From NCBI GenBank assembly GCA_029067085.1, contig JAIEFE010000013.1:62001-126000 (forward strand): 64,000 nt of DNA, written 5' to 3'. Position 1 is the stretch's first letter, and the number at the start of each line of letters is the position of its first letter. This document shows positions 1 to 64,000 of the stretch, one piece after another. Below the pieces are notes generated by a model. That model worked only from the letters and a program-made list of their open reading frames with translations. It was not told the DNA's origin and did no database searches. This DNA comes from Lachnospiraceae bacterium (GTDB lineage Bacteria; Bacillota; Clostridia; Lachnospirales; Lachnospiraceae). The position numbers and the translations under genes are program-made.

Positions 1-2
1 TT

Positions 3-554
3 AGTCCTATGACTGTGGAAAGCATTTCAAATAAATTTAACTGTTCAAAGCAAGAAATGCAAAGAGCATTGGACGAATTAATGGTAGGCGAAAAAGTTAA
101 AAAAATTACACCGGAAAATTCAAATACTGGCAGAGTTTATTATACTGTAAGAGGTGAAAAAACAGCTATATCCGATGAAAACGAGAAAACAAATTTAGAT
201 AACGGAGAGACAAGGGAAAAAGCAGTAGTTGATCAAGCAATAGTAAATGCAAAAGACTATTATGAAGAATTAACAGACAATTATAAAGATTTAACAGTAA
301 AGATAGAAGGGATTGATAAAAATGTAAATGGCATTTATGTAAATATAATATCGATGATGGCTATATTTGTTGCAATATTTGCTTTAATAACGGTAAACGC
401 AAATATAGTTTTTACTTTAACAGAGGAAAATGCAAAAAATGTGTTTGATGGTATTATTGCAATTAATATATTTGTCGTAATATGCATTCTTGTATTATTA
501 ATTGGTGTTAGATTATTTATTATAAACCCTTTATTGAAGAAGAAGCAAAGATAA
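3..554 (+). CDS. Winged-helix/two-TM membrane protein, 5' truncated by window edge
   Basis: The N-terminal stretch reads like helices 2-3 and the wing of a winged-helix DNA-binding domain (TVESISNKF, then KQEMQRALDELM, then VKKI and VYYTV). An acidic linker follows, then two hydrophobic segments at about residues 112-132 and 147-170 of the visible part. The frame is open to the left edge, and the ATG at 9 falls where a first helix would be expected before it, so the true start is probably upstream. It would be a membrane-tethered DNA-binding or peptide-sensing protein, but no family is recognised. The codons are AT-rich compared with the sucrose and pot loci. A strong hairpin follows at 761-791. 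The gene call is fairly safe; function is unknown. Confidence 0.6.
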   Translation, partial: SPMTVESISNKFNCSKQEMQRALDELMVGEKVKKITPENSNTGRVYYTVRGEKTAISDENEKTNLDNGETREKAVVDQAIVNAKDYYEELTDNYKDLTVKIEGIDKNVNGIYVNIISMMAIFVAIFALITVNANIVFTLTEENAKNVFDGIIAINIFVVICILVLLIGVRLFIINPLLKKKQR

Positions 555-832
555 ATAAAGATGTTTAGAGGAAGAACTCTGGCGGCAATGAATAAGAATG
601 TGTATTTATAAGTGGCTAATAGTAGCTAAAAATGGTTTTTTGTCACACACAAGTAGCACACAAATAGCCCATAAGACCCAGAAAATAGAGCATTACTGTT
701 TCTATTGAGGAAGCTGCTAAGGCTGGCAAATTCTAAGAAACAGCATAAAATAAGTATGGAAAAGCCCGCAAATTTAACGTTTGCGGGCTTTCTTACGCGC
801 TGAAAGGAAAAGGTGCAAAGAAATAGTGGATA
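555..832. other. Intergenic tail with possible decayed coding sequence
   Basis: This 278-bp stretch has no sustained reading frame. Around 690-735 one frame reads SITVSIEEAAKAGKF and then stops, which resembles the end of a protein, but stops lie just upstream. It may be the remnant of a deleted gene. Only the terminator at its right end is well supported. Confidence 0.25.
761..791. terminator. Bidirectional rho-independent terminator
   Basis: A perfect 12-bp stem (aaagcccgcaaa at 761-772 and its complement at 780-791) encloses a 7-nt loop, with A/T at both ends. It separates the plus-strand edge gene from the minus-strand K+ channel and can serve both. Confidence 0.85.
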
Positions 833-1534
833 TTATTTACCATCAATCTCTTCTTGATATCCTGATATTATGATACCAGAAGGGAGAGCAACAACAGCGA
901 TACCTAAAAAAGATGAGATCATACTAATGATTCTACCTATATCAGAGATAGGGTATATGTCTCCGTAACCAACAGTTGTCAGAGAAACAGTAGCCCAGTA
1001 AATTGCTCGAAAAAAATTACCGAAAGTATCAGGCTCAATCTGAAAGACAATTAAAGCAGTGATAAATATATATGATAGCGCAAGCAAGCCGACGGTGACC
1101 AAAGCATCTTTCTTTTTAGATAACACATTTATAATGATCTGGATATTCTTTGAATATCTCACAAACTTAAAAACGCGAAAAGTCTTAAATAAGCGAAAAA
1201 CACGGAATACTTTAAGCGCATAGCTCAAGCCGGTTACAGATGGCAAAATTGCAAGCAAATCTATAATTGCCATAGGGCGAAAAGGATAAGTAATGAAAGA
1301 AATAACGCCATGTTTGGCTGATGAATAATCAGCCGTCAAAAGCCGAAGAAAATAGTCTATGATAAATATAAGAACCGTTATTCTATCAAGTAAAAACAAA
1401 ACAGGAGTCTGGTCAATAAAGCATAAGGGGATTATGCTTGCGATTATGGAAAGCATGATAAAAAAATCATAAATTTTACTTACTTTATCATCGCTTTCAG
1501 CTTTTTCTATGATTTCAAAAATTCTTTTGCGCAT
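833..1534 (-). CDS. Voltage-gated potassium channel (ion transport protein family)
   Basis: This is a 233-residue six-transmembrane channel. S1-S3 lie at about residues 22-100. An S4-like segment at about 104-126 carries Arg/Lys at roughly every third position (LKVFRVFRLFKTFRVFKF). S5 is near 145-165, the selectivity filter TVGYGD at 187-192, and S6 at about 200-225. The filter is the K+-selective consensus and the charged S4 suggests voltage gating, as in KvAP-like channels. There is no cytoplasmic RCK or cyclic-nucleotide domain. The ATG directly follows the stop of the upstream GGDEF-EAL gene with no intervening base, so the two should be co-transcribed and probably translationally coupled. 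Family call is firm; the gating stimulus is not visible. Confidence 0.92.
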   Translation of the reverse strand: MRKRIFEIIEKAESDDKVSKIYDFFIMLSIIASIIPLCFIDQTPVLFLLDRITVLIFIIDYFLRLLTADYSSAKHGVISFITYPFRPMAIIDLLAILPSVTGLSYALKVFRVFRLFKTFRVFKFVRYSKNIQIIINVLSKKKDALVTVGLLALSYIFITALIVFQIEPDTFGNFFRAIYWATVSLTTVGYGDIYPISDIGRIISMISSFLGIAVVALPSGIIISGYQEEIDGK

Positions 1535-3172
1535 TTAACCTTGCTCGCTCATGATCATCCGTTCAAACTCGTCGGCAGGAACAGGCTTGGAGTATAAATA
1601 ACCCTGAAGAAAAGAAACACCTATGCTGCGGATGATATCTTGAATTTCCTTCGTCTCTATTCCTTCCGCTACGGTCTGAATCGAGAGCTGGCGGCACATA
1701 TTAACTACATTTTCGATAATGGCCATGTCCGTCATATTTCCCTCGCGGACCAGACCGCGCACAAATTTCTGGTCAATTTTCAGGACATCCATGCTGACGT
1801 CGTGCAGTAGCCCAAAGGAAGCATATTCCGTTCCGAAATCGTCCATCGCGATCTTAAAACCGAGTTTTTGAAGCTTGTCGAATTGGTTGGATAGCATTTT
1901 CGTGTCATCAGCATTGCAGCTCTCCGTAAGCTCTACCATGACAAGACGCGGATCCACCTGCAATTCCTGGGCTTTTGCAATCAGCTTGTCAATAAATTCT
2001 CCGTCCATGAGCTGAAGATAGGAGACATTGAAACTGACACTTATGTCATTATATCTCTTCTGCCACATGGCGGCATGGCGTAAGGCTTCCTCCATGACCC
2101 AGTAGCCGACCTCGCGGATCTCGCCGCTGTCTTCCAGGATCTTGATGAATTCATAGGGGGTGGCATCTTGTATTTCGGGCGTTTTCCAGCGAAGTAAGGA
2201 TTCACATTCCACGATCTTTTTGGTTTTTGCATCCAGTATGGGCTGGAAGTACAGCGTAAAGCCTTCAAAGTTGTTATGTATGCTCTTGGTCAGCGCTTCG
2301 TGGAGCCGGCTTGTGCGAAGATGCCGCTGTGAGATTTTTTCGGAAAATTCGGCGATCCATCCCTGTTTTTGCTCTTTGGCATATTCCAGTGAATGCTCCA
2401 GATTGCTCATCAGTGTATTGAAATCTGTCCCGTCTTCCGGATAGGATACAAGACCCGCAGAGACGGAAAAGCTTTTGAGACCTCTGATATTCATGCAATC
2501 TTTGTTTATGTTTTCAAAAAGCTTACGCAACGCATCTTTAGAGCCATCAGGGGACAGAATAACAAATTCATCCCCCTGAAAACGGTAAACTCTGTCGTTT
2601 TTTCCGGCAAAGCGAGTGAGGCAATCGGCCAATGCTACCAGCACTTTATTGCCGTAGAGGAAACCGTTTGTGTTGTTGATCTTTCGGAATGCATTGATGC
2701 CGAGAAGAAGGATGGAGCCGTTTCCTGTGGAAAAATCGTATTTCTGCATTTCATAACTCGTCAAAAGATGTGTGAGCGGGTCATATTTATTCTGATTGTC
2801 AAGCCGTGTCATGATTCCCGCAAAGACCTTGGGCTGTCCATCAGTTCCTGTGATCACGCTTCCCTTGCATTCTAACCAAACATAGCTGCCATATTTGTTT
2901 TTTGCGCGATACTGACAGCTGTGACGACTGGATGCACCGGAAAAGACCGCTTCAATATCTTTGAGGTACGCAGCGCGGTCTTCGGGATGGATGTGTTCCA
3001 TCCATTTGGGACCGGCTTCTTCTATATATTCGCCTTCCAGATTAAAGTAGTCTACGGTGTTTTTTGACCATCTGGACAGATCTGACTGCATATCACACAC
3101 ATAAATATAAATATTGTCAGAAGCGTTTGCAAAGGATTCAAACAATTCGTTTTTTAAAATATCGTTTGCCAT
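1535..3172 (-). CDS. PAS-GGDEF-EAL protein, probable c-di-GMP phosphodiesterase
   Basis: A cytosolic signalling protein with a PAS domain (about 20-125), GGDEF (about 130-290) and EAL (about 300-545). The GGDEF motif is degenerate (RFQGDEF, first Gly replaced by Gln), suggesting weak or no cyclase activity. The EAL motif reads ESL but keeps its Glu, and the other landmarks are present: FNVS, VELTES, DDFGTEYASF, LKIDQKF, VAEGIET and QGYLYSKP, so hydrolysis of c-di-GMP to pGpG is likely. A TTG at 3178 lies only 3 nt from the AGGAG; the ATG at 3172 has better spacing and is preferred. A minus-strand -10-like TAAAAT lies at 3233-3238. The K+ channel gene follows without a gap. Confidence 0.9.
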   Translation of the reverse strand: MANDILKNELFESFANASDNIYIYVCDMQSDLSRWSKNTVDYFNLEGEYIEEAGPKWMEHIHPEDRAAYLKDIEAVFSGASSRHSCQYRAKNKYGSYVWLECKGSVITGTDGQPKVFAGIMTRLDNQNKYDPLTHLLTSYEMQKYDFSTGNGSILLLGINAFRKINNTNGFLYGNKVLVALADCLTRFAGKNDRVYRFQGDEFVILSPDGSKDALRKLFENINKDCMNIRGLKSFSVSAGLVSYPEDGTDFNTLMSNLEHSLEYAKEQKQGWIAEFSEKISQRHLRTSRLHEALTKSIHNNFEGFTLYFQPILDAKTKKIVECESLLRWKTPEIQDATPYEFIKILEDSGEIREVGYWVMEEALRHAAMWQKRYNDISVSFNVSYLQLMDGEFIDKLIAKAQELQVDPRLVMVELTESCNADDTKMLSNQFDKLQKLGFKIAMDDFGTEYASFGLLHDVSMDVLKIDQKFVRGLVREGNMTDMAIIENVVNMCRQLSIQTVAEGIETKEIQDIIRSIGVSFLQGYLYSKPVPADEFERMIMSEQG

Positions 3173-3292
3173 ATGCAAGGACTCCTTTCAGCGGAAGTGT
3201 TAAAGATCAAGTATTTTGGATTTAATGCTATCATTTTACCATAATTTAAGTAAAAAGAAAATATAGTAAAAATCCAAAGACTGAAAACGATG

Positions 3293-3889
3293 CTACTCGT
3301 AGCTGCATCCCTCCAGGAAAGCGGTGAGCATTTCTTCCAGATTTTCATCGTATGTCTCCCGGCATGTCAGCTCTATGCACACAGCACAGTTTTCAAAGTC
3401 TCCGAAAGCCGATACGCCGTGTGAGTAGGGATTCTCTTTGTTGGTAAAACGGTAGGCGAGCAGGGTATAGGACTGCCCGTTACAGGAGATTGTTTTTTCA
3501 TCGGACACTTCATAGTTCGCCTGCCCGGCATCAAGCCAGCTGTTCTTATTATCCTCTGCAGCTTCGGTGGTCTTGCATTCTGCCAAAAGTAAATAGAGTT
3601 GGGCATCGTAAAGGTTCACGGTGTCGCCGTCGCTGTTTTCATATTCTTCGGAATTTCCCGCTCTCCATGAGGCATAATACAGGCCGTCCGAGGCTAAGGT
3701 GTCCTTGTGATCCAGCAGAGTCAGACGGTTGTCCGTATTGTGCACAGTCAGATGGCGGCCAATAGTGACATATTCGGAATCTTCGATTGTCTCGGCGCTG
3801 TCCATAAGACCGGAAGGCGAGGCTGTACACCCGGTCAGCGTCAGTGTCAATGAAAATCCCAGAATAAGAAAAAATCTTTTCGTCTTCAT
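3293..3889 (-). CDS. Hypothetical lipoprotein
   Basis: A 198-residue protein with a lipoprotein signal peptide: positive start MKTKRF, hydrophobic core, and lipobox LTGC with Cys at about residue 21. The mature part is acidic and likely anchored on the outer face of the membrane. No family is recognised. It contains several Cys (CKTTE, SCNGQ, CAVC, CRET, CSYE) that could form disulfides after export. It starts about 25 bp after the preceding membrane-protein gene, suggesting one transcription unit with that gene and perhaps the LacI gene. About 115 bp separate it from the GGDEF-EAL gene downstream. Confidence 0.75.
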   Translation of the reverse strand: MKTKRFFLILGFSLTLTLTGCTASPSGLMDSAETIEDSEYVTIGRHLTVHNTDNRLTLLDHKDTLASDGLYYASWRAGNSEEYENSDGDTVNLYDAQLYLLLAECKTTEAAEDNKNSWLDAGQANYEVSDEKTISCNGQSYTLLAYRFTNKENPYSHGVSAFGDFENCAVCIELTCRETYDENLEEMLTAFLEGCSYE

Positions 3890-3914
3890 AATGAGTTCTT
3901 CCCCAATCTATCGG

Positions 3915-4670
3915 TTATTCATGTTTCGAACTGTTGTATAAGAGATGCCATAAAGAGTCGCAGGCTTCTCTGTTATCTGTCGTCTTGTCGTTGTAGAAAC
4001 AGCGCCGGCCCAGATAGAGCCCTGATACAAGGTCCTGATTGCTGCCGGTTATTTCCTGTCCTGCTGCCCATAATGTGTAGTAACCCAGATCAGCAGACAA
4101 AAGGAGCGGGCAGTCTGCCCAGGGTATAATTTTGCTTTCTACATTGTAGTCCGCATTGTCGGGACAGCTGCCGTCCGACTCTGCCAGGATCTGAAATTCC
4201 CGCTGAAAACTTTGAGGATCCTCCAGTAGAAAAAGATAGCTCTCGCAGGAAGAGATATCAGCGACCAGGGTGATCTCGGAGGCGTACTGGTAGTAGGTGG
4301 CTTCGGCATTCTCATCGTTGGAATTGCCCGTGTATTGATTCACCTGAACGATAACTTTACCGTCCCGGTTAAAATCCTCAATGAGCGAGGTAAATAATTG
4401 TTCCAATGCGGTCACGGTGTCTTCGGGAAGCGCATGCGTTCCCACATACGCGATCTGCAGATCGGGCGATTTGGTAAAAAGCCCCAGAGAACTGCCTATG
4501 AGATGAATCAGTGCAAGTGACAGGATAACACCGATGATCACATACCATTTATAATAATACCACCAGTTCTTTCGCTTCTGCAATCTTGTCATTTGGTCGG
4601 GGCTGCTTGCCTCAATCAGTTCTGCCAAACCGTCTGCATGATTTTGTTCGTCAAGATTTCCAATACGCAT
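3915..4670 (-). CDS. Hypothetical single-pass membrane protein
   Basis: About 250 residues. The N-terminal part is cytoplasmic and hydrophilic, followed by a KRKNWWYYYKWY basic-aromatic border and one transmembrane helix at about residues 45-67. The remaining ~185 residues would lie outside the cell. No catalytic motif or family is recognised. Two in-frame ATGs exist (4676 and 4670); the second has better spacing from GGGAG. The gene lies 28-34 bp after the LacI stop and about 25 bp before the lipoprotein start, so the three may be co-transcribed. Whether the pair shares a function with the sucrose locus cannot be told from sequence. Confidence 0.7.
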   Translation of the reverse strand: MRIGNLDEQNHADGLAELIEASSPDQMTRLQKRKNWWYYYKWYVIIGVILSLALIHLIGSSLGLFTKSPDLQIAYVGTHALPEDTVTALEQLFTSLIEDFNRDGKVIVQVNQYTGNSNDENAEATYYQYASEITLVADISSCESYLFLLEDPQSFQREFQILAESDGSCPDNADYNVESKIIPWADCPLLLSADLGYYTLWAAGQEITGSNQDLVSGLYLGRRCFYNDKTTDNREACDSLWHLLYNSSKHE

Positions 4671-4704
4671 ATCCATTTTCTCCCGTTGACTGAAGTTTCT
4701 TGCC

Positions 4705-5712
4705 TTAATTCTGAGGCGGCTGTGTTTCCAGAGTGGTGCCGCCGTAGGCGTAGGATACGGGCAGACAGACCAGAGGTGGTTTCATATGCATATTTTCCCG
4801 CAGAAGCAGCTCCACGCACATCTCCGCAATCTCCGGCACCGGTTGTACGATGGTGGAACAGAGATAGTCCATGTTGCCAAAAGATTGTACGCCGTCAAAA
4901 CCGATGAGTTGTACATCCTCCGGGACTCGTTGGTGTAGTTTGTGAAGCATTTTTAGAATTAGGCAGGCAAGATAGTCTGTCACGCAGAAGATGCCGTCGA
5001 AACTCAGCTTTCCGTTGACAATGTGATCGGACAAAAAAGTCTCAAATTCTTCGAATGAATCCGCATCGTCTATTATTTTCATTTCGTAAGTCAGACCGCG
5101 GATCAGGCATCCGGTTTCAAAACCGGCTTTTCGTTTATTGGGTTCGTTAACCAGAGAGGAGCCGGTTCGCAGAAAGGCCACGTGTTTACAGCCCAGATCT
5201 GCCAGCTTCTCAGCGGCGAGCTGTCCGCCGGCAAAGTTGTCGCAGGCAACACAAGGAATACCCGGGCCCATGGAGCGGTCAATGGCGACAAAAGGAGTGT
5301 TTTCTTCTACGATCAGTTCGGGATTGTAGGTCAGACCGATAATCCCGTCTACCTTATTATTCTGCGCCATCAAGACATACTCCTGCTCCTGCCTGTGGTC
5401 AGAATCGGTGGCGCACAGCAACATGCGGTATTTTCGTTTTAACAGTGCAATATTGATATGGTGAGTGAGCGCAGCAAAAAAAGGGTTTATGGTATTGGGA
5501 ATCAAAAAGGCGACGGTATAAGTCCTGCTTGCCTTTAGTCCCTGGGCGTAGCTGTTGACCTGATAATCCAGTTTCCGGATAGCTTCCTCCACCCGGATTC
5601 GGTAGGAATCACCAACGGGCAGGCCGTTAACCACCTTGGATACCGTACCCAGAGCAACGCCGGCTTCTTTTGCAACATCCTTCATAGTCGGAGCAGAGTT
5701 TTCTTTTTTCAT
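4705..5712 (-). CDS. LacI-family transcriptional regulator of the sucrose/fructan locus
   Basis: A 335-residue LacI/GalR repressor. The N-terminal helix-turn-helix and hinge (TMKDVAKEAGVALGTVSKVVNG, then LKASRTYTVAFLIPN) span residues about 9-72. A periplasmic-binding-protein-like sugar-sensing domain makes up the rest (DGIIGL, FVAIDRS, VACDNFAGG, DGIFCVTDYLA, IGFDGVQ). It is divergent from the importer, GH32 and fructokinase genes, so it most likely represses that operon and itself, with a sugar such as sucrose or a phosphorylated derivative as inducer. Candidate operators with the LacI-type central CG lie in the shared intergenic region. Family call is firm; inducer is inferred from the neighbours. 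Confidence 0.9.
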   Translation of the reverse strand: MKKENSAPTMKDVAKEAGVALGTVSKVVNGLPVGDSYRIRVEEAIRKLDYQVNSYAQGLKASRTYTVAFLIPNTINPFFAALTHHINIALLKRKYRMLLCATDSDHRQEQEYVLMAQNNKVDGIIGLTYNPELIVEENTPFVAIDRSMGPGIPCVACDNFAGGQLAAEKLADLGCKHVAFLRTGSSLVNEPNKRKAGFETGCLIRGLTYEMKIIDDADSFEEFETFLSDHIVNGKLSFDGIFCVTDYLACLILKMLHKLHQRVPEDVQLIGFDGVQSFGNMDYLCSTIVQPVPEIAEMCVELLLRENMHMKPPLVCLPVSYAYGGTTLETQPPQN

Positions 5713-6043
5713 AGAGTATCTCCATTATTCGTGAAATTGCGTGAAATTTCATGAAACATGAATCAAAACTGTTTCTATTTATAATGTCATTATAAATATT
5801 ATGGTTCTATTTGTAAAGACAAAACAATATTGAAATGAAACGATTCATGTAATTGAGATGTATAAAACAGACAAAAATGTATAAATAAATTAGTGTAAAA
5901 TAACAGAAAATATAAAATATTACTATAAAAAGAAGCAAAAACTATTGACACAAAGAAAAGGGGAAGGTAAAGTAAAATCATTAGTAAAATAACGTTTCAC
6001 GATACGAGGCGTAAAAGTGTGAGAGAAGGAAAGGAGAAAGGTT
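5713..6043. promoter_or_regulatory. Divergent control region of lacI and the sugar operon
   Basis: A 331-bp AT-rich region between divergent starts. It holds three TGAAAY repeats phased exactly 10 bp apart at 5732, 5742 and 5752, including the palindrome TGAAATTTCA at 5742-5751. A LacI-type operator candidate, TGAAACGATTCA, lies at 5836-5847; its two halves match with one mismatch around a central CG. A plus-strand promoter TTGACA (5945-5950)-17 bp-TAAAGT (5968-5973) is followed by another half-site, CGTTTCA at 5993-5999, placed to block initiation. No gene is seen in it. Confidence 0.6.
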
Positions 6044-6988
6044 ATGAGTAGAAGCAAGGCGGTGGCCGCGGGTCCGGTGGGACGGCCGGAAGGCGGATCA
6101 CTAAAGAAACGAATGCGGGATAACTGGCAGTTATATGCGATGCTTTTGGTTCCGGTAGTATTGACGATCATATATAAGTACATACCCATGTACGGCATAC
6201 AGATCGCATTCAGGGATTACAAGGCCAGCCGGGGATTTATGGGGAGTGAATGGATCGGACTGGAGTGGTTCAGACGGTTCTTCGCTGCGCCGACCTTCGG
6301 CCGTATGATCAAGAATACGGTGCTGCTGAGCTTTTTCAGTCTGTTGTGGAGCTTCCCGATTCCGATCATTCTGGCCCTGATGTTGAATCAGATGCGGTTC
6401 CAGCGCTTCAAGAGAGTGACGCAGACAGTGCTCTACGCACCGCACTTTATCTCTACCATGGTCATCTGCGGTATGATCCGCATTTTCCTAAGTCCTTCGG
6501 GCGGTCTGATCAACCTGATCGCCGGGACTTCCATCGATTTCCTGACGGAATCTTCCGCCTTCCGAACGATTTACATCGCTTCCGGAATCTGGCAGGATGC
6601 AGGATGGGGCATCATCGTTTATATGGCGACTCTGGCCAATGTGGACACATCGCTTTATGAGGCGGCTAAAGTGGACGGCGCATCCCTCTTTCAGAGGATT
6701 CTTCACATTGATATTCCGGAGCTCACCTCGATCATGGTTCTGAATCTGATCATGAGCGCGGGCGGTCTTATGAACGTAGGATTTGAGAAGGTATGGCTGT
6801 TACAGACGGATCTGAACAAGGCGACCAGCGATGTAATCGCAGTTTACGTTTATCAACAGGGTATCGAAAACGCCAAGTACAGTTATTCCACGGCGGTGGG
6901 ACTATTTAATACGTTGATTAATATTATCTTGCTGATCGTGGTGAACAAGATAGCCGGCAAGATATCAGAAGACACGAGCTTTATATAG
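6044..6988 (+). CDS. Sugar ABC transporter permease, LplB type
   Basis: A 314-residue binding-protein-dependent permease with about six transmembrane helices. The family EAA loop reads EAAKVDGASLFQRILHIDIPEL at about residues 206-227, the site that contacts the ATPase. The start LYAMLLVPVVLTIIYKYIPMYGIQIAFRDYK is typical of the LplB/YtcP-like polysaccharide importers. It is first in the operon, with AAGGAGAAAGG before the ATG, and the partner permease follows after 10 bp. No ATPase gene is present here, which is usual for this group, since they share a distant MsmX-type ATPase. Substrate is inferred as sucrose or a short fructan from the hydrolase downstream. Confidence 0.93.
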   Translation: MSRSKAVAAGPVGRPEGGSLKKRMRDNWQLYAMLLVPVVLTIIYKYIPMYGIQIAFRDYKASRGFMGSEWIGLEWFRRFFAAPTFGRMIKNTVLLSFFSLLWSFPIPIILALMLNQMRFQRFKRVTQTVLYAPHFISTMVICGMIRIFLSPSGGLINLIAGTSIDFLTESSAFRTIYIASGIWQDAGWGIIVYMATLANVDTSLYEAAKVDGASLFQRILHIDIPELTSIMVLNLIMSAGGLMNVGFEKVWLLQTDLNKATSDVIAVYVYQQGIENAKYSYSTAVGLFNTLINIILLIVVNKIAGKISEDTSFI

Positions 6989-6998
6989 GAGGTGCAGC

Positions 6999-7907
6999 AT
7001 GAAAGCGAATACAAAATCCGGAAAGCTGACAGGACTTTCTGAAAAAAGCAGTGATATCATTCTGGTTGCGATCTGTGCGGTTATCCTGTTGATCGTTGCC
7101 TACCCGCTGTACTATGTGCTGATCGCATCCGTGTCAAATCCATACGACGTATATGCGGGCAAGACCTTCTTTCTTCCCAGTCAATTTACGCTGGATGGCT
7201 ATAAATCTGTATTTGCCGATCCGAGTATTCTGACAGGACTGATCAACAGCTTCAAGTACACGATTATCGGTACGGTATTTTCTGTGGTCGTACTTTACCT
7301 GGCGGCTTATCCTTTGAGCGTAAAGGATCTGCCGGGCAGGAAGTTTTTAAGTATCTTTTTTATCATCACCATGTACTTCGGCGGCGGTATGGTGCCTACC
7401 TATCTGGTTGTTAAGGAGACCGGCCTGATCAATAACATGTGGGCGCTTTTCCTGCCGGGTGGCGTTGCGGTGGGCAATATGATTATCGTGAGAAACTTCT
7501 TTGAGAACAGCATCCCGAAGGAAATGATCGAGGCTGCGAACATAGACGGCGCGTCCAAGTGGACCACATTTATCAGGATCGTAGTGCCGTTAAGCCGTTC
7601 CATCATGGCGGTTATGGTGGTGTTCAGTATGGTGGCATACTGGAACGATTGGTTCACGGCCATGATCTATCTGCCCTCTCCGAATAAGGCGCCCCTGCCT
7701 CTTGTGCTGCGAAATATCCTGATCAAGAGTTCTGCCAGTGCAAGTCAGGCGAGCACCATATCCGGCGGCTTCGCGGAACTGAATAAGATGACGGAGATGA
7801 TCAAGTTCTCGTCCATTATCATAGCGGCGCTGCCGATGCTGATCATCTACCCGTTCGTACAGAAATATTTTGAAAAAGGCTTTATGGCAGGCGCGGTGAA
7901 AGGCTGA
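6999..7907 (+). CDS. Sugar ABC transporter permease, LplC/YtcP type
   Basis: A 302-residue inner-membrane permease with six predicted helices. The EAA loop reads EAANIDGASKWTTFIRIVVPLS around residues 178-199. The segments YPLYYVLIASVSNP near the start and PFVQKYFEKGFMAGAVKG at the end are the hallmark of the LplC/YtcP subfamily. It would pair with the preceding LplB-type subunit to form the membrane channel. GGAGGTGC precedes the start, and the binding-protein gene begins 16 bp after the stop. Confidence 0.93.
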   Translation: MKANTKSGKLTGLSEKSSDIILVAICAVILLIVAYPLYYVLIASVSNPYDVYAGKTFFLPSQFTLDGYKSVFADPSILTGLINSFKYTIIGTVFSVVVLYLAAYPLSVKDLPGRKFLSIFFIITMYFGGGMVPTYLVVKETGLINNMWALFLPGGVAVGNMIIVRNFFENSIPKEMIEAANIDGASKWTTFIRIVVPLSRSIMAVMVVFSMVAYWNDWFTAMIYLPSPNKAPLPLVLRNILIKSSASASQASTISGGFAELNKMTEMIKFSSIIIAALPMLIIYPFVQKYFEKGFMAGAVKG

Positions 7908-7923
7908 CCGCAGAAAGGAAATC

Positions 7924-9615
7924 ATGATTATGAGAGACTGGAAAATATGCAATAATAGAAAAAAGCTGGTATCCTGTATGCTTATGGCTGTTCTTGCCCT
8001 GTCTGTGACGGCCTGCGGAAAGAAAGACTACGGACACCACGAAAAAGGTGTTGCGAACCCGGACACCTCCCAGACGGAGTTTGCGATCATGGGCGCGCAT
8101 AGTGCGCTCAGTTCGGGCTATGATAATAATGAAGTTTTGAATCAACTGCAGGCAGAGGCAGGGATCAGCATTGACTGGACGACCATGAGCGAATCGGTGG
8201 GTGAGCAGGTCAATATTCGTATTGCGGGCGACGAGCTGCCGGATGCTTTTATGGGCGTGGGTTTTAGCAATTACGACATCTCCCGTTATGGGGATGACGG
8301 TACCTTTATCGATCTGACCCCATATTTAACGGAAGAGTATATGCCGAATCTGAGCAAGATTCTGGAAGAGAATCCGGATATCCGCAGCGCCATCACCATG
8401 GACGATGGTTATATCTACGGGCTCCCGTCAGGTGAGCGCATGGGAACGGCGGGTATCGGCGCGGCAGAGGATTACAGTATTTACTCGGTTCCCCAGTTTG
8501 CCATGATCAATAAGGCATGGCTGGATGATCTGGGACTGGAAGTGCCTACAACATTAGATGAGCTTCACACCGCGCTGAAGGCTTTTAAAGACAATGACAT
8601 GAGCGCGAAATATTACGGAAACGCAGCGGGAAGCACGATTCCTATGAGTACGGGATTCGATCAGTGGTGCTGGGGGCAGAATATCTTTTATGCAGGTTTT
8701 GGTTTTACGAACTGGCCCAATGATGTTTGCAATGACCTTGTTCTGACCGGTGACGGCAAGGTGCAATTCATGTGTGTGACAGACCAGTACAGGGATGCGG
8801 TTACCTACTTCCATGATTGGTATGCGGAAGGCTTGATGGATCTGGAGATGTTCAGCCAGTCCGACACCCAGTTGATCTCCAAATGCTCTCAGGGATATGT
8901 GGGTGTCTCCACATGGTGGTATATCGAAGAGCTGATGGGCGACTATGCAGACGATTATGTATTCCTGCCCATTCTGGACGGCCCGGACGGCACCCACAAT
9001 GTGACGATCCGTACCGGCGGTGGCACTGCCAGTGGACAGCTTAACATTACGAAAAAGTGTAAGAGTCCGGCAAATCTCTTGAAGTTTTATGATAAGTGGT
9101 ATGATCCGGAAATCGTGATGCAGCTCCAATACGGCCCGATCGGTAAATACTTTACGGGACAGGATGAAAACGGCGTATGGCAGAGCATTTCGGATGAAGA
9201 GTGTAATGAGAAGTACGGCAAGACTCCGGGAGAATTAAAGGGTGAGTGTGAAGTGTTGGGACCTAAGCTGATCCTCAGTGACTACTACTTAACCACCTTC
9301 AAGATGGAGGATCGCGCCATCGAGCGTCTGACCGACTTGTACGATTTCTGGATGCCCTATGTGAGCGATACCACTGTCTATCCGGTAGACTGCGTATTCA
9401 CGGGAAGAGAGCTGGATGACATCGACTGGTACAAGGCTAACTTTGAGAGCGCTGTCTCTGAACAAGAAGGCCTATGGATCAAGAACGGCGGACCGACCGA
9501 TGAGGAGTGGAATGCCTATATCAAGCACCTGACAGATAAGTGTGGTATGGAGAAACTTCTAACCGTATACCAGAATGCGTATAACCGTTATGCCGGCGCA
9601 GATGCAGCAGAATAA
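7924..9615 (+). CDS. Extracellular solute-binding lipoprotein, LplA type
   Basis: A 563-residue type 1 extracellular solute-binding protein. The signal peptide ends in a lipobox VTAC with Cys at about residue 36, so the protein is a membrane-anchored lipoprotein. The large size and the pattern of alternating aromatic clusters match the LplA/YtcQ group that binds oligosaccharides, working with the two upstream permeases. It is followed by three consecutive strong hairpins (9618-9766) before the hydrolase gene. Those hairpins could protect the upstream transcript and raise binding-protein levels over the enzymes. The exact sugar is inferred from the neighbours. Confidence 0.92.
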   Translation: MIMRDWKICNNRKKLVSCMLMAVLALSVTACGKKDYGHHEKGVANPDTSQTEFAIMGAHSALSSGYDNNEVLNQLQAEAGISIDWTTMSESVGEQVNIRIAGDELPDAFMGVGFSNYDISRYGDDGTFIDLTPYLTEEYMPNLSKILEENPDIRSAITMDDGYIYGLPSGERMGTAGIGAAEDYSIYSVPQFAMINKAWLDDLGLEVPTTLDELHTALKAFKDNDMSAKYYGNAAGSTIPMSTGFDQWCWGQNIFYAGFGFTNWPNDVCNDLVLTGDGKVQFMCVTDQYRDAVTYFHDWYAEGLMDLEMFSQSDTQLISKCSQGYVGVSTWWYIEELMGDYADDYVFLPILDGPDGTHNVTIRTGGGTASGQLNITKKCKSPANLLKFYDKWYDPEIVMQLQYGPIGKYFTGQDENGVWQSISDEECNEKYGKTPGELKGECEVLGPKLILSDYYLTTFKMEDRAIERLTDLYDFWMPYVSDTTVYPVDCVFTGRELDDIDWYKANFESAVSEQEGLWIKNGGPTDEEWNAYIKHLTDKCGMEKLLTVYQNAYNRYAGADAAE

Positions 9616-9617
9616 CT

Positions 9618-9766
9618 GTGTGAGAAGTACTTCTAAAGACGTCCCGCCATTGGACGGGACGCCATGAAGTACTATATCTCACACTGGAGAATGCCTGAAA
9701 TGAGGCATTCTCCGTATGGATATATATATGATATCGGAGCAGAAAGCTATGGCATCTGCTCCGATA
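9618..9766 (+). promoter_or_regulatory. Three tandem mRNA hairpins between binding-protein and hydrolase genes
   Basis: Hairpin 1 pairs 9618-9633 with 9666-9684 (a 16-bp match with a 3-nt bulge) and contains an inner 7-bp stem at 9640-9661. Hairpin 2 is a perfect 11-bp stem at 9686-9713. Hairpin 3 is a perfect 12-bp stem at 9732-9766. None has a clear U-tract, so they look more like transcript-stabilising or processing elements than a full terminator. A TATAAT follows at 9773-9778 but lacks a convincing -35. Confidence 0.7.
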
Positions 9767-9833
9767 TTAGGTTATAATGTAAAGACCGCAGAGGAAAAGG
9801 AAGCGGCGGTGAAGCTGACAAGGAGGAATAGAC

Positions 9834-11318
9834 ATGATAAGCCAGACTTTGCGAGATGCGAGAAGATATGAAGAGACAATGGAGCGTAAGATCGGCTGGG
9901 AGGAGAAGCCGGACTTCCATCTGTCCACCCGCGTGGGGTGGATGAACGACCCTAACGGTTTTTCCTTTTATAAAGGGGAATACCACATGTTTTATCAGTA
10001 TCACCCCTATGACTCCCACTGGGGGCCGATGCACTGGGGCCATGCGGTCTCTAAAGACCTGCTGCACTGGGAGTATCTCCCGGCAGCCCTGGCGCCCGAT
10101 ATGGATTATGACAGGGACGGCTGCTTTTCCGGCAGCGCTGTGGTACTGCCGGATGGAAGACAGCTGCTGATGTATACGGGAGTGGCAAAGGAGACTCAGC
10201 CGGATGGCGGCACCCGGGAAATTCAGACACAATGCATTGCTGTGGGAGACGGGACGGATTATGAAAAGTATGCAGGCAATCCGGTGCTCACCAGAGAAGA
10301 CCTGCCGGAGGGCAGCAGTAAGTTCGATTTCCGTGACCCGAAGCTGTGGCAGAAGTCGGATGGATCCTACCGCTGTGTCGTGGGGAACTGCACGGAGGAG
10401 GGAGACGGACGCATTCTTCTTTTCAGTAGCCCGGATGGCGTCCACTGGAAGTATGAGAAGATACTGGCAGCAAATGAGGGACGCTTTGGTAAAATGTGGG
10501 AGTGCCCTGATTTCTTTATGCTGGACGGCAAGGCTGTGCTGATCACAAGTCCTCAGGATATGCTGCCCTATGGATTTGAATATCATAACGGAAACGGAAC
10601 GCTCTGTCTGATCGGTTCCTACGATGAGGAAACGGAAAGCTTTACCGAAGAACATAACCAGTCGATCGACTACGGTATTGATTTTTATGCGCCGCAGACC
10701 ATACTCACACCGGACGGCAGGAGAATCATGATCGGCTGGATGCAGAACTGGGATACCTGTAACTTACATACGCCCGACCAGCCCTGGCTTGGACAGATGA
10801 CGATTCCGAGAGAACTTTCCGTGAAAAACGGCCGTCTGTACCAGAATCCTATCAGGGAGCTGGAAGCGATGCGGGGAGAAGAAGTGCGGCATGAGAATGT
10901 AACTTTTTCTGATGAGATCAGTCTGGCGGGCGTAGAAGGACGCAAAGTGGATATGGAGCTGACGATCCGCCCTGTGGATGCGGAGAAGCTCTATCAGAGG
11001 TTTGCGGTCAGATTTGCTCAGAATGACATTTACCGCACTTCGATCAGTTTCCGTCCGCACGAGTCTATCGTGAAAGTAGACAGGAAGTTTTCGGGCTCCA
11101 GACGTGCCATCATCCATCAGCGCCGCTGTCTGGTACCGAATAAGGACGGCAATATCAAGATGCGGATCATTTTGGACAGATTCAGCGTAGAAGTTTTTGT
11201 GAACGATGGAGAGTACACACTTGCGGCGACGATGTACACGGATCTGTCGGCAGATAGAATATCCTTTTTTGCAGATGGCGAAGTGACCATGGATGTGGTA
11301 AAATATGAATTAAAATAG
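9834..11318 (+). CDS. Glycoside hydrolase family 32: sucrose(-6-phosphate) hydrolase / beta-fructosidase
   Basis: A 494-residue GH32 enzyme without signal peptide, so it acts in the cytoplasm. The three catalytic signatures are present: WMNDPNG with the nucleophile Asp at about residue 39, FRDP with the transition-state Asp near 165, and WECPDF with the acid/base Glu near 223. The C-terminal beta-sandwich follows (IRPVDAEKLY to VFVNDGEY). It releases fructose from sucrose or short fructans taken in by the preceding importer. The neighbouring fructokinase then phosphorylates it. With an ABC importer and not a PTS, the natural substrate is probably unphosphorylated. AAGGAGGAAT precedes the ATG. 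Confidence 0.95.
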   Translation: MISQTLRDARRYEETMERKIGWEEKPDFHLSTRVGWMNDPNGFSFYKGEYHMFYQYHPYDSHWGPMHWGHAVSKDLLHWEYLPAALAPDMDYDRDGCFSGSAVVLPDGRQLLMYTGVAKETQPDGGTREIQTQCIAVGDGTDYEKYAGNPVLTREDLPEGSSKFDFRDPKLWQKSDGSYRCVVGNCTEEGDGRILLFSSPDGVHWKYEKILAANEGRFGKMWECPDFFMLDGKAVLITSPQDMLPYGFEYHNGNGTLCLIGSYDEETESFTEEHNQSIDYGIDFYAPQTILTPDGRRIMIGWMQNWDTCNLHTPDQPWLGQMTIPRELSVKNGRLYQNPIRELEAMRGEEVRHENVTFSDEISLAGVEGRKVDMELTIRPVDAEKLYQRFAVRFAQNDIYRTSISFRPHESIVKVDRKFSGSRRAIIHQRRCLVPNKDGNIKMRIILDRFSVEVFVNDGEYTLAATMYTDLSADRISFFADGEVTMDVVKYELK

Positions 11319-11394
11319 CGGGTGCTTCGACAGTGAGGCGAACGGAAATATATTGTCCCTGTCGTGTAGATGCTCCAGAATAGAGGTGGATGAT

Positions 11395-12357
11395 ATGAAA
11401 AAATTTGATGTGGTGGCATTGGGCGAGCTTTTGATCGATTTTACGGAAAACGGTACAAGCGGGCAGGGAAATCCGATTTATGAGGCGAACCCCGGCGGTG
11501 CGCCCTGTAATGTGCTTGCCATGCTGACGAAGCTCGGCAGAAAGACCGCGTTTATCGGCAAGGTGGGACGGGACATTTTTGGGAACCGTTTGAAGACTAC
11601 GCTCAACGAGGTGGGAATCGATACCTCCAATCTGGTGATGGACGATGAGGTGCGCACTACACTTGCGTTTGTGGAAACTTTTGCAGACGGCGACAGAGAT
11701 TTCTCCTTTTATAGGAATCCGGGAGCAGATATGATGCTGCGGGAGGAGGAAGTGGATCTGGCAATGGTAAAGGATACACAGATCTTTCATTTCGGGACCC
11801 TGTCCATGACCCATGAGGGTGTGAGAAACGCTACGAAAAAGGCAATCGCGGCGGCAAAGGAAGCGGGAGCGGTGATCTCCTTTGACCCGAATCTGAGAGA
11901 GCCTCTTTGGAAATCTCTGGATGATGCCAGGGAACAGGTGAGTTACGGTCTGTCACAGTGTGACGTGCTTAAAATTTCCGATAATGAGATTCAGTGGTTT
12001 ACCGGTGAGGAGGATTTTGATGCCGGGATCGCCAAACTGCGGCAGCAGTACGATATTTCTCTGATCATGCTGTCTATGGGTAAAGACGGAAGCCGCGCTT
12101 ATTACAAGGATCTGTGCGTAGAGGTAAAACCGTTTCTGCAAGAGAATACGATTGAAACGACAGGAGCCGGAGATACGTTCGGAGGATGCTGCCTGCATTA
12201 TGTGTTGGAAAATGGCTTGCACAATTTAAACAAAGAAAATCTGACGGAAATGCTTACGTTCGCCAATGCGGCGGCTTCCATCATCACGACCCGTAAAGGG
12301 GCGCTGCGTGTAATGCCGGAGAAAGCGGAAGTGTTAAAACTGATCGAACAGTTTTAG
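11395..12357 (+). CDS. Fructokinase, PfkB family
   Basis: A 320-residue ribokinase/PfkB-fold sugar kinase. The first PfkB signature region reads GGAPCNVLAMLTKLGRKTAFIGKVG at about residues 34-58, and the second reads TTGAGDTFGGCC at about 253-264 with the catalytic Asp and anion hole. Phosphorylation of fructose at O6 is expected, feeding glycolysis after GH32 cleavage. An in-frame ATG at 11353 exists, but AGAGGTGG lies just before 11395 and homology begins there (MKKFDVVALGELLIDF). It is last in the sucrose operon. Confidence 0.93.
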   Translation: MKKFDVVALGELLIDFTENGTSGQGNPIYEANPGGAPCNVLAMLTKLGRKTAFIGKVGRDIFGNRLKTTLNEVGIDTSNLVMDDEVRTTLAFVETFADGDRDFSFYRNPGADMMLREEEVDLAMVKDTQIFHFGTLSMTHEGVRNATKKAIAAAKEAGAVISFDPNLREPLWKSLDDAREQVSYGLSQCDVLKISDNEIQWFTGEEDFDAGIAKLRQQYDISLIMLSMGKDGSRAYYKDLCVEVKPFLQENTIETTGAGDTFGGCCLHYVLENGLHNLNKENLTEMLTFANAAASIITTRKGALRVMPEKAEVLKLIEQF

Positions 12358-12409
12358 CAGCGTGTCGGGAAGCGGCAGGATATAGCTGTCTATAGCATTG
12401 CCTTTCTCC

Positions 12410-12438
12410 TTGTACTTCTTTTGGGAAACGTGTATAAT
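12410..12438 (+). promoter_or_regulatory. Vegetative promoter for the CotF-like gene
   Basis: TTGTAC at 12410-12415 and TATAAT at 12433-12438 are separated by 17 bp. They lie about 115 bp before the CotF-like start, downstream of the fructokinase stop. Confidence 0.5.
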
Positions 12439-12556
12439 AAAGGCCATAGTATCAGGGTATGATTTTTCGGTAAAATGGCAATACTTGTTATCAGAGGACG
12501 GCAGAGAGTGTATGGCTGCATACTGCTGCACCGTCCGATAGAAAGGAGTATTGACC

Positions 12557-13015
12557 ATGATATTGACGGAGAAAGAGACGACCGCACTGCGTGATCTGCA
12601 GACACAGGAGAAATCCTGTATCACAAAGTATGAGAAGTATGCTGCACAGGCAAAGGACACGGAGCTGCAGAGCCTGTTTCGGACGCTGCAGCAGGATGAG
12701 CAGAAGCATTATCAGTCCATTGGACAGGCGCTGCACGGCAATGTGCCGGACTGTGACTGTAATGATTCGCAGGGGAAAAACTATGCGCCCAAAGGCACAT
12801 ACAAGGACGGCGCGAATGCCGCGGACAAGGAGCACGACTGCTTTCTTGCCACGGATTGTATCGGAACGGAAAAGCTGGTTTCGGGAGAGTATAATACGAA
12901 CGTTTTTTCCTGTGACAATTCAGGCTTAAGAAAGCTTCTTGCCGACATTCAGGTGGAGGAGCAGAATCATGCCGAGATGCTTTACAAGTATAAGCAGGCG
13001 AATGCCATGGCATAG
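12557..13015 (+). CDS. CotF-like spore coat / ferritin-like protein
   Basis: About 152 residues, almost entirely helical. It begins LTEKETTALRDLQTQEKSCITKYEKYA and ends LLADIQVEEQNHAEMLYKYKQ, the two ends of a four-helix ferritin-like bundle related to the CotF coat domain. Such proteins are associated with the spore coat in Clostridia. Glu-x-x-His pairs (DEQKH, EEQNH) resemble metal ligands, so a rubrerythrin-like metal site is possible. A TTG at 12551 sits 2 nt from AAAGGAG; the ATG at 12557 has 8-nt spacing and is preferred. A perfect 10-bp hairpin follows at 13047-13070. Confidence 0.75.
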   Translation: MILTEKETTALRDLQTQEKSCITKYEKYAAQAKDTELQSLFRTLQQDEQKHYQSIGQALHGNVPDCDCNDSQGKNYAPKGTYKDGANAADKEHDCFLATDCIGTEKLVSGEYNTNVFSCDNSGLRKLLADIQVEEQNHAEMLYKYKQANAMA

Positions 13016-13046
13016 CCGTAACAGGGAAAAAGAACCGCAGGAAGAG

Positions 13047-13070
13047 CAGCTATGCGGAAACGCATAGCTG
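13047..13070 (+). terminator. GAAA-tetraloop hairpin after the CotF-like gene
   Basis: A perfect 10-bp stem, cagctatgcg / cgcatagctg, closed by a GAAA tetraloop. The tail is tcttgg, a poor U-tract, so termination may be partial. Confidence 0.5.
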
Positions 13071-13095
13071 TCTTGGCAGATAGGACGAAGACAGT

Positions 13096-15291
13096 ATGTA
13101 TAGAGGGTTAGTCATTTTTCAGATCATCATGGTTTTAGGGTGCTTCCTTTTTATCATCCTTATGACCAGACAGCGTGAGAGCGCGCTCTCTAAGCTGATG
13201 CTCTGCGTCGGTTTTCTCGGTGCGATTCAAAATACGGGTTACCTTTTGGAATTGTTGTCGCGGGATATCGGAGAAGCAATGATGGCCGTGCGGGTTGAAT
13301 TTTTGGGAGGCGCCTTTATGAGTACCTTCCTGTTCATCTTTGTGGCGACTTACTGTGGATATCGGATACCCGGGAAAATAGAAGCCGCCATGTTTCTGCT
13401 GGATACCCTTGTTCTCCTGTGTATCTGGGGCTATCGTTACACACCGATTTACTATACAAGAGTATCGTTCGTGACGGAGGGGCTGTTTCCCCATCTGATT
13501 CTGGAAAAGGGCCCCCTGCACTACGTGTTTTATGTGCAGATGTTTGTACATATGATCGCCTGCTTTACCATGACACTTCTAGCCAACAGAAGATTAGGGA
13601 AGAGGAAACGGAATATCAACCTGATCGCTCTTGGCATTTGCAGTATTTTTCCGATTCCGGGATTTCTGTGCGATCTCTTCCAGTGGATAGAGGGCTATGA
13701 CGCGGTGCCGGCTTGTGAGGCGCTTGGCATTATTTTGTTTGGAGTTGTAATAATATTTTATCATATCTTTGATATTGCTGTTTCGGCCCATGAGGAGATC
13801 ATCCGTACTATGGACGAAGCAGTACTGATCGTGGATGCAGACGGTGGCTTCGTAGAGGCAAACGACAGGGCGATGGAGCTTTTTAAGGGACTTTCCAATT
13901 TTCGAAAGGGAGAGCGGATCTGCAAAGAAGATCTTCGGGACGTCTTTAATGCCGACAACTATTTTGAGCACATCAGCTGTAATCATAACTTCGAGGTGCA
14001 CGCAAATAAGATCTGGAATAACCGCGTGCTTGCGGGTTATGCCATCGTGTTTGTGGATATTACGCAGAGCCGTAAGCAGATTGAGCAGATGCAGATGTTA
14101 AAGGCCAATGCAGAGAAGGCAAACAGAGCAAAGTCGGAGTTTTTGGCAAGAATGTCCCACGAGATACGAACACCGATCAATGCTGTGTTGGGCATGAATG
14201 AGATGGTGCTGCGGGAATCCAAAGAGGAGGACGTGAAAAAGTATTCCATGGATATCAAGTCCTCGGCACAAGCTCTCCTTGGCATTATCAACGATATTCT
14301 GGATTTCTCCAAGATCGAGTCAGGCAAGATGGAGATCGTACCTGCGGAGTACCAGCTAAACAGTATGTTAAACGACCTGTACAATATGTTTTCACTTCGT
14401 GCGCAGGAGAAAGGGCTTATTTTTGATGTGGCTGTGGATGCAGCGCTGCCCTCAAAACTCTACGGAGATGATCTGCGCATCCGTCAGATTCTCAGCAATC
14501 TATTGACTAACGCGGTCAAATACACCAGAAAAGGAACGGTCACCTTTGAGGTGGCGGGTGAGCGGGACGGTGCGGATGTGATTCTGCATTTTGCGGTGCG
14601 GGATACGGGCATCGGCATCAAGCAGGAGGATATCCCCAAGCTGTTCTCCGCCTTTGAGCGTATTGATGAGGAGAAAAACCGTGACATAGAGGGAACAGGG
14701 CTTGGGATGAACATTTCCCTGCAGCTTTTGAAACTGATGAATACAGATCTGCGGGTGGAGAGCGTCTACGGGGAGGGATCCAGATTCTTCTTTGATCTGC
14801 GGCAGGGTGTTGTGAATGAGGAGCCGATCGGAAGCTTTCAGGAACGGGCGAAAAGGGCGGCCAGAGAACATACCTATCGTGCCAGCTTTACCTCCCCTGA
14901 GAGCGAAATTCTGTTGGTGGACGACAACCGTGTAAACAGAAGAGTATTTTGCGGCCTTTTGAAACAGACGAAGGTTCAGATCACGGACGTGGGAAGCGGC
15001 AGAGAATGTCTGGATCATGTCAGACAAAAGCATTATGACATGATATTCCTCGATCATATGATGCCGGAGATGGACGGAATGGAGACCATGCAGCGGATGA
15101 AGGAGATGGAGGACAATCTCTGTAAGGATACCCCGATTATCATGTTGACGGCAAACGCCATTATGGGAGCCAAGGAACAGTATCTTGCAGCAGGGTTTGA
15201 TGATTTTCTGGCGAAGCCCATTGACCAGACGAAGCTGGAGCGTTTGATGATGCACTGGATGCCACAGGATAAGGTACATAGCAATACATAA
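13096..15291 (+). CDS. Hybrid sensor histidine kinase with 7TM input and receiver domain
   Basis: A 731-residue membrane kinase. Residues about 1-225 form seven hydrophobic helices like the HisKA_7TM input module. A PAS-like domain follows (about 235-325: MDEAVLIVDADGGFVEANDRA). The HisKA box reads SHEIRTP with the phospho-acceptor His at residue 355. The HATPase domain has its N box (NLLTNAVKYT), G1 (DTGIGI) and G2 (GTGLGMNI). A C-terminal receiver domain has VDDN, LDHMMPEMDG with the acceptor Asp, LTAN and LAKP. There is no histidine phosphotransfer domain or response regulator nearby, so the output is unknown. The hydrolase gene begins about 20 bp downstream. Confidence 0.93.
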   Translation: MYRGLVIFQIIMVLGCFLFIILMTRQRESALSKLMLCVGFLGAIQNTGYLLELLSRDIGEAMMAVRVEFLGGAFMSTFLFIFVATYCGYRIPGKIEAAMFLLDTLVLLCIWGYRYTPIYYTRVSFVTEGLFPHLILEKGPLHYVFYVQMFVHMIACFTMTLLANRRLGKRKRNINLIALGICSIFPIPGFLCDLFQWIEGYDAVPACEALGIILFGVVIIFYHIFDIAVSAHEEIIRTMDEAVLIVDADGGFVEANDRAMELFKGLSNFRKGERICKEDLRDVFNADNYFEHISCNHNFEVHANKIWNNRVLAGYAIVFVDITQSRKQIEQMQMLKANAEKANRAKSEFLARMSHEIRTPINAVLGMNEMVLRESKEEDVKKYSMDIKSSAQALLGIINDILDFSKIESGKMEIVPAEYQLNSMLNDLYNMFSLRAQEKGLIFDVAVDAALPSKLYGDDLRIRQILSNLLTNAVKYTRKGTVTFEVAGERDGADVILHFAVRDTGIGIKQEDIPKLFSAFERIDEEKNRDIEGTGLGMNISLQLLKLMNTDLRVESVYGEGSRFFFDLRQGVVNEEPIGSFQERAKRAAREHTYRASFTSPESEILLVDDNRVNRRVFCGLLKQTKVQITDVGSGRECLDHVRQKHYDMIFLDHMMPEMDGMETMQRMKEMEDNLCKDTPIIMLTANAIMGAKEQYLAAGFDDFLAKPIDQTKLERLMMHWMPQDKVHSNT

Positions 15292-15311
15292 CACGAGTAA
15301 AGGGAGGCATT

Positions 15312-16163
15312 ATGAAAGAAAAACTGAAAGTAAAGGTGACGGCGCCTCAATACAGCTTTGTGTCGGGCATAACCTTTGCTCAGGTGGATGCCTGGTATGA
15401 TCACACCAGAAGAGACTTGAAGATGGATATCATCTATCCGGAAGATAAGGCGAAAAAGTATCCCTGTGTCGTTTGGATCTGTGGCGGCGCATGGCTGCGG
15501 CTGGATCGCAGCGCCCATACGGCATATCTGGCGGAGCTTGCAAGAAGCGGCTTTGTGGTGGCGAGCGTGGAATACCGCACGACCAACGAGGGCTGTTTTC
15601 CCATTCAGCTGCAGGATGTGAAGGCAGGGATCCGTTACCTGAAAGCGAACGGCGAGCGTTACAACATTGATATCGAGCGTTTTGGCGTGATGGGAGAATC
15701 GGCGGGCGGTTATCTGACGGCTATGGCGGCGCTTGCGGACGATCCCGCCTATGATGTGGGAGCGTTTACGGAGTTTTCCAGTAAGGTACAGGCGGCCTGT
15801 CCCTGGTATCCGATTACGGATGTGACCGGATTTACCTATCCCTCCCCACTGGAAGCAGCGGCCACGATGGAATCTCTGCTTTTAGGGAAAAATGTAATGC
15901 TGGAGCCGGAGGAGGCGCTGAAGATCAGCCCGGTAAGCCTTGTGACAAAGGATGCGCCGCCCTTTATGATCATCCATGGGGATAATGATAATCTTGTTTC
16001 CTTCGCACATGGGGAGGCGCTGCATGATAAGCTGGAGGCGGCGGGAGCGGACGTAAAGCTTCTGGTCATAGAGGGAGCAGATCATGCGGATATGCCCTTC
16101 TTTCAGGAGGAGATATGGCAGCGGATCATCGACTTTTTTAAGGAGAAGCTTGAAAGAAAATAG
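15312..16163 (+). CDS. Alpha/beta-hydrolase, esterase/lipase (BD-FAE-like)
   Basis: A 283-residue cytoplasmic alpha/beta-hydrolase. The oxyanion-hole region reads VWICGGAW, a variant of the HGGG motif of hormone-sensitive-lipase-like esterases. The nucleophile elbow is GESAGG with Ser at about residue 131. The acid and base are probably Asp in IHGDNDNLV and His in GADHADM near the C-terminus. It probably hydrolyses small acyl esters, for example acetyl groups on sugars; the substrate cannot be read from sequence. GGGAGGC precedes the ATG. The PIN-like gene begins 10 bp after its stop, suggesting co-transcription. Confidence 0.85.
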   Translation: MKEKLKVKVTAPQYSFVSGITFAQVDAWYDHTRRDLKMDIIYPEDKAKKYPCVVWICGGAWLRLDRSAHTAYLAELARSGFVVASVEYRTTNEGCFPIQLQDVKAGIRYLKANGERYNIDIERFGVMGESAGGYLTAMAALADDPAYDVGAFTEFSSKVQAACPWYPITDVTGFTYPSPLEAAATMESLLLGKNVMLEPEEALKISPVSLVTKDAPPFMIIHGDNDNLVSFAHGEALHDKLEAAGADVKLLVIEGADHADMPFFQEEIWQRIIDFFKEKLERK

Positions 16164-16172
16164 GAGAAATAG

Positions 16173-16754
16173 ATGAGTTACTATTTAGTGGATTTTGAGA
16201 ATGTAAAAAAAGATGGTCTGGATGGGATTCATATGTTGGACGAGGAGGATAAAGTCTGTATTTTTTATTCCAAGAATGCTGACAGCATCACCTTTGACCA
16301 GCATAGGCGGATCATAGAATCCAAAGCCTCTATCGAGTTTTGCAAGGTGGAAGTGGGGAGCAAAAATGCTCTTGATTTTCAGCTCGCCACGCAGCTTGGT
16401 TTCCTGATTGCCAACCGGTCTGCAGACCAGTATTATATTGTAAGCAGGGATAAGGGCTTTGAGATCCTCGGCGGCTATTGGAAGAGCAGGGGAGTGGCGG
16501 TGACTCTGATCGCGGATATCACGGGCAGGAGCCATGACTCCGAGACGCAGGAACTTCGGGAAAAGCTTGTGGGACTGATCAAAGAGGAAGAGGATGTGAC
16601 CGTGGACGTTGTCCTGAAGATCATACAGCAGTATAAGACGAAGCAGGGCATTATGAACGCTCTGATGAAAAAATATCCGAGCGCGGACAACAAGAAATCC
16701 AGTAAGATCTATAAGACCATTAAGCCGTTGCTTTCCGATAAAAAGGGAAGTTGA
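16173..16754 (+). CDS. PIN/NYN-like domain protein, putative ribonuclease
   Basis: A 193-residue protein that begins with the PIN-like pattern YYLVDFENV, where Asp is the first expected metal ligand. It continues with a KNALDFQLATQLG segment with another Asp and YYIVSRDKGFE, the usual third acidic strand of PIN/NYN nucleases. The C-terminal ~60 residues are helical and basic (MKKYPSADNKKSSKIYKTIK) and might bind RNA. The acidic pattern supports RNase activity, but target and partner are unknown. It sits between an esterase and a lipoprotein gene, and no toxin-antitoxin partner is seen. Confidence 0.7.
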   Translation: MSYYLVDFENVKKDGLDGIHMLDEEDKVCIFYSKNADSITFDQHRRIIESKASIEFCKVEVGSKNALDFQLATQLGFLIANRSADQYYIVSRDKGFEILGGYWKSRGVAVTLIADITGRSHDSETQELREKLVGLIKEEEDVTVDVVLKIIQQYKTKQGIMNALMKKYPSADNKKSSKIYKTIKPLLSDKKGS

Positions 16755-16798
16755 GAAAACCTGGGATAGTTGCGGGAATACGGGGGAAAATAGAAGAT

Positions 16799-17284
16799 AT
16801 GAAAAAGACAAAACTTTTGACAGGACTTATAATTTTACTGGCGGCCTTGCTCTGTGCCGCCTGCGGAGACAAAAAAGAATCTTCTGATACTCCGGAAGGA
16901 TCCTTGACGGATATCATGGCATCCCTCTATGAAAATGCAGAGCTTGACGCGGAATTTCGGGAGGGACTGCCTTACTTTGATACAATGGAATTGACGGACG
17001 AATGGAAGAGCAGTATTCTCGGTACGGATGAAATTAGTTACACGGAGGGCGTGGTGTCCATGCCAAAGATGTCCTCCATAGCATTTCAGTGTGTGCTGCT
17101 TCGGGTGGAAGACGGAGATGTGGAGACGGTCAAGCAGGCCCTGAAAGATAATGCAGACCCGGATAAATGGGTCTGCGTCAGCGCGGAGACGACTCTGATC
17201 GAGAACCGCGGAAATGTGATCTTCTTCATTATGAGCGGGAAGAATGAGGCGTATGCGCTGAACGAGGCATTTCAGAAGCTTTAG
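16799..17284 (+). CDS. DUF4358-type lipoprotein
   Basis: About 161 residues. The start at 16799 gives a clean lipoprotein signal, MKKTKLLTG followed by a hydrophobic core and CAACG, with lipid-anchored Cys at about residue 22; an in-frame ATG at 16751 would only add a basic extension. The mature part follows the DUF4358 pattern: a YTEGVVSMPKMSS strand, a VKQALKDNADPDKW helix, then GNVIFFIMSG. This family of small exported proteins has no established function. Its 3' end overlaps the tail of a decayed CPBP protease on the other strand. Confidence 0.75.
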   Translation: MKKTKLLTGLIILLAALLCAACGDKKESSDTPEGSLTDIMASLYENAELDAEFREGLPYFDTMELTDEWKSSILGTDEISYTEGVVSMPKMSSIAFQCVLLRVEDGDVETVKQALKDNADPDKWVCVSAETTLIENRGNVIFFIMSGKNEAYALNEAFQKL

Positions 17285-17723
17285 GCCGTTTATTCCTTTC
17301 CATGACAGTCGCTTTTTCAGGGAGCGTTTTTGTGAGAACAACGGTGTAGGAGACAGTGACCGCGATCAGACTAACGATGTGGGCAATCTGTTGTTCTGCC
17401 GTGAATCCTGCTTCATTTGCAAAGGTATTGAGTGAGTTGATGGCGGAGTGTGTGATGATGCAGGGAAGCAGGCTTCCGCCCCGATAATAGATTGTTACAA
17501 ACAGGAAGCCGACTGCGAGTGCAAAGATGATCTGGCATAGATTTTCTGTCAGATTCATTCCGTTTAACAGATTTATGATATGGCCTATTCCAAAGGTCAC
17601 ACTTGAAATAATGATGGCTCTTTTTACGTTCTCTTTTGCAATCGCCTCGAAAAGAAGACCCCTGAAAATCGAGAGATATAGCAGTAGGGAAAATGGATAA
17701 AGATAGAAAGAGACGGGCTTTTT
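17229..17723 (-). pseudogene. CPBP intramembrane protease fragment (5' truncated)
   Basis: Reading the minus strand from a stop at 17724, the frame gives IFRGLLFEAIAKENVKRAII, then TFGIGHIINLLNG and LPCIITHSAINSLNTF. These are the second half of the CAAX-protease/bacteriocin-processing (CPBP) fold, including the FGxxH and second His motifs. The N-terminal helices and the catalytic EE pair that should precede FRG are missing, and no start codon with a ribosome-binding site is seen. The reading frame also runs into the neighbouring DUF4358 gene. It is therefore a decayed remnant, although a short translated fragment from the GTG at 17600 cannot be excluded. Confidence 0.7.
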
Positions 17724-17724
17724 T

Positions 17725-17752
17725 TACAAGGCATCCTAAAAAGGATGCCTTG
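17725..17752. terminator. Perfect 12-bp stem-loop after potD
   Basis: acaaggcatcct and its exact complement flank a 4-nt A/T loop just past the potD stop. On the minus strand the stem is followed by A residues, not T, so it is not a canonical intrinsic terminator; it may stop transcription weakly or protect the pot mRNA end. Confidence 0.5.
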
Positions 17753-17761
17753 TATGCACCT

Positions 17762-18841
17762 TTAGTACGACTTCACTTCTTTCCACAACTCATTGTAAAG
17801 GGAATCCCCATCTTCGCCCAGATACACATAGGTTTCCAGATTATCATATTGTGACAGATCCGGAAAAGCGATCTCGGAATTTTTAACGGACTCGTCCTCG
17901 ATCAGATCTCTGGCGGCCACATTCGGCGTAGAATAGGTGATATATTCAAAGTTTATGAGAGCAATGTCCGGCCGGCACATAAAATCAATGAATTTTTCCG
18001 CGTTTTCCTTGTTGGGCGCATTCTTTAAGATCACCCAGCAATCGATCCATACATTAGTTCCTTCCTCAGGGATCACATAGACCAGATCCGGATTTTCCTG
18101 CTGTGTGTAGATGGCCTCGCCGGAGTAGATAACGCCTATGGCGGACTCTCCACCGATCATTTTGTCACGCACCTGATCGACGACATAGGCCTGCACCAGA
18201 GGCTTTTGCCGGATCAGGGATTCCTTGGCAATTTCAAGCTCCGCAGGATCTAAGGTATTCATGGAGAATCCGTTCAGCATTTCGGACACCATGAAGGCAT
18301 CCCGGACGGAGTCCTGCATCAGAATATTGTCTGCATATTTTTCATCCCAAAGCTGTTCCCAGCGGGTGATCGGCTCATCGACCATGGTTTGATTGTAGAG
18401 AATACCGACTGTGCCCCAGCAGTAGGGGATGGCATATTTATTTTCCGGATCAAAGCCCTTGGCCTGATCGTAATACTCTGCGCCGATATTCTTTTTCGCG
18501 TTCGGGATCTTTTCGTAGTCGATCTCAGACAGCATACCGTTTTCTATCATCCGGCTGATCATGTAGTCCGATGGGCAGGCAATATCGTAGGCGACAGCGC
18601 CGGACTCCACCTTGGGGTACATGCTTTCGTTTGTTTCAAACTCATCGTAGATCACTTTGATGCCGCTTTCTTCCTCGAACATACGGATCGTTTCTGGATC
18701 AATATATTCGCCCCAGTTATAGACGATGACCTGCCCGTTGACGCCCTTTACAGAGGAGGTACAGCCGGTCAGGGAGATGACGGTGAGAAGCGCCAGCAGT
18801 ACAAATATGGAGTTTAAGCGAAATCTTTGGTTCATTTTCAT
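17762..18841 (-). CDS. potD: Spermidine/putrescine ABC transporter substrate-binding protein
   Basis: A 359-residue lipoprotein with lipobox LTGC, Cys at about residue 27. The mature protein begins VIVYNWGEYIDPETI, the PotD/PotF signature, and continues with the polyamine-site pattern YDIACPSDYMI and GVIYSGEAIY. It captures spermidine or putrescine outside the cell and delivers it to PotBC. The gene is last in the potABCD operon, and its start overlaps the potC stop by 4 bp (ATGA). Confidence 0.95.
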   Translation of the reverse strand: MKMNQRFRLNSIFVLLALLTVISLTGCTSSVKGVNGQVIVYNWGEYIDPETIRMFEEESGIKVIYDEFETNESMYPKVESGAVAYDIACPSDYMISRMIENGMLSEIDYEKIPNAKKNIGAEYYDQAKGFDPENKYAIPYCWGTVGILYNQTMVDEPITRWEQLWDEKYADNILMQDSVRDAFMVSEMLNGFSMNTLDPAELEIAKESLIRQKPLVQAYVVDQVRDKMIGGESAIGVIYSGEAIYTQQENPDLVYVIPEEGTNVWIDCWVILKNAPNKENAEKFIDFMCRPDIALINFEYITYSTPNVAARDLIEDESVKNSEIAFPDLSQYDNLETYVYLGEDGDSLYNELWKEVKSY

Positions 18842-19611
18842 TTCTTTTCCTTCTTGTCAGGTGACAGATTAATCAAAACCAGTAAGGTCAGAACCGTTAC
18901 AAAGATAAGCGACGAGAGCGCATACATTTCCGGTTTGATGCCTTTTTTGATCTCTGTATATATTTTCGTAGAAAGCGTGTCCACGCCGACGCCCTTGGTG
19001 AAGTGGGTGATGATGAAATCATCCAGGGACATCGTAAAGGCCATCAGAAATCCCGAAAGGATTCCGGGCAGGAGGTCGGGAAATACCACTTTAAAGAAGG
19101 CGTTTATCGGCGAGGAGCCAAGGTCAAGCGCCGCTTCATAAGTGCTTGGATTCAGCTGTTTCATGCGCGGCATAACGCTCAGGATCACGTACGGGATATT
19201 AAAGGTAATATGGGACAGCAATATGGTTCCCATTCCGAATCTGATTCCAAGACTGATATAGAGCAGCATCAGGGAAATTCCCGTGACAATGTCAGCGTTC
19301 AGCATGGGGATATTGGTAATTCCCATGAGGATTGATTTTGCCTGACGTTTCATGCCTGTCATGGCGATGCAGGCGATGGTCCCGATGACCGTGGCGATCA
19401 GGGAGGAGAGCAGCGCAATCAACAGGGTGTTTGCAAGTGCACGCAGTATCTCTTCATTCTGAAACAGGGCAATATACCATTTGAAACTGAAGCCGCCCCA
19501 TTTCGCCCGGGTCTTGCTCGCGTTAAAGGACAGCACCATAAGGGTGCCGATGGGAGCGTACAGGAAGAGAACGATCAGGGCAATGTAAATTCTTTTTGCA
19601 GCAGATTTCAT
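18838..19611 (-). CDS. potC: Spermidine/putrescine ABC transporter permease
   Basis: A 257-residue permease with six predicted helices. The EAA loop reads EAALDLGSSPINAFFKVVFPDLLPG around residues 159-183. The start KRIYIALIVLFLYAPIGTLMVLSFN and the MSLDDFIITHF segment are typical of PotC/PotI. It pairs with PotB. It overlaps potB and potD by 4 bp each, indicating tight translational coupling. Confidence 0.95.
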   Translation of the reverse strand: MKSAAKRIYIALIVLFLYAPIGTLMVLSFNASKTRAKWGGFSFKWYIALFQNEEILRALANTLLIALLSSLIATVIGTIACIAMTGMKRQAKSILMGITNIPMLNADIVTGISLMLLYISLGIRFGMGTILLSHITFNIPYVILSVMPRMKQLNPSTYEAALDLGSSPINAFFKVVFPDLLPGILSGFLMAFTMSLDDFIITHFTKGVGVDTLSTKIYTEIKKGIKPEMYALSSLIFVTVLTLLVLINLSPDKKEKK

Positions 19612-20426
19612 AGCATGGAGCCCTCCCCTTCCTTGTCAAAGATGGCGGATAAAACCATATTGACCAGAATAAATATCATCAGCACCATGGACAGGCCGCT
19701 GCCCAGATGCCAGTTGGATGTCCGTGTAAATTCCTGATCGATCACATCCCCGATCAGCAGAAGCTTGCCGCCTCCAAGAAGCGAGCTGATCACGAAGGTC
19801 GTGAGCGCAGGGATGAACACCATGGTAACGCCGCTGATAATGCCCGGGATCGAGAGCGGCAGAATAATACGCGTAAAGGTATGTAAGTGATCAGCGCCAA
19901 GATCATGGGCGGCGTTTATCACATTGGGATCTATTTTAGCCAGTGCATTATATAAGGGCAGTATCATAAAGGGCAGGAAGTTGTATACCATGCCGAGAAT
20001 GATCGCCGCCGGTGTGTTGATGATCTTTATAGCCGGCAGATGCAAAAAGGTAAGCAAGTGGTTGATCACGCCGTTCTTTTCAAGCAGGGTCTGCCATGCC
20101 AGTGTGCGCAGCAGGAAGTTCATCCACATGGGCAGGATAAAGATCAGTATGATAAAATTATGCCGCTTCATCTGTACCTGCGAAAGGATCATGGCAAGCG
20201 GATATGCAAGCAGAAAACAGATGATCGTACTGATCAGGGAGAGCAGGAGAGAGAGGCGCAGGGCCTTCGCGTGTCCCGCCGTGGTGATCGCGATGATATT
20301 GTCAAGGGTGAAGGCTCCCGTCCTGTCGGTCAGGCCGTAGTAGAGGATCATGCCCAGAGGCACGACGATGAACAGGGCAGACCAGAAAATATAAGGCACA
20401 GACAGCCACTTTTTATTAGATGTCAA
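19608..20426 (-). CDS. potB: Spermidine/putrescine ABC transporter permease
   Basis: About 272 residues and six predicted helices. The start reads [21 protein letters not shown] and the EAA-like loop reads [25 protein letters not shown], as in PotB/PotH. An ATG at 20444 is possible, but a TTG at 20426 lies 8 nt behind a full AGGAGG inside the end of potA and is the better-supported start. Either way it overlaps the potA 3' end, consistent with coupling in the polyamine operon. Confidence 0.93.
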
Positions 20427-21489
20427 TTGCAACAGCCTCCTCATCTTCAGATTCAGGTTTGTTCATGATCTGGATATTGAAGGGATCTACATGGATGCCC
20501 ACTTCTTTTCCAACAGGAAAGAGGGTGGTGGAGTGCACCAGCCATTCAAATCCGTTTGCGGTGACTTCCATTTCATAGTGCACGCCCTTGAAGATGAGGT
20601 GGGTCACCACGCCCTGTATGATACCATCGGCGGGCTCCACAAGGATTACATCCTCCGGGCGGATCACCACATCCACCGGTTTGTTACGGCCAAATCCCGT
20701 ATCTACACAGGCAAAGCGGGTGCCGAGGATCTCCACCAGCTTATCTTCGATCATAGTGGCGGGGATAATGTTGCTGTCCCCGATGAAGTCCGCTACAAAA
20801 GCATTTTCAGGCTCATTGTAGATGGACTCCGGCGAGCCGATCTGTTGGATATAGCCCTGATTCATGACTACAATGGTGTCGGACATGGTGAGAGCTTCCT
20901 CTTGATCGTGGGTCACATAGACGAAGGTGATGCCGAGTTCATTCTTCATGCGGATCAGTTCATACTGCATCTCCTGACGGAGTTTCAGATCAAGAGCTCC
21001 AAGGGGTTCATCCAGAAGAAGGACCTTTGGTTCATTGACGATCGCTCTGGCAATGGCAATGCGCTGCTGTTGTCCGCCGCTTAAGGAGTCGGGCATCCGA
21101 TTTTCATATCCCTCAAGGTTTACCAGCTTGAGGGCATAGCGGATCTTATCGTCTATATAGCTTTGAGATTTTTTCTTTATCTTCAGTCCGAAGGCGATAT
21201 TTTCCGCTATGGTCATATGTGTGAAAAGTGCGTATTTTTGAAAGACAGTATTCAGCTGTCTTTTGTTGGGCGGAATCCGGGTGATATCCTGACCGTCAAA
21301 TACCACGCGACCCGTATCCGGACTGGCAAAGCCGCCCAGAATGCGAAGGGTTGTGGTCTTGCCGCAGCCGCTGGGGCCGAGCAGGGTGACAAATTCATTC
21401 TCGTGGATGGATAAATTCAGTTCGTCCAATACCATCTGTCCGTCAAAAGATTTGGAGATATCGATCAGTTGAATCAGTTCTTTTGCCAT
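20416..21489 (-). CDS. potA: Spermidine/putrescine ABC transporter ATP-binding protein
   Basis: A 357-residue ATPase. It has Walker [10 protein letters not shown] near residue 38, signature LSGGQQQR near 138, Walker [13 protein letters not shown] and H-loop [10 protein letters not shown]. The C-terminal TOBE domain (about 270-345) is the regulatory part seen in PotA and MalK. It energises the PotBCD importer and comes first among the transporter genes, 53 bp after the XRE-cupin regulator, so the five genes probably form a single operon. Family and subfamily are clear from the gene order. Confidence 0.95.
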
Positions 21490-21542
21490 GGAAGTATCGC
21501 CTCCGTATCATATGTTATATTGCCCCGTTGCATGACTCATTA

Positions 21543-22103
21543 TCAAAAGTTCGGCGGGGTGCTGATCCATAAAAAGACGGCGCCGCTCTTTGTTCCGGCT
21601 TTGATATAGTGCTCTGAGTCCGGCCTGTAGTAGAAGGTGTCGCCCTTTTTCGCGCGAATGCTGCGATTGCCGAGGATAATGGTGAGAGAGCCGGAGAGTA
21701 CATAGCCGAACTCCTCCCCCTCGTGGGGCTGGTCAGGATAGGTGGAGCCGCCGGCCTCCAGAGTGACGCGGATCGGTTCCATCATGTTTTTTTGGGCATT
21801 CGGAATGATCCACTCAATCTTATTGTGGAGTTCATGATCCTCCTTCTCGAAGAAATCGTCAGGGCGAAAGACGATCTGCTCGTCGTCCGCATCGTTGAAA
21901 AAGTCCTTTAAGCTGGTGCCGAGACACTGCAAAATGTCGATCAGTGTGGCGATCGAGGGGGAGGTCACGTCATTTTCCAACTGGCTGATAAAGCCCTTGG
22001 AGAGCTCACAGCGGTCAGCCAGTTCCTCCTGCGTCAATCCCTTCTTATTCCGAAGTTCCTTTATTTTGTTGCCGATGTCTGTTTTACTGCCTGTGCTGTC
22101 CAT
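21543..22103 (-). CDS. XRE-cupin transcriptional regulator of the polyamine operon
   Basis: A 186-residue regulator. An XRE helix-turn-helix spans residues about 12-66 (IKELRNKKGLTQEELADRCELSKGFISQLENDVTSPSIATL). A cupin_2 ligand-sensing domain spans about 110-183 (PHEGEEFGYVLSGSLTIILGNRSIRAKKGDTFYYRPDSEHYIKA). This is the PuuR-like layout that commonly controls polyamine genes, and it sits directly upstream of potABCD. It probably senses polyamine or a derivative and represses the operon. A candidate operator lies at 22161-22185. Confidence 0.9.
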   Translation of the reverse strand: MDSTGSKTDIGNKIKELRNKKGLTQEELADRCELSKGFISQLENDVTSPSIATLIDILQCLGTSLKDFFNDADDEQIVFRPDDFFEKEDHELHNKIEWIIPNAQKNMMEPIRVTLEAGGSTYPDQPHEGEEFGYVLSGSLTIILGNRSIRAKKGDTFYYRPDSEHYIKAGTKSGAVFLWISTPPNF

Positions 22104-22407
22104 TGCGTTCTCCGTCTTGAAATGCTTCTGCCCATAAAATCAGCCGAGCGTCTGCGATTCAGTAAAAATAAACTAAAAGTTTACTGTTGCTAAACATACA
22201 CTGAGACTCATTATACAGCAATGCAACCGTATGTCAATGGAAAAATGTAAAAATATCAAAATTTAAGGATTAACAAGACGGAGATAATATGGTAAAATAT
22301 TTGGTAGTTATTTTAGAGAACAGGAGAAATTAGACAGAGGCGGCTGGTAATGGTGGGCTGAATCGTAATAAGTTTATAATATTCAAAGAAAGGGCGTGGT
22401 TTCAGCG
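22104..22407. promoter_or_regulatory. Divergent control region: XRE-cupin/pot operon versus lactonase gene
   Basis: An inverted repeat TAAACT-3 bp-AGTTTA lies at 22169-22183, nested in a second pair AGTAAA (22161-22166) / TTTACT (22180-22185). It is a good candidate operator for the XRE-cupin regulator. On the plus strand TTAACA (22270-22275)-17 bp-TAAAAT (22293-22298) is a promoter candidate for the lactonase gene. No gene is seen. Confidence 0.5.
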
Positions 22408-23469
22408 ATGAGTCAGGATAAATATGTGGCGTATGTGTCTACCTACACGACGGCAAAGGCGGACAATTACGGCATCAAGATCTATGATGTGGATCTGAAA
22501 AACGGAAGGATGACGGAGAAAAATCAGGTGGAGATCACAAACTCTTCCTATATCACAATCTCCCACAATGAAAAGTATCTCTATTCCATTACGGATTTCG
22601 GTGTGGAGGCGTATAAGATCCTGCCGGGTGGTGATCTGGAGGTCATAAACCAGGGTACCATCAACGGCATGCGAGGCTGTTATCTTTCCACGGACTATGA
22701 GGATAAGCTTCTTTTTGTGGGCGGTTACCATGACGGAAAGATCACAGTCCTCCGCTTGAGAGAGGACGGCGGGGTCGGAGAGATTACGGACGAAGTCTAT
22801 CATAAGGGCCTTGGCAGTATTGCGGAGCGAAATTTCAGACCGCATGTGAACTGCGTGAAGATGACGAGGGACAATCATTATCTGTGCGCGGCGGATCTGG
22901 GCCTTGACCATGTGAATGTATACCGTGTGGACCATGAGAACGGAAAGCTGAAACCTATCGATATGATCAGGAGCGAGCAGGAATCCGCACCCCGGCATTT
23001 GAAATTTTCCAAGGACGGCAGTATCCTCTATATCGTGCACGAACTGAAAAACTACATCGATGTCTATACCTATCAGGAGATAAACAATACTCCTGAGTTT
23101 GAGAAGATTCAGACCATTTCCACGCTCAATGATTATCATGCGGGCGGCTCGGCGGCCAGTGCTCTCAATATTTCGGACGACTTTAAATATCTCACAAGCT
23201 CCAATGCCGGAGATAACAGCGCTGTTGTCTATAAGATCGATCAGAAGACGGGAATGCTTGAGAAGGTTCTCTGCCTGCCGATCAGCGGTGATTACCCCAA
23301 AGACGCGGCACTTTTCCCGGACAATAAGCATCTGGTCTCCCTGAACCATGAATCGAACACCATGACCTTTTTCAATGTCGATATGAAAAACGGACTTCTG
23401 GTGATGAACGGTAAAGAGATTAAGGTGGATCAGCCGAACTGTATCATCTTCCATAAGCTGGCGCAGTAG
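22408..23469 (+). CDS. Lactonase-family beta-propeller protein
   Basis: About 353 residues with the repeating YVSTYTT...GIKIYDVDLKNGRM, LYSITDFG, LLFVGGYHDG and FLRPHVNCVKMTRDNHYLCAADLGLDHVNVYRVD-like blades of the 6-phosphogluconolactonase (PF10282) seven-blade propeller. No signal peptide is present, so it is cytoplasmic. Hydrolysis of a sugar lactone is the usual suggestion for this family, but no pentose-phosphate genes are nearby and the substrate is uncertain. A GTG at 22396 is in frame; the ATG at 22408 has the more usual distance from AAAGGG. A hairpin follows whose right arm is the spoIVA ribosome-binding site. Confidence 0.85.
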   Translation: MSQDKYVAYVSTYTTAKADNYGIKIYDVDLKNGRMTEKNQVEITNSSYITISHNEKYLYSITDFGVEAYKILPGGDLEVINQGTINGMRGCYLSTDYEDKLLFVGGYHDGKITVLRLREDGGVGEITDEVYHKGLGSIAERNFRPHVNCVKMTRDNHYLCAADLGLDHVNVYRVDHENGKLKPIDMIRSEQESAPRHLKFSKDGSILYIVHELKNYIDVYTYQEINNTPEFEKIQTISTLNDYHAGGSAASALNISDDFKYLTSSNAGDNSAVVYKIDQKTGMLEKVLCLPISGDYPKDAALFPDNKHLVSLNHESNTMTFFNVDMKNGLLVMNGKEIKVDQPNCIIFHKLAQ

Positions 23470-23511
23470 GCTTTTGTGGAAGCTTTTCATGAAAACAGCA
23501 TAGTGAGGCAG

Positions 23512-23554
23512 CCTCCTGCATATACATTTACCAGTATAAGCAGGAGGTTTTTTT
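23512..23554 (+). terminator. Terminator-like hairpin overlapping the spoIVA ribosome-binding site
   Basis: cctcctgc (23512-23519) pairs with gcaggagg (23540-23547), followed by seven T at 23548-23554 directly before the spoIVA ATG. The right arm is at the same time the Shine-Dalgarno AGGAGG of spoIVA. Read-through RNA from the lactonase gene would terminate or hide the spoIVA ribosome-binding site. A possible sigma-E promoter (GCATAGT, 14 bp, CATATACA) overlaps the left arm, but its -10 is weak. Confidence 0.65.
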
Positions 23555-25042
23555 ATGGATATTTTACAGAACACTACATACGACCTCTATAGAGATATAC
23601 AGCACAGAACGGGGGGAGAAATCTACCTGGGCGTGGTTGGGCCGGTCAGGACGGGAAAATCCACTTTTATCAAACGGTTTATGAATCTTCTGGTGCTTCC
23701 TTACATGGAGGATGAGAACGAGAAGGAGAGGGCGCAGGACGAAATGCCGCAAAGTGCGGGTGGAAAGACCATCACGACGACGGAGCCGAAATTCATTCCC
23801 AAGGAAGCGGCCCATGTGAAGCTGGGCGCGGATATTGATGTGAAGGTACGGCTGGTGGACTGTGTCGGCTATATGGTGGATGGCGCTGCGGGCCATATGG
23901 AAAAAGATGAGGAACGCATGGTCAAGACGCCGTGGTCGCTTGAGGAGATCCCTTTTACGAGGGCGGCGGAAATTGGCACCAGAAAGGTGATTCGCGACCA
24001 TTCCACGATCGGCATTGTGGTGACCTGCGACGGTTCTTTCGGAGAGCTTCCAAGAGAGAGCTTTCTGGAGGCGGAGGAGCGAACCATCAAAGAACTGCAG
24101 GCGCTTGGCAAGCCCTACATTGTGCTCTTAAATTCTGAGAAGCCTTACGCTGAGGAGACAAGGACACTTGCCGATGAGATCAGCGAGAAGTATCAGGTCA
24201 CGGTCATGCCTGTTAACTGTGAGCAGCTAAAGAAAGAAGACATCAACCACATCATGGAGAATATCCTTTATGAGTTCCCTCTTACCATGGTTGAGTTTTA
24301 TATGCCCAAGTGGGTGGAGATGCTTCCCTGTGACCACAAGATGAAAAAGGATATCATTGCACAGCTCAAACTTATGATGGCGAAACTGAATCACATCCGT
24401 GACATCACAGCGGATAGCTTTATCATGGAAAGTGAGTATGTAAAAAAATGCAAGCTCGACGGCGTCAATATGTCAGACGGCAGCGTGCGCATTGTGCTGG
24501 ATGTGGATGACGCCTACTATTACGAGATGTTGAGCGAGCTGGTTGGTGAGAATATCGGCAGCGAGTATCAGCTTCTTACGACCTTGCGGGAGATGGCGAA
24601 GATGAAGCGGGAGTATGTAAAGGTGCTGCATGCGCTTGAGGCAGTGCGTTATAAAGGATACGGCGTGGTGATGCCTGACCGGGAGGAGATCGTACTGGAG
24701 AAGCCAGAGCTCATTAAACAGGGCAATAAATTCGGCGTGAAGATCAAGGCCGAGAGCCCCAGCATTCACATGATAAAGGCAAGCATTGAGACAGAGATAT
24801 CCCCCATTGTCGGCACAGAGGAGCAGGCAAAGGATCTGATTCAGTATATTTCCGACACGGGTACGAACGAGGAGGGGATCTGGGAGACCAATATCTTCGG
24901 GAAGACCGTGGAGCAGCTCGTAAATGACGGCATTACAGGTAAGATATCCATGATCAACGAGGAGAGTCAGGTGAAGCTGCAGGAGACGATGCAGAAGATC
25001 GTGAACGACTGTAACGGTGGGATGGTGTGTATTATTATTTGA
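23555..25042 (+). CDS. spoIVA: Stage IV sporulation protein A, spore coat morphogenetic ATPase
   Basis: A 495-residue protein matching SpoIVA in length (about 492 in Bacillus) and sequence. It begins MDILQNTTYDLYRDIQHRTGG and has Walker A GPVRTGKST at 29-37. The KTITTTEPKFIP switch region and DCVGYMVDGAAGH follow. The C-terminus ends GGMVCIII, as in the family. SpoIVA polymerises with ATP hydrolysis on the forespore outer membrane to form the platform for coat and cortex assembly, and is normally made in the mother cell under sigma-E. It stands alone here. Confidence 0.97.
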   Translation: MDILQNTTYDLYRDIQHRTGGEIYLGVVGPVRTGKSTFIKRFMNLLVLPYMEDENEKERAQDEMPQSAGGKTITTTEPKFIPKEAAHVKLGADIDVKVRLVDCVGYMVDGAAGHMEKDEERMVKTPWSLEEIPFTRAAEIGTRKVIRDHSTIGIVVTCDGSFGELPRESFLEAEERTIKELQALGKPYIVLLNSEKPYAEETRTLADEISEKYQVTVMPVNCEQLKKEDINHIMENILYEFPLTMVEFYMPKWVEMLPCDHKMKKDIIAQLKLMMAKLNHIRDITADSFIMESEYVKKCKLDGVNMSDGSVRIVLDVDDAYYYEMLSELVGENIGSEYQLLTTLREMAKMKREYVKVLHALEAVRYKGYGVVMPDREEIVLEKPELIKQGNKFGVKIKAESPSIHMIKASIETEISPIVGTEEQAKDLIQYISDTGTNEEGIWETNIFGKTVEQLVNDGITGKISMINEESQVKLQETMQKIVNDCNGGMVCIII

Positions 25043-25120
25043 TTGCAAGGTTCTTTTCACTATGGTAATTTAGAAAATAATAGGTTTGTTGTGAGAGACA
25101 GATAGGAGCGAATACAAAAG

Positions 25121-25747
25121 ATGCAGGAACGTACGAGAAGAATATGGATGACGATATGCGGTGTGATGATCTGTGGGTTCAGCGTCGGAATGTTCAACTT
25201 TTCGGCGCTGGGCCTGGATCCGTTTCAGGTTTTTGTGCATGGGGTCTTTTATATCCTGCCGGAGGGGGCACCGGGATTCGGAACGGTGTATGCGGCGATG
25301 AATCTGTTGATGCTGATCGTGATCTTTCTGATGGACAGAAAGAAGATCGGGCTGGGCACGCTGATCAATATTTTCCTGCTGGGCTATGTGGCGGAATATT
25401 CCTCCTTGCTTTTTGAGAGGTTGATACAGGAGCCGTCCCTGCCTGTCAGGTTTGCTTTTCTTTTGCTCGGGATCGTTATTATGTGTTTTTCCTCTGCCCT
25501 CTATTTTACGGCGGACATGGGAGTATCTACTTACGATGCGGTTTCTTTGATTCTTTCGGAAAAGAAAAAATGGAAATTTCAGATCTGCCGGATCTCTTCG
25601 GATGTGTTCTGCACGGTGGTTGGATTTTTCTTTGGTGCGACGGTGGGGATCGGCACCGTGGTGACGGCCTTTTTCATGGGGCCGTTAATCGCATTTTTCA
25701 ATCGGACGGTGGCGGAGCCGTTGCGGTATGGGAAAGCGAAAGATTAA
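25121..25747 (+). CDS. YczE/YitT-like integral membrane protein
   Basis: A 208-residue membrane protein with about five to six helices. It begins RIWMTICGVMICGFSVGMFNFSALGLDPFQVFVHG and ends TVGIGTVVTAFFMGPLIAFFNR. The conserved GLDPF, MGVSTYDA and TVGIGT motifs match the YczE/YyaS family, whose members have been linked to export or regulation of secondary metabolites but whose activity is not established. The sequence after its stop holds a decayed HAD phosphatase. No clear operon partner. Confidence 0.8.
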   Translation: MQERTRRIWMTICGVMICGFSVGMFNFSALGLDPFQVFVHGVFYILPEGAPGFGTVYAAMNLLMLIVIFLMDRKKIGLGTLINIFLLGYVAEYSSLLFERLIQEPSLPVRFAFLLLGIVIMCFSSALYFTADMGVSTYDAVSLILSEKKKWKFQICRISSDVFCTVVGFFFGATVGIGTVVTAFFMGPLIAFFNRTVAEPLRYGKAKD

Positions 25748-25754
25748 GTTTGTT

Positions 25755-26032
25755 TGGAAGTGGCAAGCAGCAGCCCCGTAGAGCAGATTGTGTCAAATCT
25801 GGAGATAGCGGGAATACGGAAATATTTTTCTGAGATCGTCAGCGGGACGGAAGCAAAGCGTGGGAAACCGGCACCGGATATTTTCCTTTTGGCGGCTGTA
25901 TCACCGTGATGGTACCGGATCTGATGGAGCCTTCTCCGGCAATACTCGAGAGATATCGTGAAACAGATGCCGGAAGAACTCAAAATGAAGAATGATAAGA
26001 TTGAGATAGGCTATAAAAAGGATCAAGTCTGA
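25755..26032 (+). pseudogene. HAD-superfamily phosphatase / beta-phosphoglucomutase-like fragment
   Basis: One frame from about 25755 reads EVASSSPVEQIVSNLEIAG, then KYFSEIVSGTEAKRGKPAPDIF, then LLAAVSP and a stop at about 25907. These are the motif II (ASSSP) and motif III (KRGKPAPDIF) regions of HAD subfamily I phosphatases. Just after, another frame reads VMVPDLMEPS, the usual end region of the same fold, then stops. The cap domain, motif I, motif IV and a start codon are missing. It is a deleted and frameshifted relic between the YczE gene and punA. The whole 407-bp gap holds nothing else except a weak TACAAT at 26076-26081. Confidence 0.65.
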
Positions 26033-26154
26033 TTCTGGCGAAGAATATCAGTGTGCCAAAGTACACAATCTGTGGTACAATAGATGCAGGTTAGAGAATC
26101 GGCATCTTTTTTAGAAAGATTTATGATCAAACTCACAGAAAGGCGGTAACCTAC

Positions 26155-26988
26155 ATGAATCCTGTATATGAAAAACTTGTAAAATGCTATGAATGCTACA
26201 AAACGAAGATTGACTTTGAACCCAAGGTGGCGGTAGTTCTCGGCTCCGGCCTCGGCAACTTTGCGAAGGTCGTAGATGTAAAAGCAGAACTTCCCTACAG
26301 CGAGATTGAGGGCTTTCCTGTATCTACCGTGCCGGGACATGCCGGGAAATTTATCTTTGGCTACATAAACGAAGTACCTGTTGTTTTGATGCAGGGACGC
26401 GTGCACTATTATGAGGGATATCCCATCACGGATGTAGTGCTGCCCACCCGTCTGATGAAGATGATGGGTGCGAAGGTGCTTTTCCTGACGAATGCATCGG
26501 GCGGCATCAATCCGGCCTTTCATGCGGGCAGTCTGATGCTGATTCAGGATCATGTTTCCCTTTTTGCTCCCAATCCGCTGATCGGGCCGAATATCGAAGA
26601 GCTGGGCACCCGCTTTCCGGATATGTCTCATGTCTATGATGAGGATTTACAGGGGATTATCAAAGATACAGCAAAAGAGAATGACATCGAACTATTTGAA
26701 GGTGTCTATGCGCAGCTTACGGGGCCTTCTTTTGAGTCTCCCGCAGAGATTCAGATGCTTCACAAGCTGGGAGTCAGCGCAGTGGGTATGAGCACGGTAG
26801 TGGAAGCCATTGCGGCAAACCATATGGGTATGAAGATCTGCGGAGTGTCCTGCGTCAGCAATCTGGCGGCGGGTATGAACTCAGCACCCCTGACCCACGA
26901 GGAAGTGCAGGAGGCAGCCAATGCAGTGGCGCCCAAGTTCGAGAAGCTTTTGGTGGAGTCTATCACGAAATTCAAAGTGTTTGTTTAG
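26155..26988 (+). CDS. punA: Purine-nucleoside phosphorylase (trimeric class)
   Basis: A 277-residue enzyme of the trimeric PNP/MTAP family. It has the phosphate-binding GSGLG (about residues 29-33), FPVSTVPGHAGK, GRVHYYEGY and the purine-site segment TNASGGIN. MSTVVEAIAANHMGMKICGVSCVSNLAAG lies near the C-terminus, including the Glu/Asn specificity region. It splits inosine and guanosine with phosphate to base and ribose-1-phosphate. It heads a nucleoside-salvage cluster with cdd and an amidohydrolase, separated from cdd by 53 bp. Confidence 0.93.
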   Translation: MNPVYEKLVKCYECYKTKIDFEPKVAVVLGSGLGNFAKVVDVKAELPYSEIEGFPVSTVPGHAGKFIFGYINEVPVVLMQGRVHYYEGYPITDVVLPTRLMKMMGAKVLFLTNASGGINPAFHAGSLMLIQDHVSLFAPNPLIGPNIEELGTRFPDMSHVYDEDLQGIIKDTAKENDIELFEGVYAQLTGPSFESPAEIQMLHKLGVSAVGMSTVVEAIAANHMGMKICGVSCVSNLAAGMNSAPLTHEEVQEAANAVAPKFEKLLVESITKFKVFV

Positions 26989-27041
26989 AAAAGAAACATG
27001 ACGACATACAGTAAAGTTAATATGTCAAAAAAGGGAGTGCC

Positions 27042-27524
27042 ATGTCAGCGAATAGAGAACTTACAACAGACAGCATACGAGATTTGATTGCGGCGGCAAT
27101 AGAGGCGAGAAGAAAATCTTACTCGCCTTATTCCCATTATCAGGTGGGAGCGGCGCTGCTTGCCGGGGACGGACAGATCATTACAGGCTGTAATATTGAG
27201 AATGCGGCCTACGGACCCTCTAACTGCGCCGAGAGAACTGCCTTTTTTAAGGCAGTCAGCGAAGGCATACGAGCGTTCGCGGCAATCGCCATTGTTGGCA
27301 GCCCGGAGGGGGAAGAACTGACACAATTTGCTTATCCCTGTGGTGTCTGCAGGCAGGTCATGGCGGAATTTTGTGAACCGGAGAATTTCCGGATCATTGT
27401 GGCAAAGTCTGAGGAAGACTATCGTGTTATGACCCTGGCGGAACTTTTACCTGAGAGTTTCGGGCCGGACAATCTGCGCGAGGGACAATCCGAAGGCTTT
27501 TCAAGCTGCACTGCGAAGCGATAA
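27042..27524 (+). CDS. cdd: Cytidine deaminase
   Basis: A 160-residue enzyme of the homotetrameric class. The zinc site is complete: CAERTAFF supplies Cys and the catalytic Glu, and PCGVCRQ supplies the other two Cys. YSPYSHYQVGAALL and GCNIENAAYGPSNCAERTA are typical substrate-site motifs. It converts cytidine and deoxycytidine to uridine forms. It is slightly longer than usual because of a ~20-residue C-terminal tail rich in Ser and Glu. The amidohydrolase gene begins 27 bp later. Confidence 0.95.
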   Translation: MSANRELTTDSIRDLIAAAIEARRKSYSPYSHYQVGAALLAGDGQIITGCNIENAAYGPSNCAERTAFFKAVSEGIRAFAAIAIVGSPEGEELTQFAYPCGVCRQVMAEFCEPENFRIIVAKSEEDYRVMTLAELLPESFGPDNLREGQSEGFSSCTAKR

Positions 27525-27551
27525 ATAATCAACAGAAAGGATAAAGCTGCT

Positions 27552-28856
27552 ATGAATTACAGATTTTATAATGCTAAAATTCTTACCATGAAGACAGCTG
27601 ACATCATGGAGGGAGAGCTCTGGGTACAGGATGATAAAATCCTCTATGTGGGAGAGGGAAGTGACGCGGCGGCAATCTGTCAGAAGATTTCCATAGACAG
27701 CATTCTCTGGGATCGGGAGATCGACTGTGAAGGGAATCTCCTGATGCCGGGATTTAAGAATGCTCACACCCACTCGGCCATGACGTTTCTGCGTTCCTAT
27801 GCAGATGATCTGCCGTTGCAGGATTGGCTGACAAAGCAGGTGTTTCCCATGGAGGCAAAGCTGGATGGGGAGATGATCTACCATCTCACGAAGCTTGCGG
27901 TTCTGGAGTATCTGACCAGCGGGATCACAGCCATTTTTGATATGTATCTGACGCCGGAGACGACGGCTAAGGCCTGCGTGGAGATGGGAATGCGCTGCGT
28001 GCAGGTCGCCGGTACGAGCGGACAGGAGAATTTTGAACAGTCTCTTAAAAAGATGGAGGAGCGGTATCACGTTTTAAATGAACTGGATCCGCTGCATTCC
28101 TATTTCATCGGTTTTCATGCGGAGTATACCTGTTCCAGGGCGCTTTTGGAGCAGGTGGCGGCTATGGCACATAAGTATCAGGCACCGGTATTTACGCATC
28201 TGGCGGAGACAAAATCGGAAGTGGAGGGGTGTATTGAACGGCACGGCATGACGCCAACGAAGCTTTTTGATTCGCTGGGGATTTACGATTACGGCGGCGG
28301 TGGATATCACTGTGTCTGGATGGATGAGGAGGATATGGATATCTTTGCGAAGCGTGATTTGAGTGTTGTCACAAACCCGGGGTCCAACACAAAGCTTGCC
28401 AGCGGCATTGCGCCGATCTCAGAGTATCTGAAGCGGGGCATCAATGTGGCTATCGGCACGGACGGGCCTGCCAGCAACAACTGTCTTGATATGTTCCGGG
28501 AAATGTTTCTGGTCACGGGACTTGCGAAGCTGAAGGAACAGGATGCGGCGGCGGTAGACGCCTTGGAGGTTTTGAAGATGGCGACGGTGGGCGGCTCCAA
28601 AGCGATGAATCTGCCGGACACAGACGTGCTTGCAGAGGGGAAACAGGCGGATCTTATCATGATCGACTTACACCAGCCAAACATGCAGCCCATCAATAAT
28701 ATAGCGAAGAATCTGGTGTACAGCGGCAGCAAGCAGAATGTAAAGATGACAATGATACAGGGAAAAATCCTGTATGAGAACGGACAGTTTGCAAAGTCGT
28801 ATGATGTAGATGAAATTTATAGAAAGGCAAATGAGATCATAAGAGATCTCAGATAG
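27552..28856 (+). CDS. Amidohydrolase, MTA/SAH deaminase-like
   Basis: A 434-residue metal-dependent hydrolase of the MtaD/TrzN group. The metal ligands are present: NAHTHSAM (HxH), HAEYTCS, HLAETKSE and GTDGPASNN with the catalytic Asp. The N- and C-terminal strands form the small beta-sandwich typical of amidohydrolases (GNLLMPGFKNAHTH, GKQADLIMIDLHQPNM). The closest known functions are deamination of S-adenosylhomocysteine, 5'-methylthioadenosine or adenosine, which fits the adjoining punA and cdd. Substrate is not certain. The MutS-like gene begins 3 bp after its stop. Confidence 0.85.
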   Translation: MNYRFYNAKILTMKTADIMEGELWVQDDKILYVGEGSDAAAICQKISIDSILWDREIDCEGNLLMPGFKNAHTHSAMTFLRSYADDLPLQDWLTKQVFPMEAKLDGEMIYHLTKLAVLEYLTSGITAIFDMYLTPETTAKACVEMGMRCVQVAGTSGQENFEQSLKKMEERYHVLNELDPLHSYFIGFHAEYTCSRALLEQVAAMAHKYQAPVFTHLAETKSEVEGCIERHGMTPTKLFDSLGIYDYGGGGYHCVWMDEEDMDIFAKRDLSVVTNPGSNTKLASGIAPISEYLKRGINVAIGTDGPASNNCLDMFREMFLVTGLAKLKEQDAAAVDALEVLKMATVGGSKAMNLPDTDVLAEGKQADLIMIDLHQPNMQPINNIAKNLVYSGSKQNVKMTMIQGKILYENGQFAKSYDVDEIYRKANEIIRDLR

Positions 28857-28858
28857 GA

Positions 28859-30547
28859 ATGGAAGCTCTTATTTTTATATGCCTGATTCTGTTTTTTATT
28901 GTGCTTATTATGGCGAAGGAGTATGCAGGGAACAGGCAGTTTTTGCGAAGGAAACTGGAGCAGATCTACGCGGATTACGGTAAGCCGCCCGAACGGACTT
29001 ACAGCGAGGAGGAGCTTGCTCACATCAGCATGTATTATCAGAAGCATCCGAAAGAAGAGCAGATCGACGATATCACCTGGAATGACCTGTATATGGATGC
29101 GGTATATCAGAGGCTGAACACCTGTCTCTCAGCGGCCGGAGATGAGTATCTGTATTACCGTCTCAGAACGCCTACGAAGGATATAGACGAGCTTCTGTGG
29201 ATGGAAAGGCGTATCCGCTTCTTTATGAAACAGGAGAAGGAAAGACATAAGCTTCAGGAAATCTGCTGCAGCCTTGGACGGACGGGAAGGCATTCCATCT
29301 ATGAATATCTGGATCATCTGGATCTTCTCGGGGAACGGAAGAGCAGCGCCTATTTATTCTGGGACTTTCTCGTGCTTTTGAGTATAGGAGTCATGTTTGT
29401 CTCTCTTCCTGTAGGGCTGGTCGGGTTGTTCGGTGTATTGTGCCATAATCTGATCGGCTATTTTAAAGAATTTCGTCAAGTGGAGCCGTATGTCACCAGT
29501 TTTGCCTATGTGAGGCGGCTGCTCAAGGGGACAGAGGAACTCGGAAAGGCGGATATCAGTGAGATTGAGGACGAGCTTGCCGTAGTAAGGGAGGTTTATC
29601 GGAAATTGCGGGGCTTTATGAAAAGCTCTTATCTGATCACGGCAGCCGGGCAGGGGAGCGGGAATCCGCTGGAAGTTTTATTTGATTATCTCCGGATGAT
29701 GTTTTATCTGGATCTGATCCGTTTTAACAAAGCGCTGCATGAACTTCGCAGGCATATGGACGAAGTGGACAGGCTGATCACCGTAGTGGGGCAGCTTGAG
29801 TGTGCCGTGGCAGTGGGAGCCTTCCGGAAAAGTCTGGATAAGGGCTGGTGTGTGCCTGAACTGCGAACACCGGCAGGGGAAAGTCTTTTTCTGCGTGCGG
29901 AGGAACTGTATCATCCGTTACTGCGGGAGGCTGTGCCGAATACGTTGAGTGCGAAAAAAGGTGTGCTGCTGACCGGCTCCAACGCATCGGGGAAGTCTAC
30001 CTTCCTGCGCGCGGTGGCCGTGAACGCACTGCTTGCACAGACGGTGTATACCTGTGCGGCTTCGCGCTATGAAGCGCCCTTTTTCCGTATTTATTCCTCC
30101 ATGTCCCTGCGGGATGATCTGGCGGGCGGCGACAGCTATTATATGGTGGAGATCAAGTCCATCAAGCGAATTCTGGATCGGGCGGAGCAGGAGGGAGAAC
30201 TTCCCGTGCTCTGCTTTGTGGACGAGGTGCTTCGGGGAACCAACACAGTGGAACGGATTGCGGCTTCCACGCAGATCATGAAAAAACTGGCAATGGGATC
30301 TGCGCTTTGTTTTGCGGCGACTCATGATATAGAGCTGACAAAGCTTTTGGAACGGGAATATGACAATTTTCATTTCGAGGAGAGGATTGAGGAGAATGAT
30401 ATCTTCTTTCCTTATCAATTGATGGAAGGCCCGGCGTCCACCAGAAACGCGATTGCACTTCTAAAGATGCTGAAGTATGATGAGCGTATCACCGCGGAGG
30501 CGGAAGCAATGGCGGAACGGTTTTTGCGGGACGGGAACTGGCGGTGA
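28859..30547 (+). CDS. Membrane-anchored MutS-like ATPase
   Basis: A 562-residue protein. The C-terminal ~200 residues are a MutS-type ATPase with Walker A GSNASGKST (about 372-380), SSMSLRDDLAGGDSYYMVE, Walker B VLCFVDEVLRGTNTVER and FAATHD. Unlike MutS, it lacks the mismatch-recognition Phe-x-Glu domain. It has an N-terminal hydrophobic helix (residues 2-20) and a central hydrophobic pair (about 162-200), so it is probably membrane bound. Such short MutS-like proteins are common in Clostridia and have no proven role. It sits between the amidohydrolase and rnhA; the rnhA start is 24 bp away. Confidence 0.85.
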   Translation: MEALIFICLILFFIVLIMAKEYAGNRQFLRRKLEQIYADYGKPPERTYSEEELAHISMYYQKHPKEEQIDDITWNDLYMDAVYQRLNTCLSAAGDEYLYYRLRTPTKDIDELLWMERRIRFFMKQEKERHKLQEICCSLGRTGRHSIYEYLDHLDLLGERKSSAYLFWDFLVLLSIGVMFVSLPVGLVGLFGVLCHNLIGYFKEFRQVEPYVTSFAYVRRLLKGTEELGKADISEIEDELAVVREVYRKLRGFMKSSYLITAAGQGSGNPLEVLFDYLRMMFYLDLIRFNKALHELRRHMDEVDRLITVVGQLECAVAVGAFRKSLDKGWCVPELRTPAGESLFLRAEELYHPLLREAVPNTLSAKKGVLLTGSNASGKSTFLRAVAVNALLAQTVYTCAASRYEAPFFRIYSSMSLRDDLAGGDSYYMVEIKSIKRILDRAEQEGELPVLCFVDEVLRGTNTVERIAASTQIMKKLAMGSALCFAATHDIELTKLLEREYDNFHFEERIEENDIFFPYQLMEGPASTRNAIALLKMLKYDERITAEAEAMAERFLRDGNWR

Positions 30548-30571
30548 CAGGCACTGACACGGAGGAATTGT

Positions 30572-31042
30572 ATGCAGGTAACGATCTACACAGACGGTGC
30601 GGCGCGCGGAAATCCGGAAGGACCGGGCGGTTACGGCACGGTACTGCAATATATAGACAGCAAAGGAACGCTGCATGAGCGGGAATACTCTGCGGGTTAC
30701 CGACAGACCACAAACAACCGCATGGAGCTGATGGCTGCGATCGTGGGTCTTGAGGCGCTCACGAAGCCTTGCGATGTGACACTTGTGTCAGATTCCAAGT
30801 ATGTGACCGAAGCCTTCAATCAGAAATGGATAGACGGCTGGTTGAAAAAGGGATGGAAGACAGCGGGCAACAAGCCTGTCAAGAATGTGGATCTCTGGGA
30901 GCGCCTTCTGCGGGCGATGGAACCTCACCGGGTGAACTTTAGGTGGGTTAAGGGGCATGACGGACATCCGGAAAACGAGCGATGCGATAAGCTGGCTACA
31001 ACGGCTGCAGACGGAACGGATTTACTTGACGATACCGTTTGA
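30572..31042 (+). CDS. rnhA: Ribonuclease HI
   Basis: A 156-residue type 1 RNase H. The catalytic residues are Asp8 (YTDGA), Glu52 (NNRMEL), Asp74 (SDSKYV) and Asp138 (NERCDKLA), with the active-site-loop His128 in KGHDGHPEN. It cuts the RNA strand of RNA-DNA hybrids, using Mg2+. CGGAGGAATT precedes the start. The length equals that of the Escherichia coli enzyme. A short membrane-peptide gene follows before a terminator. Confidence 0.96.
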
Positions 31043-31115
31043 GTGGTGGTATCATAGACAAAGAGAAAGCTGTTAGGAATTTTACGGCGATGCAAAAAGA
31101 GAGGGATAGGGACCA

Positions 31116-31292
31116 ATGACAAATTTGATTTTATTCGTAAACGCGTTTTTATCTTATCTGTTGATATTTGTGCTGATCGTTGCATTGGTGATCGTGGCCT
31201 GCATCATCGGTGTAAAGTGGAGAAAGAGTAAGGATGCAAAGGCGGCACTTGCCGGCGGAGCGGATGCTGCGGATAGCGATACGACGGCTTAG
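31116..31292 (+). CDS. 58-residue single-TM small protein
   Basis: A short gene starting MTNLILFVNAFLSYLLIF, with one continuous transmembrane helix at about residues 4-31, a basic KWRKSKDAK border and an Ala/Asp-rich tail ending SDTTA. AGAGGGATAGGG lies before the ATG and a strong terminator follows at 31314-31344. Net positive charge after the helix suggests the C-terminus is cytoplasmic. No family is recognised. It might be an adaptor for a membrane partner, but nothing visible says which. Confidence 0.6.
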   Translation: MTNLILFVNAFLSYLLIFVLIVALVIVACIIGVKWRKSKDAKAALAGGADAADSDTTA

Positions 31293-31313
31293 CTGTCACG
31301 GGAGATGATCAGG

Positions 31314-31344
31314 AAGGGTGTTCCGGGGGTGGACACCCTTTTTT
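31314..31344 (+). terminator. Rho-independent terminator after rnhA and the small membrane gene
   Basis: aagggtgt (31314-31321) pairs exactly with acaccctt (31333-31340) and is followed by further T. It lies inside a longer open frame leading into the WYL gene, which argues that the WYL protein starts downstream at 31425. Confidence 0.8.
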
Positions 31345-31424
31345 ACGCGAATAAGCAGATTCGGAAGGCGGCATGCCTGTATGCAGGACTGTCGATGTCG
31401 GCTTATTCGATGGGAGATAAGCAT

Positions 31425-32435
31425 ATGGCGAAATCCGGAAATCAGAAATTAAAACTATTATACTTGGTAAAAATATTGACGGAGCAGTCTGACGAGGAGC
31501 ACTGTCTGAGTGCGCAGGCATTGATTGACGCTCTGGCCTCCTATGGGATCAGTGCTGAGAGAAAGAGCATCTACAGCGACATCGCCCAGCTAATGGACTT
31601 TGGATATGATATTGTTCTGGTTAAGGCAAGAACAGGAGGCGGTTACTATCTGGCGGGCAGAGATTTTGAGCTTGCGGAGCTGAAATTATTGGTGGAGACG
31701 GTGCAGGCTTCCAGGTTTCTTACGGTCAATAAGTCACGGGAGCTGATCTCCAAGATCGAGAAGCTGGCATCAAAGGCTCAGGCAGGGCAGCTGCAGCGTC
31801 ATGTCTATGTTGCAAATCGCATTAAAACCGCTAACGAGAGTATTTATTATGTGGTGGACGATATCCATCGGGCAATTCAAAACAACAGGCAGATCGCGTT
31901 TCAATATCTGGAGTGGACTCTTGCGCGTGAGCTTTCGCCCCGCAGAGACGGAAAGGCTTATCAGGTCAGCCCGTGGGCGCTAACCTGCAAGGATGAGAAC
32001 TACTATTTAATTGCCCATGACAGCGAGGAGGATAAGATCAAACATTTTCGCGTGGACAAGATGGCGAAGATTGAGGTGCTGGAGGATAAGAAGCGTGAAG
32101 GGGCGGCGCTTTTTGAAAGGTTCGATATCGCGGACTATGCGAACAAGACCTTCGGTATGTATGGCGGTATAGAGGAGACTGTCACCCTGCTTTTTGAAAA
32201 CAGTCTGATCGGTGTGGTGATGGACCGTTTCGGAAAGGAGGCGCCTGTCCGCAGGCGGGATGAAGACCATTTTTCCGTCAGAGTGCGGGTTGCGGTCAGC
32301 GGACAGTTTTTCGGCTGGCTGACGGGGCTTGGCGGAGGTGCAAAGATCATAGCGCCTGAGAATGTGCAGGAGGCCTATCTGGCTCATCTGCGGGAGACGC
32401 TTGCGGGATATGAAGGAAATTTAGAGAGTCAATAA
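31425..32435 (+). CDS. WYL-domain transcriptional regulator
   Basis: About 336 residues. An N-terminal winged helix (LYLVKILTEQSDEEHCLSAQALIDAL, then ISAERKSIYSDIAQLM) is followed by a WYL domain at about 140-215 (AFQYLEWTL, YQVSPWALTCKDENYYLIAHD, IKHFRVDKMAKIEVLE). A WCX-like C-terminal domain ends GLGGGAKIIAPENVQEAYLAHLRE. WYL proteins sense ligands, often nucleic acid or nucleotides, and control DNA-repair, defence or metabolic genes. No obvious target lies beside it, though nrdD is next. The start at 31425 has GGGAGA before it; the longer frame would cross a terminator. Confidence 0.88.
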   Translation: MAKSGNQKLKLLYLVKILTEQSDEEHCLSAQALIDALASYGISAERKSIYSDIAQLMDFGYDIVLVKARTGGGYYLAGRDFELAELKLLVETVQASRFLTVNKSRELISKIEKLASKAQAGQLQRHVYVANRIKTANESIYYVVDDIHRAIQNNRQIAFQYLEWTLARELSPRRDGKAYQVSPWALTCKDENYYLIAHDSEEDKIKHFRVDKMAKIEVLEDKKREGAALFERFDIADYANKTFGMYGGIEETVTLLFENSLIGVVMDRFGKEAPVRRRDEDHFSVRVRVAVSGQFFGWLTGLGGGAKIIAPENVQEAYLAHLRETLAGYEGNLESQ

Positions 32436-32442
32436 ATTTTTT

Positions 32443-32486
32443 AAGGGATATGTCACAAAAAGACGTATCCCTTTTTGTTATTTTTT
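32443..32486 (+). terminator. Rho-independent terminator after the WYL regulator
   Basis: aagggata (32443-32450) pairs with tatccctt (32466-32473), followed by T-rich sequence to 32487. Confidence 0.75.
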
Positions 32487-32511
32487 TAGAGCCTTTTTGA
32501 CGGGCGGGACA

Positions 32512-32595
32512 TTGACATAACTATTTTATTGACGTATACTGTTCCTAAACCGCAATATATTGTGCCGTTATGTTAACTGATACAATATTTTGTGG
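32512..32595 (+). promoter_or_regulatory. nrdD promoter with two NrdR boxes
   Basis: TTGACA (32512-32517)-18 bp-TATACT (32536-32541) is a strong vegetative promoter. Downstream lie two near-identical sites, caatatattg at 32554-32563 and caatattttg at 32584-32593, each with a GTG flank. Their centres are 30 bp apart, close to three helical turns. This is the known layout of paired NrdR boxes, the operators of the ATP/dATP-sensing repressor of ribonucleotide reductase genes. Confidence 0.85.
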
Positions 32596-32668
32596 AAATA
32601 GAAGCGGGTTTTGGGAACAAAAGAGGCTGTAAAGAACAGCAGCGAAATGCTCTGATATGGAGGGGAGT

Positions 32669-34858
32669 ATGGGTAGTAAATTTGATTCAGCTTATTCGGA
32701 GGGTGAGGACTACGGTCTGAAATACCAGCCGGAAAAAGGTGTGAAGGTGATCAAAAAGGACGGGAGTCTGGAGGCTTTCAATGTCCAGAAGGTTATCGAC
32801 GCAGTGGGAAAGAGTGCATATCGCGCCCTGACGAAATTCACGGAAGAGGAGAAACGCCACATCTGTCAGACAGTCATTGATAAGGTGAACGAGCTGGGCG
32901 AGGAGCAGATTCCCATTCAGATCATGCACAATATCGTGGAAAGCGCGCTGGAGGATGTGAAGCCCATCGTGGCAAAAAGCTACCGCGATTACCGCAATTA
33001 CAAACAGGATTTTGTGCGCATGATGGACGACGTCTATAAAAAGAGCCAGTCGATCATGTACATTGGCGACAAGGAGAACGCTAATACGGACAGCGCTCTT
33101 GTCTCCACGAAGCGTAGCCTGATCTTTAACCAGTTCAATAAGGAATTGTATCAGAAATTCTTTATGACGACAGAGGAGATTCAGGCGTGCCGGGACGGCT
33201 ATATCTATGTCCATGACATGTCAGCCAGAAGAGATACCATGAACTGCTGTCTCTTCAATGTGGCGGAGGTTTTGAGCGGCGGCTTCGAGATGGGCAATAT
33301 CTGGTACAATGAGCCGAAGACGCTTGACGTGGCGTTCGATGTCATAGGAGACATCGTCCTGAGCGCGGCAAGCCAGCAGTATGGCGGTTTTACGGTGCCG
33401 GAGGTAGATAAGATTTTAGAGCCTTATGCGGAAAAATCCTACAAGAGAAACATTACAAAATATAAGAAACTCGGCGTCGATAAGGAGACTGCTGAGGCAG
33501 AAGCCCTCGCAGATGTGACAAAGGAGTTTGAGCAGGGCTTTCAGGGCTGGGAATATAAATTTAATACCGTAGCCAGCAGCAGAGGCGATTACCCTTTTAT
33601 CACGGTAACGGCGGGCATCGGCACAGGGCGTTTTGCAAGGCTGGCCACGATACAGATGCTTAATGTGCGCAGAAAAGGGCAGGGTAAAAAAGAATGTAAA
33701 AAGCCTGTACTCTTTCCTAAGATCGTATTTTTATATGACGAGAATCTTCACGGCCCCGGAAAAGAGCTGGAAGATGTCTTTGAGGCGGGTGTCAAGTGCT
33801 CTGCGAAGACCATGTATCCCGACTGGCTGAGCCTTACCGGCAAGGGCTATATAGCGAGTATGTATAAGCAGTACGGGAAAGTGATCTCTCCTATGGGATG
33901 CCGCGCTTTCCTTTCCCCCTGGTATGAACGGGGCGGAATGCATCCGGCGGACGACAAAGATGTCCCTGTTTTCGTAGGAAGATTTAACGTGGGTGCTGTT
34001 TCCCTGCATCTGCCTATGATTCTGGCGAAATCCAGACAGGAGGGCAAGGACTTTTACGATGTGCTGGATTACTATCTGAATCTGATCAGACAGCTCCATA
34101 TCAGAACCTACGCATACCTTGGTGAGATGCGCGCGTCAACCAATCCGCTGGCTTACTGTGAAGGCGGTTTCCTGGGCGGTCATCTGCAGCTTCACGATAA
34201 GATCAAGCCGATTCTGAAATCTGCCACAGCCAGCTTTGGCATCACTGCGTTCAATGAACTGCAGGAGCTTTATAACGGCAAGTCTCTGGTGGAGGATGGC
34301 GCTTTTGCACTTGAGGTACTGGAGCATATCAACAATAAGATCACGGAGTATAAGGAGGAGGACGGTCATCTTTATGCCATCTACGGAACACCGGCGGAGA
34401 ATCTGTGCGGCCTGCAGGTGAAGCAGTTCAGGGCCAAGTACGGCATTGTAGAAGGCGTCTCCGATAGAGAATATGTATCTAACAGCTTCCATTGTCATGT
34501 GACGGAAGATATCACGCCCATTGAGAAACAGGATCTGGAGTACCGTTTCTGGGAGATGGCAAACGGCGGTAAGATCCAGTATGTGAAATATCCGATCGAT
34601 TACAATATTGAGGCGATCAAAACTCTGATCCGCAGAGCGATGGATATGGGATTTTATGAGGGTGTGAATCTGTCTCTGGCGTACTGTGACGACTGCGGAC
34701 ATCAGGAGCTTGAGATGGATGTATGTCCGGTCTGCGGCAGCCGCAATCTGACAAAGATCGACCGTATGAACGGTTATCTGGCGTATTCCCGTGTGCATGG
34801 CGACACACGATTAAGCGAAGCCAAGATGGCGGAGATTGCGGAGAGGAAGAGTATGTGA
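32669..34858 (+). CDS. nrdD: Anaerobic ribonucleoside-triphosphate reductase (class III)
   Basis: About 729 residues. The N-terminal ATP-cone (VKVIKKDGSLEAFNVQKVIDAV) is the allosteric activity site. The catalytic glycyl-radical barrel follows, with NCCLFNVAEVL and the late PAENLCGLQ. Near the end are four zinc Cys (CDDCGHQELEMDVCPVCG) and the glycyl-radical loop RMNGYLAYS. It reduces NTPs to dNTPs without oxygen, using the radical placed by NrdG. An ATG at 32657 is in frame, but GGAGGGGA lies between the two ATGs and supports 32669. The stop overlaps the nrdG start by one base. Confidence 0.97.
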   Translation: MGSKFDSAYSEGEDYGLKYQPEKGVKVIKKDGSLEAFNVQKVIDAVGKSAYRALTKFTEEEKRHICQTVIDKVNELGEEQIPIQIMHNIVESALEDVKPIVAKSYRDYRNYKQDFVRMMDDVYKKSQSIMYIGDKENANTDSALVSTKRSLIFNQFNKELYQKFFMTTEEIQACRDGYIYVHDMSARRDTMNCCLFNVAEVLSGGFEMGNIWYNEPKTLDVAFDVIGDIVLSAASQQYGGFTVPEVDKILEPYAEKSYKRNITKYKKLGVDKETAEAEALADVTKEFEQGFQGWEYKFNTVASSRGDYPFITVTAGIGTGRFARLATIQMLNVRRKGQGKKECKKPVLFPKIVFLYDENLHGPGKELEDVFEAGVKCSAKTMYPDWLSLTGKGYIASMYKQYGKVISPMGCRAFLSPWYERGGMHPADDKDVPVFVGRFNVGAVSLHLPMILAKSRQEGKDFYDVLDYYLNLIRQLHIRTYAYLGEMRASTNPLAYCEGGFLGGHLQLHDKIKPILKSATASFGITAFNELQELYNGKSLVEDGAFALEVLEHINNKITEYKEEDGHLYAIYGTPAENLCGLQVKQFRAKYGIVEGVSDREYVSNSFHCHVTEDITPIEKQDLEYRFWEMANGGKIQYVKYPIDYNIEAIKTLIRRAMDMGFYEGVNLSLAYCDDCGHQELEMDVCPVCGSRNLTKIDRMNGYLAYSRVHGDTRLSEAKMAEIAERKSM

Positions 34859-35367
34859 TGAGATACCACAATATAACAAAGGACGACATGTTAAACGGCG
34901 ATGGCCTGCGGGTGGTGCTGTGGGTTGCGGGCTGTTCTCACTGCTGTAAGGAATGCCAGAACCCCCTCACCTGGGATCCGGACGGCGGCCTTCCCTTTGA
35001 CGAGGCGGCGAAACAGGAAATATTTGAACAGTTGGAAAAATCATATATCAGTGGTATCACCTTTTCAGGAGGTGATCCTCTGCACTCGGCGAACCGCCTG
35101 GACGTGAGAAGCCTGATGGAGGAAATCAAAGGGAAATACCCGGATAAGACGATCTGGCTCTATACCGGTGACAGCTGGGAGGATATCCTGCATTATCCCA
35201 TGATGAAGTATGTGGATGTGCTGGTGGATGGCGAGTTTCAGATTGCTTTAAAGGATGCAAAACTTCTCTGGAAGGGAAGTAAAAATCAAAGGGTGATCGA
35301 TGTGCAAAAGAGTCTGGATCAAACAGACCCTTCCATTCCGGTGCTCTACAGTGCGGATTACGCGTGA
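34858..35367 (+). CDS. nrdG: Anaerobic ribonucleotide reductase-activating protein
   Basis: A 169-residue radical-SAM enzyme. The CX3CX2C cluster motif is in GCSHCCKECQNP at about residues 26-37 and the SAM-binding GG-like strand in TFSGGDPL. It uses S-adenosylmethionine and a [4Fe-4S] cluster to form the glycyl radical on NrdD. The start is the ATG overlapping the nrdD stop (TGATG), so the two are translationally coupled; a longer open frame upstream lies inside nrdD and is not used. Confidence 0.95.
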   Translation: MRYHNITKDDMLNGDGLRVVLWVAGCSHCCKECQNPLTWDPDGGLPFDEAAKQEIFEQLEKSYISGITFSGGDPLHSANRLDVRSLMEEIKGKYPDKTIWLYTGDSWEDILHYPMMKYVDVLVDGEFQIALKDAKLLWKGSKNQRVIDVQKSLDQTDPSIPVLYSADYA

Positions 35368-35382
35368 CGGGAAGGAATACCG

Positions 35383-35817
35383 ATGAAAACCATTAAGATC
35401 AAATATTTTTCAGATAAAATAGAGAAACTCACGTATATTGACGGGAAATCAGACTGGATCGATCTGCGGGCGGCTGAGGACGTGGTCTTAAAAAAGGGAG
35501 AGTTTAGACTGATCCCCCTTGGTGTGGCGATGGAGCTTCCTGAGGGGTATGAGGCCCATGTGGTGCCCAGAAGCTCTACCTTTAAAAATTTCGGTATTAT
35601 CCAGACCAATCATCAGGGTGTGATCGACGCCTCCTACTGCGGAGATAACGATCAGTGGTTTATGCCTGTCTATGCAGTCAGAGATACGGAGATTCATGTC
35701 AATGACCGCATATGCCAGTTCCGCATTATGGAAAATCAGCCAAAGATCGCCTTTGACGAGGTGGAGCATTTAAACAATGCCGACCGGGGCGGACATGGCA
35801 GTACGGGAAAAGCTTGA
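35383..35817 (+). CDS. dut: dUTP diphosphatase
   Basis: A 144-residue trimeric dUTPase. Motifs are present in order: [42 protein letters not shown] and the C-terminal phosphate clamp RGGHGSTG. It removes dUTP and supplies dUMP for thymidylate synthesis, which suits its place 15 bp behind nrdG. It is likely co-regulated with nrdDG from the NrdR-controlled promoter. A strong bidirectional terminator follows. Confidence 0.95.
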
Positions 35818-35834
35818 TTTTTATATGAATATCA

Positions 35835-35869
35835 AAAAGCGATAAAACGATCACGGTTTTATCGCTTTT
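35835..35869. terminator. Bidirectional terminator between dut and the germination gene
   Basis: A perfect 14-bp stem, aaaagcgataaaac (35835-35848) against 35856-35869, with a 7-nt loop and A/T at both ends. It serves dut on the plus strand and the germination gene on the minus strand. Confidence 0.9.
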
Positions 35870-35896
35870 CTAATAGATTAAAAACTCTCAAATTCT

Positions 35897-37318
35897 TTAC
35901 TGCTTCGCCTCCGGCAGACGCATACGCAATAGTCTTTTAGTAAGCTGTCTGAAATTGAAGGGCAGAAGCGGATAGATATAGCTCTTATCCGACAGCGTCT
36001 TGTTGCATACGATGGAAAACAGGAAAAGCAGGATGGCGGCCACATATCCATAGATTCCAAAGATCGCGGTCAGGATCAGGTTGATGATCCGCATGAATTT
36101 CAGCGCATAGCCCAGTTCATAGTTCTGCTGAGTGTAGTTTGCAATGGCAACAAACGCCATGTACAGCATCACTTCACTGTTGAACCAGCCGCTGTTGACT
36201 GAAAATTCGCCAAGCACCAGCGCCGCCATCACACTTAAAGGGGTACTCAGCATATTTGGTGTGTTTACCGCTGCCAGCTTTAGACCATCGATGGCCAGCT
36301 CCAGGATCAGAAATTGTGCGATCAGCGGAATATTTGATTCTTCTTGCAGCATAATGAATTGAAAGCTGTCCGGTATCCACTCGGGATTCTGCATCAGGAG
36401 CAGAAAGGTCGGAGTCATAATATAGGTCAGGATCGAAATCAAAAATCGTGTCAGGCGCAGGTACGTTCCTGTGACGGGCGGAAAATAATAATCATCCGCC
36501 TCCTCTACAATATCGAAGATGGATGTTGGTACGATCATGGCAGAGGGGGAATTATCCACCAGGATCACGATGTCTCCCTCCAGTACCTGAGCCGCCGCCA
36601 CGTCGGGCCGCTCCGTAAATTTGAATTTCGGAAAAGGGTTGAACCACAACCGCTGGTAAAGACATTCCGCCAGACTTTCCTGATTCATGGTCAGAGCATC
36701 CACCTTGATGTTTTCGATCCGTTTTTTTACTTTATTCAAAAAGGCATGATCCACACGGTTATCCATATAGCAGAGCACAATATCTGTCTTAGAACTTTTT
36801 CCCGCATTCATCATTTCCATGCGAAGCTGTGTGCTGCGGATCCGTCTCCGGATCAGTGCCGTATTAAAGACCACCGTCTCCACGAATCCATCCTTGCTGC
36901 CTCGAAGTGTCTTATCTTTATCCGGCTCAGATACGCTTCTTGCCGGATAAGTTCTGGAATCCAGCAGCACACATCTGTCGTAGCCGTCAATAAAGAGCGC
37001 AAACACACCTGAAAGAACATTGTAGATGATATCGTCCCATTTATCCTTGAGATCCACTTCAACATAGGGTGTGGCCTTCTTTGCCATTTCGTAGGCGCTC
37101 TCCGGCATATCCTCCGGTGTCAGGCCGATAAAATACTGGAGGATCTTCATCATCAGCTCGTCCTTGCAGAAACCGTCAATAAAATAGATGCAGGCCTGTC
37201 TGCCGCCCACTTCGATCACACGATAGACCACATCAAAGCTTGTATCCGGCGCCATGTGTTCCTTCATGTACTCCATACTTTCCTGTAGAGAAGTTGTCAT
37301 TTTTTCTTTATTATTCAA
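35897..37318 (-). CDS. GerA/SpoVAF-type spore germination protein
   Basis: A 473-residue member of the GerA-A/SpoVAF family. A large cytoplasmic N-terminal region holds GFVETVVFNTALIRRRIR, the family signature, then the conserved GDIVILVDNSPSAMIVP and the FPPVTGTYLRLTRF entry to the membrane part. About five helices follow (residues 290-450). Family members take part in nutrient sensing or SpoVA-linked ion and DPA release during germination. No gerB or gerC partner lies nearby, so the SpoVAF type is favoured. The start is TTG at 37318, with AAGGAG 8 nt upstream. A sigma-G promoter lies at 37356-37385. Confidence 0.88.
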   Translation of the reverse strand: MNNKEKMTTSLQESMEYMKEHMAPDTSFDVVYRVIEVGGRQACIYFIDGFCKDELMMKILQYFIGLTPEDMPESAYEMAKKATPYVEVDLKDKWDDIIYNVLSGVFALFIDGYDRCVLLDSRTYPARSVSEPDKDKTLRGSKDGFVETVVFNTALIRRRIRSTQLRMEMMNAGKSSKTDIVLCYMDNRVDHAFLNKVKKRIENIKVDALTMNQESLAECLYQRLWFNPFPKFKFTERPDVAAAQVLEGDIVILVDNSPSAMIVPTSIFDIVEEADDYYFPPVTGTYLRLTRFLISILTYIMTPTFLLLMQNPEWIPDSFQFIMLQEESNIPLIAQFLILELAIDGLKLAAVNTPNMLSTPLSVMAALVLGEFSVNSGWFNSEVMLYMAFVAIANYTQQNYELGYALKFMRIINLILTAIFGIYGYVAAILLFLFSIVCNKTLSDKSYIYPLLPFNFRQLTKRLLRMRLPEAKQ

Positions 37319-37355
37319 CGCAAAAACTCCTTCCGTGACTTACCATTGTTTCCCA

Positions 37356-37385
37356 TAGTATGTCTTGGAAGGAGGGTGTTTATGC
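37356..37385 (-). promoter_or_regulatory. Sigma-G promoter of the germination gene
   Basis: On the minus strand GCATA (37381-37385), 18 bp, then CATACTA (37356-37362) matches the Bacillus sigma-G consensus gHATR-18-CATnMTA at every position. The expected start of transcription is about 30 nt before the TTG start codon. It places this gene in the forespore late programme. Confidence 0.8.
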
Positions 37386-37508
37386 AACATATTGCTGTAT
37401 TTCCGGCACTCTTTTCGTAAACTCTCCTAGAATTGCGTATTCATTAAAAACGGGCTTATAAATATACATTGCAAGCGACAGGCGAATATTCTATAATCAA
37501 ATATATAA

Positions 37509-37735
37509 ACCGGAAGTTGTAAAGGAGAACTTTATGAAATCAGGCTATAGAGATGATGGCTGGTTAACTGGAAGACTATATTTCAACAGAAAAGATAAAA
37601 GAGTAATTATCAAGAGGCCGCAAAGTGGGTTTGGTTATACGATGAATTTAGGAAATAAGTGGACATGGATATTTAGTATTATTTTTGTAATTATTTTAGT
37701 TATATTAGTCAGCTTTCTTTAAGACAACTTCCGGT
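37509..37735. repeat. 12-bp perfect inverted repeats flanking the DUF5808 gene
   Basis: accggaagttgt at 37509-37520 and its exact reverse complement at 37724-37735 enclose a 62-codon gene with almost no other sequence. They could be ends of a tiny mobile cassette, or arms that fold the transcript and cover the ribosome-binding site next to the left copy. Confidence 0.7.
37534..37722 (+). CDS. DUF5808-type small membrane protein
   Basis: A 62-residue protein. WLTGRLYFNRKDKRVIIKRP and GFGYTMNLG match the core of the DUF5808 domain (pattern W..G.fYfN..D.r..V.Kr...G.TlNf). A C-terminal transmembrane helix spans about residues 42-62. AAAGGAG precedes the ATG by 6-7 nt. In larger proteins this domain accompanies membrane helices and has no established role. 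The gene is AT-rich, and 12-bp inverted repeats bracket it. It converges with the HTH-PurM gene. Confidence 0.75.
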   Translation: MKSGYRDDGWLTGRLYFNRKDKRVIIKRPQSGFGYTMNLGNKWTWIFSIIFVIILVILVSFL

Positions 37736-37798
37736 ATGTCTTAGTTATATTCAGAAACCCTGTAATATTATCGACTTATGCTGGAGACATTTCTCTTT

Positions 37799-39043
37799 TC
37801 ACCAGGTAATATGATTTTTAAAAATTACTTTTTTGCTTCCGGCTTCAATTTTACCAATTTCGTAGCAATCATAATGTTTTTTGATAAGTTCTTCTACCCG
37901 CTTTGCATGCTGTCTTTCTACAACAACAATCATGCCAACACCACAATTAAATGTAGAGAGCATTTCAGTTTCGTCAATATTTCCGACTGCCTTGATATAA
38001 GAAAATATGGGCAATGGTTTTATCTGATCCAAATATATTTCAGCACATAACCCATTCGGTATGATCCTACCTAAATTGCCTTCTATACCACCGCCGGTAA
38101 TATGCGCCATGCCGTGAACGCTGCTATCAGGAAACAGAGATTTTATTGACTTGTAGTATGGCGTGTGTGGTTTCATAATTTGTTCAATAAAAGTTTCTCC
38201 ACCTATCTTATCCAGTTTTATTTGTGGCATTTTTTCCATCAACAACCGAACTAATGTATAACCGTTTGTATGAAGACCATTCGAGGCTATTGCCAGCACA
38301 ATATCTCCCTCGTGAATATCGGTGCCATCAATAACATTACTTCTGGAAACGATACCTGCAATACTAGACGTGAGTATATATAATCCACTACTGACAACAT
38401 CCGGTTGGATGGAAGTTTCTCCGCCAACCAAATTGCATTCGTTTTCCTGACACGCTTCGGATATGCCTTTCACAAAAGACTTTATTGTTTCTTTTTCTGC
38501 CTTTCCACACACAATAGTGTCAAGTACTGCAAGCGGTTTTGCTCCCATTACTGCAATATCATTTACCAAATGATTTATCATATCATGACATATTGACTCG
38601 CTGTACCCGTACTCCATAGCTAATTTTTGTTTAGAACCAGGTTCTTCTGATTTTAAAACCAATATAGGATCTTCTATATTTAAAAATCCTATATCGTATA
38701 GAGATGCAAAAGGACCTACGCCATTTAAAACGCGTTCGTTATCCGTTTTCAGATATACCGCCATTTCCTTTTTGATAGCGTCCGTATAGGAAATATCCAC
38801 TCCGGCTTTACTATATGAAAAGGTCTCGTTGTTCTTATCCCTTCCTACAAGAATTTCGTCAACCGTCGTATTCAAAATTTTAGCCAGCTCTACTAAGATT
38901 TCCAAATTCGGTAAAGTACCATTTTCCCATTTTGAAACAGCTTGAAAAGAGATTTTTAATTTTTCAGCTACTTCTGCCTGTGTCATTCCAAGTTGTTTTC
39001 TTTTATTTGAAATAAATTCTGATATTTTTTTGTTATCAAGCAT
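37799..39043 (-). CDS. HTH-PurM fusion: XRE domain joined to AIR-synthetase-like domain
   Basis: A 414-residue fusion. Residues about 5-64 are an XRE helix-turn-helix (ISNKRKQLGMTQAEVAEKLKISFQAVSKWENGTLPNLEIL). Residues about 75-414 follow AIR synthetase (PurM, phosphoribosylformylglycinamidine cyclo-ligase): VNDIAVMGAKPLAVLD, LVGGETS, GLHTNGYTLVRLL, HITGGGIEGNLGRIIPNG and FNCGVGMIVVV. The PurM loop usually reading TDGVGTK is here SEEPGSK, so Mg-ATP binding may be changed. It stands outside any pur operon, in an AT-rich stretch. It may be a regulator sensing a purine intermediate, or an enzyme that controls its own synthesis; the sequence does not decide. GGAGG lies before the ATG. Confidence 0.88.
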   Translation of the reverse strand: MLDNKKISEFISNKRKQLGMTQAEVAEKLKISFQAVSKWENGTLPNLEILVELAKILNTTVDEILVGRDKNNETFSYSKAGVDISYTDAIKKEMAVYLKTDNERVLNGVGPFASLYDIGFLNIEDPILVLKSEEPGSKQKLAMEYGYSESICHDMINHLVNDIAVMGAKPLAVLDTIVCGKAEKETIKSFVKGISEACQENECNLVGGETSIQPDVVSSGLYILTSSIAGIVSRSNVIDGTDIHEGDIVLAIASNGLHTNGYTLVRLLMEKMPQIKLDKIGGETFIEQIMKPHTPYYKSIKSLFPDSSVHGMAHITGGGIEGNLGRIIPNGLCAEIYLDQIKPLPIFSYIKAVGNIDETEMLSTFNCGVGMIVVVERQHAKRVEELIKKHYDCYEIGKIEAGSKKVIFKNHITW

Positions 39044-39400
39044 TTTACATCCTCCGGCTCTATAGTGTATCTTAAATATAATATATCTTTTGAGTTATTT
39101 ACAATAACTGAATATTTGAATTCAAAAGCTCCATTCTACTTACGGTTGAATACAGATTCTATTTCGAATTTTAAGCTGTGGGTACACTTATCCGAAAAGA
39201 GAGTTCGCAAACTATAATGTTTCAAACGAAAAAAGGAGAAAACTTATTATTCCTCTTGTTATTTTTCTGCTTAGATAGTAAAATAAAGTTAAATTAGCTA
39301 AATGATGTGACGTGAAATTAATTAAATTTAATCTTGCACATGCTAAAAATTAGCTATTACTGTTTTAACCGAAAATAATCTGAAATGAAGGAGAAAAAAT
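39044..39400. other. AT-rich intergenic region
   Basis: This 357-bp stretch between the divergent HTH-PurM and SGNH genes shows no supported gene. One AAAAAAGGAG at about 39228 is not followed by a usable start codon. Promoters for both neighbours must be here, but no convincing -35/-10 pair was found by eye. Confidence 0.5.
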
Positions 39401-40513
39401 ATGGGATACGACGTACACGCGGAAAAGGGCTGGGTCAACAGAGGAAATCTCTATCGGATGAAGGAACTGATGCGGCGGGCAAAAAACGGGGATCGCATCA
39501 CGCTGGCTTTTCTGGGCGGATCTATCACACAGGGATCCGTCTCTTCCCAATATACGAACTGCTACGCCTATCTGGTCTACGACTGGTTTGTGAGAAGGTT
39601 CCCGAAAACGGCCTTTACCTATGTAAATGCGGGTGTGGGAGGGACCACCTCACAGTTTGGTGTTTCGAGAGTGGAGGAGGATGTGCTCCGCTATAAGCCG
39701 GATTTTGTCGTGATCGAGTTTTCCGTAAATGACGAAAATACGGATTTCTTTCAGGAGACCTACGAGGGATTGATTCGGAGAGTATACGGAAACGTCTTTT
39801 CTCCGGCGGTCTTTTTGGTACATAATATCTTTTATAACACAGGTGTCAGTGCAGAAGAAAAACACAGGGAGATCGGGGCACATTATGGGCTGCCCAGTGT
39901 CAGCATGAAACCCACCATTTACAGTGAAGTGGTTTCCGGACACATCCCGGCGAGAGACATCACGCCGGACGATCTGCATCCTAACACGGAGGGACATGCG
40001 CTCCTTGCGGAGGTCATCACGGATTGTCTTGACAAGATATACCAGCAGATGGATGAGGAGGAGACGTCCTTTCCGATGCCGGCGCCTTTCACGCAAAATG
40101 CCTACGAGGATGCAAGGCGGTATCAGAACCATAACAGTAAGCCCGTCAGTGAAGGCTTTACGACGGATCAGACACTACAGAAATATGTGAACGACCTGTT
40201 TTGCGGAGGCTGGACGGCATCTGAAAAGGGAGCAAAGATATGCTTTCAGGTGGAGGGTACGGAGATTGCCGTGCAGTACAGAAAATCGGTGAAGCAGCCC
40301 GCACCCGTAGCGGTAGCGGTGGTGGACGGCGATGAGAAAAACGCCGTTACGCTGGATGCTAATTTCGATGAGACCTGGGGTGACTGCCTCTACATTGAGA
40401 CGCTGGCGCATCATATTGAAGGTGGTACGCATCAGGTGGAAATCCGGCTGAAAGAAACACATGAGAAGGATGCGGTTCCCTTTTACCTGGTGTCAGTCAT
40501 TACATCGGCCTAA
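39401..40513 (+). CDS. SGNH/GDSL-family hydrolase
   Basis: A 370-residue esterase-fold protein. Block I reads FLGGSITQG with the nucleophile Ser at about residue 47, block II has the Gly in NAGVGGTTS, block III the Asn in EFSVNDEN, and block V DLHPNTEGH supplies the catalytic Asp and His near residues 190-193. A C-terminal beta-rich domain (about 265-370) resembles a carbohydrate-binding or jelly-roll module. There is no signal peptide, so it is cytoplasmic. It may remove acetyl groups from sugars, which fits the glycosidase 56 bp downstream. The substrate is not known. Confidence 0.85.
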   Translation: MGYDVHAEKGWVNRGNLYRMKELMRRAKNGDRITLAFLGGSITQGSVSSQYTNCYAYLVYDWFVRRFPKTAFTYVNAGVGGTTSQFGVSRVEEDVLRYKPDFVVIEFSVNDENTDFFQETYEGLIRRVYGNVFSPAVFLVHNIFYNTGVSAEEKHREIGAHYGLPSVSMKPTIYSEVVSGHIPARDITPDDLHPNTEGHALLAEVITDCLDKIYQQMDEEETSFPMPAPFTQNAYEDARRYQNHNSKPVSEGFTTDQTLQKYVNDLFCGGWTASEKGAKICFQVEGTEIAVQYRKSVKQPAPVAVAVVDGDEKNAVTLDANFDETWGDCLYIETLAHHIEGGTHQVEIRLKETHEKDAVPFYLVSVITSA

Positions 40514-40569
40514 GACCGAAGAAGAACAGATTAAAAATATACATACGTTTTTGGAAGGAAGGAATATAT

Positions 40570-42873
40570 ATGTTTCGTGACGATTTTGTTTGGGGTGTGG
40601 CGAGCAGCGCCTGTCAGGTGGAAGGAAGAGATCCCGAGGACGGTGCAGGTACAATGATCTGGGATACGTTTGCAAAGAAAGGCAACATTTCAGATCATTC
40701 GGATGCCAGTGTGTCCTGTGATCATATGCACCGTTATCCTGAAGACTATAAGTTGATGCGCCTTCTTGGCGTGAAAGCCTACCGTTTCTCTGTGAGCTGG
40801 GCAAGGCTTATGCCGGAGGGGACGGGGCACGTTAACGAGAAAGCGGTCAAACTTTACCGTGATATGATCACGGAGATGAAAAAAAACGGCATTACACCTT
40901 ATCTGACCATGTATCACTGGGAACTGCCTCAGATATTGCAGGATAAAGGCGGCTGGCTGAATGAGGAGATCATTGATTGGTTCGGAGAATTTGCAAGGGT
41001 GGTGGCGGAGAATTTCTCTGATCTTTGCGAATATTATTTTACGCTGAATGAGCCACAGTGTTTTGTGGGATTCGGATATCTGCTCGGCATTCATGCACCG
41101 GGTGAAAAACTGTCGCTAAGGGACAGCTTTCAGATTGTCCACAATGTGCTGCGTGCGCATGGCAGGGCGGTAATCAATCTGCGTAAATATGCAAAGCAGC
41201 CGATTCGGATCGGCTGCGCGCCCACATGCGGAGTTGCCTATCCTTACAGTGAGAAGCCGGAAGATATCGAGGCGGCAAGGCAAAAGTTCTTCTCCCTCAA
41301 TGAACCGAATGAGAATTGGACCTGGAATGTCGTATGGTTTTCGGATCCGGTATTTTTTGGTCACTATCCGGAGGAGGGACTTAAAAAGTATAAGGAATAT
41401 CTGCCTGAGATCACCAAAGAGGATATGGAACTGATCTCACAGCCGTTAGATTTTTTAGGACAGAATATTTATACCGGCTACATGGTGCGCGCCGGAGCGG
41501 ACGGGGAGCCGGAGTATGTCGGACAGCCGATAGGTCACTCAAAGACGGCAAATGATTGGCTCGTGACGCCGAAGTGTATTTATTGGGGCATGAGATTTCT
41601 GTATGAGCGCTACAAACTGCCTTTGTATATCACGGAAAACGGGATGTCCTGCCACGATATTGTCTCTAAGGACGGCAAGGTGCATGACCCTAACCGAATC
41701 ACCTACCTGGATCAGTATCTCTCTGCCCTGCAGCAGGCGGTGGATGACGGTGTGGATGTGAGAGGGTATTTCGAGTGGACCTTTTTGGATAATTTTGAGT
41801 GGAGCAGGGGCTATACCGAACGGTTTGGTCTGGTTTATGTGGATTTTCAGAGCCAGAAGAGGATAGTCAAAGATTCCGCATACTGGTATAAGAAAGTGAT
41901 GGAGACGAATGGAGCGATCCTGTCGATCAATCAAAAGGAAAAGCCAATCTTATTCTTAAATCCTGTATTTAAGCAGATGATCTGGGGCGGAGAGCGCCTG
42001 GGAACGGATTGGTCTTATGAGATTCCGGGTCCCGGGACGGGTGAATGCTGGGCAGTGAGTGCGCATCCGAACGGCGATTGTACCGTGAGAGAGGGAAAGT
42101 ATGCCGGAAAGACATTGTCGGAACTCTGGGAGGAGGAACCGACGCTTTTTGGAAATACGAAACTGGATCGCTTTCCCCTGCTCACAAAGATAATCGACGC
42201 GAAGAACGATCTGAGCATTCAGGTGCATCCTGACGATGATTATGCAAACGAGCACGAAAACGGATCGTTCGGAAAGACTGAGTGTTGGTATATTTTGGAC
42301 TGTGAAGAGAATGCCACGCTGGTGGTCGGTCATAACGCGAAGGATAAAGAAGAGCTTACTGCAATGATAAATGAGGGAAGATGGGGAGAGTTTATCAGAG
42401 AGATTCCCGTAAAGAGGGGAGATTTCATCCAGATCGACCCCGGCACGGTACACGCGATCAAGGGTGGTATTATGCTTCTGGAGATCCAGCAGAATTCAGA
42501 TATTACCTATCGCGTCTATGACTACGATAGATTGAGTGACGGAAAGCCCAGACAGCTCCATGTGGAGCAGAGCATTGATGTGATCACCGTTCCGGCAAAG
42601 CCGACTGAGGACTGCGTGACAGCGGCGGCGGATCTGCCGAAAGATCAGAAGAACATACTGATCGAAGGTGAATACTATAAGGTTTGGAAGCTCGATGTGG
42701 TTAATCTCCTTTTCTTTGAGCAGGAGCATCCCTTCCTCATTATGAGTGTGATTTCAGGCGAGGGCTTGATCAACGGACAGTTGATACAGAAGGGAGATCA
42801 CTTTATTCTGCCCTGCGGATATGGAAGGGTAGAATTGCTGGGAAAGATGGAGATCATAGCGGCGAGCATCTGA
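40570..42873 (+). CDS. GH1 beta-glycosidase fused to mannose-6-phosphate isomerase
   Basis: A 767-residue fusion of two enzymes. Residues 1 to about 447 are a GH1 glycosidase: FVWGVASSACQVEG, acid/base Glu161 in TLNEPQ, nucleophile Glu356 in ITENGM, and EWTFLDNFEWSRGYTERFGL. Residues about 458-767 are a type I phosphomannose isomerase: GGERLGTDW, the zinc motif LSIQVHPDD, ECWYIL, GTVHAI and EIQQNSDITYRVYDYDR. Together they could release mannose or Man-6-P from a beta-linked sugar and turn it to fructose-6-phosphate. No mannose kinase or PTS gene lies beside it. AAGGAAGGAAT precedes the ATG, and a terminator follows. Confidence 0.92.
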   Translation: MFRDDFVWGVASSACQVEGRDPEDGAGTMIWDTFAKKGNISDHSDASVSCDHMHRYPEDYKLMRLLGVKAYRFSVSWARLMPEGTGHVNEKAVKLYRDMITEMKKNGITPYLTMYHWELPQILQDKGGWLNEEIIDWFGEFARVVAENFSDLCEYYFTLNEPQCFVGFGYLLGIHAPGEKLSLRDSFQIVHNVLRAHGRAVINLRKYAKQPIRIGCAPTCGVAYPYSEKPEDIEAARQKFFSLNEPNENWTWNVVWFSDPVFFGHYPEEGLKKYKEYLPEITKEDMELISQPLDFLGQNIYTGYMVRAGADGEPEYVGQPIGHSKTANDWLVTPKCIYWGMRFLYERYKLPLYITENGMSCHDIVSKDGKVHDPNRITYLDQYLSALQQAVDDGVDVRGYFEWTFLDNFEWSRGYTERFGLVYVDFQSQKRIVKDSAYWYKKVMETNGAILSINQKEKPILFLNPVFKQMIWGGERLGTDWSYEIPGPGTGECWAVSAHPNGDCTVREGKYAGKTLSELWEEEPTLFGNTKLDRFPLLTKIIDAKNDLSIQVHPDDDYANEHENGSFGKTECWYILDCEENATLVVGHNAKDKEELTAMINEGRWGEFIREIPVKRGDFIQIDPGTVHAIKGGIMLLEIQQNSDITYRVYDYDRLSDGKPRQLHVEQSIDVITVPAKPTEDCVTAAADLPKDQKNILIEGEYYKVWKLDVVNLLFFEQEHPFLIMSVISGEGLINGQLIQKGDHFILPCGYGRVELLGKMEIIAASI

Positions 42874-42910
42874 CAAATGTTAAAAAGACTGGCTTGAACA
42901 TGTAATTAAG

Positions 42911-42951
42911 AAAAAGACATTTATCTGCTGCCACAGATGGATGTCTTTTTT
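42911..42951 (+). terminator. Rho-independent terminator after the GH1-ManA gene
   Basis: aaaaagacat (42911-42920) pairs with atgtcttttt (42941-42950), with an inner tctg/caga pairing and a run of T. Confidence 0.8.
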
Positions 42952-42977
42952 TGCGGGGTACGCATGCGCCGGAGAAA

Positions 42978-43006
42978 TTGACACAGGCGGGTGAATCATG
43001 TAGTAT
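42978..43006 (+). promoter_or_regulatory. Promoter of the second GGDEF-EAL gene
   Basis: TTGACA (42978-42983), 17 bp, TAGTAT (43001-43006), about 70 bp before the start codon. Confidence 0.6.
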
Positions 43007-43076
43007 AAAAATAGCGTCAGGAGACAGTGAAAGAAATGATTACAGTGGCTGTTGACACTAGGAAAGCGGAGTGCAA

Positions 43077-44753
43077 ATGAGAGAACAAGGATTTTGGACG
43101 GGAAACGAACGTTACATAGATTCGATGATCAACACGGTGAATATGCTGGCGGAGGACACTTACATTTATCTTCTGCATTTGCAGCAGGGCAGGGCATGGT
43201 TTTCTGAGACTTTTAAAGCCTATTTCGGCATTCGGGATACCTTTGCTGCGGATCACTTTGAGGTTATGCAGGGACTGATCCACCCGGATGATCTGTGGGA
43301 GTACGAGGAAGGGATCCCGGAGAGAATACAGGGGAAAAATCTGAACAGAGAACTCTGCGTGAGAATGAAGGACTCCTTCGGAGAGTATCACCTGTTCAGT
43401 TTTCACACGGATATTGTGACGGACGAGGAGAGCGGGGAGAAGTATCTCCTCATTCTTTTACACAATGAAAATGTACTGCCAAAGATAGACGCGCTGACGG
43501 ATCTGTACTCGCAGGCAAGATTCACAGCGGATCTGGATGCTACGATCAAGGGTGACAAACCCTTTGCGGTGCTGATGATCAAGTTGGAACGGTTTAACAA
43601 TCTGAATATTATTTACGGAAATAAATTTACCAATCAAATCTTAAAAGAGACGGCACTGCAATTCATTTTTATGATGGATGAGGACAGCGCGGTCTACCGT
43701 CTGGATGGACCGAAGTTCGGTTTCATTTTCAGGGGCTGCGGCAGGGAAAAATTGCTTTCTTTTGAACAAAAGATCAGAGACAGGCTGGCGGGAGGAATTC
43801 AGGCGGATAATCGGCGGATTTTGCTGAAAATATGCGCGGGAGCCATTCTGATCGATGCGTATAACGGCAGGGCGGATGACTTGAGTTCCAAGGCAGCCTA
43901 CGCGCTTGGTCACTCTGAGAAAGAGCATCAGGGAAAACTCATCATTTTTAACGATGAGGTACAGACGGCGGGAAACGTGGATCTGGAATTGATGAAGGTG
44001 ATCCATAAGTCGGTCAGGGAAGGCTGCGCAGGCTTTTATGTGGAATATCAGCCCATTGTGATCTCGAAAACTGGACATATTATCGGTGCGGAGGCGTTAG
44101 TCAGATGGTGCAGAGAACCTTACGGGATCGTGTCACCGGGCAGATTTATCGAATGGATGGAAACAGATCCTGCCATGTATGAATTGGGTAATTTTGTGCT
44201 GCGGACTGCCCTGCAGGAAACTGTGGAACTGCTTGCGGTTTTGCCGGAGTTTGTACTGAATGTCAATGTATCCGCAAGGCAGATGGAGCGTGAGGTATTT
44301 AGGACGGAAGTGCTGCGTATTCTGGAAGAGACAGGATTCCCTGCGGATCATCTGTGTCTGGAATTGACGGAACGATGCAGGGATATGCCTTTAGAGGTGA
44401 TAAAAAAGGAGGTAGAGTTTTTTCAGGGATACGGCATTCGTATGGCGATGGATGATTACGGGACAGGAAGCGCATCTTCCGGAATCGTACTGCATGCCCC
44501 GATGGATGAGATCAAACTGGATATGAGTTTTATCCGTGGGATTACGGAGGATACGAAAAAGCAGGCGATGGTCAGGTCGATCGTTGACTTTGCAAACAGC
44601 TGCGGTATGAGTACTTGCCTCGAAGGCGTGGAGACAGAGGAACTGCAAAATTATCTGAGGCTTTATCAGGCCACCTGGTTTCAGGGATATTTCTATTCGA
44701 AGCCGGTCGGGATTGAAAAGCTGAAGGAGCTGATAAGAGATGATAACATCTAA
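43077..44753 (+). CDS. PAS-like/GGDEF-EAL protein, probable c-di-GMP phosphodiesterase
   Basis: About 558 residues, cytosolic. An N-terminal PAS-like sensor (about 15-135) has the IHPDDLWEYEE segment. A GGDEF-fold domain (about 140-290) is degenerate at its active site (LDGPKF in place of GGDEF), so cyclase activity is unlikely. A complete EAL domain (about 300-555) has GAEALVRW, NVNVSARQ, LELTER, MDDYGTGSAS, IKLDMSF, LEGVETEE and QGYFYSKP, so it should hydrolyse c-di-GMP. A GTG at 43071 is possible, but GCGGAG fits the ATG at 43077. The flavoprotein gene starts 21 bp later. Confidence 0.9.
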   Translation: MREQGFWTGNERYIDSMINTVNMLAEDTYIYLLHLQQGRAWFSETFKAYFGIRDTFAADHFEVMQGLIHPDDLWEYEEGIPERIQGKNLNRELCVRMKDSFGEYHLFSFHTDIVTDEESGEKYLLILLHNENVLPKIDALTDLYSQARFTADLDATIKGDKPFAVLMIKLERFNNLNIIYGNKFTNQILKETALQFIFMMDEDSAVYRLDGPKFGFIFRGCGREKLLSFEQKIRDRLAGGIQADNRRILLKICAGAILIDAYNGRADDLSSKAAYALGHSEKEHQGKLIIFNDEVQTAGNVDLELMKVIHKSVREGCAGFYVEYQPIVISKTGHIIGAEALVRWCREPYGIVSPGRFIEWMETDPAMYELGNFVLRTALQETVELLAVLPEFVLNVNVSARQMEREVFRTEVLRILEETGFPADHLCLELTERCRDMPLEVIKKEVEFFQGYGIRMAMDDYGTGSASSGIVLHAPMDEIKLDMSFIRGITEDTKKQAMVRSIVDFANSCGMSTCLEGVETEELQNYLRLYQATWFQGYFYSKPVGIEKLKELIRDDNI

Positions 44754-44774
44754 AGTGATGAGAGGAGACAGAGT

Positions 44775-46088
44775 ATGAATATCTTAGTGATCAATGGCAG
44801 TCCGAAGGGGACTAACAGTATTACGTTCCAGACAGTCCGGTTTTTGCAGAAGCAGTTTCCGGAGGATGAATTCAGGATGCTGCATGTAGGTGCACAGATC
44901 AGGCTGTTTGAGCGTGATATGACACCGGCGGAGGAAGAGATTAAATGGGCGGATACAATCCTGTTTTGTTATCCGGTCTACACGTTTATCGCGCCGTCGC
45001 AGCTTCACAGATTCTTTGAATTGTTAAAAGAAAAGAAAATTGATCTGAAGGGTAAGTATGCTCTGCAGATCACAACCTCCAAACATTTTTATGATATCAC
45101 GGCGCACCGCTATGTGACTGACAACTGTCAGGATCTGGGGATGCGGGTATTAAATGGTTTTTCGGCGGATATGGAGGATCTTCTGCACAGACAGGGGCGC
45201 GAGGATATCATTCAATACTGGCAGTATATTCATTACAGGATAGAGCGGGATCAAACCGCGGAAGCAGAAACAGATAAAAAACGTTCGATTCGTGACAAGG
45301 ACGCACGCTACCGGGTTGTGATCGTGACGGACTGTGAGAAAGAGAACGAAGAGCTGCGCCGAATGATCATTGATTTCAGAAAAGAGTTTCCGTACGTCAG
45401 CCACGTTGTGAATCTTCGGGAATTTGATTTTCGCGGAGGGTGCCTCGGTTGTTTCCATTGTGCTGCGGACGGCACCTGCGTTTATAATGACGGGTTTGAC
45501 AATATGTTGCGGAGCAGAATTCAGAAGTCGGACAGTATTGTTTATGCCTTTTCCGTGAAGGATCATTCCATGGGGGCCCTGTTTAAGATGTATGACGACA
45601 GGCAGTTCTGCAACGGACATCGCACGGTAACGATGGGAAAACCGACCGCCTATCTTGTGGATGGCGCGTTGAGCAGGGAAGAAAATCTGAGAATGATTCT
45701 GGAAGCGAGGAGTCAGGTGGGAGGAAATTATCTTGCAGGCATAGCGACAAATGAGTTTGAAAGATCGAAAGCGATTCGTGACTGCGCGTCACAGCTTGCC
45801 TATGCCCTGGAGAACAGCTTGCGCGTCAACACAAACTTTTATGGTGTGGGCGGCATGAAGATCTTCCGGGATCTGATCTTTGAGATGCAGGGGATGATGA
45901 AGGCGGACCATCAGTTTTATAAGGAACACCATTTTTACGATTTTCCACAGAAGAAGGTCGGGAAGATTTTAATGATGCATGCTGTGGGAGTGATGATGCG
46001 TAATCCGAGCCTTAAGAGTCAGATTCAGCCGAAGATGACGGAGGGTATGCTGATGCCCTATGAGAAGATCATCAACAAAGAGATGTGA
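44775..46088 (+). CDS. Tandem flavodoxin-like oxidoreductase
   Basis: A 437-residue protein with two flavodoxin-like halves. The first (about 1-160) begins NILVINGSPKGTNSITF, the FMN phosphate loop, and has FCYPVYTFIAPSQLHRFFE. The second (about 175-370) has RVVIVTDCEKENEE, then CLGCFHCAADGTCVYNDGF, a Cys-rich region like iron-sulfur flavoproteins and NADPH-dependent FMN reductases. Here the usual CXXC-type cluster ligands are only partly kept. It probably moves electrons from NAD(P)H to an unknown acceptor. AGGAGACAGAG precedes the ATG. It lies between a c-di-GMP protein and a carboxylesterase with tight spacing. Confidence 0.8.
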   Translation: MNILVINGSPKGTNSITFQTVRFLQKQFPEDEFRMLHVGAQIRLFERDMTPAEEEIKWADTILFCYPVYTFIAPSQLHRFFELLKEKKIDLKGKYALQITTSKHFYDITAHRYVTDNCQDLGMRVLNGFSADMEDLLHRQGREDIIQYWQYIHYRIERDQTAEAETDKKRSIRDKDARYRVVIVTDCEKENEELRRMIIDFRKEFPYVSHVVNLREFDFRGGCLGCFHCAADGTCVYNDGFDNMLRSRIQKSDSIVYAFSVKDHSMGALFKMYDDRQFCNGHRTVTMGKPTAYLVDGALSREENLRMILEARSQVGGNYLAGIATNEFERSKAIRDCASQLAYALENSLRVNTNFYGVGGMKIFRDLIFEMQGMMKADHQFYKEHHFYDFPQKKVGKILMMHAVGVMMRNPSLKSQIQPKMTEGMLMPYEKIINKEM

Positions 46089-46116
46089 ATCTGCAATAGA
46101 TGTGGAGGAAGGCTGA

Positions 46117-47679
46117 ATGGAGAAAAAATTTGTCTATGATGAGGACACTGCGATCGTAGAGACGGAAAACGGAAAGGTACGCAGTTATTTTTTCGATGAC
46201 ATGTACATTTTTAAGGGAATTCCATATGCGAAGGCGAAGCGTTTTCATGCACCGGAGAAAGTAGAGCGCTGGGAGGGCGTATTGCAGACTGCAAGCTACG
46301 GATATGTCTGTCCGCTTATGGAGATGCCTAAGCCTGAGGGAGAACTGCTGGTACCTCACCGTTATTGGGTCATGAGCGAGGAATGTCAAAATCTGAATGT
46401 ATGGACACCGGGATTGGACGATGGAAAACGTCCTGTTATGGTATGGCTCCATGGCGGCGGATTTTATGCCGGATCTTCGATTGAACAGGTTGCCTATGAA
46501 GGAGAGAATATGTGTAAGCTTGGGCAGGTCGTGGTGGTGTCTGTGAACCACCGTCTGAATCTATTGGGCTACCTCGATCTTTCTCCGTTCGGTAAGGAAT
46601 ATACTAATTCAGGGAATGCGGGAACTGCTGATATTGTTGCGGCTTTACAATGGATTCATGACAATATTGAGAGATTTGGCGGTGACCCGGAGAATGTGAT
46701 CGTCTTCGGACAGTCCGGCGGCGGTGCGAAAGTAACGACACTACTGCAGACACCCGCGGCGGATGGGCTCTACGCCAAAGGAGTCAATATGAGCGGTGTG
46801 ATAGATGATCCCGCCACGAAAGACGGAGAGGGAAATGGAGAAAAGTTAGGGCTTGCGCTTATGAAGGAACTAAAGGTGACAGAGGTGAAAGCTCTGGAGA
46901 CCGTTCCGTATCAGGAGTTAGTAAAGGCTTATAATAAAGTAAAGCCTGTTCTTGAGAATGCAGGAGAATATTTTGGCGGTACTCCCCATGTGAATGTTTT
47001 TTATAAGGGAGAACCTGTGAAGAACGGATTCAGGAAGGAAACAGCGCATATTCCTTTGATGGTGGGCAGTGTATTTGGGGAATTTGGTTCTTTTTTGCCG
47101 ACTCCTTATAATCGTTCCAAACTGACCAAAGAAGAGGGTATCCGGATCGTTGAGCAGGCGGCAGGAAAAGAGGAAGCAAAAGAATTGATCCGGCTGTTTC
47201 AAGAGGTATATCCCGAGCGAAATCCGGCGGATCTCATGACCATGGATTTCATATTCAGACGGCCGGAAATCTCCTACATCAAAGAGAGAAGCAGATGCGG
47301 CGGAAAAGTATGGTCCTATTTATTTAATTTGGACATGAACCTCGATGGCGGACGTACGCCATGGCATTGTGCGGATATTCCTTATTTTTTCCATAACACA
47401 GAGCTGGTACCCTATACACAGGAACAAGGTGTTACGGAACGGATAGAGAAGCTGATGTTTGATTCACTTATGGCATTTGCCAAAACAGGGAATCCGGAGA
47501 ACCCGGAAGTACCTAGGTGGGAGGCATGTACACCGGAGAAGGAATCTACGCTTGTGATCGGCAGGGAGACTGCAGTACGCGAGAATTTCGACCATGCGCT
47601 GATTCCGGTTCTGGAAAAATATATGAGACCTGTGTATGACAGAAATAGAAATGAGCGGAAGGAACAGATTCAGCATTAA
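46117..47679 (+). CDS. Type B carboxylesterase
   Basis: A 520-residue alpha/beta-hydrolase of the carboxylesterase/cholinesterase family. It has FKGIPYAKAKRF at the start, the oxyanion hole MVWLHGGGFYAGS, the nucleophile elbow FGQSGGGAKV (Ser near residue 203), and HCADIPYFFHN, which carries a late His and the Asp of the active site. There is no signal peptide, so it is cytoplasmic. The GQSGG elbow departs from the common GESAGG by Glu to Gln, as in some bacterial members. The substrate is unknown. GGAGGAAGG precedes the ATG. The gene begins 28 bp after the flavoprotein gene. Confidence 0.9.
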   Translation: MEKKFVYDEDTAIVETENGKVRSYFFDDMYIFKGIPYAKAKRFHAPEKVERWEGVLQTASYGYVCPLMEMPKPEGELLVPHRYWVMSEECQNLNVWTPGLDDGKRPVMVWLHGGGFYAGSSIEQVAYEGENMCKLGQVVVVSVNHRLNLLGYLDLSPFGKEYTNSGNAGTADIVAALQWIHDNIERFGGDPENVIVFGQSGGGAKVTTLLQTPAADGLYAKGVNMSGVIDDPATKDGEGNGEKLGLALMKELKVTEVKALETVPYQELVKAYNKVKPVLENAGEYFGGTPHVNVFYKGEPVKNGFRKETAHIPLMVGSVFGEFGSFLPTPYNRSKLTKEEGIRIVEQAAGKEEAKELIRLFQEVYPERNPADLMTMDFIFRRPEISYIKERSRCGGKVWSYLFNLDMNLDGGRTPWHCADIPYFFHNTELVPYTQEQGVTERIEKLMFDSLMAFAKTGNPENPEVPRWEACTPEKESTLVIGRETAVRENFDHALIPVLEKYMRPVYDRNRNERKEQIQH

Positions 47680-47733
47680 GGTTCAGGAGGATATTGCAGT
47701 TCAAAGTAAACTAATACTTGGAGAACAACATAA

Positions 47734-47892
47734 ATGAGATGCAGGTTTTGCGGCGCAGAGATCAAAGAAGGAAGAAATGTATGTGAATATTGTGGTTCTA
47801 CAGTAGAGAGAAGCACATCAGCTGATCAGAATAACAGAAAGCAGGCTAAATCTATTGTGGGCATGATCTGCAAGGGGAGTATTACAAAATGA
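47734..47892 (+). CDS. 52-residue zinc-ribbon protein
   Basis: A short gene beginning MRCRFCGAEIKEG and NVCEYCGS. The CXXC-x11-CXXC spacing is a clear zinc ribbon, followed by a basic tail ending CKGSITK. Its stop overlaps the MBOAT start as ATGA, so the two are translationally coupled. The ribosome-binding site is weak. Similar ribbons lead many membrane proteins in Firmicutes; here it is a separate mini-protein, possibly a former N-terminal domain. It follows the carboxylesterase gene by 54 bp. Confidence 0.65.
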   Translation: MRCRFCGAEIKEGRNVCEYCGSTVERSTSADQNNRKQAKSIVGMICKGSITK

Positions 47893-49343
47893 CATATACA
47901 TCGTATGTATTTGTGCTGTTTATAGTTGCAACAATTTGTATCTATTATATAGTACCACAGAAATGTCAGTGGAATGTGCTCTTGTTTTTCAGTATTATCT
48001 TTTATATGTGTTCGGGACCTGTATTTCTGATTTATCTCTTATTATTCTCTTTTCTTACATGGTATGGAGCCTTAAAACTTGAGGGGCTGGGAAACGGCAG
48101 AAAGGGCAGGAGGCTTTGCCTGGCTGTTTTGTTGTTTTTGAATATCGGTATCCTTTTTGTGCTTAAATGGAACGGTATGGAATTGGCTTTGTTCAATCGG
48201 ATGTTTGGTACAAAGCTGGCTTGGAGACTGATTCTGCCATTGGGAATATCTTTTTTTACGTTTCAGAATGCATCCTATGTGATAGATGTGTACAGAGGAG
48301 AGATGTCAGCAGAAAAGAATTTTTTGTACTATCTGTTATACGCAAGCTATTTTCCTTATATTGTATCGGGACCGATCAATCGGTATGAAAAGATGAAAGA
48401 GCAGTTTTTGGGCAGCCATTCTTTTCAGAAAGAACTCTTTTACCAGGGAATATTGCGTATCCTTTGGGGATATGTGAAGAAAATGGTCATTGCGGATCGT
48501 GCAGCAATCTTTGTCAATGAGATTTTTGATAATTATTATATGTATCGGGGATTATTTATTGTCATTGCAGTAGTTTTATTCTCTTTACAACTCTATATGG
48601 ATTTTAGCGGATGTATGGATATCGTTATGGGAGTATCAAAACTCTTTGGAATAGATATGACGGAAAATTTCTGTGCTCCTTATGGGGCGACAAATGTAGC
48701 AGAATTTTGGAGAAGATGGCATATATCTCTGACATCATGGTTTCGGGACTATCTTTATATTCCGCTGGGCGGGAACCGTAAGGGAAAACTTAGGAAATAT
48801 TGTAATATCATGCTTGTGTTTTTGTTCTGCGGAATGTGGCATGGGGCAGGTATCACTTTTTTGATCTGGGGTTTTCTGAATGGATTATATCAGATTGTCG
48901 GAGATATGACGATCAGGAGCAGAAAATGGTTGTGTGCAAAGCTCGGATTAGATGAATATAGTCATGGAGCGGTTATTCGTAAAAGATTGATTACGACCGC
49001 ATTGATTGAATTGGCATGGCTGTTTTTCAGGGCAGACGGATACAGGGAGGCTTTTATAATGTTAAGGCGTATATTTTCCGGATGGAATCCCTGGATTTTG
49101 TCAGACGGAACACTTTATAAAGCCGGACTGGATATTTGGGATTTCTTGATCCTTATAGCGGGAACTGCGATTATCGGATGGGTTTCCCGTGTTGGAAATA
49201 AGATAGACTTGCACAGGAAATTTATATCGCAAAGTTGGCTGTATCAGGCAGTCATTATTTTGGGAATGTTAGTGGTATGGTATTTGTTCGGTGTATATGG
49301 ACCGGAATGCAATCCGGCTGATTTTATATATTTCGGTTTTTGA
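47889..49343 (+). CDS. MBOAT-family membrane O-acyltransferase
   Basis: A 484-residue polytopic membrane protein of the DltB/AlgI group, with roughly eleven helices. The signatures are FQNASYVIDVYRGE, SYFPYIVSGPINRYE, LYMDFSGCMDI, FWRRWHISLTSWFRDYLYIPLGG and FCGMWHGAGITFLIWG with the catalytic His. It would move an acyl group, commonly acetyl, across the membrane to a cell-surface polymer together with the SGNH-like protein that follows. The acceptor is not visible. AAGGGGAG precedes the ATG, which overlaps the zinc-ribbon stop. Confidence 0.92.
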   Translation: MTYTSYVFVLFIVATICIYYIVPQKCQWNVLLFFSIIFYMCSGPVFLIYLLLFSFLTWYGALKLEGLGNGRKGRRLCLAVLLFLNIGILFVLKWNGMELALFNRMFGTKLAWRLILPLGISFFTFQNASYVIDVYRGEMSAEKNFLYYLLYASYFPYIVSGPINRYEKMKEQFLGSHSFQKELFYQGILRILWGYVKKMVIADRAAIFVNEIFDNYYMYRGLFIVIAVVLFSLQLYMDFSGCMDIVMGVSKLFGIDMTENFCAPYGATNVAEFWRRWHISLTSWFRDYLYIPLGGNRKGKLRKYCNIMLVFLFCGMWHGAGITFLIWGFLNGLYQIVGDMTIRSRKWLCAKLGLDEYSHGAVIRKRLITTALIELAWLFFRADGYREAFIMLRRIFSGWNPWILSDGTLYKAGLDIWDFLILIAGTAIIGWVSRVGNKIDLHRKFISQSWLYQAVIILGMLVVWYLFGVYGPECNPADFIYFGF

Positions 49344-49379
49344 TTAAAAAAAGAATTTTAGATTTCAAAGGTGATACAG

Positions 49380-50798
49380 ATGATGAAAAAATATATTAGA
49401 CGAATAATAAGTACTGTGGTTGTCTTGGCGCTTTTTATCAGATTGGGACATGTTTTATCCGCTAACTATGATGGAAATCAGTCGATGGATGGCTTTTATC
49501 AAATGGAAAAAAATACTGCGGATGTTATGTTTTACGGAAGCAGTCATGTCTATTCCGGAATTAATGTTGCAGGTTTGTGGGATGATTTCGGGATTGCAGG
49601 CTATAATCTTGCCGGCACCATGCAGACATTGTGGAATACATATTACAATATGGAGGAGACTTTAAAATATCAGTCTCCCAAAATAATGGTAGTGGATCTG
49701 TATGGTATATTGATAGAGGATGAATATTATGGTTCTACGAATGTCATTAAAAATGTAAGTAGTATGAGATTTTCTATTAATAAGATCAGGAATGTCTGGA
49801 ACAGTGTGCCGCATGAGGAATTTTTATCCTATTTGTTTTCCTATCCGTTGACACACGATGGCTGGAGAAATTTAGAACAGGGAAATTATATTGAAGCGGT
49901 AAATAACATTGGCGGAGAGTGGTATAAAGGATACAGGCCGTCGTATGCAGTTACGCAATATGACACACTGCCGCAGTTGAAACTAGATTCAGAGAAAAAA
50001 ATACCTGCTGAGAAAAACAGAAAATATCTGGATAAAATGATCCGGTTTGCAGAAAAAAATCAAGTTCAATTGGTATTTGTCGTTGTTCCGTATGAAGGAG
50101 TAAGCGATGAAGACCAGATGCTTTATAGATGGGCAGAAGATTATGCTATGGAGAACGGAGTCCTGTTCTTCAATGGTAATCTGTATTTAGGAGAGATGGG
50201 ATTCGATGCTATGACCGATTATGCCGAAGTATCTCATTTAAATCATAACGGAGCATGTAAATTTACTGCATATTTGGGAAAGTGGCTGAAAGATAACTGC
50301 GATCTGCAAGATCGTAGATGTGAGGAAAAATGGGAATCGTGGCAGAAATACAGTGATTGTTGGTTGGCATGGCAGCAGGATCAGGAGCTTAGACACTATA
50401 AGAACGTGGAGTCATATCTTGAACAGATTAAAAAACGTGAGGACTATATTGTAATTGTATCTTTCGATGATAACTATAAGAATAATACATATGTAAAGCC
50501 TCTGGAAAATCTACTGGGGATGGATCCGTATGAACTGGGAAGTTCTGTGTCTGTAGTAATAGACAATCAGAGAATATTGTATCAAACGCCTGATGAGCCA
50601 GAGTATTTATGGTATATGGAGACAGCGTCGTCTGATATTGCTGTCAGCAGATCATATGGAGAGCATATGAAAGTACGGGTCAACAATACAGAGAGAAATG
50701 ACCCATATGATGATGTCACAATTCTGGTTTATGATAAAACACTTGATCTGGTGGCGGATGTGGTTTCTTATAATCGTGATGGAGAACTGATTCGGTAA
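49380..50798 (+). CDS. SGNH-like membrane-anchored partner of the MBOAT acyltransferase
   Basis: About 472 residues, with an N-terminal signal anchor (KKYIRRIISTVVVLALFIRLG) and an extracellular body. VMFYGSSHVYSGIN gives the SGNH Ser, LAGTMQT the next block, and VSHLNHNGACKFTAYLG the late His region, a layout similar to DltD/AlgJ-type acyl-transfer partners. The C-terminal ~150 residues read as a separate domain (YIVIVSFDDNYKNNTY, then SVSVVIDNQRILYQT) that resembles interactor domains of cell-wall proteins. It follows the MBOAT gene by about 30 bp. Several possible starts exist; ATG 49380 has AAAGG at the right distance. Confidence 0.85.
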   Translation: MMKKYIRRIISTVVVLALFIRLGHVLSANYDGNQSMDGFYQMEKNTADVMFYGSSHVYSGINVAGLWDDFGIAGYNLAGTMQTLWNTYYNMEETLKYQSPKIMVVDLYGILIEDEYYGSTNVIKNVSSMRFSINKIRNVWNSVPHEEFLSYLFSYPLTHDGWRNLEQGNYIEAVNNIGGEWYKGYRPSYAVTQYDTLPQLKLDSEKKIPAEKNRKYLDKMIRFAEKNQVQLVFVVVPYEGVSDEDQMLYRWAEDYAMENGVLFFNGNLYLGEMGFDAMTDYAEVSHLNHNGACKFTAYLGKWLKDNCDLQDRRCEEKWESWQKYSDCWLAWQQDQELRHYKNVESYLEQIKKREDYIVIVSFDDNYKNNTYVKPLENLLGMDPYELGSSVSVVIDNQRILYQTPDEPEYLWYMETASSDIAVSRSYGEHMKVRVNNTERNDPYDDVTILVYDKTLDLVADVVSYNRDGELIR

Positions 50799-50856
50799 AA
50801 GCAAAACAAAAAGCGGATTGAGAGAAAACTTGGGTTGAAAAGTGAAAACGTATAAC

Positions 50857-50886
50857 GGGGTAGCCCTAAAAAATATGGAATACCCC
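50857..50886. other. Weak hairpin between convergent genes
   Basis: ggggta (50857-50862) pairs with tacccc (50881-50886) over an 18-nt loop. There is no U-tract. It may act as a weak terminator between the SGNH-like gene and the DUF3892 gene. Confidence 0.3.
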
Positions 50887-50902
50887 ATTATTCTTGTCGG
50901 TT

Positions 50903-51208
50903 TTAGCCTGATACCGAAGGAAGATTTCCTAAGTTATTGCTTTCAGTACCATCCGGCAGTGACTTTAAATATTCCGTATCTTTTCTATGGGCGATGCCGA
51001 CGCCTTTGATTTCCCCGTCTCTAGCAAGGGCTACGCCCTCTTCTTTGGAAACGGTGGAGCCGTCGGATAACTGATAGCCGTTGATGCGTCCGCTGCTTTT
51101 TACGAGACCGACAATTTCTTTTGCATCGCTTTTGGGCTGCGGAATATCATCGAGAGTGTTTCTTGCGAGTGCTTCGGTGAGGGTATCTTCATCTATATTT
51201 TTCATCAT
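50903..51208 (-). CDS. DUF3892-domain protein
   Basis: A 101-residue soluble protein. The C-terminal part follows the DUF3892 pattern: INGYQLSDGSTVSKEEGVALARDGEIKGVGIAHRKDTEYLKSLPDGTESNNLGNLP. AAAGGAG lies before the ATG. The family is widespread in Firmicutes and has no proven activity. It diverges from the chemoreceptor gene and shares a control region with palindromes. Confidence 0.85.
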   Translation of the reverse strand: MMKNIDEDTLTEALARNTLDDIPQPKSDAKEIVGLVKSSGRINGYQLSDGSTVSKEEGVALARDGEIKGVGIAHRKDTEYLKSLPDGTESNNLGNLPSVSG

Positions 51209-51326
51209 GAAATTCTCCTTTTTTTATGGTATATTTGATTTATACTGATACAATTGTATTTTGTATCGGGGAGAAAAAATATATACATAGAAAGATAAGG
51301 ATTAAGAATGCGGAGGGGTAGAAAGT
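51209..51326. promoter_or_regulatory. Divergent control region with nested palindromes
   Basis: gatacaa (51247-51253) and ttgtatc (51261-51267) form an inverted repeat, overlapping the perfect palindrome atacaattgtat (51248-51259). The pair is suited to bind a dimeric regulator between the DUF3892 and chemoreceptor genes. Confidence 0.45.
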
Positions 51327-52889
51327 ATGGTTAACGAAGTTGAATTTAAAAAAGCGAATAACTATTCGTTGAAATGTATGCGCGTCACCTTTATTGTATT
51401 GGCCATAGCATGGATTTTGAATGTGCTGCACATCTTTATTGTGGATCAGACCATTATGAACACTGCTCTCATTGGTGTAGCTATATTTATGTCGCTGGGA
51501 CATGCCGTTAAATATGTAATTGGTTTTGAAAAGGCGGCATCTAACTACATCATGCTTTTTTTGCTGGTGGCTATGATTTCCTTTGCTAATATGGAATTGG
51601 CTTATCATGCGACCCTTTTTATGATCTTTCCCATGGTAACTTCCATTGTCTATACTGAGAAAAAGTATAAAACTTTTACTTTTGTGTTGACCATTGGAGG
51701 CTTCTTCCTCTCTGTTATCGGCGGATATTATTGGGGACTGTGTGATGCCAATACATTACTTTTAACTACTACAACTTCAGCCAAGGAAGCAGCAACCCTT
51801 TTGGCAGGCACTTTTAACATCAATACGAGTATTGTAAATCTGATCCTGTTCTATGTAGTTCCCAGAACCATGGCACTGGTGGGATTTAATGCTGTTTTAA
51901 ATTACATTAAAAACACCCTTTTGGAAAAGACACAAAAAGAGCAGGAAGGGATGCAGATGGCTGAGCTTCTCAAAAAGTGTGAATCTGCTTCTGAAGAACT
52001 GGTCACTATGGTGGGAGATGTGGAAGAAAATCTGGAGAACTCCAGGCGTGCCAATGAACAGATCGTTTCTTCCGCTCGTGATACATCAGCAGATTGTGAT
52101 GAAAGCCGTAATCAGGTGGTGCGCATTCAGGAGAGTGTCTCGGAGATGTCAGAGGCTATCGATGGTATTTATCAGAACACCAAAGAAATGTTCAAGATAT
52201 CCGAGGATGTTACCAACCATACTTTAGGGTTTGTCAAGACGATGGATGTGGCTGTGGACTCCATGCATCAGATCAAAGAAACGGCAAACCAGACCGGTAC
52301 ATCTATCAGTCAGTTGGAGAGCGGAATCGGTGAGATCACCAATTTTGTGGGACAGATTTCCGGGATTTCTGCACAGACCAATCTTCTGGCTTTAAATGCA
52401 AGCATCGAAGCGGCACGAGCCGGAGAACAGGGCAAAGGCTTTGCTGTTGTTGCGGATAATGTGCAGCAGCTGGCTGAACAGTCCAAAGCGGCAAGCAGTT
52501 CCATTCAGGAACTGGTACCCAAGATTCTGGCCAAGCTGGAGGGGGTAAAATCAATCAATGAGCAGAATCGTTTATCTGTTGAAGCGGGAATTGACAAGAT
52601 TTTAGATGCCAAGATCAAAGCCGAATCTTTGGGAGACATGCAGAAGAATTCCATCACCATGACGGAACAGATTGTAGAGCGCAGCGACAAGACCAGATCG
52701 CATGGTGAACAGGTGCGCGATATGGCTCTTTCTCTGGACGAATTGGTTTCGAATTTTAAGAGCAGGGCTGATGAGATCGTAAACGATGCCAACAATGAAG
52801 GCGAGATCACGAGCCTGACCGAAGAGTCCTTTACAAGAGTAAAAAGCATTGCGGAGGAATTGCTGGCCTTGTCTCATGCATCCATATAA
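51327..52889 (+). CDS. Methyl-accepting chemotaxis-like protein
   Basis: A 520-residue protein. The first ~205 residues form about six hydrophobic helices and lack the usual large extracellular sensor domain. The remainder is a cytoplasmic signalling coiled coil with the conserved hairpin tip [39 protein letters not shown], which binds CheA and CheW. It probably senses a membrane or intracellular cue. No HAMP domain, no cheA or cheW and no flagellar genes are seen nearby, so its output pathway lies elsewhere. GGAGGGG precedes the ATG. Confidence 0.92.
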
Positions 52890-52958
52890 CATTACATATT
52901 TTGAAAGGAAAATGATATGTAAAAAATTACAAATAATTTGAGCGAATGTTTAAAGTCT

Positions 52959-53183
52959 TTATTTCTTGGCGGAAGAATATGGTTTCTTTTCGTCTGTTAA
53001 TCCTAATAAATAATCAACGCTTGTTTCATGAAGGTTGGCCAGCTTTATCAGTATATTGGTTGGGATATCGTTCTCGCCGGTTTCATACTTTGAGTAACCG
53101 GTTTGCGACATACCAATAAGCTTGGCCAACTTTGTCTGTGTCAAATCCTTATCTTCACGTAAATCTCTAATGCGTGGATACAT
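52959..53183 (-). CDS. Small XRE-family regulator
   Basis: A 74-residue protein that is almost only a helix-turn-helix: IRDLREDKDLTQTKLAKLIGMSQTGYSKYETGENDIPTNILIKLANLHETSVDYLLG. GAGGTGAGG precedes the ATG. Two copies of an AACCTGAWTCAG operator lie upstream, one across its promoter, so it probably represses itself. Such proteins are common on mobile islands; this one is at the edge of an AT-rich segment carrying a resistance-type gene. Its target outside its own promoter is not known. Confidence 0.88.
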   Translation of the reverse strand: MYPRIRDLREDKDLTQTKLAKLIGMSQTGYSKYETGENDIPTNILIKLANLHETSVDYLLGLTDEKKPYSSAKK

Positions 53184-53200
53184 ATCCTCACCTCAATATT

Positions 53201-53249
53201 AGTATATGTAACCTGATTCAGATTATTGACATCTAACCTGAATCAGGTT
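53201..53249 (-). promoter_or_regulatory. Autoregulatory operators of the small XRE regulator
   Basis: The perfect palindrome aacctgaatcaggtt at 53235-53249 and a second copy of aacctgattcag at 53210-53221 have their centres about 26 bp apart. On the minus strand a -10 TATACT is at 53201-53206, and the second copy lies between it and its -35 region, so bound repressor would block RNA polymerase. Confidence 0.7.
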
Positions 53250-53381
53250 AAAATGGAATGACAGCTGAATTTTAAGATATATGCATAGGTGCAATGAAAT
53301 GCTCAAAATCAAAAAACGATATCTGTTTGTCCTTGCTTTACTGTTTATTCAGCATATGGCAAAACCGCAGGAATAGTAGAA

Positions 53382-53428
53382 ATCAAAAAAGCAACCGCCC
53401 CGACCAAGGATAGTGGTTGCTTTTTGAT
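53382..53428. terminator. Bidirectional terminator in the gap upstream of the XRE gene
   Basis: atcaaaaaagcaacc (53382-53396) pairs, with a single bulge, with ggttgctttttgat (53415-53428), giving A and T runs on both sides. The rest of the gap from 53184 to 53558 has no supported gene. Its right end (53541-53558) is the start of a repeat of cotJC sequence. Confidence 0.75.
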
Positions 53429-53540
53429 GTAGCTACAAACTGAGGCGAACCGTTTACTTTACGGAGCGCTCTTTGTATGAGTATTATAATGCGTATTGGA
53501 TGAGTTTGCAATAAGAACTTTCACAAGAGATAATAAATAC

Positions 53541-53590
53541 GCATAGAAGTTCTTTTCATTAAAGCGATCCTGCACGATTCTCAGAGCTTC
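53541..53590 (-). repeat. Copy of the cotJC 3' end
   Basis: These 50 bp match 55356-55405, the end of the intact cotJC, at 48 positions in the same orientation. The copy forms the last codons and the 3' flank of the nucleotidyltransferase gene, in a shifted frame. It is one of two surviving pieces of a broken second cotJC. Confidence 0.85.
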
Positions 53591-54341
53591 TATCCTTTAT
53601 CATCTGCAACATATAATCAGCAAATTTTTGTGCTTCCATATTATCTAAGTCCATTTCATTTCCCAGCATATAGCTTTGTAATGCCTTTGAGATTAAAGCA
53701 TGGTATTGCGCTGAAAGGTTTTGTAATGCCCATTCTCCGCCCTGTTTTTTGGAAAGAATTAAATCGTTTTTGAGGAAAGCTGCAACTCTGCATAAATTCA
53801 AGATTATATAAGTTGGTTCTTCCAATATATCTTCCTTAGCTCCCTCAATATCATACCAAATGCTGTCAATGTACTCTTTTCTTGGCACATCAGCAAATAC
53901 ATCATTTATTTCCTCCCCTTGCAATACCACACCATACTTCTTAATGATTTTAAAATGTGCAGCCAAATCCTTATCTGTACCATTCATTTTATGAATATAA
54001 TCTGTTGGGTTATCAATAAACCATTGCAAATGTGCATTTGAAAAATGTAATTCAAATGGAGTGGGGTAAAGAAATTTTCTGCAATATTCTTTCTTGACAA
54101 TACTCAATTCAATTCCTTTACTTGGTGCTATTTTATTCAATTCTACAACATGCTTCATAAACTGTAATTTCTGAATATCTGTGATGTTATTTTTAATTAC
54201 AATAATTAAATCAATATCACTTTTATTTGGATTGAAACACCCCATCGCCAATGAACCATGCAAATATATACCTGTAAGATCCTCCTTAAAAATTTTTTCG
54301 CTTTTGTCAACAATTTCATCTAATATATTCTGATATAACAT
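53559..54341 (-). CDS. Nucleotidyltransferase, aminoglycoside adenylyltransferase-like (AadA/ANT type)
   Basis: A 260-residue enzyme. The active site reads HGSLAMGCFNPNKSDIDLIIV (GS...DxD), the nucleotidyltransferase motif. A C-terminal helical region follows (NLCRVAAFLKNDLILSKKQGGEWAL), as in ANT(9)/ANT(3'') adenylyltransferases. That group inactivates spectinomycin or streptomycin by adding AMP, but activity here is a guess. The last nine residues (SSENRAGSL) are encoded by sequence shared with the 3' end of cotJC, read in another frame, so the native C-terminus was replaced. GGGAGG precedes the ATG. The gene is AT-rich and probably acquired. Confidence 0.82.
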   Translation of the reverse strand: MLYQNILDEIVDKSEKIFKEDLTGIYLHGSLAMGCFNPNKSDIDLIIVIKNNITDIQKLQFMKHVVELNKIAPSKGIELSIVKKEYCRKFLYPTPFELHFSNAHLQWFIDNPTDYIHKMNGTDKDLAAHFKIIKKYGVVLQGEEINDVFADVPRKEYIDSIWYDIEGAKEDILEEPTYIILNLCRVAAFLKNDLILSKKQGGEWALQNLSAQYHALISKALQSYMLGNEMDLDNMEAQKFADYMLQMIKDRSSENRAGSL

Positions 54342-54508
54342 AACAAGCCTCCCTTAAATTCTCTTTATCAAAAACATAACAACCATATGCCCTTTTGCTT
54401 TCATTTGTTTCTCCAGATCACTACCTCCTTGTTGTCATTTATATAAAAAGAATATCACAAAAACAGCCCATTTCCGCTATTGAAAACTTGTTGTAGCATT
54501 TTCAATAA
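54342..54508. other. Leader region of the nucleotidyltransferase gene
   Basis: AT-rich sequence without a gene. It holds the ribosome-binding site of the nucleotidyltransferase gene at about 54347-54352. A promoter must lie here because a terminator ends the upstream gene, but no clear pair of boxes was identified. Confidence 0.35.
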
Positions 54509-54538
54509 AAAAGCCACAGTACGAAAACTGCGGCTTTT
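54509..54538 (-). terminator. Terminator of the CD3324-family gene
   Basis: On the minus strand a 12-bp stem (54527-54538 against 54509-54520, one G-U pair) with a 6-nt loop is followed by T-rich sequence. Confidence 0.75.
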
Positions 54539-54540
54539 CA

Positions 54541-54810
54541 TCACACATGTTGAAATTGTTTCAATATTCTATAAATTGAACTTTTAGATAAATACCGTTC
54601 TTTTGAAATTGTATCAACACTTTTGCCGGCAAGATATTCCTTATATATTTCACTGTTTCTTTTTTCCAATTCCTTTTTTTGTCCCGAAACACTTCCCCAT
54701 TCTTTACGACTACTTTGGGGAGAAATATATACATATCCCTCTGGCATAAATCGTCTGATTTCAAGCAGCAATTTCTCTGGAAAGATATTATCTGCATTTT
54801 CATATTTCAC
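54541..54810 (-). CDS. CD3324-family helix-turn-helix protein
   Basis: An 89-residue protein. The start, MKYENADNIFPEKLLLEIRRFM followed by GYVYISPQ, and the C-terminal SVDTISKERYLSKSSIYRILKQ match small clostridial proteins named after CD3324. The C-terminal part is a Mor-like helix-turn-helix. A role in transcription is likely, but the target is unknown. The gene is AT-rich and forms part of the insertion between the two cotJC pieces. The ribosome-binding site AAGGAGCGG is present before the ATG. Confidence 0.75.
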   Translation of the reverse strand: MKYENADNIFPEKLLLEIRRFMPEGYVYISPQSSRKEWGSVSGQKKELEKRNSEIYKEYLAGKSVDTISKERYLSKSSIYRILKQFQHV

Positions 54811-55312
54811 TCTGAACCGCTCCTTAATTCTATTTTATTAGAATGCGGATTCTGTATCATTCAGTAATGAAATGCGGCAATATTTTTTACGCTCCACACG
54901 CATTGCCAATACTAGAACCGCATGGAGCTAAAGCAAACGTTTCAATTTCATAACAATATCCTATCTTCTCTGCAATCTGAATTAACATTGTGATCTGTAT
55001 TATATCATTCTTTTTTTAATATGTAAATTAGCTCGTGTAAATGAAGATTTGGAATAATCGTATAATCTTTGACTTTCTTTACTCTGAATACTTTTGTTCG
55101 GCTGCCATATTCTCGGTGCCGATGTCGGTATTGAAATTGCACCTCTGAAAAACTAATTCTTTCTGATGTAAAAGAAAGATGCTGTTGTAAACGTGTCGTT
55201 CTATGAAGTTGTTATGGATAAGAGAGAAGATGGGGCACAACAGAACGGCCCCACAACTATTTTCATAGTATGGAGCCGCTCTTTTTTAAACAGGGATCAC
55301 TTTTCAGTGACT
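54811..55312. other. Gap with cotJC remnant and a plus-strand terminator-like hairpin
   Basis: This 502-bp gap has no intact gene. At 55090-55130 it holds degraded cotJC sequence (separate entry). A hairpin near 55240-55290 (agaacggcccc / ggagccgctct, two mismatches on the plus strand, G-U pairs on the minus) is followed by six T on the plus strand. A shorter stem, tcactgaaaagtga read on the minus strand near 55296-55309, lies just beyond the cotJC stop and may end cotJ transcripts. Confidence 0.45.
55090..55150 (-). pseudogene. Remnant of a second cotJC with an internal 201-bp deletion
   Basis: Positions 55090-55117 match intact cotJC 55516-55543 with three differences. The match then jumps to intact 55738-55757 with one difference. 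In intact cotJC the two junction points share tcctcggt, at 55536-55543 and 55737-55744, exactly 201 bp apart, so recombination between these short repeats explains the deletion. With the piece at 53541-53590 it marks a disrupted paralogous copy. Confidence 0.75.
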
Positions 55313-55930
55313 TTAATTTTCTTTTTTACTACCACAATCAAATCCAGGATTGAATGCATAGAAGTTCTTTTCATTCAACCGATCCTGCACGATTCTCAGA
55401 GCTTCACCGAACCGCTGGAAGTGCACAATCTCGCGTGCGCGCAGGAATTTGATCGGTTCGTATACATCGGGTTCATCCCTGACAAGACGTAAGATGTTAT
55501 CGTAAGTCGTTCTCGCCTTTTGTTCGGCAGCCATATCCTCGGTCAGATCCGTGATGATATCACCGGTGGACTGGAATTGTGCCGCACTAAACGGCATTCC
55601 GCCTGCTGCCTGAGGCCAGATGCCGACGGTGTGATCCACATAGTAATTTCTGAAGCCGCTCTCCTCGATCTGCTCCATGGAGAGGTTTTTGGTAAGCTGG
55701 TGAACGATGGTAGCGACCATTTCCAGATGGGCCAATTCCTCGGTGCCGATATCGGTTAAAACGGCGGAAACCTCTCTGTAAGGGCATGCATACCGCTGGG
55801 ACAGATAGCGCATGGATGCACCCATCTCGCCGTCGGGACCGCCGTACTGGCTGATGATGGCCTGAGCGATATCCGCGTTGGCCTCTTTGATGTTTACCGG
55901 AAATTCAAGTCTTCTCTCATAATTCCACAT
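55313..55930 (-). CDS. cotJC: Spore coat protein CotJC, manganese-catalase-like
   Basis: A 205-residue ferritin-like protein of the Mn-catalase family. It begins MWNYERRLEFPVNIKEANADIAQAII and has the metal-site helices with EELAHLEMVATIVHQL and ARTTYDNILRLVRDEPDVYEPIKFLRAREIVHFQRFGEALR. It is the large subunit of the CotJ coat complex and may remove peroxide. Its ATG overlaps the cotJB stop by one base, so it is the last gene of cotJABC, normally made in the mother cell under sigma-E. The C-terminus ends CGSKKEN. A broken second copy lies just downstream. Confidence 0.95.
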   Translation of the reverse strand: MWNYERRLEFPVNIKEANADIAQAIISQYGGPDGEMGASMRYLSQRYACPYREVSAVLTDIGTEELAHLEMVATIVHQLTKNLSMEQIEESGFRNYYVDHTVGIWPQAAGGMPFSAAQFQSTGDIITDLTEDMAAEQKARTTYDNILRLVRDEPDVYEPIKFLRAREIVHFQRFGEALRIVQDRLNEKNFYAFNPGFDCGSKKEN

Positions 55931-56205
55931 TAGTTACAACCTCCTTCCCACGGCATAGGAGCGAGCGCCCACTGCCAGTCACTGCACGCCGATGTCTCTG
56001 CGCAGGAGAGCGTGAGTGGCGTATATTTTGCGGAATATTCCTGTCTTGCCTGATTGGCAAGCCGGTTGTAATGATTGAAGTATTCCATTGCATTGCGGTC
56101 GGTGGGATGGGTGTCCAGATAGAGGGACAGCTCGATGACTACGAAGCCTAAGACGCCGATATCGTGGAGCAGTTTTTCTTGTTCATTTGCAAATTGGGTG
56201 TTCAT
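55930..56205 (-). CDS. cotJB: Spore coat protein CotJB
   Basis: About 91 residues. LLHDIGVLGFVVIELSLYLDTHPTDRNAMEYFNHYNRLANQARQEYSAKYTPLTL is the CotJB signature. The C-terminus is WPWALAPMPWEGG-like and Trp-rich. An upstream ATG at 56217 abuts its AAGGAG, so the ATG at 56205, which forms an ATGA overlap with the cotJA stop, is the better start. It partners CotJA and CotJC in the coat. Confidence 0.93.
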   Translation of the reverse strand: MNTQFANEQEKLLHDIGVLGFVVIELSLYLDTHPTDRNAMEYFNHYNRLANQARQEYSAKYTPLTLSCAETSACSDWQWALAPMPWEGGCN

Positions 56206-56375
56206 TTCTTGCAACATCTCCTTCCCGTAAATGGTTTGTCGAGTTCCGGGAAGATGGTGCCGTCATAGTATCCTTTTTCCAGATTCTCGCAGATTCCCCG
56301 GAATTGCTGCCAAGGCACATAAGCCATTGCGACAGGAAATTCGTCGCAGGGTTCCCTGAAAAGATAATCCTTCAT
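56202..56375 (-). CDS. cotJA: Spore coat-associated protein CotJA
   Basis: A 57-residue protein: MKDYLFREPCDEFPVAMAYVPWQQFRGICENLEKGYYDGTIFPELDKPFTGRRC. The MAYVPWQ...FPELDKPF core is diagnostic of CotJA. AAAGGGA lies before the ATG; a longer open frame upstream is not coding. It heads the cotJABC operon and couples to cotJB by an ATGA overlap. The minus-strand CATACTAT at about 56438-56445 resembles a sporulation -10, but no matching -35 is seen. Confidence 0.92.
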   Translation of the reverse strand: MKDYLFREPCDEFPVAMAYVPWQQFRGICENLEKGYYDGTIFPELDKPFTGRRCCKK

Positions 56376-56410
56376 ACGTTCCCTTTCCAATGTGTGAGAA
56401 ATTTGTCTAC

Positions 56411-56453
56411 ACACGAATTTCGTGTATTTTTTAGTAATATAGTATGTTATAAT
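56411..56453. promoter_or_regulatory. Palindrome and extended -10 between cotJ and ABC genes
   Basis: The perfect palindrome acacgaatttcgtgt (56411-56425) lies between the divergent genes. On the plus strand an extended -10, TGTTATAAT, ends at 56453 and can start the ABC transporter transcript. The remaining sequence to 56622 shows no gene. Confidence 0.5.
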
Positions 56454-56622
56454 CATCTGAGTGTGTTTTGCAGTTTGGGGAATAGGACACAGAATATTCA
56501 CAATTTGGTCCGAATGCAGACACATTTTTTCAGTATGGTAGAGACAGATACTCGGTCGGGCATAGATCTGGCAGGAGTTTCAGCGATTTAACGGTTGCAG
56601 CATAAACAAGGAGGAGTTTGTT

Positions 56623-57639
56623 TTGATACAGGTAGAACATTTGGTGAAACGATACGGCGGACATACAGCGGTGGACGATCTGACGTTTACCTTAGAGCCG
56701 GGCAGAATATACGGCTTTCTGGGGCCGAACGGTGCAGGAAAGTCTACTACCATGAATGTGATGACAGGCTATATCGCAGCCGACGGAGGACGGGTTGTGA
56801 TCGACGGTCACGACATTCTGCGAAATCCGATCGCGGCGAAGGCCTGCATTGGTTATCTGCCGGAAGTGCCGCCTCTTTACACGGATATGACGGTACGGGA
56901 ATTTTTACTGTTTGCGGCGCAGCTGAAACTTGTACCGAGGAGGGAGAGGAAAGAGCAGGTGGAGGCGCTTCTGGAGGAACTTTCTCTCTCGGAGATGAGC
57001 GGCCGTCTGATTCGCAATCTCTCTAAGGGTTACAGACAGCGGGTGGGTCTGGCACAGGCGCTTATAGGAAATCCGAAGGTATTGATCTTAGACGAGCCCA
57101 TGGTGGGGCTTGATCCGAAGCAGATCATAGAGATGCGGGAACTGATCAGGGAACTTGCGGGGGAGCATACGGTGATCTTGAGCTCTCATATTCTCTCGGA
57201 GGTGAGCGCTGTCTGTGATCATATTTTGATCTTGTCGAAGGGGAAACTGGCAGCAAGCGGTTCACCGGAAGAACTGCAGCAAATGATGCAGGGTGGAACA
57301 ACCCTTTCCGTGACGGTGATCGGAGAGCGCGAACAGGCGGAAACGGTACTTGAGCAGATGGAGGAAGTTGCAGGGTATCATTTTGAACGGGGTGAAGAGG
57401 AAGGCAGTATCATGATCTGCATGGAGACAAAGGGCAATGCGGATATTCGAAAAACGTTATCTGTGGCGCTTGCAGGGGCAGGTATGCCGATTCTGTCTAT
57501 GAACCGTTCGGAGAGATCTTTAGAGGATATTTTCTTGGAACTGACGAACGCGGAGCCTGAGAGTGAGAGAGAAAGCGAAACAGAGAATGATAATGCAGTA
57601 GAGCCGGAAGGAGGCGAGGCAGATGACAGCGATTTATAA
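56623..57639 (+). CDS. ABC transporter ATP-binding protein (GldA/CcmA-like)
   Basis: A 338-residue ATPase. Walker A GPNGAGKST is near residues 35-43, signature LSKGYRQRVGLAQAL, Walker B VLILDEPMVGLD and H-loop SSHILSE. A C-terminal extension of about 35 residues is very acidic (PESERESETENDN). It would energise the fused permease encoded next. The start codon is TTG at 56623, preceded by AAGGAGGAG. The 3' end overlaps the permease start by 17 bp. The cargo is not known. Confidence 0.93.
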   Translation: MIQVEHLVKRYGGHTAVDDLTFTLEPGRIYGFLGPNGAGKSTTMNVMTGYIAADGGRVVIDGHDILRNPIAAKACIGYLPEVPPLYTDMTVREFLLFAAQLKLVPRRERKEQVEALLEELSLSEMSGRLIRNLSKGYRQRVGLAQALIGNPKVLILDEPMVGLDPKQIIEMRELIRELAGEHTVILSSHILSEVSAVCDHILILSKGKLAASGSPEELQQMMQGGTTLSVTVIGEREQAETVLEQMEEVAGYHFERGEEEGSIMICMETKGNADIRKTLSVALAGAGMPILSMNRSERSLEDIFLELTNAEPESERESETENDNAVEPEGGEADDSDL

Positions 57640-59752
57640 GAGAGAACTGAGATCCTACTTCTGTTCCTTCACAGGCTGGCTTTTTATAGCGGTAAACCTG
57701 TTTGTCATGGGACTCTATTTTGTGGTCTACAATATGCTTATGGGCTATCCGGCTATATCTTATGTGCTCCAGAGCATAGTCTTTACTTTCCTGGTGACGG
57801 TGCCGGTACTCACCATGCGAACGCTCTCCGAGGAACGCAGGAATAAGACAGACCAGCTCTTGCTCACGGCGCCTGTATCGGTAGGCGGGATCGTGCTTGG
57901 AAAATTTCTGGCGCTGGAGACGGTACTTCTTCTGCCGACGGCATATATGGGGATTTTATCGCTGTTTCTCATGCGAGGCGGCGAGGTACAACTTGGCGTG
58001 TCCTACGCCTCACTGTTAGGCCTTTATCTCTATGCATCCCTCGCGCTTGCCATAGGGCTTTTTCTCTCCTCGCTGACAGAGAGTGTAGTGATTTCAGCGG
58101 TGCTTTCTTTCGGTGCGTTGTTTTTGGGCTATATTATGCCGGGGATTACCAATCTTCTCACTACCACGGGAACGACGAAGTTCACGACGGTTTTGGCGCG
58201 TATCCTGTCCTGCTTTGATCTGATTGGGCGGTTTGATACCTTATCGTCAGGATATTTTGAAATAGAAGCGGTTGTCTACTATCTGACGGCAACAGCCCTC
58301 GCACTTTTCTGTACGGCGCAGTCCATTCAAAAGCGCCGTTACAGCGTTTCGGGAGGTGGTATCCGGCTGGGTGCTTACAGTGTTTCAGGGATTCTGCTGG
58401 CTATTGTTTTAACTATAGCGGTCAACTTAAGCTTGAATTATGTGCCGGAGCAGTATTCCTCTTTCGATCTGACAAAAAACAAGCAGTATGCGCTTCTGGA
58501 GGAGTCAAAGACATTTCTGGATGGCATGACAAAGGATGTGACGATCTATGTGCTGGCCGAGGAGGATAGCGGGGACACAGATCTTCAAAAGACGCTGGAG
58601 CGGATGAAGGATCATGCAGATCATCTGAAGATAAAATATGTCAGTCCCACAAAAAATCCGAATTTTTATCAACAGTATACGACAAAGGAGCCGACGCCGG
58701 GCAGTCTCATAGTGGAGGGAGAGAAGCGGAGTAAGGTGGTGGATTACGGTGACATCTATGTTTATGAAATGGTCTACACCGCGTACGGCTACGACAACGA
58801 AGTGACAGGTTACGACGGAGAAGGACAGATCATATCTGCCCTGGATTTTGTTACGACAGAGGATCTCCCTGTATTTTATGCAGTTGGCGGCCATGGTGAG
58901 CTCGCGCTTGAGGATAAATTTGTGAAGGCTATGGAGAAGGAAAATACCTCCTGTGAACAGCTTATGCTTTATTCTGTGGATGAGATTCCGGAAGATGCAC
59001 AGGGATTGATCCTGAACGCACCCACAGGCGATTATTCTGAGGAAGATGCGGAAAAGGTGATCGCTTATCTGGAAAAGGGTGGGAATGCCCTGATCATTCC
59101 TACCATGGCGGAGGAAGAGATGACAAACTTCCACAAGATCCTTGATTTCTACGGGATAGCGGAGATCGATGGTACCATCGTGGAGCGGGACCGGGAATAT
59201 TATAATCAGAGTCCTTATTATCTGTTTCCAAAGATCGAAGAGAGTGACGTGACGGCACCTTTGGAAAACGCTCTGGTGTTTGCGCCTTTCTCGATAGGGC
59301 TTTCCTATGATGAGGAATCGGATGAAATATACTGCTCACCGCTTCTTACGACAAGTGCCAGTGCATTTTCCAAGAAAAATGTAACTGACGGAAACGACTA
59401 CGAAAAGAGAGAAGGGGATATTGACGGTCCCTTTGCGATTGCTTTGGAAGCGGAGAAAGCCAATGCGGACGGCGTGATCTCAAAAGCCTATGTGGTGGGT
59501 GGTGAGACCCTCTTCACTGTTCTTGCAGACGATAAGGTGCCCGGTAACAATCTGAAACTCTTTGTGAGCATGATCAGCGCACTGGCTGATCACGAATCGC
59601 CCGTGGCAGTGCCAGTCAAAGATTTTGACATGACTTATCTGGTATTTAAGGCGCAGACGGCCTACATTGCGGCGATCCTGTGTGTGATCGTTCTGCCTTT
59701 GGCGACGCTTCTTGCGGGACTTATCATCTGGCTTCACAGAAGGCGGCGTTAA
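57623..59752 (+). CDS. ABC-2 permease fused to GldG-type extracellular domain
   Basis: A 709-residue protein that joins what are often two genes (GldF and GldG). Residues about 1-240 are an ABC-2 permease: MTAIYKRELRSYFCSFTGWLFIAVNLF, SEERRNKTDQLLLTAPV, and six helices. A seventh helix (about 252-272) leads to a large extracellular region (about 275-680) that begins LSLNYVPEQYSSFDLTKNKQYALLEESKTFLD, the GldG/ABC_transp_aux pattern. It ends in a final helix and the basic tail LHRRRR. It works with the preceding ATPase. Bacteroidetes use GldAFG in gliding; in Firmicutes the role is open. Confidence 0.9.
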   Translation: MTAIYKRELRSYFCSFTGWLFIAVNLFVMGLYFVVYNMLMGYPAISYVLQSIVFTFLVTVPVLTMRTLSEERRNKTDQLLLTAPVSVGGIVLGKFLALETVLLLPTAYMGILSLFLMRGGEVQLGVSYASLLGLYLYASLALAIGLFLSSLTESVVISAVLSFGALFLGYIMPGITNLLTTTGTTKFTTVLARILSCFDLIGRFDTLSSGYFEIEAVVYYLTATALALFCTAQSIQKRRYSVSGGGIRLGAYSVSGILLAIVLTIAVNLSLNYVPEQYSSFDLTKNKQYALLEESKTFLDGMTKDVTIYVLAEEDSGDTDLQKTLERMKDHADHLKIKYVSPTKNPNFYQQYTTKEPTPGSLIVEGEKRSKVVDYGDIYVYEMVYTAYGYDNEVTGYDGEGQIISALDFVTTEDLPVFYAVGGHGELALEDKFVKAMEKENTSCEQLMLYSVDEIPEDAQGLILNAPTGDYSEEDAEKVIAYLEKGGNALIIPTMAEEEMTNFHKILDFYGIAEIDGTIVERDREYYNQSPYYLFPKIEESDVTAPLENALVFAPFSIGLSYDEESDEIYCSPLLTTSASAFSKKNVTDGNDYEKREGDIDGPFAIALEAEKANADGVISKAYVVGGETLFTVLADDKVPGNNLKLFVSMISALADHESPVAVPVKDFDMTYLVFKAQTAYIAAILCVIVLPLATLLAGLIIWLHRRRR

Positions 59753-59762
59753 GCTTAGAATA

Positions 59763-59791
59763 TTGACTTCCCGCCGATTTTGTGCCACAAT
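59763..59791 (+). promoter_or_regulatory. Promoter candidate of the hydrogenase gene
   Basis: TTGACT (59763-59768), 17 bp, CACAAT (59786-59791), just after the permease stop. The leader to the ATG at 59907 is about 110 nt. Confidence 0.4.
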
Positions 59792-59906
59792 GTACGCGGT
59801 AGCAATGAGCAGTGCGCAGACAGAGGATAAACGGAGAAGGGAACTTGCTCACTGCAACGTTTATCCGAATGAATGCATAGGGCGAAACCCGCAGCATGGA
59901 GGCAAT

Positions 59907-61421
59907 ATGAGAGGGATAGATACGCAGGTTCGCAAGAACAGAAGACGTATTTTTAAGGAGGTAGCGCATCTTGCCTATCATTCTGAAAATCTGAAGGATG
60001 ATATCGAGGCGCTTCCCTACAAGATCGTGGACTATGATGAGTCCGAATATGAGAGTATATACAGGGAACGTGCAATCGTGCGCGAGAGGATCCGGCTGGC
60101 CATGGGGATGTCCCTTAGGCCGGAGAATGTCCCCGTGCATTTGACGCAGGGACTTGAGGAGAGCAATATCTCTGAAAAGTATTATGAACCGCCGCTGATG
60201 CAGGTGATACCCTCGGCGTGTAATGCATGCCCGGAGAACAGCTACTATGTGACGAACCGCTGTATGGGCTGTGTGGCCCATCCTTGCAGGGAGGTCTGTC
60301 CCAGGGGAGCAATCGCCATGGTGAGCGGCCGTTCCGTGATTGACCCGGAAAAGTGTATCAAGTGTGGTAAATGTAAGGCGGTCTGCCCTTACGATGCGAT
60401 TTCACATCAGGTGAGGCCTTGCGCGGGCGCCTGCGGCGTGAATGCCATTAAAAATGACGAGAAGGGTCGTGCCGTGATCGATAATGATCTCTGCGTTTCC
60501 TGCGGGCAGTGTATGGTGAACTGTCCCTTCGGCGCGATCGCGGACAAGTCGCAGATTTTCCAGCTGATTCGGGCGCTACAGACTGGGGAGAAGATTATAG
60601 CACAGGTTGCGCCGGCTTTTACCGGACAGTTCGGCCCGGATGTGACGCCCGATATGCTGAAAACAGCTCTGAAGGAACTGGGTTTTTATGATGTATATGA
60701 AACAGCGGTAGGTGCGGATATGGGCGCGATCGCGGAGGCGGAACACTATGCAAAGGAGGTCGCCACAGGAAATCAGCCTTTCAGTCTGACGTCCTGCTGT
60801 CCTTCCTGGTCTGTTTTGGCGAAGAAATTCTTTCCTGAGACCATCGACAAGATATCGAATGCACTGACGCCGATGGTGGCGACGGCGAGAATGATCAAGC
60901 AGGAACACCCGGACGCAAGAGTCGTCTTTATCGGACCCTGTGCGTCAAAGAAGCTGGAAGCTTCGCGCAGGACGATCCGTTCTGACGTGGACTTTGTCAT
61001 TACCTTTGAGGAGCTTACAGGCATCTTTGAGGCAAAGGGAATTCTGTTAGATCAGATTCAGGCACTGGATAAACTGAACGGTGCGACCGGTGCGGGACGA
61101 GGCTACGGTGTTGCAGGCGGTGTGGCGAGTGCGATCGAGGAGTGTGTGAGAGAGTACTATCCCGATGTGGAAGTGCACATCGAGCACGCGGAGAGCCTGT
61201 CCGAATGTAAAAAGATACTGATGCTTGCCAAGGCAGGCAAGAAGAACGGCTGCCTGATAGAAGGCATGGCCTGCCCCGGCGGTTGTGTGGCGGGTGCGGG
61301 CACAAACATTGCAGTTCCTGCGGCTGCGAAGGCGCTTGCTTCCTTTAAGGATGCAGCGGAGCAGAAAATACCGGATCCCAGCATGCACCAGAGCCGGGTA
61401 GAGGGTGTGAAAAGTATATAA
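59907..61421 (+). CDS. Monomeric [FeFe] hydrogenase (group B-like)
   Basis: A 504-residue iron-sulfur protein. An N-terminal region with many Cys (CNACPEN, CMGCVAHPCREVCP) precedes two 4Fe-4S motifs (CIKCGKCKAVCP and CVSCGQCMVNCP). The H-cluster domain has L1 TSCCPSW, L2 GPCASKKLEA and L3 EGMACPGGCVAGAG. The L2 GPC and L3 GAG differ from the best-studied group A (MPC, GGG), which points to the group B-type monomeric enzymes of anaerobes. It probably handles H2 with ferredoxin. No maturation genes (hydEFG) are in the window. GGAGG precedes the ATG at 59907; the longer open frame upstream is not supported. Confidence 0.9.
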   Translation: MRGIDTQVRKNRRRIFKEVAHLAYHSENLKDDIEALPYKIVDYDESEYESIYRERAIVRERIRLAMGMSLRPENVPVHLTQGLEESNISEKYYEPPLMQVIPSACNACPENSYYVTNRCMGCVAHPCREVCPRGAIAMVSGRSVIDPEKCIKCGKCKAVCPYDAISHQVRPCAGACGVNAIKNDEKGRAVIDNDLCVSCGQCMVNCPFGAIADKSQIFQLIRALQTGEKIIAQVAPAFTGQFGPDVTPDMLKTALKELGFYDVYETAVGADMGAIAEAEHYAKEVATGNQPFSLTSCCPSWSVLAKKFFPETIDKISNALTPMVATARMIKQEHPDARVVFIGPCASKKLEASRRTIRSDVDFVITFEELTGIFEAKGILLDQIQALDKLNGATGAGRGYGVAGGVASAIEECVREYYPDVEVHIEHAESLSECKKILMLAKAGKKNGCLIEGMACPGGCVAGAGTNIAVPAAAKALASFKDAAEQKIPDPSMHQSRVEGVKSI

Positions 61422-61457
61422 GCAACGAATAAATACAGAAAACAGAGGATGCTGACT

Positions 61458-62921
61458 ATGGAAAAGATCAGAACAAGATACGCGCCCAGTCCCACCGGGA
61501 TGATGCATGTGGGTAATCTGCGGACCGCACTGTATGAATTTTTAATTGCAAAGCATGAAGATGGAGTGTTCATGCTTCGCATTGAGGACACGGATCAGGA
61601 ACGCTTTGTCGAGGGAGCTACGGAACTGATATACCGTACGCTGGACAAGACGGGCATCGTTCACGATGAGGGACCGGACAAGGACGGAGGTTATGGTCCT
61701 TACGTGCAGAGTGAGCGTATGAAGACCGGAATCTATATGGAATATGCAAAGAAACTGATCGAGAAGGGGGAAGCTTATTACTGCTTCTGTGATAAGGAGC
61801 GGCTTGCCTCCCTGAAGACGGAAGTGGTGGAAGGCAAGGAGATCAGTATTTATGACAAGCACTGTCTGCATCTTTCCAAGGAGGAGGTGGAGGCAAATCT
61901 GGCGGCGGGCATGCCCTTTGTCATTCGTCAGAACAATCCTTCGGAGGGTTCCACCACCTTCCATGATAAGCTTTATGGGGACATCACGGTGGAGAACGCT
62001 GAGTTGGATGATATGATACTGATCAAGTCAGACGGTTACCCCACCTACAATTTTGCCAACGTGGTGGATGACCATGTTATGAACATCACACATGTGGTGA
62101 GAGGAAACGAGTATCTCTCATCCGCGCCGAAATACCAGCGGCTGTATGATGCGTTCGGCTGGGAGAGCCCGGTGTATGTGCACCTTCCGTTGATCACGGG
62201 CGAAGATCATAAGAAACTGGCAAAGAGAAGCGGAAACGCCTCCTATATTTTTGAGGAAATGATCAAGAGCGGTTTTCTTCCGGAGGCGGTAGTGAACTAT
62301 ATCGCACTGCTGGGATGGAGTCCTGAGGACAACCGGGAGATCTTCTCTCTCGAGGAGCTGATCAGGGAATTTGATTACCGCAGGATCAGTAAGTCTCCGG
62401 CGGTGTTTGACTACACGAAGCTCAAATGGATGAACGGAGAATACTTGAAAGCAATGGATTTTGACCGCTTTTATGAGATGGCCGAGCCTTATTTAAAGGA
62501 GGCGGTGAAGAAGGATTATAATCTGAAGAAGATCGCTGCCATGGTAAAGACCAGAATTGAGATTTTTCCGGATATCAAAGAGCATGTGGACTTTTTTGAT
62601 GCGCTTCCCGAATACGATACGGCGATGTACACGCACAAGAAGATGAAGACCAATGCGGAAACATCCCTTGCGGTATTAAAGGAACTTCTCCCGATTCTTG
62701 AGGCGCAGGAGGATTATACAAATGATGCGCTCTATCAGACCTTATCCGCCTATGTGGAGGAGAAGGGCTATAAAAACGGTTATGTGATGTGGCCTGTGAG
62801 AACTGCCGTTTCCGGCAAACAGATGACGCCGGGCGGGGCGACGGAACTCATGGAGATTTTGGGAAAGGAAGAATCCCTTGCAAGGATCAGGAAAGGGATC
62901 GAGCTGCTTGAGCAGACCTAG
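61458..62921 (+). CDS. gltX: Glutamyl-tRNA synthetase
   Basis: About 487 residues, class I synthetase. It begins [31 protein letters not shown], which contains the HIGH-type motif as HVGN. The KMSKS-type motif is KKLAKRSG near residue 257, and [18 protein letters not shown] is the usual catalytic segment. The C-terminal anticodon-binding domain (about 330-487) is present. It charges tRNA-Glu (and often tRNA-Gln in Clostridia, corrected by GatCAB). An ATG at 61449 is also in frame; 61458 has better spacing from AGAGG. The next gene starts inside its last codons. Confidence 0.95.
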
Positions 62922-64000
62922 GCTTTCCTGTACCAGAGGGCAGGAGGAAGCCATACAGCACACTGACGGGCCTGCGGCCGTTCTGGCCGGGCCCGGCAGC
63001 GGCAAAACCTTTGTCACGACCCATCGCATTCACAGACTCATCACATCACAAGGCGTAGAACCAGCGCAGATCTTGGTCATTACATTCACGAAGGCTGCCG
63101 CGCTTGAAATGCAGGAGAGGTTTTTTCGGTTGATGGAAGACGAGAGACCGCCTGTACACTTCGGCACCTTTCACGCAGTATTCTATTACATCTTACGACA
63201 GTCAGCACAGTATCGCGGCTATACCATTATCACGGAGACGGAGAAACGAAAGCTTGTCAGGGATATGATACCTTCTCACAAGCGGTTTATGGGATTAAAA
63301 GAGGAGGATATCGAAGAGCTATTGACGGAGCTTAGCAGGTTAAAGACAGGCATGAGACAAACAGAACTCTCAATTCAAAATCTGAAAGAGGAGGATTTTC
63401 TGTTTCTGGCGGAGGAATATCAGAGCTGTCTGCGGGAATTTTCAAAATTTGATTTTGACGATCTGGCGAATGTGTGCCTGTCACTTCTGCAAAAAGATGA
63501 GAATTTTCTGAACGGTTGGCGGAAACAGTTTCGCTACATTCTGATTGACGAGTTTCAGGATATTTCTCCCAAACAGTATGAAATTATAAAGTTGATCGCC
63601 GCGCCGAGAGACAATCTTTTTATTGTGGGAGACGACGATCAGGCCATCTATGGCTTTCGCGGGGCAGCACCCGACAGTATGCAGCAGTTTTTTAAGGATT
63701 ACAAAGAGGCAAAGCGGATTCTGCTGGATGTGAATTTCCGCTGTCATGAGGAGATCGTCGCAGCGGCGGGAAAGGTTGTCTCTGTGAACGAAAACCGTCT
63801 GGAAAAAGAGATCAGTGCAAGTCACGAGGAAGGAGTTGGAGTATGTCTTTTTCATGAAGAGACGGAGGAGCATGTCGGGAAGGCTTTGATCCGTGCACTT
63901 GAGGAAGAGCAGGCAGTCGGAAGACTTTCTGAGTGCGCGCTGATCTGTCGTACAAACTTTGACTGTGGGATGTGGGCGCAGATACTCTATGAGGCGAAAC
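62908..64000 (+). CDS. UvrD/PcrA-family superfamily 1 helicase, 3' truncated by window edge
   Basis: The visible 364 residues are the N-terminal half of a UvrD-like helicase. The frame starts at TTG 62908, overlapping the gltX end, with GAAAGGG upstream. Motifs run in order: Q-motif [12 protein letters not shown], Walker A AGPGSGKT, Ia [11 protein letters not shown], then FGTFHAVFY, motif II LIDEFQD and motif [17 protein letters not shown], followed by the motif IV region ([10 protein letters not shown]). The protein continues past position 64000. It unwinds DNA in repair or replication. It is shorter in the 1B region than PcrA, so it may be a smaller paralogue. Confidence 0.9.

Follow-up and report, generated by a model that had tools for sequence, protein, structure and literature searches.

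The locus described here raises the question whether an enzyme of purine biosynthesis that is joined to a DNA-binding domain acts as an enzyme, as a transcription regulator or as both. The window, i.e., the whole stretch of 64,000 nucleotides that was analysed from a Lachnospiraceae genome, harbors an xre-purM fusion gene at positions 37799..39043 of the minus strand, with its ATG at 39043 and the end of its stop codon at 37799, which encodes a protein of 414 aa. The sequence-only reading of this DNA had proposed a fusion of an XRE helix-turn-helix (HTH) with a full-length AIR synthetase, and this is borne out by the open reading frame and its translation as well as by Pfam and NCBIfam. The HTH comprises residues 5–66 (38846..39031, minus strand), and is matched by HTH_3 (Pfam) at residues 13–64, which at 61.3 bits against a cut-off of 23 places it in the XRE/Cro-CI family. 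The AIR synthetase (PurM) domain comprises residues 76–414 (37802..38818, minus strand) and is matched by AIRS (Pfam, residues 149–231, 64.2 bits, cut-off 24), AIRS_C (Pfam, residues 245–407, 85.5 bits, cut-off 23.1) and the NCBIfam model TIGR00878 purM (residues 76–401), the latter with 276.6 bits, above the equivalog cut-off of 236.35. By these Pfam and NCBIfam matches, the DNA-binding and the enzyme domains are present in a single polypeptide. The AlphaFold2 model of the protein (pLDDT 92.6, pTM 0.82) displays the PurM fold over the full length of its PurM part.

Within this part the motifs GGET, NGYTLV, HITGGG and FNCGVGM are all present, and the loop SEEPGSK (residues 132–138; 38630..38650, minus strand) stands in place of TDGVGTK; both had already been read from the translation. 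The gene also stands alone in AT-rich DNA, as had been noted: its GC content is 36.5%, that of the 341 bp upstream 27.6% and that of the whole window 46.6%, and no purine gene adjoins it among the eight neighboring ORFs scanned, which encode GerA, GDSL lipase, dUTPase-like, NRDD, 4Fe-4S, GH1/PMI, EAL/GGDEF and flavodoxin-like proteins. At 40570-42873 on the plus strand of the window, a family 1 glycosyl hydrolase and a type I phosphomannose isomerase are encoded together in one ORF of 767 aa.

A separate canonical purM, for which the sequence-only reading had recommended searching, is located elsewhere in the genome (C7:297844-298842). It carries the TDGVGTK loop, adjoins purE and is followed by ORFs that we take to be purN- and purD-like. 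The fusion gene is the second purM copy of its genome, the assembly of which is 83.64% complete. A solitary gene in a genome where its catalysis is not needed would fit a pure sensor, in which a non-catalytic PurM domain binds FGAM, AIR or ATP and the protein serves in the transcriptional control of purine or other genes. We regard this as unlikely, and the first evidence against it comes from the distribution of the loop.

The canonical PurMs printed in our alignment have TDGVGTK or TDGCGTK where the window protein has SEEPGSK, and the EEPGSK loop departs from the canonical one in five features. Columns 133, 134, 136, 137 and 138 of the alignment are E, E, G, S and K in 90/90 fusions and in 7/7 HTH-less proteins that are the sole PurM match of their genomes, which makes the loop the mark of a divergent PurM lineage. 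P135 is nearly invariant in a 35-row alignment with three canonical PurMs among its rows, and a damaged copy (L097) reads KEPGSK. In the tree, a very long branch with a support of 100 lies between the EEPGSK proteins and the canonical PurMs.

For the question of activity, 25 genomes picked for holding an EEPGSK gene are informative. A canonical PurM is also found in 18 of these, namely in 3 with HTH-less copies and in 15 with fusions or damaged forms, the latter being 15/15 of that kind within the set. In the other seven, an HTH-less EEPGSK protein is the sole TIGR00878 match at 1e-30. These seven genomes are 70–96% complete and all of them contain purE, the product of which uses AIR; overall, purE is found in 24 of the 25. 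Their other ORFs with an AIRS domain are SelD (2), HypE (2), PurL and HypE/ThiL-like proteins below the cut-off (2), besides one further AIRS-domain ORF (G796 C27) and one weak match in G919. TIGR00878 finds PurM in 13 of 14 control genomes and misses Bacteroides, so that very divergent PurMs could escape it, and PF00586 matches in 14/14. Where a position is fixed in all seven sole proteins and in ≥95% of the 18 canonical PurMs, the 90 fusions have the same commonest residue without exception; position 82 is split in the fusions (V 46, I 44).

Since the relatives that appear to be sole PurMs keep the loop and the fixed positions are retained, the PurM part of the fusion is probably a working FGAM cyclo-ligase. 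The TDGVGTK loop is typical of canonical PurM and not defining, as the sole EEPGSK PurMs do without it. We have accordingly set aside the reading of SEEPGSK as the sign of a dead enzyme; judged from the alignments it is a lineage mark, and a changed TDGVGTK loop need not imply a dead PurM in other proteins either. For the pure sensor, this means that no enzyme-fixed position has been lost and that the one altered motif is kept in presumed enzymes.

A self-regulated enzyme could also carry out another reaction, with a different formamidine or phosphorylated substrate, for example in removing or resisting a toxic compound. The gene has a patchy distribution and travels as a unit, and its control module, as described below, is also found on TehB-like methyltransferases, the family name of which refers to tellurite resistance; both would suit such a role. 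Nevertheless, the score above the PurM equivalog cut-off, the retention of the PurM-fixed positions and the related HTH-less proteins that appear to serve as sole PurM make it quite improbable.

The fusion is not confined to the window. One scan of named genomes, the search for XRE-PurM architectures that had been suggested beforehand, yielded 151 relatives, mostly from Lachnospiraceae and other Clostridia, with a few under other labels (Bacillus, Muribaculaceae). The best 80 of the 151 relatives are 67–95% identical to the window protein, and 79 of these 80 align from residue 1. Within 397 genomes of the window's family, 31 matches were obtained at 1e-60, of which 12 at ≥58% identity are fusions or damaged forms, 3 at 47–51% are HTH-less EEPGSK genes and 16 at 33–39% are canonical-like. 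In eight fusion pairs, dN/dS amounts to 0.044–0.117 for the whole gene, 0.033–0.131 for the HTH and 0.043–0.137 for the PurM part, and both parts are under purifying selection. A recent accidental fusion, which the sequence-only reading had considered in case close relatives lacked the HTH, can be dismissed because of the match from residue 1 in 79/80 relatives and the low dN/dS of the whole gene.

A quick tree of 62 rows places 44 fusions in one clade with the HTH-less L134 (support 100). A single clade of fusions is compatible with the data (p-AU 0.569), although L133 and L134 are on long branches. The HTH and the PurM part were therefore probably joined only once, with L134 as either a sister or a case of later HTH loss. 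Four XRE-PurM copies have large internal deletions (L094/L120, L097/L119, L099/L118 and L188), through which the reading frame remains open in L094, L097 and L099; this indicates that the gene is dispensable in some lineages. Near two of the HTH-less EEPGSK copies lie genes that we take to be Agr-like (L115 4579-7302 and L116 5700-7394), and the respective genomes also contain a canonical purM.

The region ahead of the fusion gene contains a two-part site that is conserved among the relatives. The first part, O1 (39134..39150, minus strand), is the operator-like palindrome TTCAACCGTAAGTAGAA, with one mismatch to TTCAAC-N5-GTTGAA. The second, O2 (39102..39120, minus strand), has the form TTC-N9-GTTATTG and overlaps the presumed -35. 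Further downstream follow a presumed -10 region (TATTAT / TATATT; 39075..39083, minus strand), placed by consensus only, and the ribosome-binding site GGAGG (39051..39055, minus strand). The palindrome occurs at ≤2 mismatches upstream of 72 of 88 fusion genes, in comparison to 22 of 1760 Markov shuffles, and GTTATTG occurs upstream of 76 of the 88, or of 60/72 once near-copies are removed. Where GTTATTG is present, a palindrome (≤3 mismatches) starts 42 bp (67) or 43 bp (5) ahead of it in 72/76 cases; the 12 upstream regions without it have the palindrome at 0–1 mismatches in 8, at 2 in 1 and at 4–5 in 3. In 57 aligned non-redundant sequences, the TC of TTC-N9-GTTATTG is invariant (57/57), the TTG of GTTATTG lies at the expected -35 and conserved A/T-rich positions begin at +28 after GTTATTG. 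By estimate, O1 would be centred near -74 and O2 near -44 of the inferred transcription start, with some 30 bp between the two centres.

The HTH-less EEPGSK genes show neither the palindrome at ≤2 mismatches (0/10) nor GTTATTG (0/10). Hence, as far as sequence conservation tells, a conserved palindromic site lies at the fusion gene's own promoter and is tied to the presence of the HTH; a palindromic, operator-like site at the target promoter is also what is expected of an XRE-type regulator. From the idea of an enzyme turned into a transcription regulator, a DNA-binding role on the own gene is thus favored by the promoter palindrome, and the step from the altered loop to a sensor falls away with the sole PurMs that share this loop. 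The other option named at the outset, a moonlighting enzyme controlling its own gene, would fit better than an enzyme turned sensor.

It is conceivable that some other regulator binds the upstream site and that the fused HTH has a different role or none, since many XRE proteins have recognition helices of the SFQAVSKWE type. We consider this highly improbable, because the site accompanies the HTH on three enzyme types and is absent from 10/10 HTH-less relatives, and because the HTH itself is under purifying selection.

The three enzyme types emerged from searches that used the composite site alone at ≤1 mismatch, with the reversed pattern as control. In the 397 family genomes, 21 composite sites were found in 19 genomes, compared to 3 for the control. 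Eighteen of the 21 are located ahead of XRE-enzyme genes, 9 of them XRE-PurM and 9 XRE-TehB-like methyltransferase genes, and the remaining 3 lie inside other ORFs. The XRE-PurM sites are partly the source of the pattern, whereas the nine methyltransferase sites are independent of its source set. Internal deletions have damaged three of the nine XRE-PurM genes behind sites (those of G111 and G086 and, in G250, the remnant L188), and among the nine XRE-TehB-like genes L184 is broken and L192 is short. Fusions of the TehB-like kind with the two-part site include L180, L186, L189, L190, L192, L193, L198 and L199, among others; in the two proteins scanned, from L198 and L178, the TehB-like part is a SAM methyltransferase (PF03848, 87.1 and 75.5 bits).

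The same search in 295 order-level genomes gave 11 composite sites, the window's own among them, and 4 for the control. Here, a third enzyme type was found at L202 421-1452 (minus strand), where an XRE domain is joined to a UbiE/BioC-like methyltransferase and a composite site with one mismatch lies about 55 bp before the start. L201 has the site at an XRE fragment near a contig end, G609 C192 has a perfect site at a contig end, and seven sites lie in other ORFs, one of them already found before; at another of the seven, L205, the only overlap is with a short antisense frame.

An XRE-TehB gene also occurs in 5 of the 16 genomes with XRE-PurM or damaged forms, including that of the window. Four of the five have a composite site at 2–4 mismatches within 260 bp upstream, with 3 mismatches in the case of the window's genome (G000:C9:3431-4228, L229). 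In the fifth genome the palindrome itself is perfect, the spacing is 23 rather than 25, and the score is no better than background; as background, of 400 random stretches from the same loci, four scored ≤3 and none 4 or 5. Taken together, the arrangement of HTH and operator looks like a portable control module, which by its sequence would be shared by other enzymes.

These searches bear on the pure sensor from both sides. At looser thresholds the matches exceed the control. At 3 mismatches, 15 genomes contain 168 composite sites as opposed to 113 for the reversed pattern (among the matches listed), and at 1 mismatch, 10 genomes contain 62 single palindromes as opposed to 27; there is therefore room for further targets, which would suit a transcription factor. 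On the contrary, the window's genome has a single composite site at ≤1 mismatch, which is the one at the fusion gene. Six looser-threshold places comprise two in ORFs (pgk-like and membrane protein), one without an XRE gene and three before XRE-TehB genes. Near the sites inspected there is no purine gene apart from one behind an XRE-TehB gene (L174/L199), which overlaps the end of the latter and is presumably purC-like.

The chromosomal setting of the fusion varies. The comparison of neighbors, likewise suggested from the outset, shows no broadly shared neighbor across 95 loci, and the commonest neighbor clusters (27, 16 and 13 loci) are scattered in position. In a small group of seven loci, a gene that we take to be nitroreductase-like shares position -1, and in 5–6 loci presumed nucleoside-phosphorylase-like and aminoglycoside-nucleotidyltransferase-like genes lie near the PurM fusion. 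A pair of the nucleoside-phosphorylase-like/nucleotidyltransferase-like kind is seen at L119 7194-8845 (neighbor clusters 12 and 18), and in several loci it lies just upstream.

What recurs is the gene together with its control region. In L005, a close relative with flanks on both sides, the DNA match to the window covers 37798-39151, with its limits at about the stop codon and the upstream end of the palindrome; in L007, another such relative, it covers 37789-39160 with the same approximate limits. In 119 pairs with a gene DNA identity of ≥80% and ≥500 bp of flank on either side, the main alignment extends no more than 400 bp beyond the gene in 100, 73 of which are without any other flank match, and longer shared surroundings are found in 19. 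From these alignments, operator, promoter and gene appear as one unit, about 1.35 kb long, which turns up repeatedly at chromosomal locations unrelated to one another.

The variable location and compact form of this unit, together with the internal deletions in four copies, would also suit a single gene of a selfish or defence-related kind that has simply borrowed the PurM fold. Against this stand the retained active-site positions, the lack of a tblastn relative in viral contigs and the finding that no transposase or phage gene is consistently linked across the 95 loci, so that we give this reading the least credence of all. As to a phage gene, the viral contigs contained 11 pattern matches, none of which was a relative by tblastn, and among phage records 1/211 reached 60–80% identity. 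A plasmid gene was rejected as well, as 160/160 plasmid records were below 60% identity and those listed look like ordinary purM.

As the best explanation, held with somewhat more than even confidence, we propose a self-regulated and probably active second AIR synthetase that rests on an HTH-plus-operator module shared with other enzymes. The XRE part would bind two sites at its own promoter, the palindrome about 74 bp and the weaker, related element about 44 bp before the start. In the most likely scheme, the free protein would hold its own promoter down. The PurM pocket would be the sensor, and its occupation by FGAM, by ATP or by both would lift the repression, so that the enzyme would be made whenever a limitation or inhibition of canonical PurM lets its substrate accumulate. 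Such a relief of repression is slightly favored over activation, because O2 would touch the -35. That the enzyme is active is further argued by the consideration that a regulator which mainly targets its own gene must itself have an output, an argument that becomes weaker if there are more targets. DNA binding, catalysis, ligand, repression and physiological role of the fusion are what we infer from these sequences.

More tentatively, and with rather less than even confidence, this proposal can be widened. The HTH and the two-part operator may form a portable module that has been fitted to at least three enzymes, namely two methyltransferases of different kinds and the divergent AIR synthetase. 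Each of these genes would then be a unit by itself, its product sensing the substrate of the enzyme and controlling mainly its own gene. The PurM version would spread as a cassette of about 1.35 kb from operator to stop codon, and EEPGSK would represent a second, undescribed AIR synthetase lineage, which in some members of the same phylum stands in for canonical PurM. If true, a spare, self-inducing enzyme would be kept alongside the normal one. A module shared by unrelated enzymes would also give a simple rule to find more of them, in which the enzyme domain should be the sensor.

In the accessible part of the open-licence literature we found no description of an XRE-PurM or XRE-TehB fusion, of the EEPGSK branch or of the shared operator. 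By sequence and fold, the fusion belongs to PurM/AIR synthetase (TIGR00878; 1cli, 9jzw, 5vk4), within the EEPGSK branch. In contrast to canonical PurM it has SEEPGSK instead of TDGVGTK, carries an N-terminal XRE domain, and is a second copy outside the purine operon. The EEPGSK branch is not represented by any PDB chain among the Foldseek matches re-examined; P0001 and L138 both matched ordinary PurMs best. The XRE-TehB-like fusions resemble XRE-PurM in a similar XRE domain, in the SFQAVSKWE helix, which most of them have, and in the two-part site, and differ in the enzyme part, a SAM methyltransferase (PF03848).

Among characterized systems, the group II biotin protein ligase BirA, as far as the available portion of its literature describes it, likewise combines an N-terminal HTH and an enzyme in one polypeptide, has HTH-less enzyme forms as well and regulates near its own pathway. 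The enzyme and the HTH class are different, and the predicted target of XRE-PurM is mainly its own gene. PutA and NadR are further enzyme-regulators of this kind, and if our proposal is true, a step of purine synthesis joins this short list of pathways in which an enzyme is its own transcription regulator. Bacillus PurR, finally, consists of a non-catalytic phosphoribosyltransferase fold and a DNA-binding domain and controls many purine genes. Both PurR and XRE-PurM join a purine-related enzyme fold to a DNA-binding domain; PurR, however, is non-catalytic and has many targets, whereas the fusion described here is probably an enzyme that would control mainly itself.
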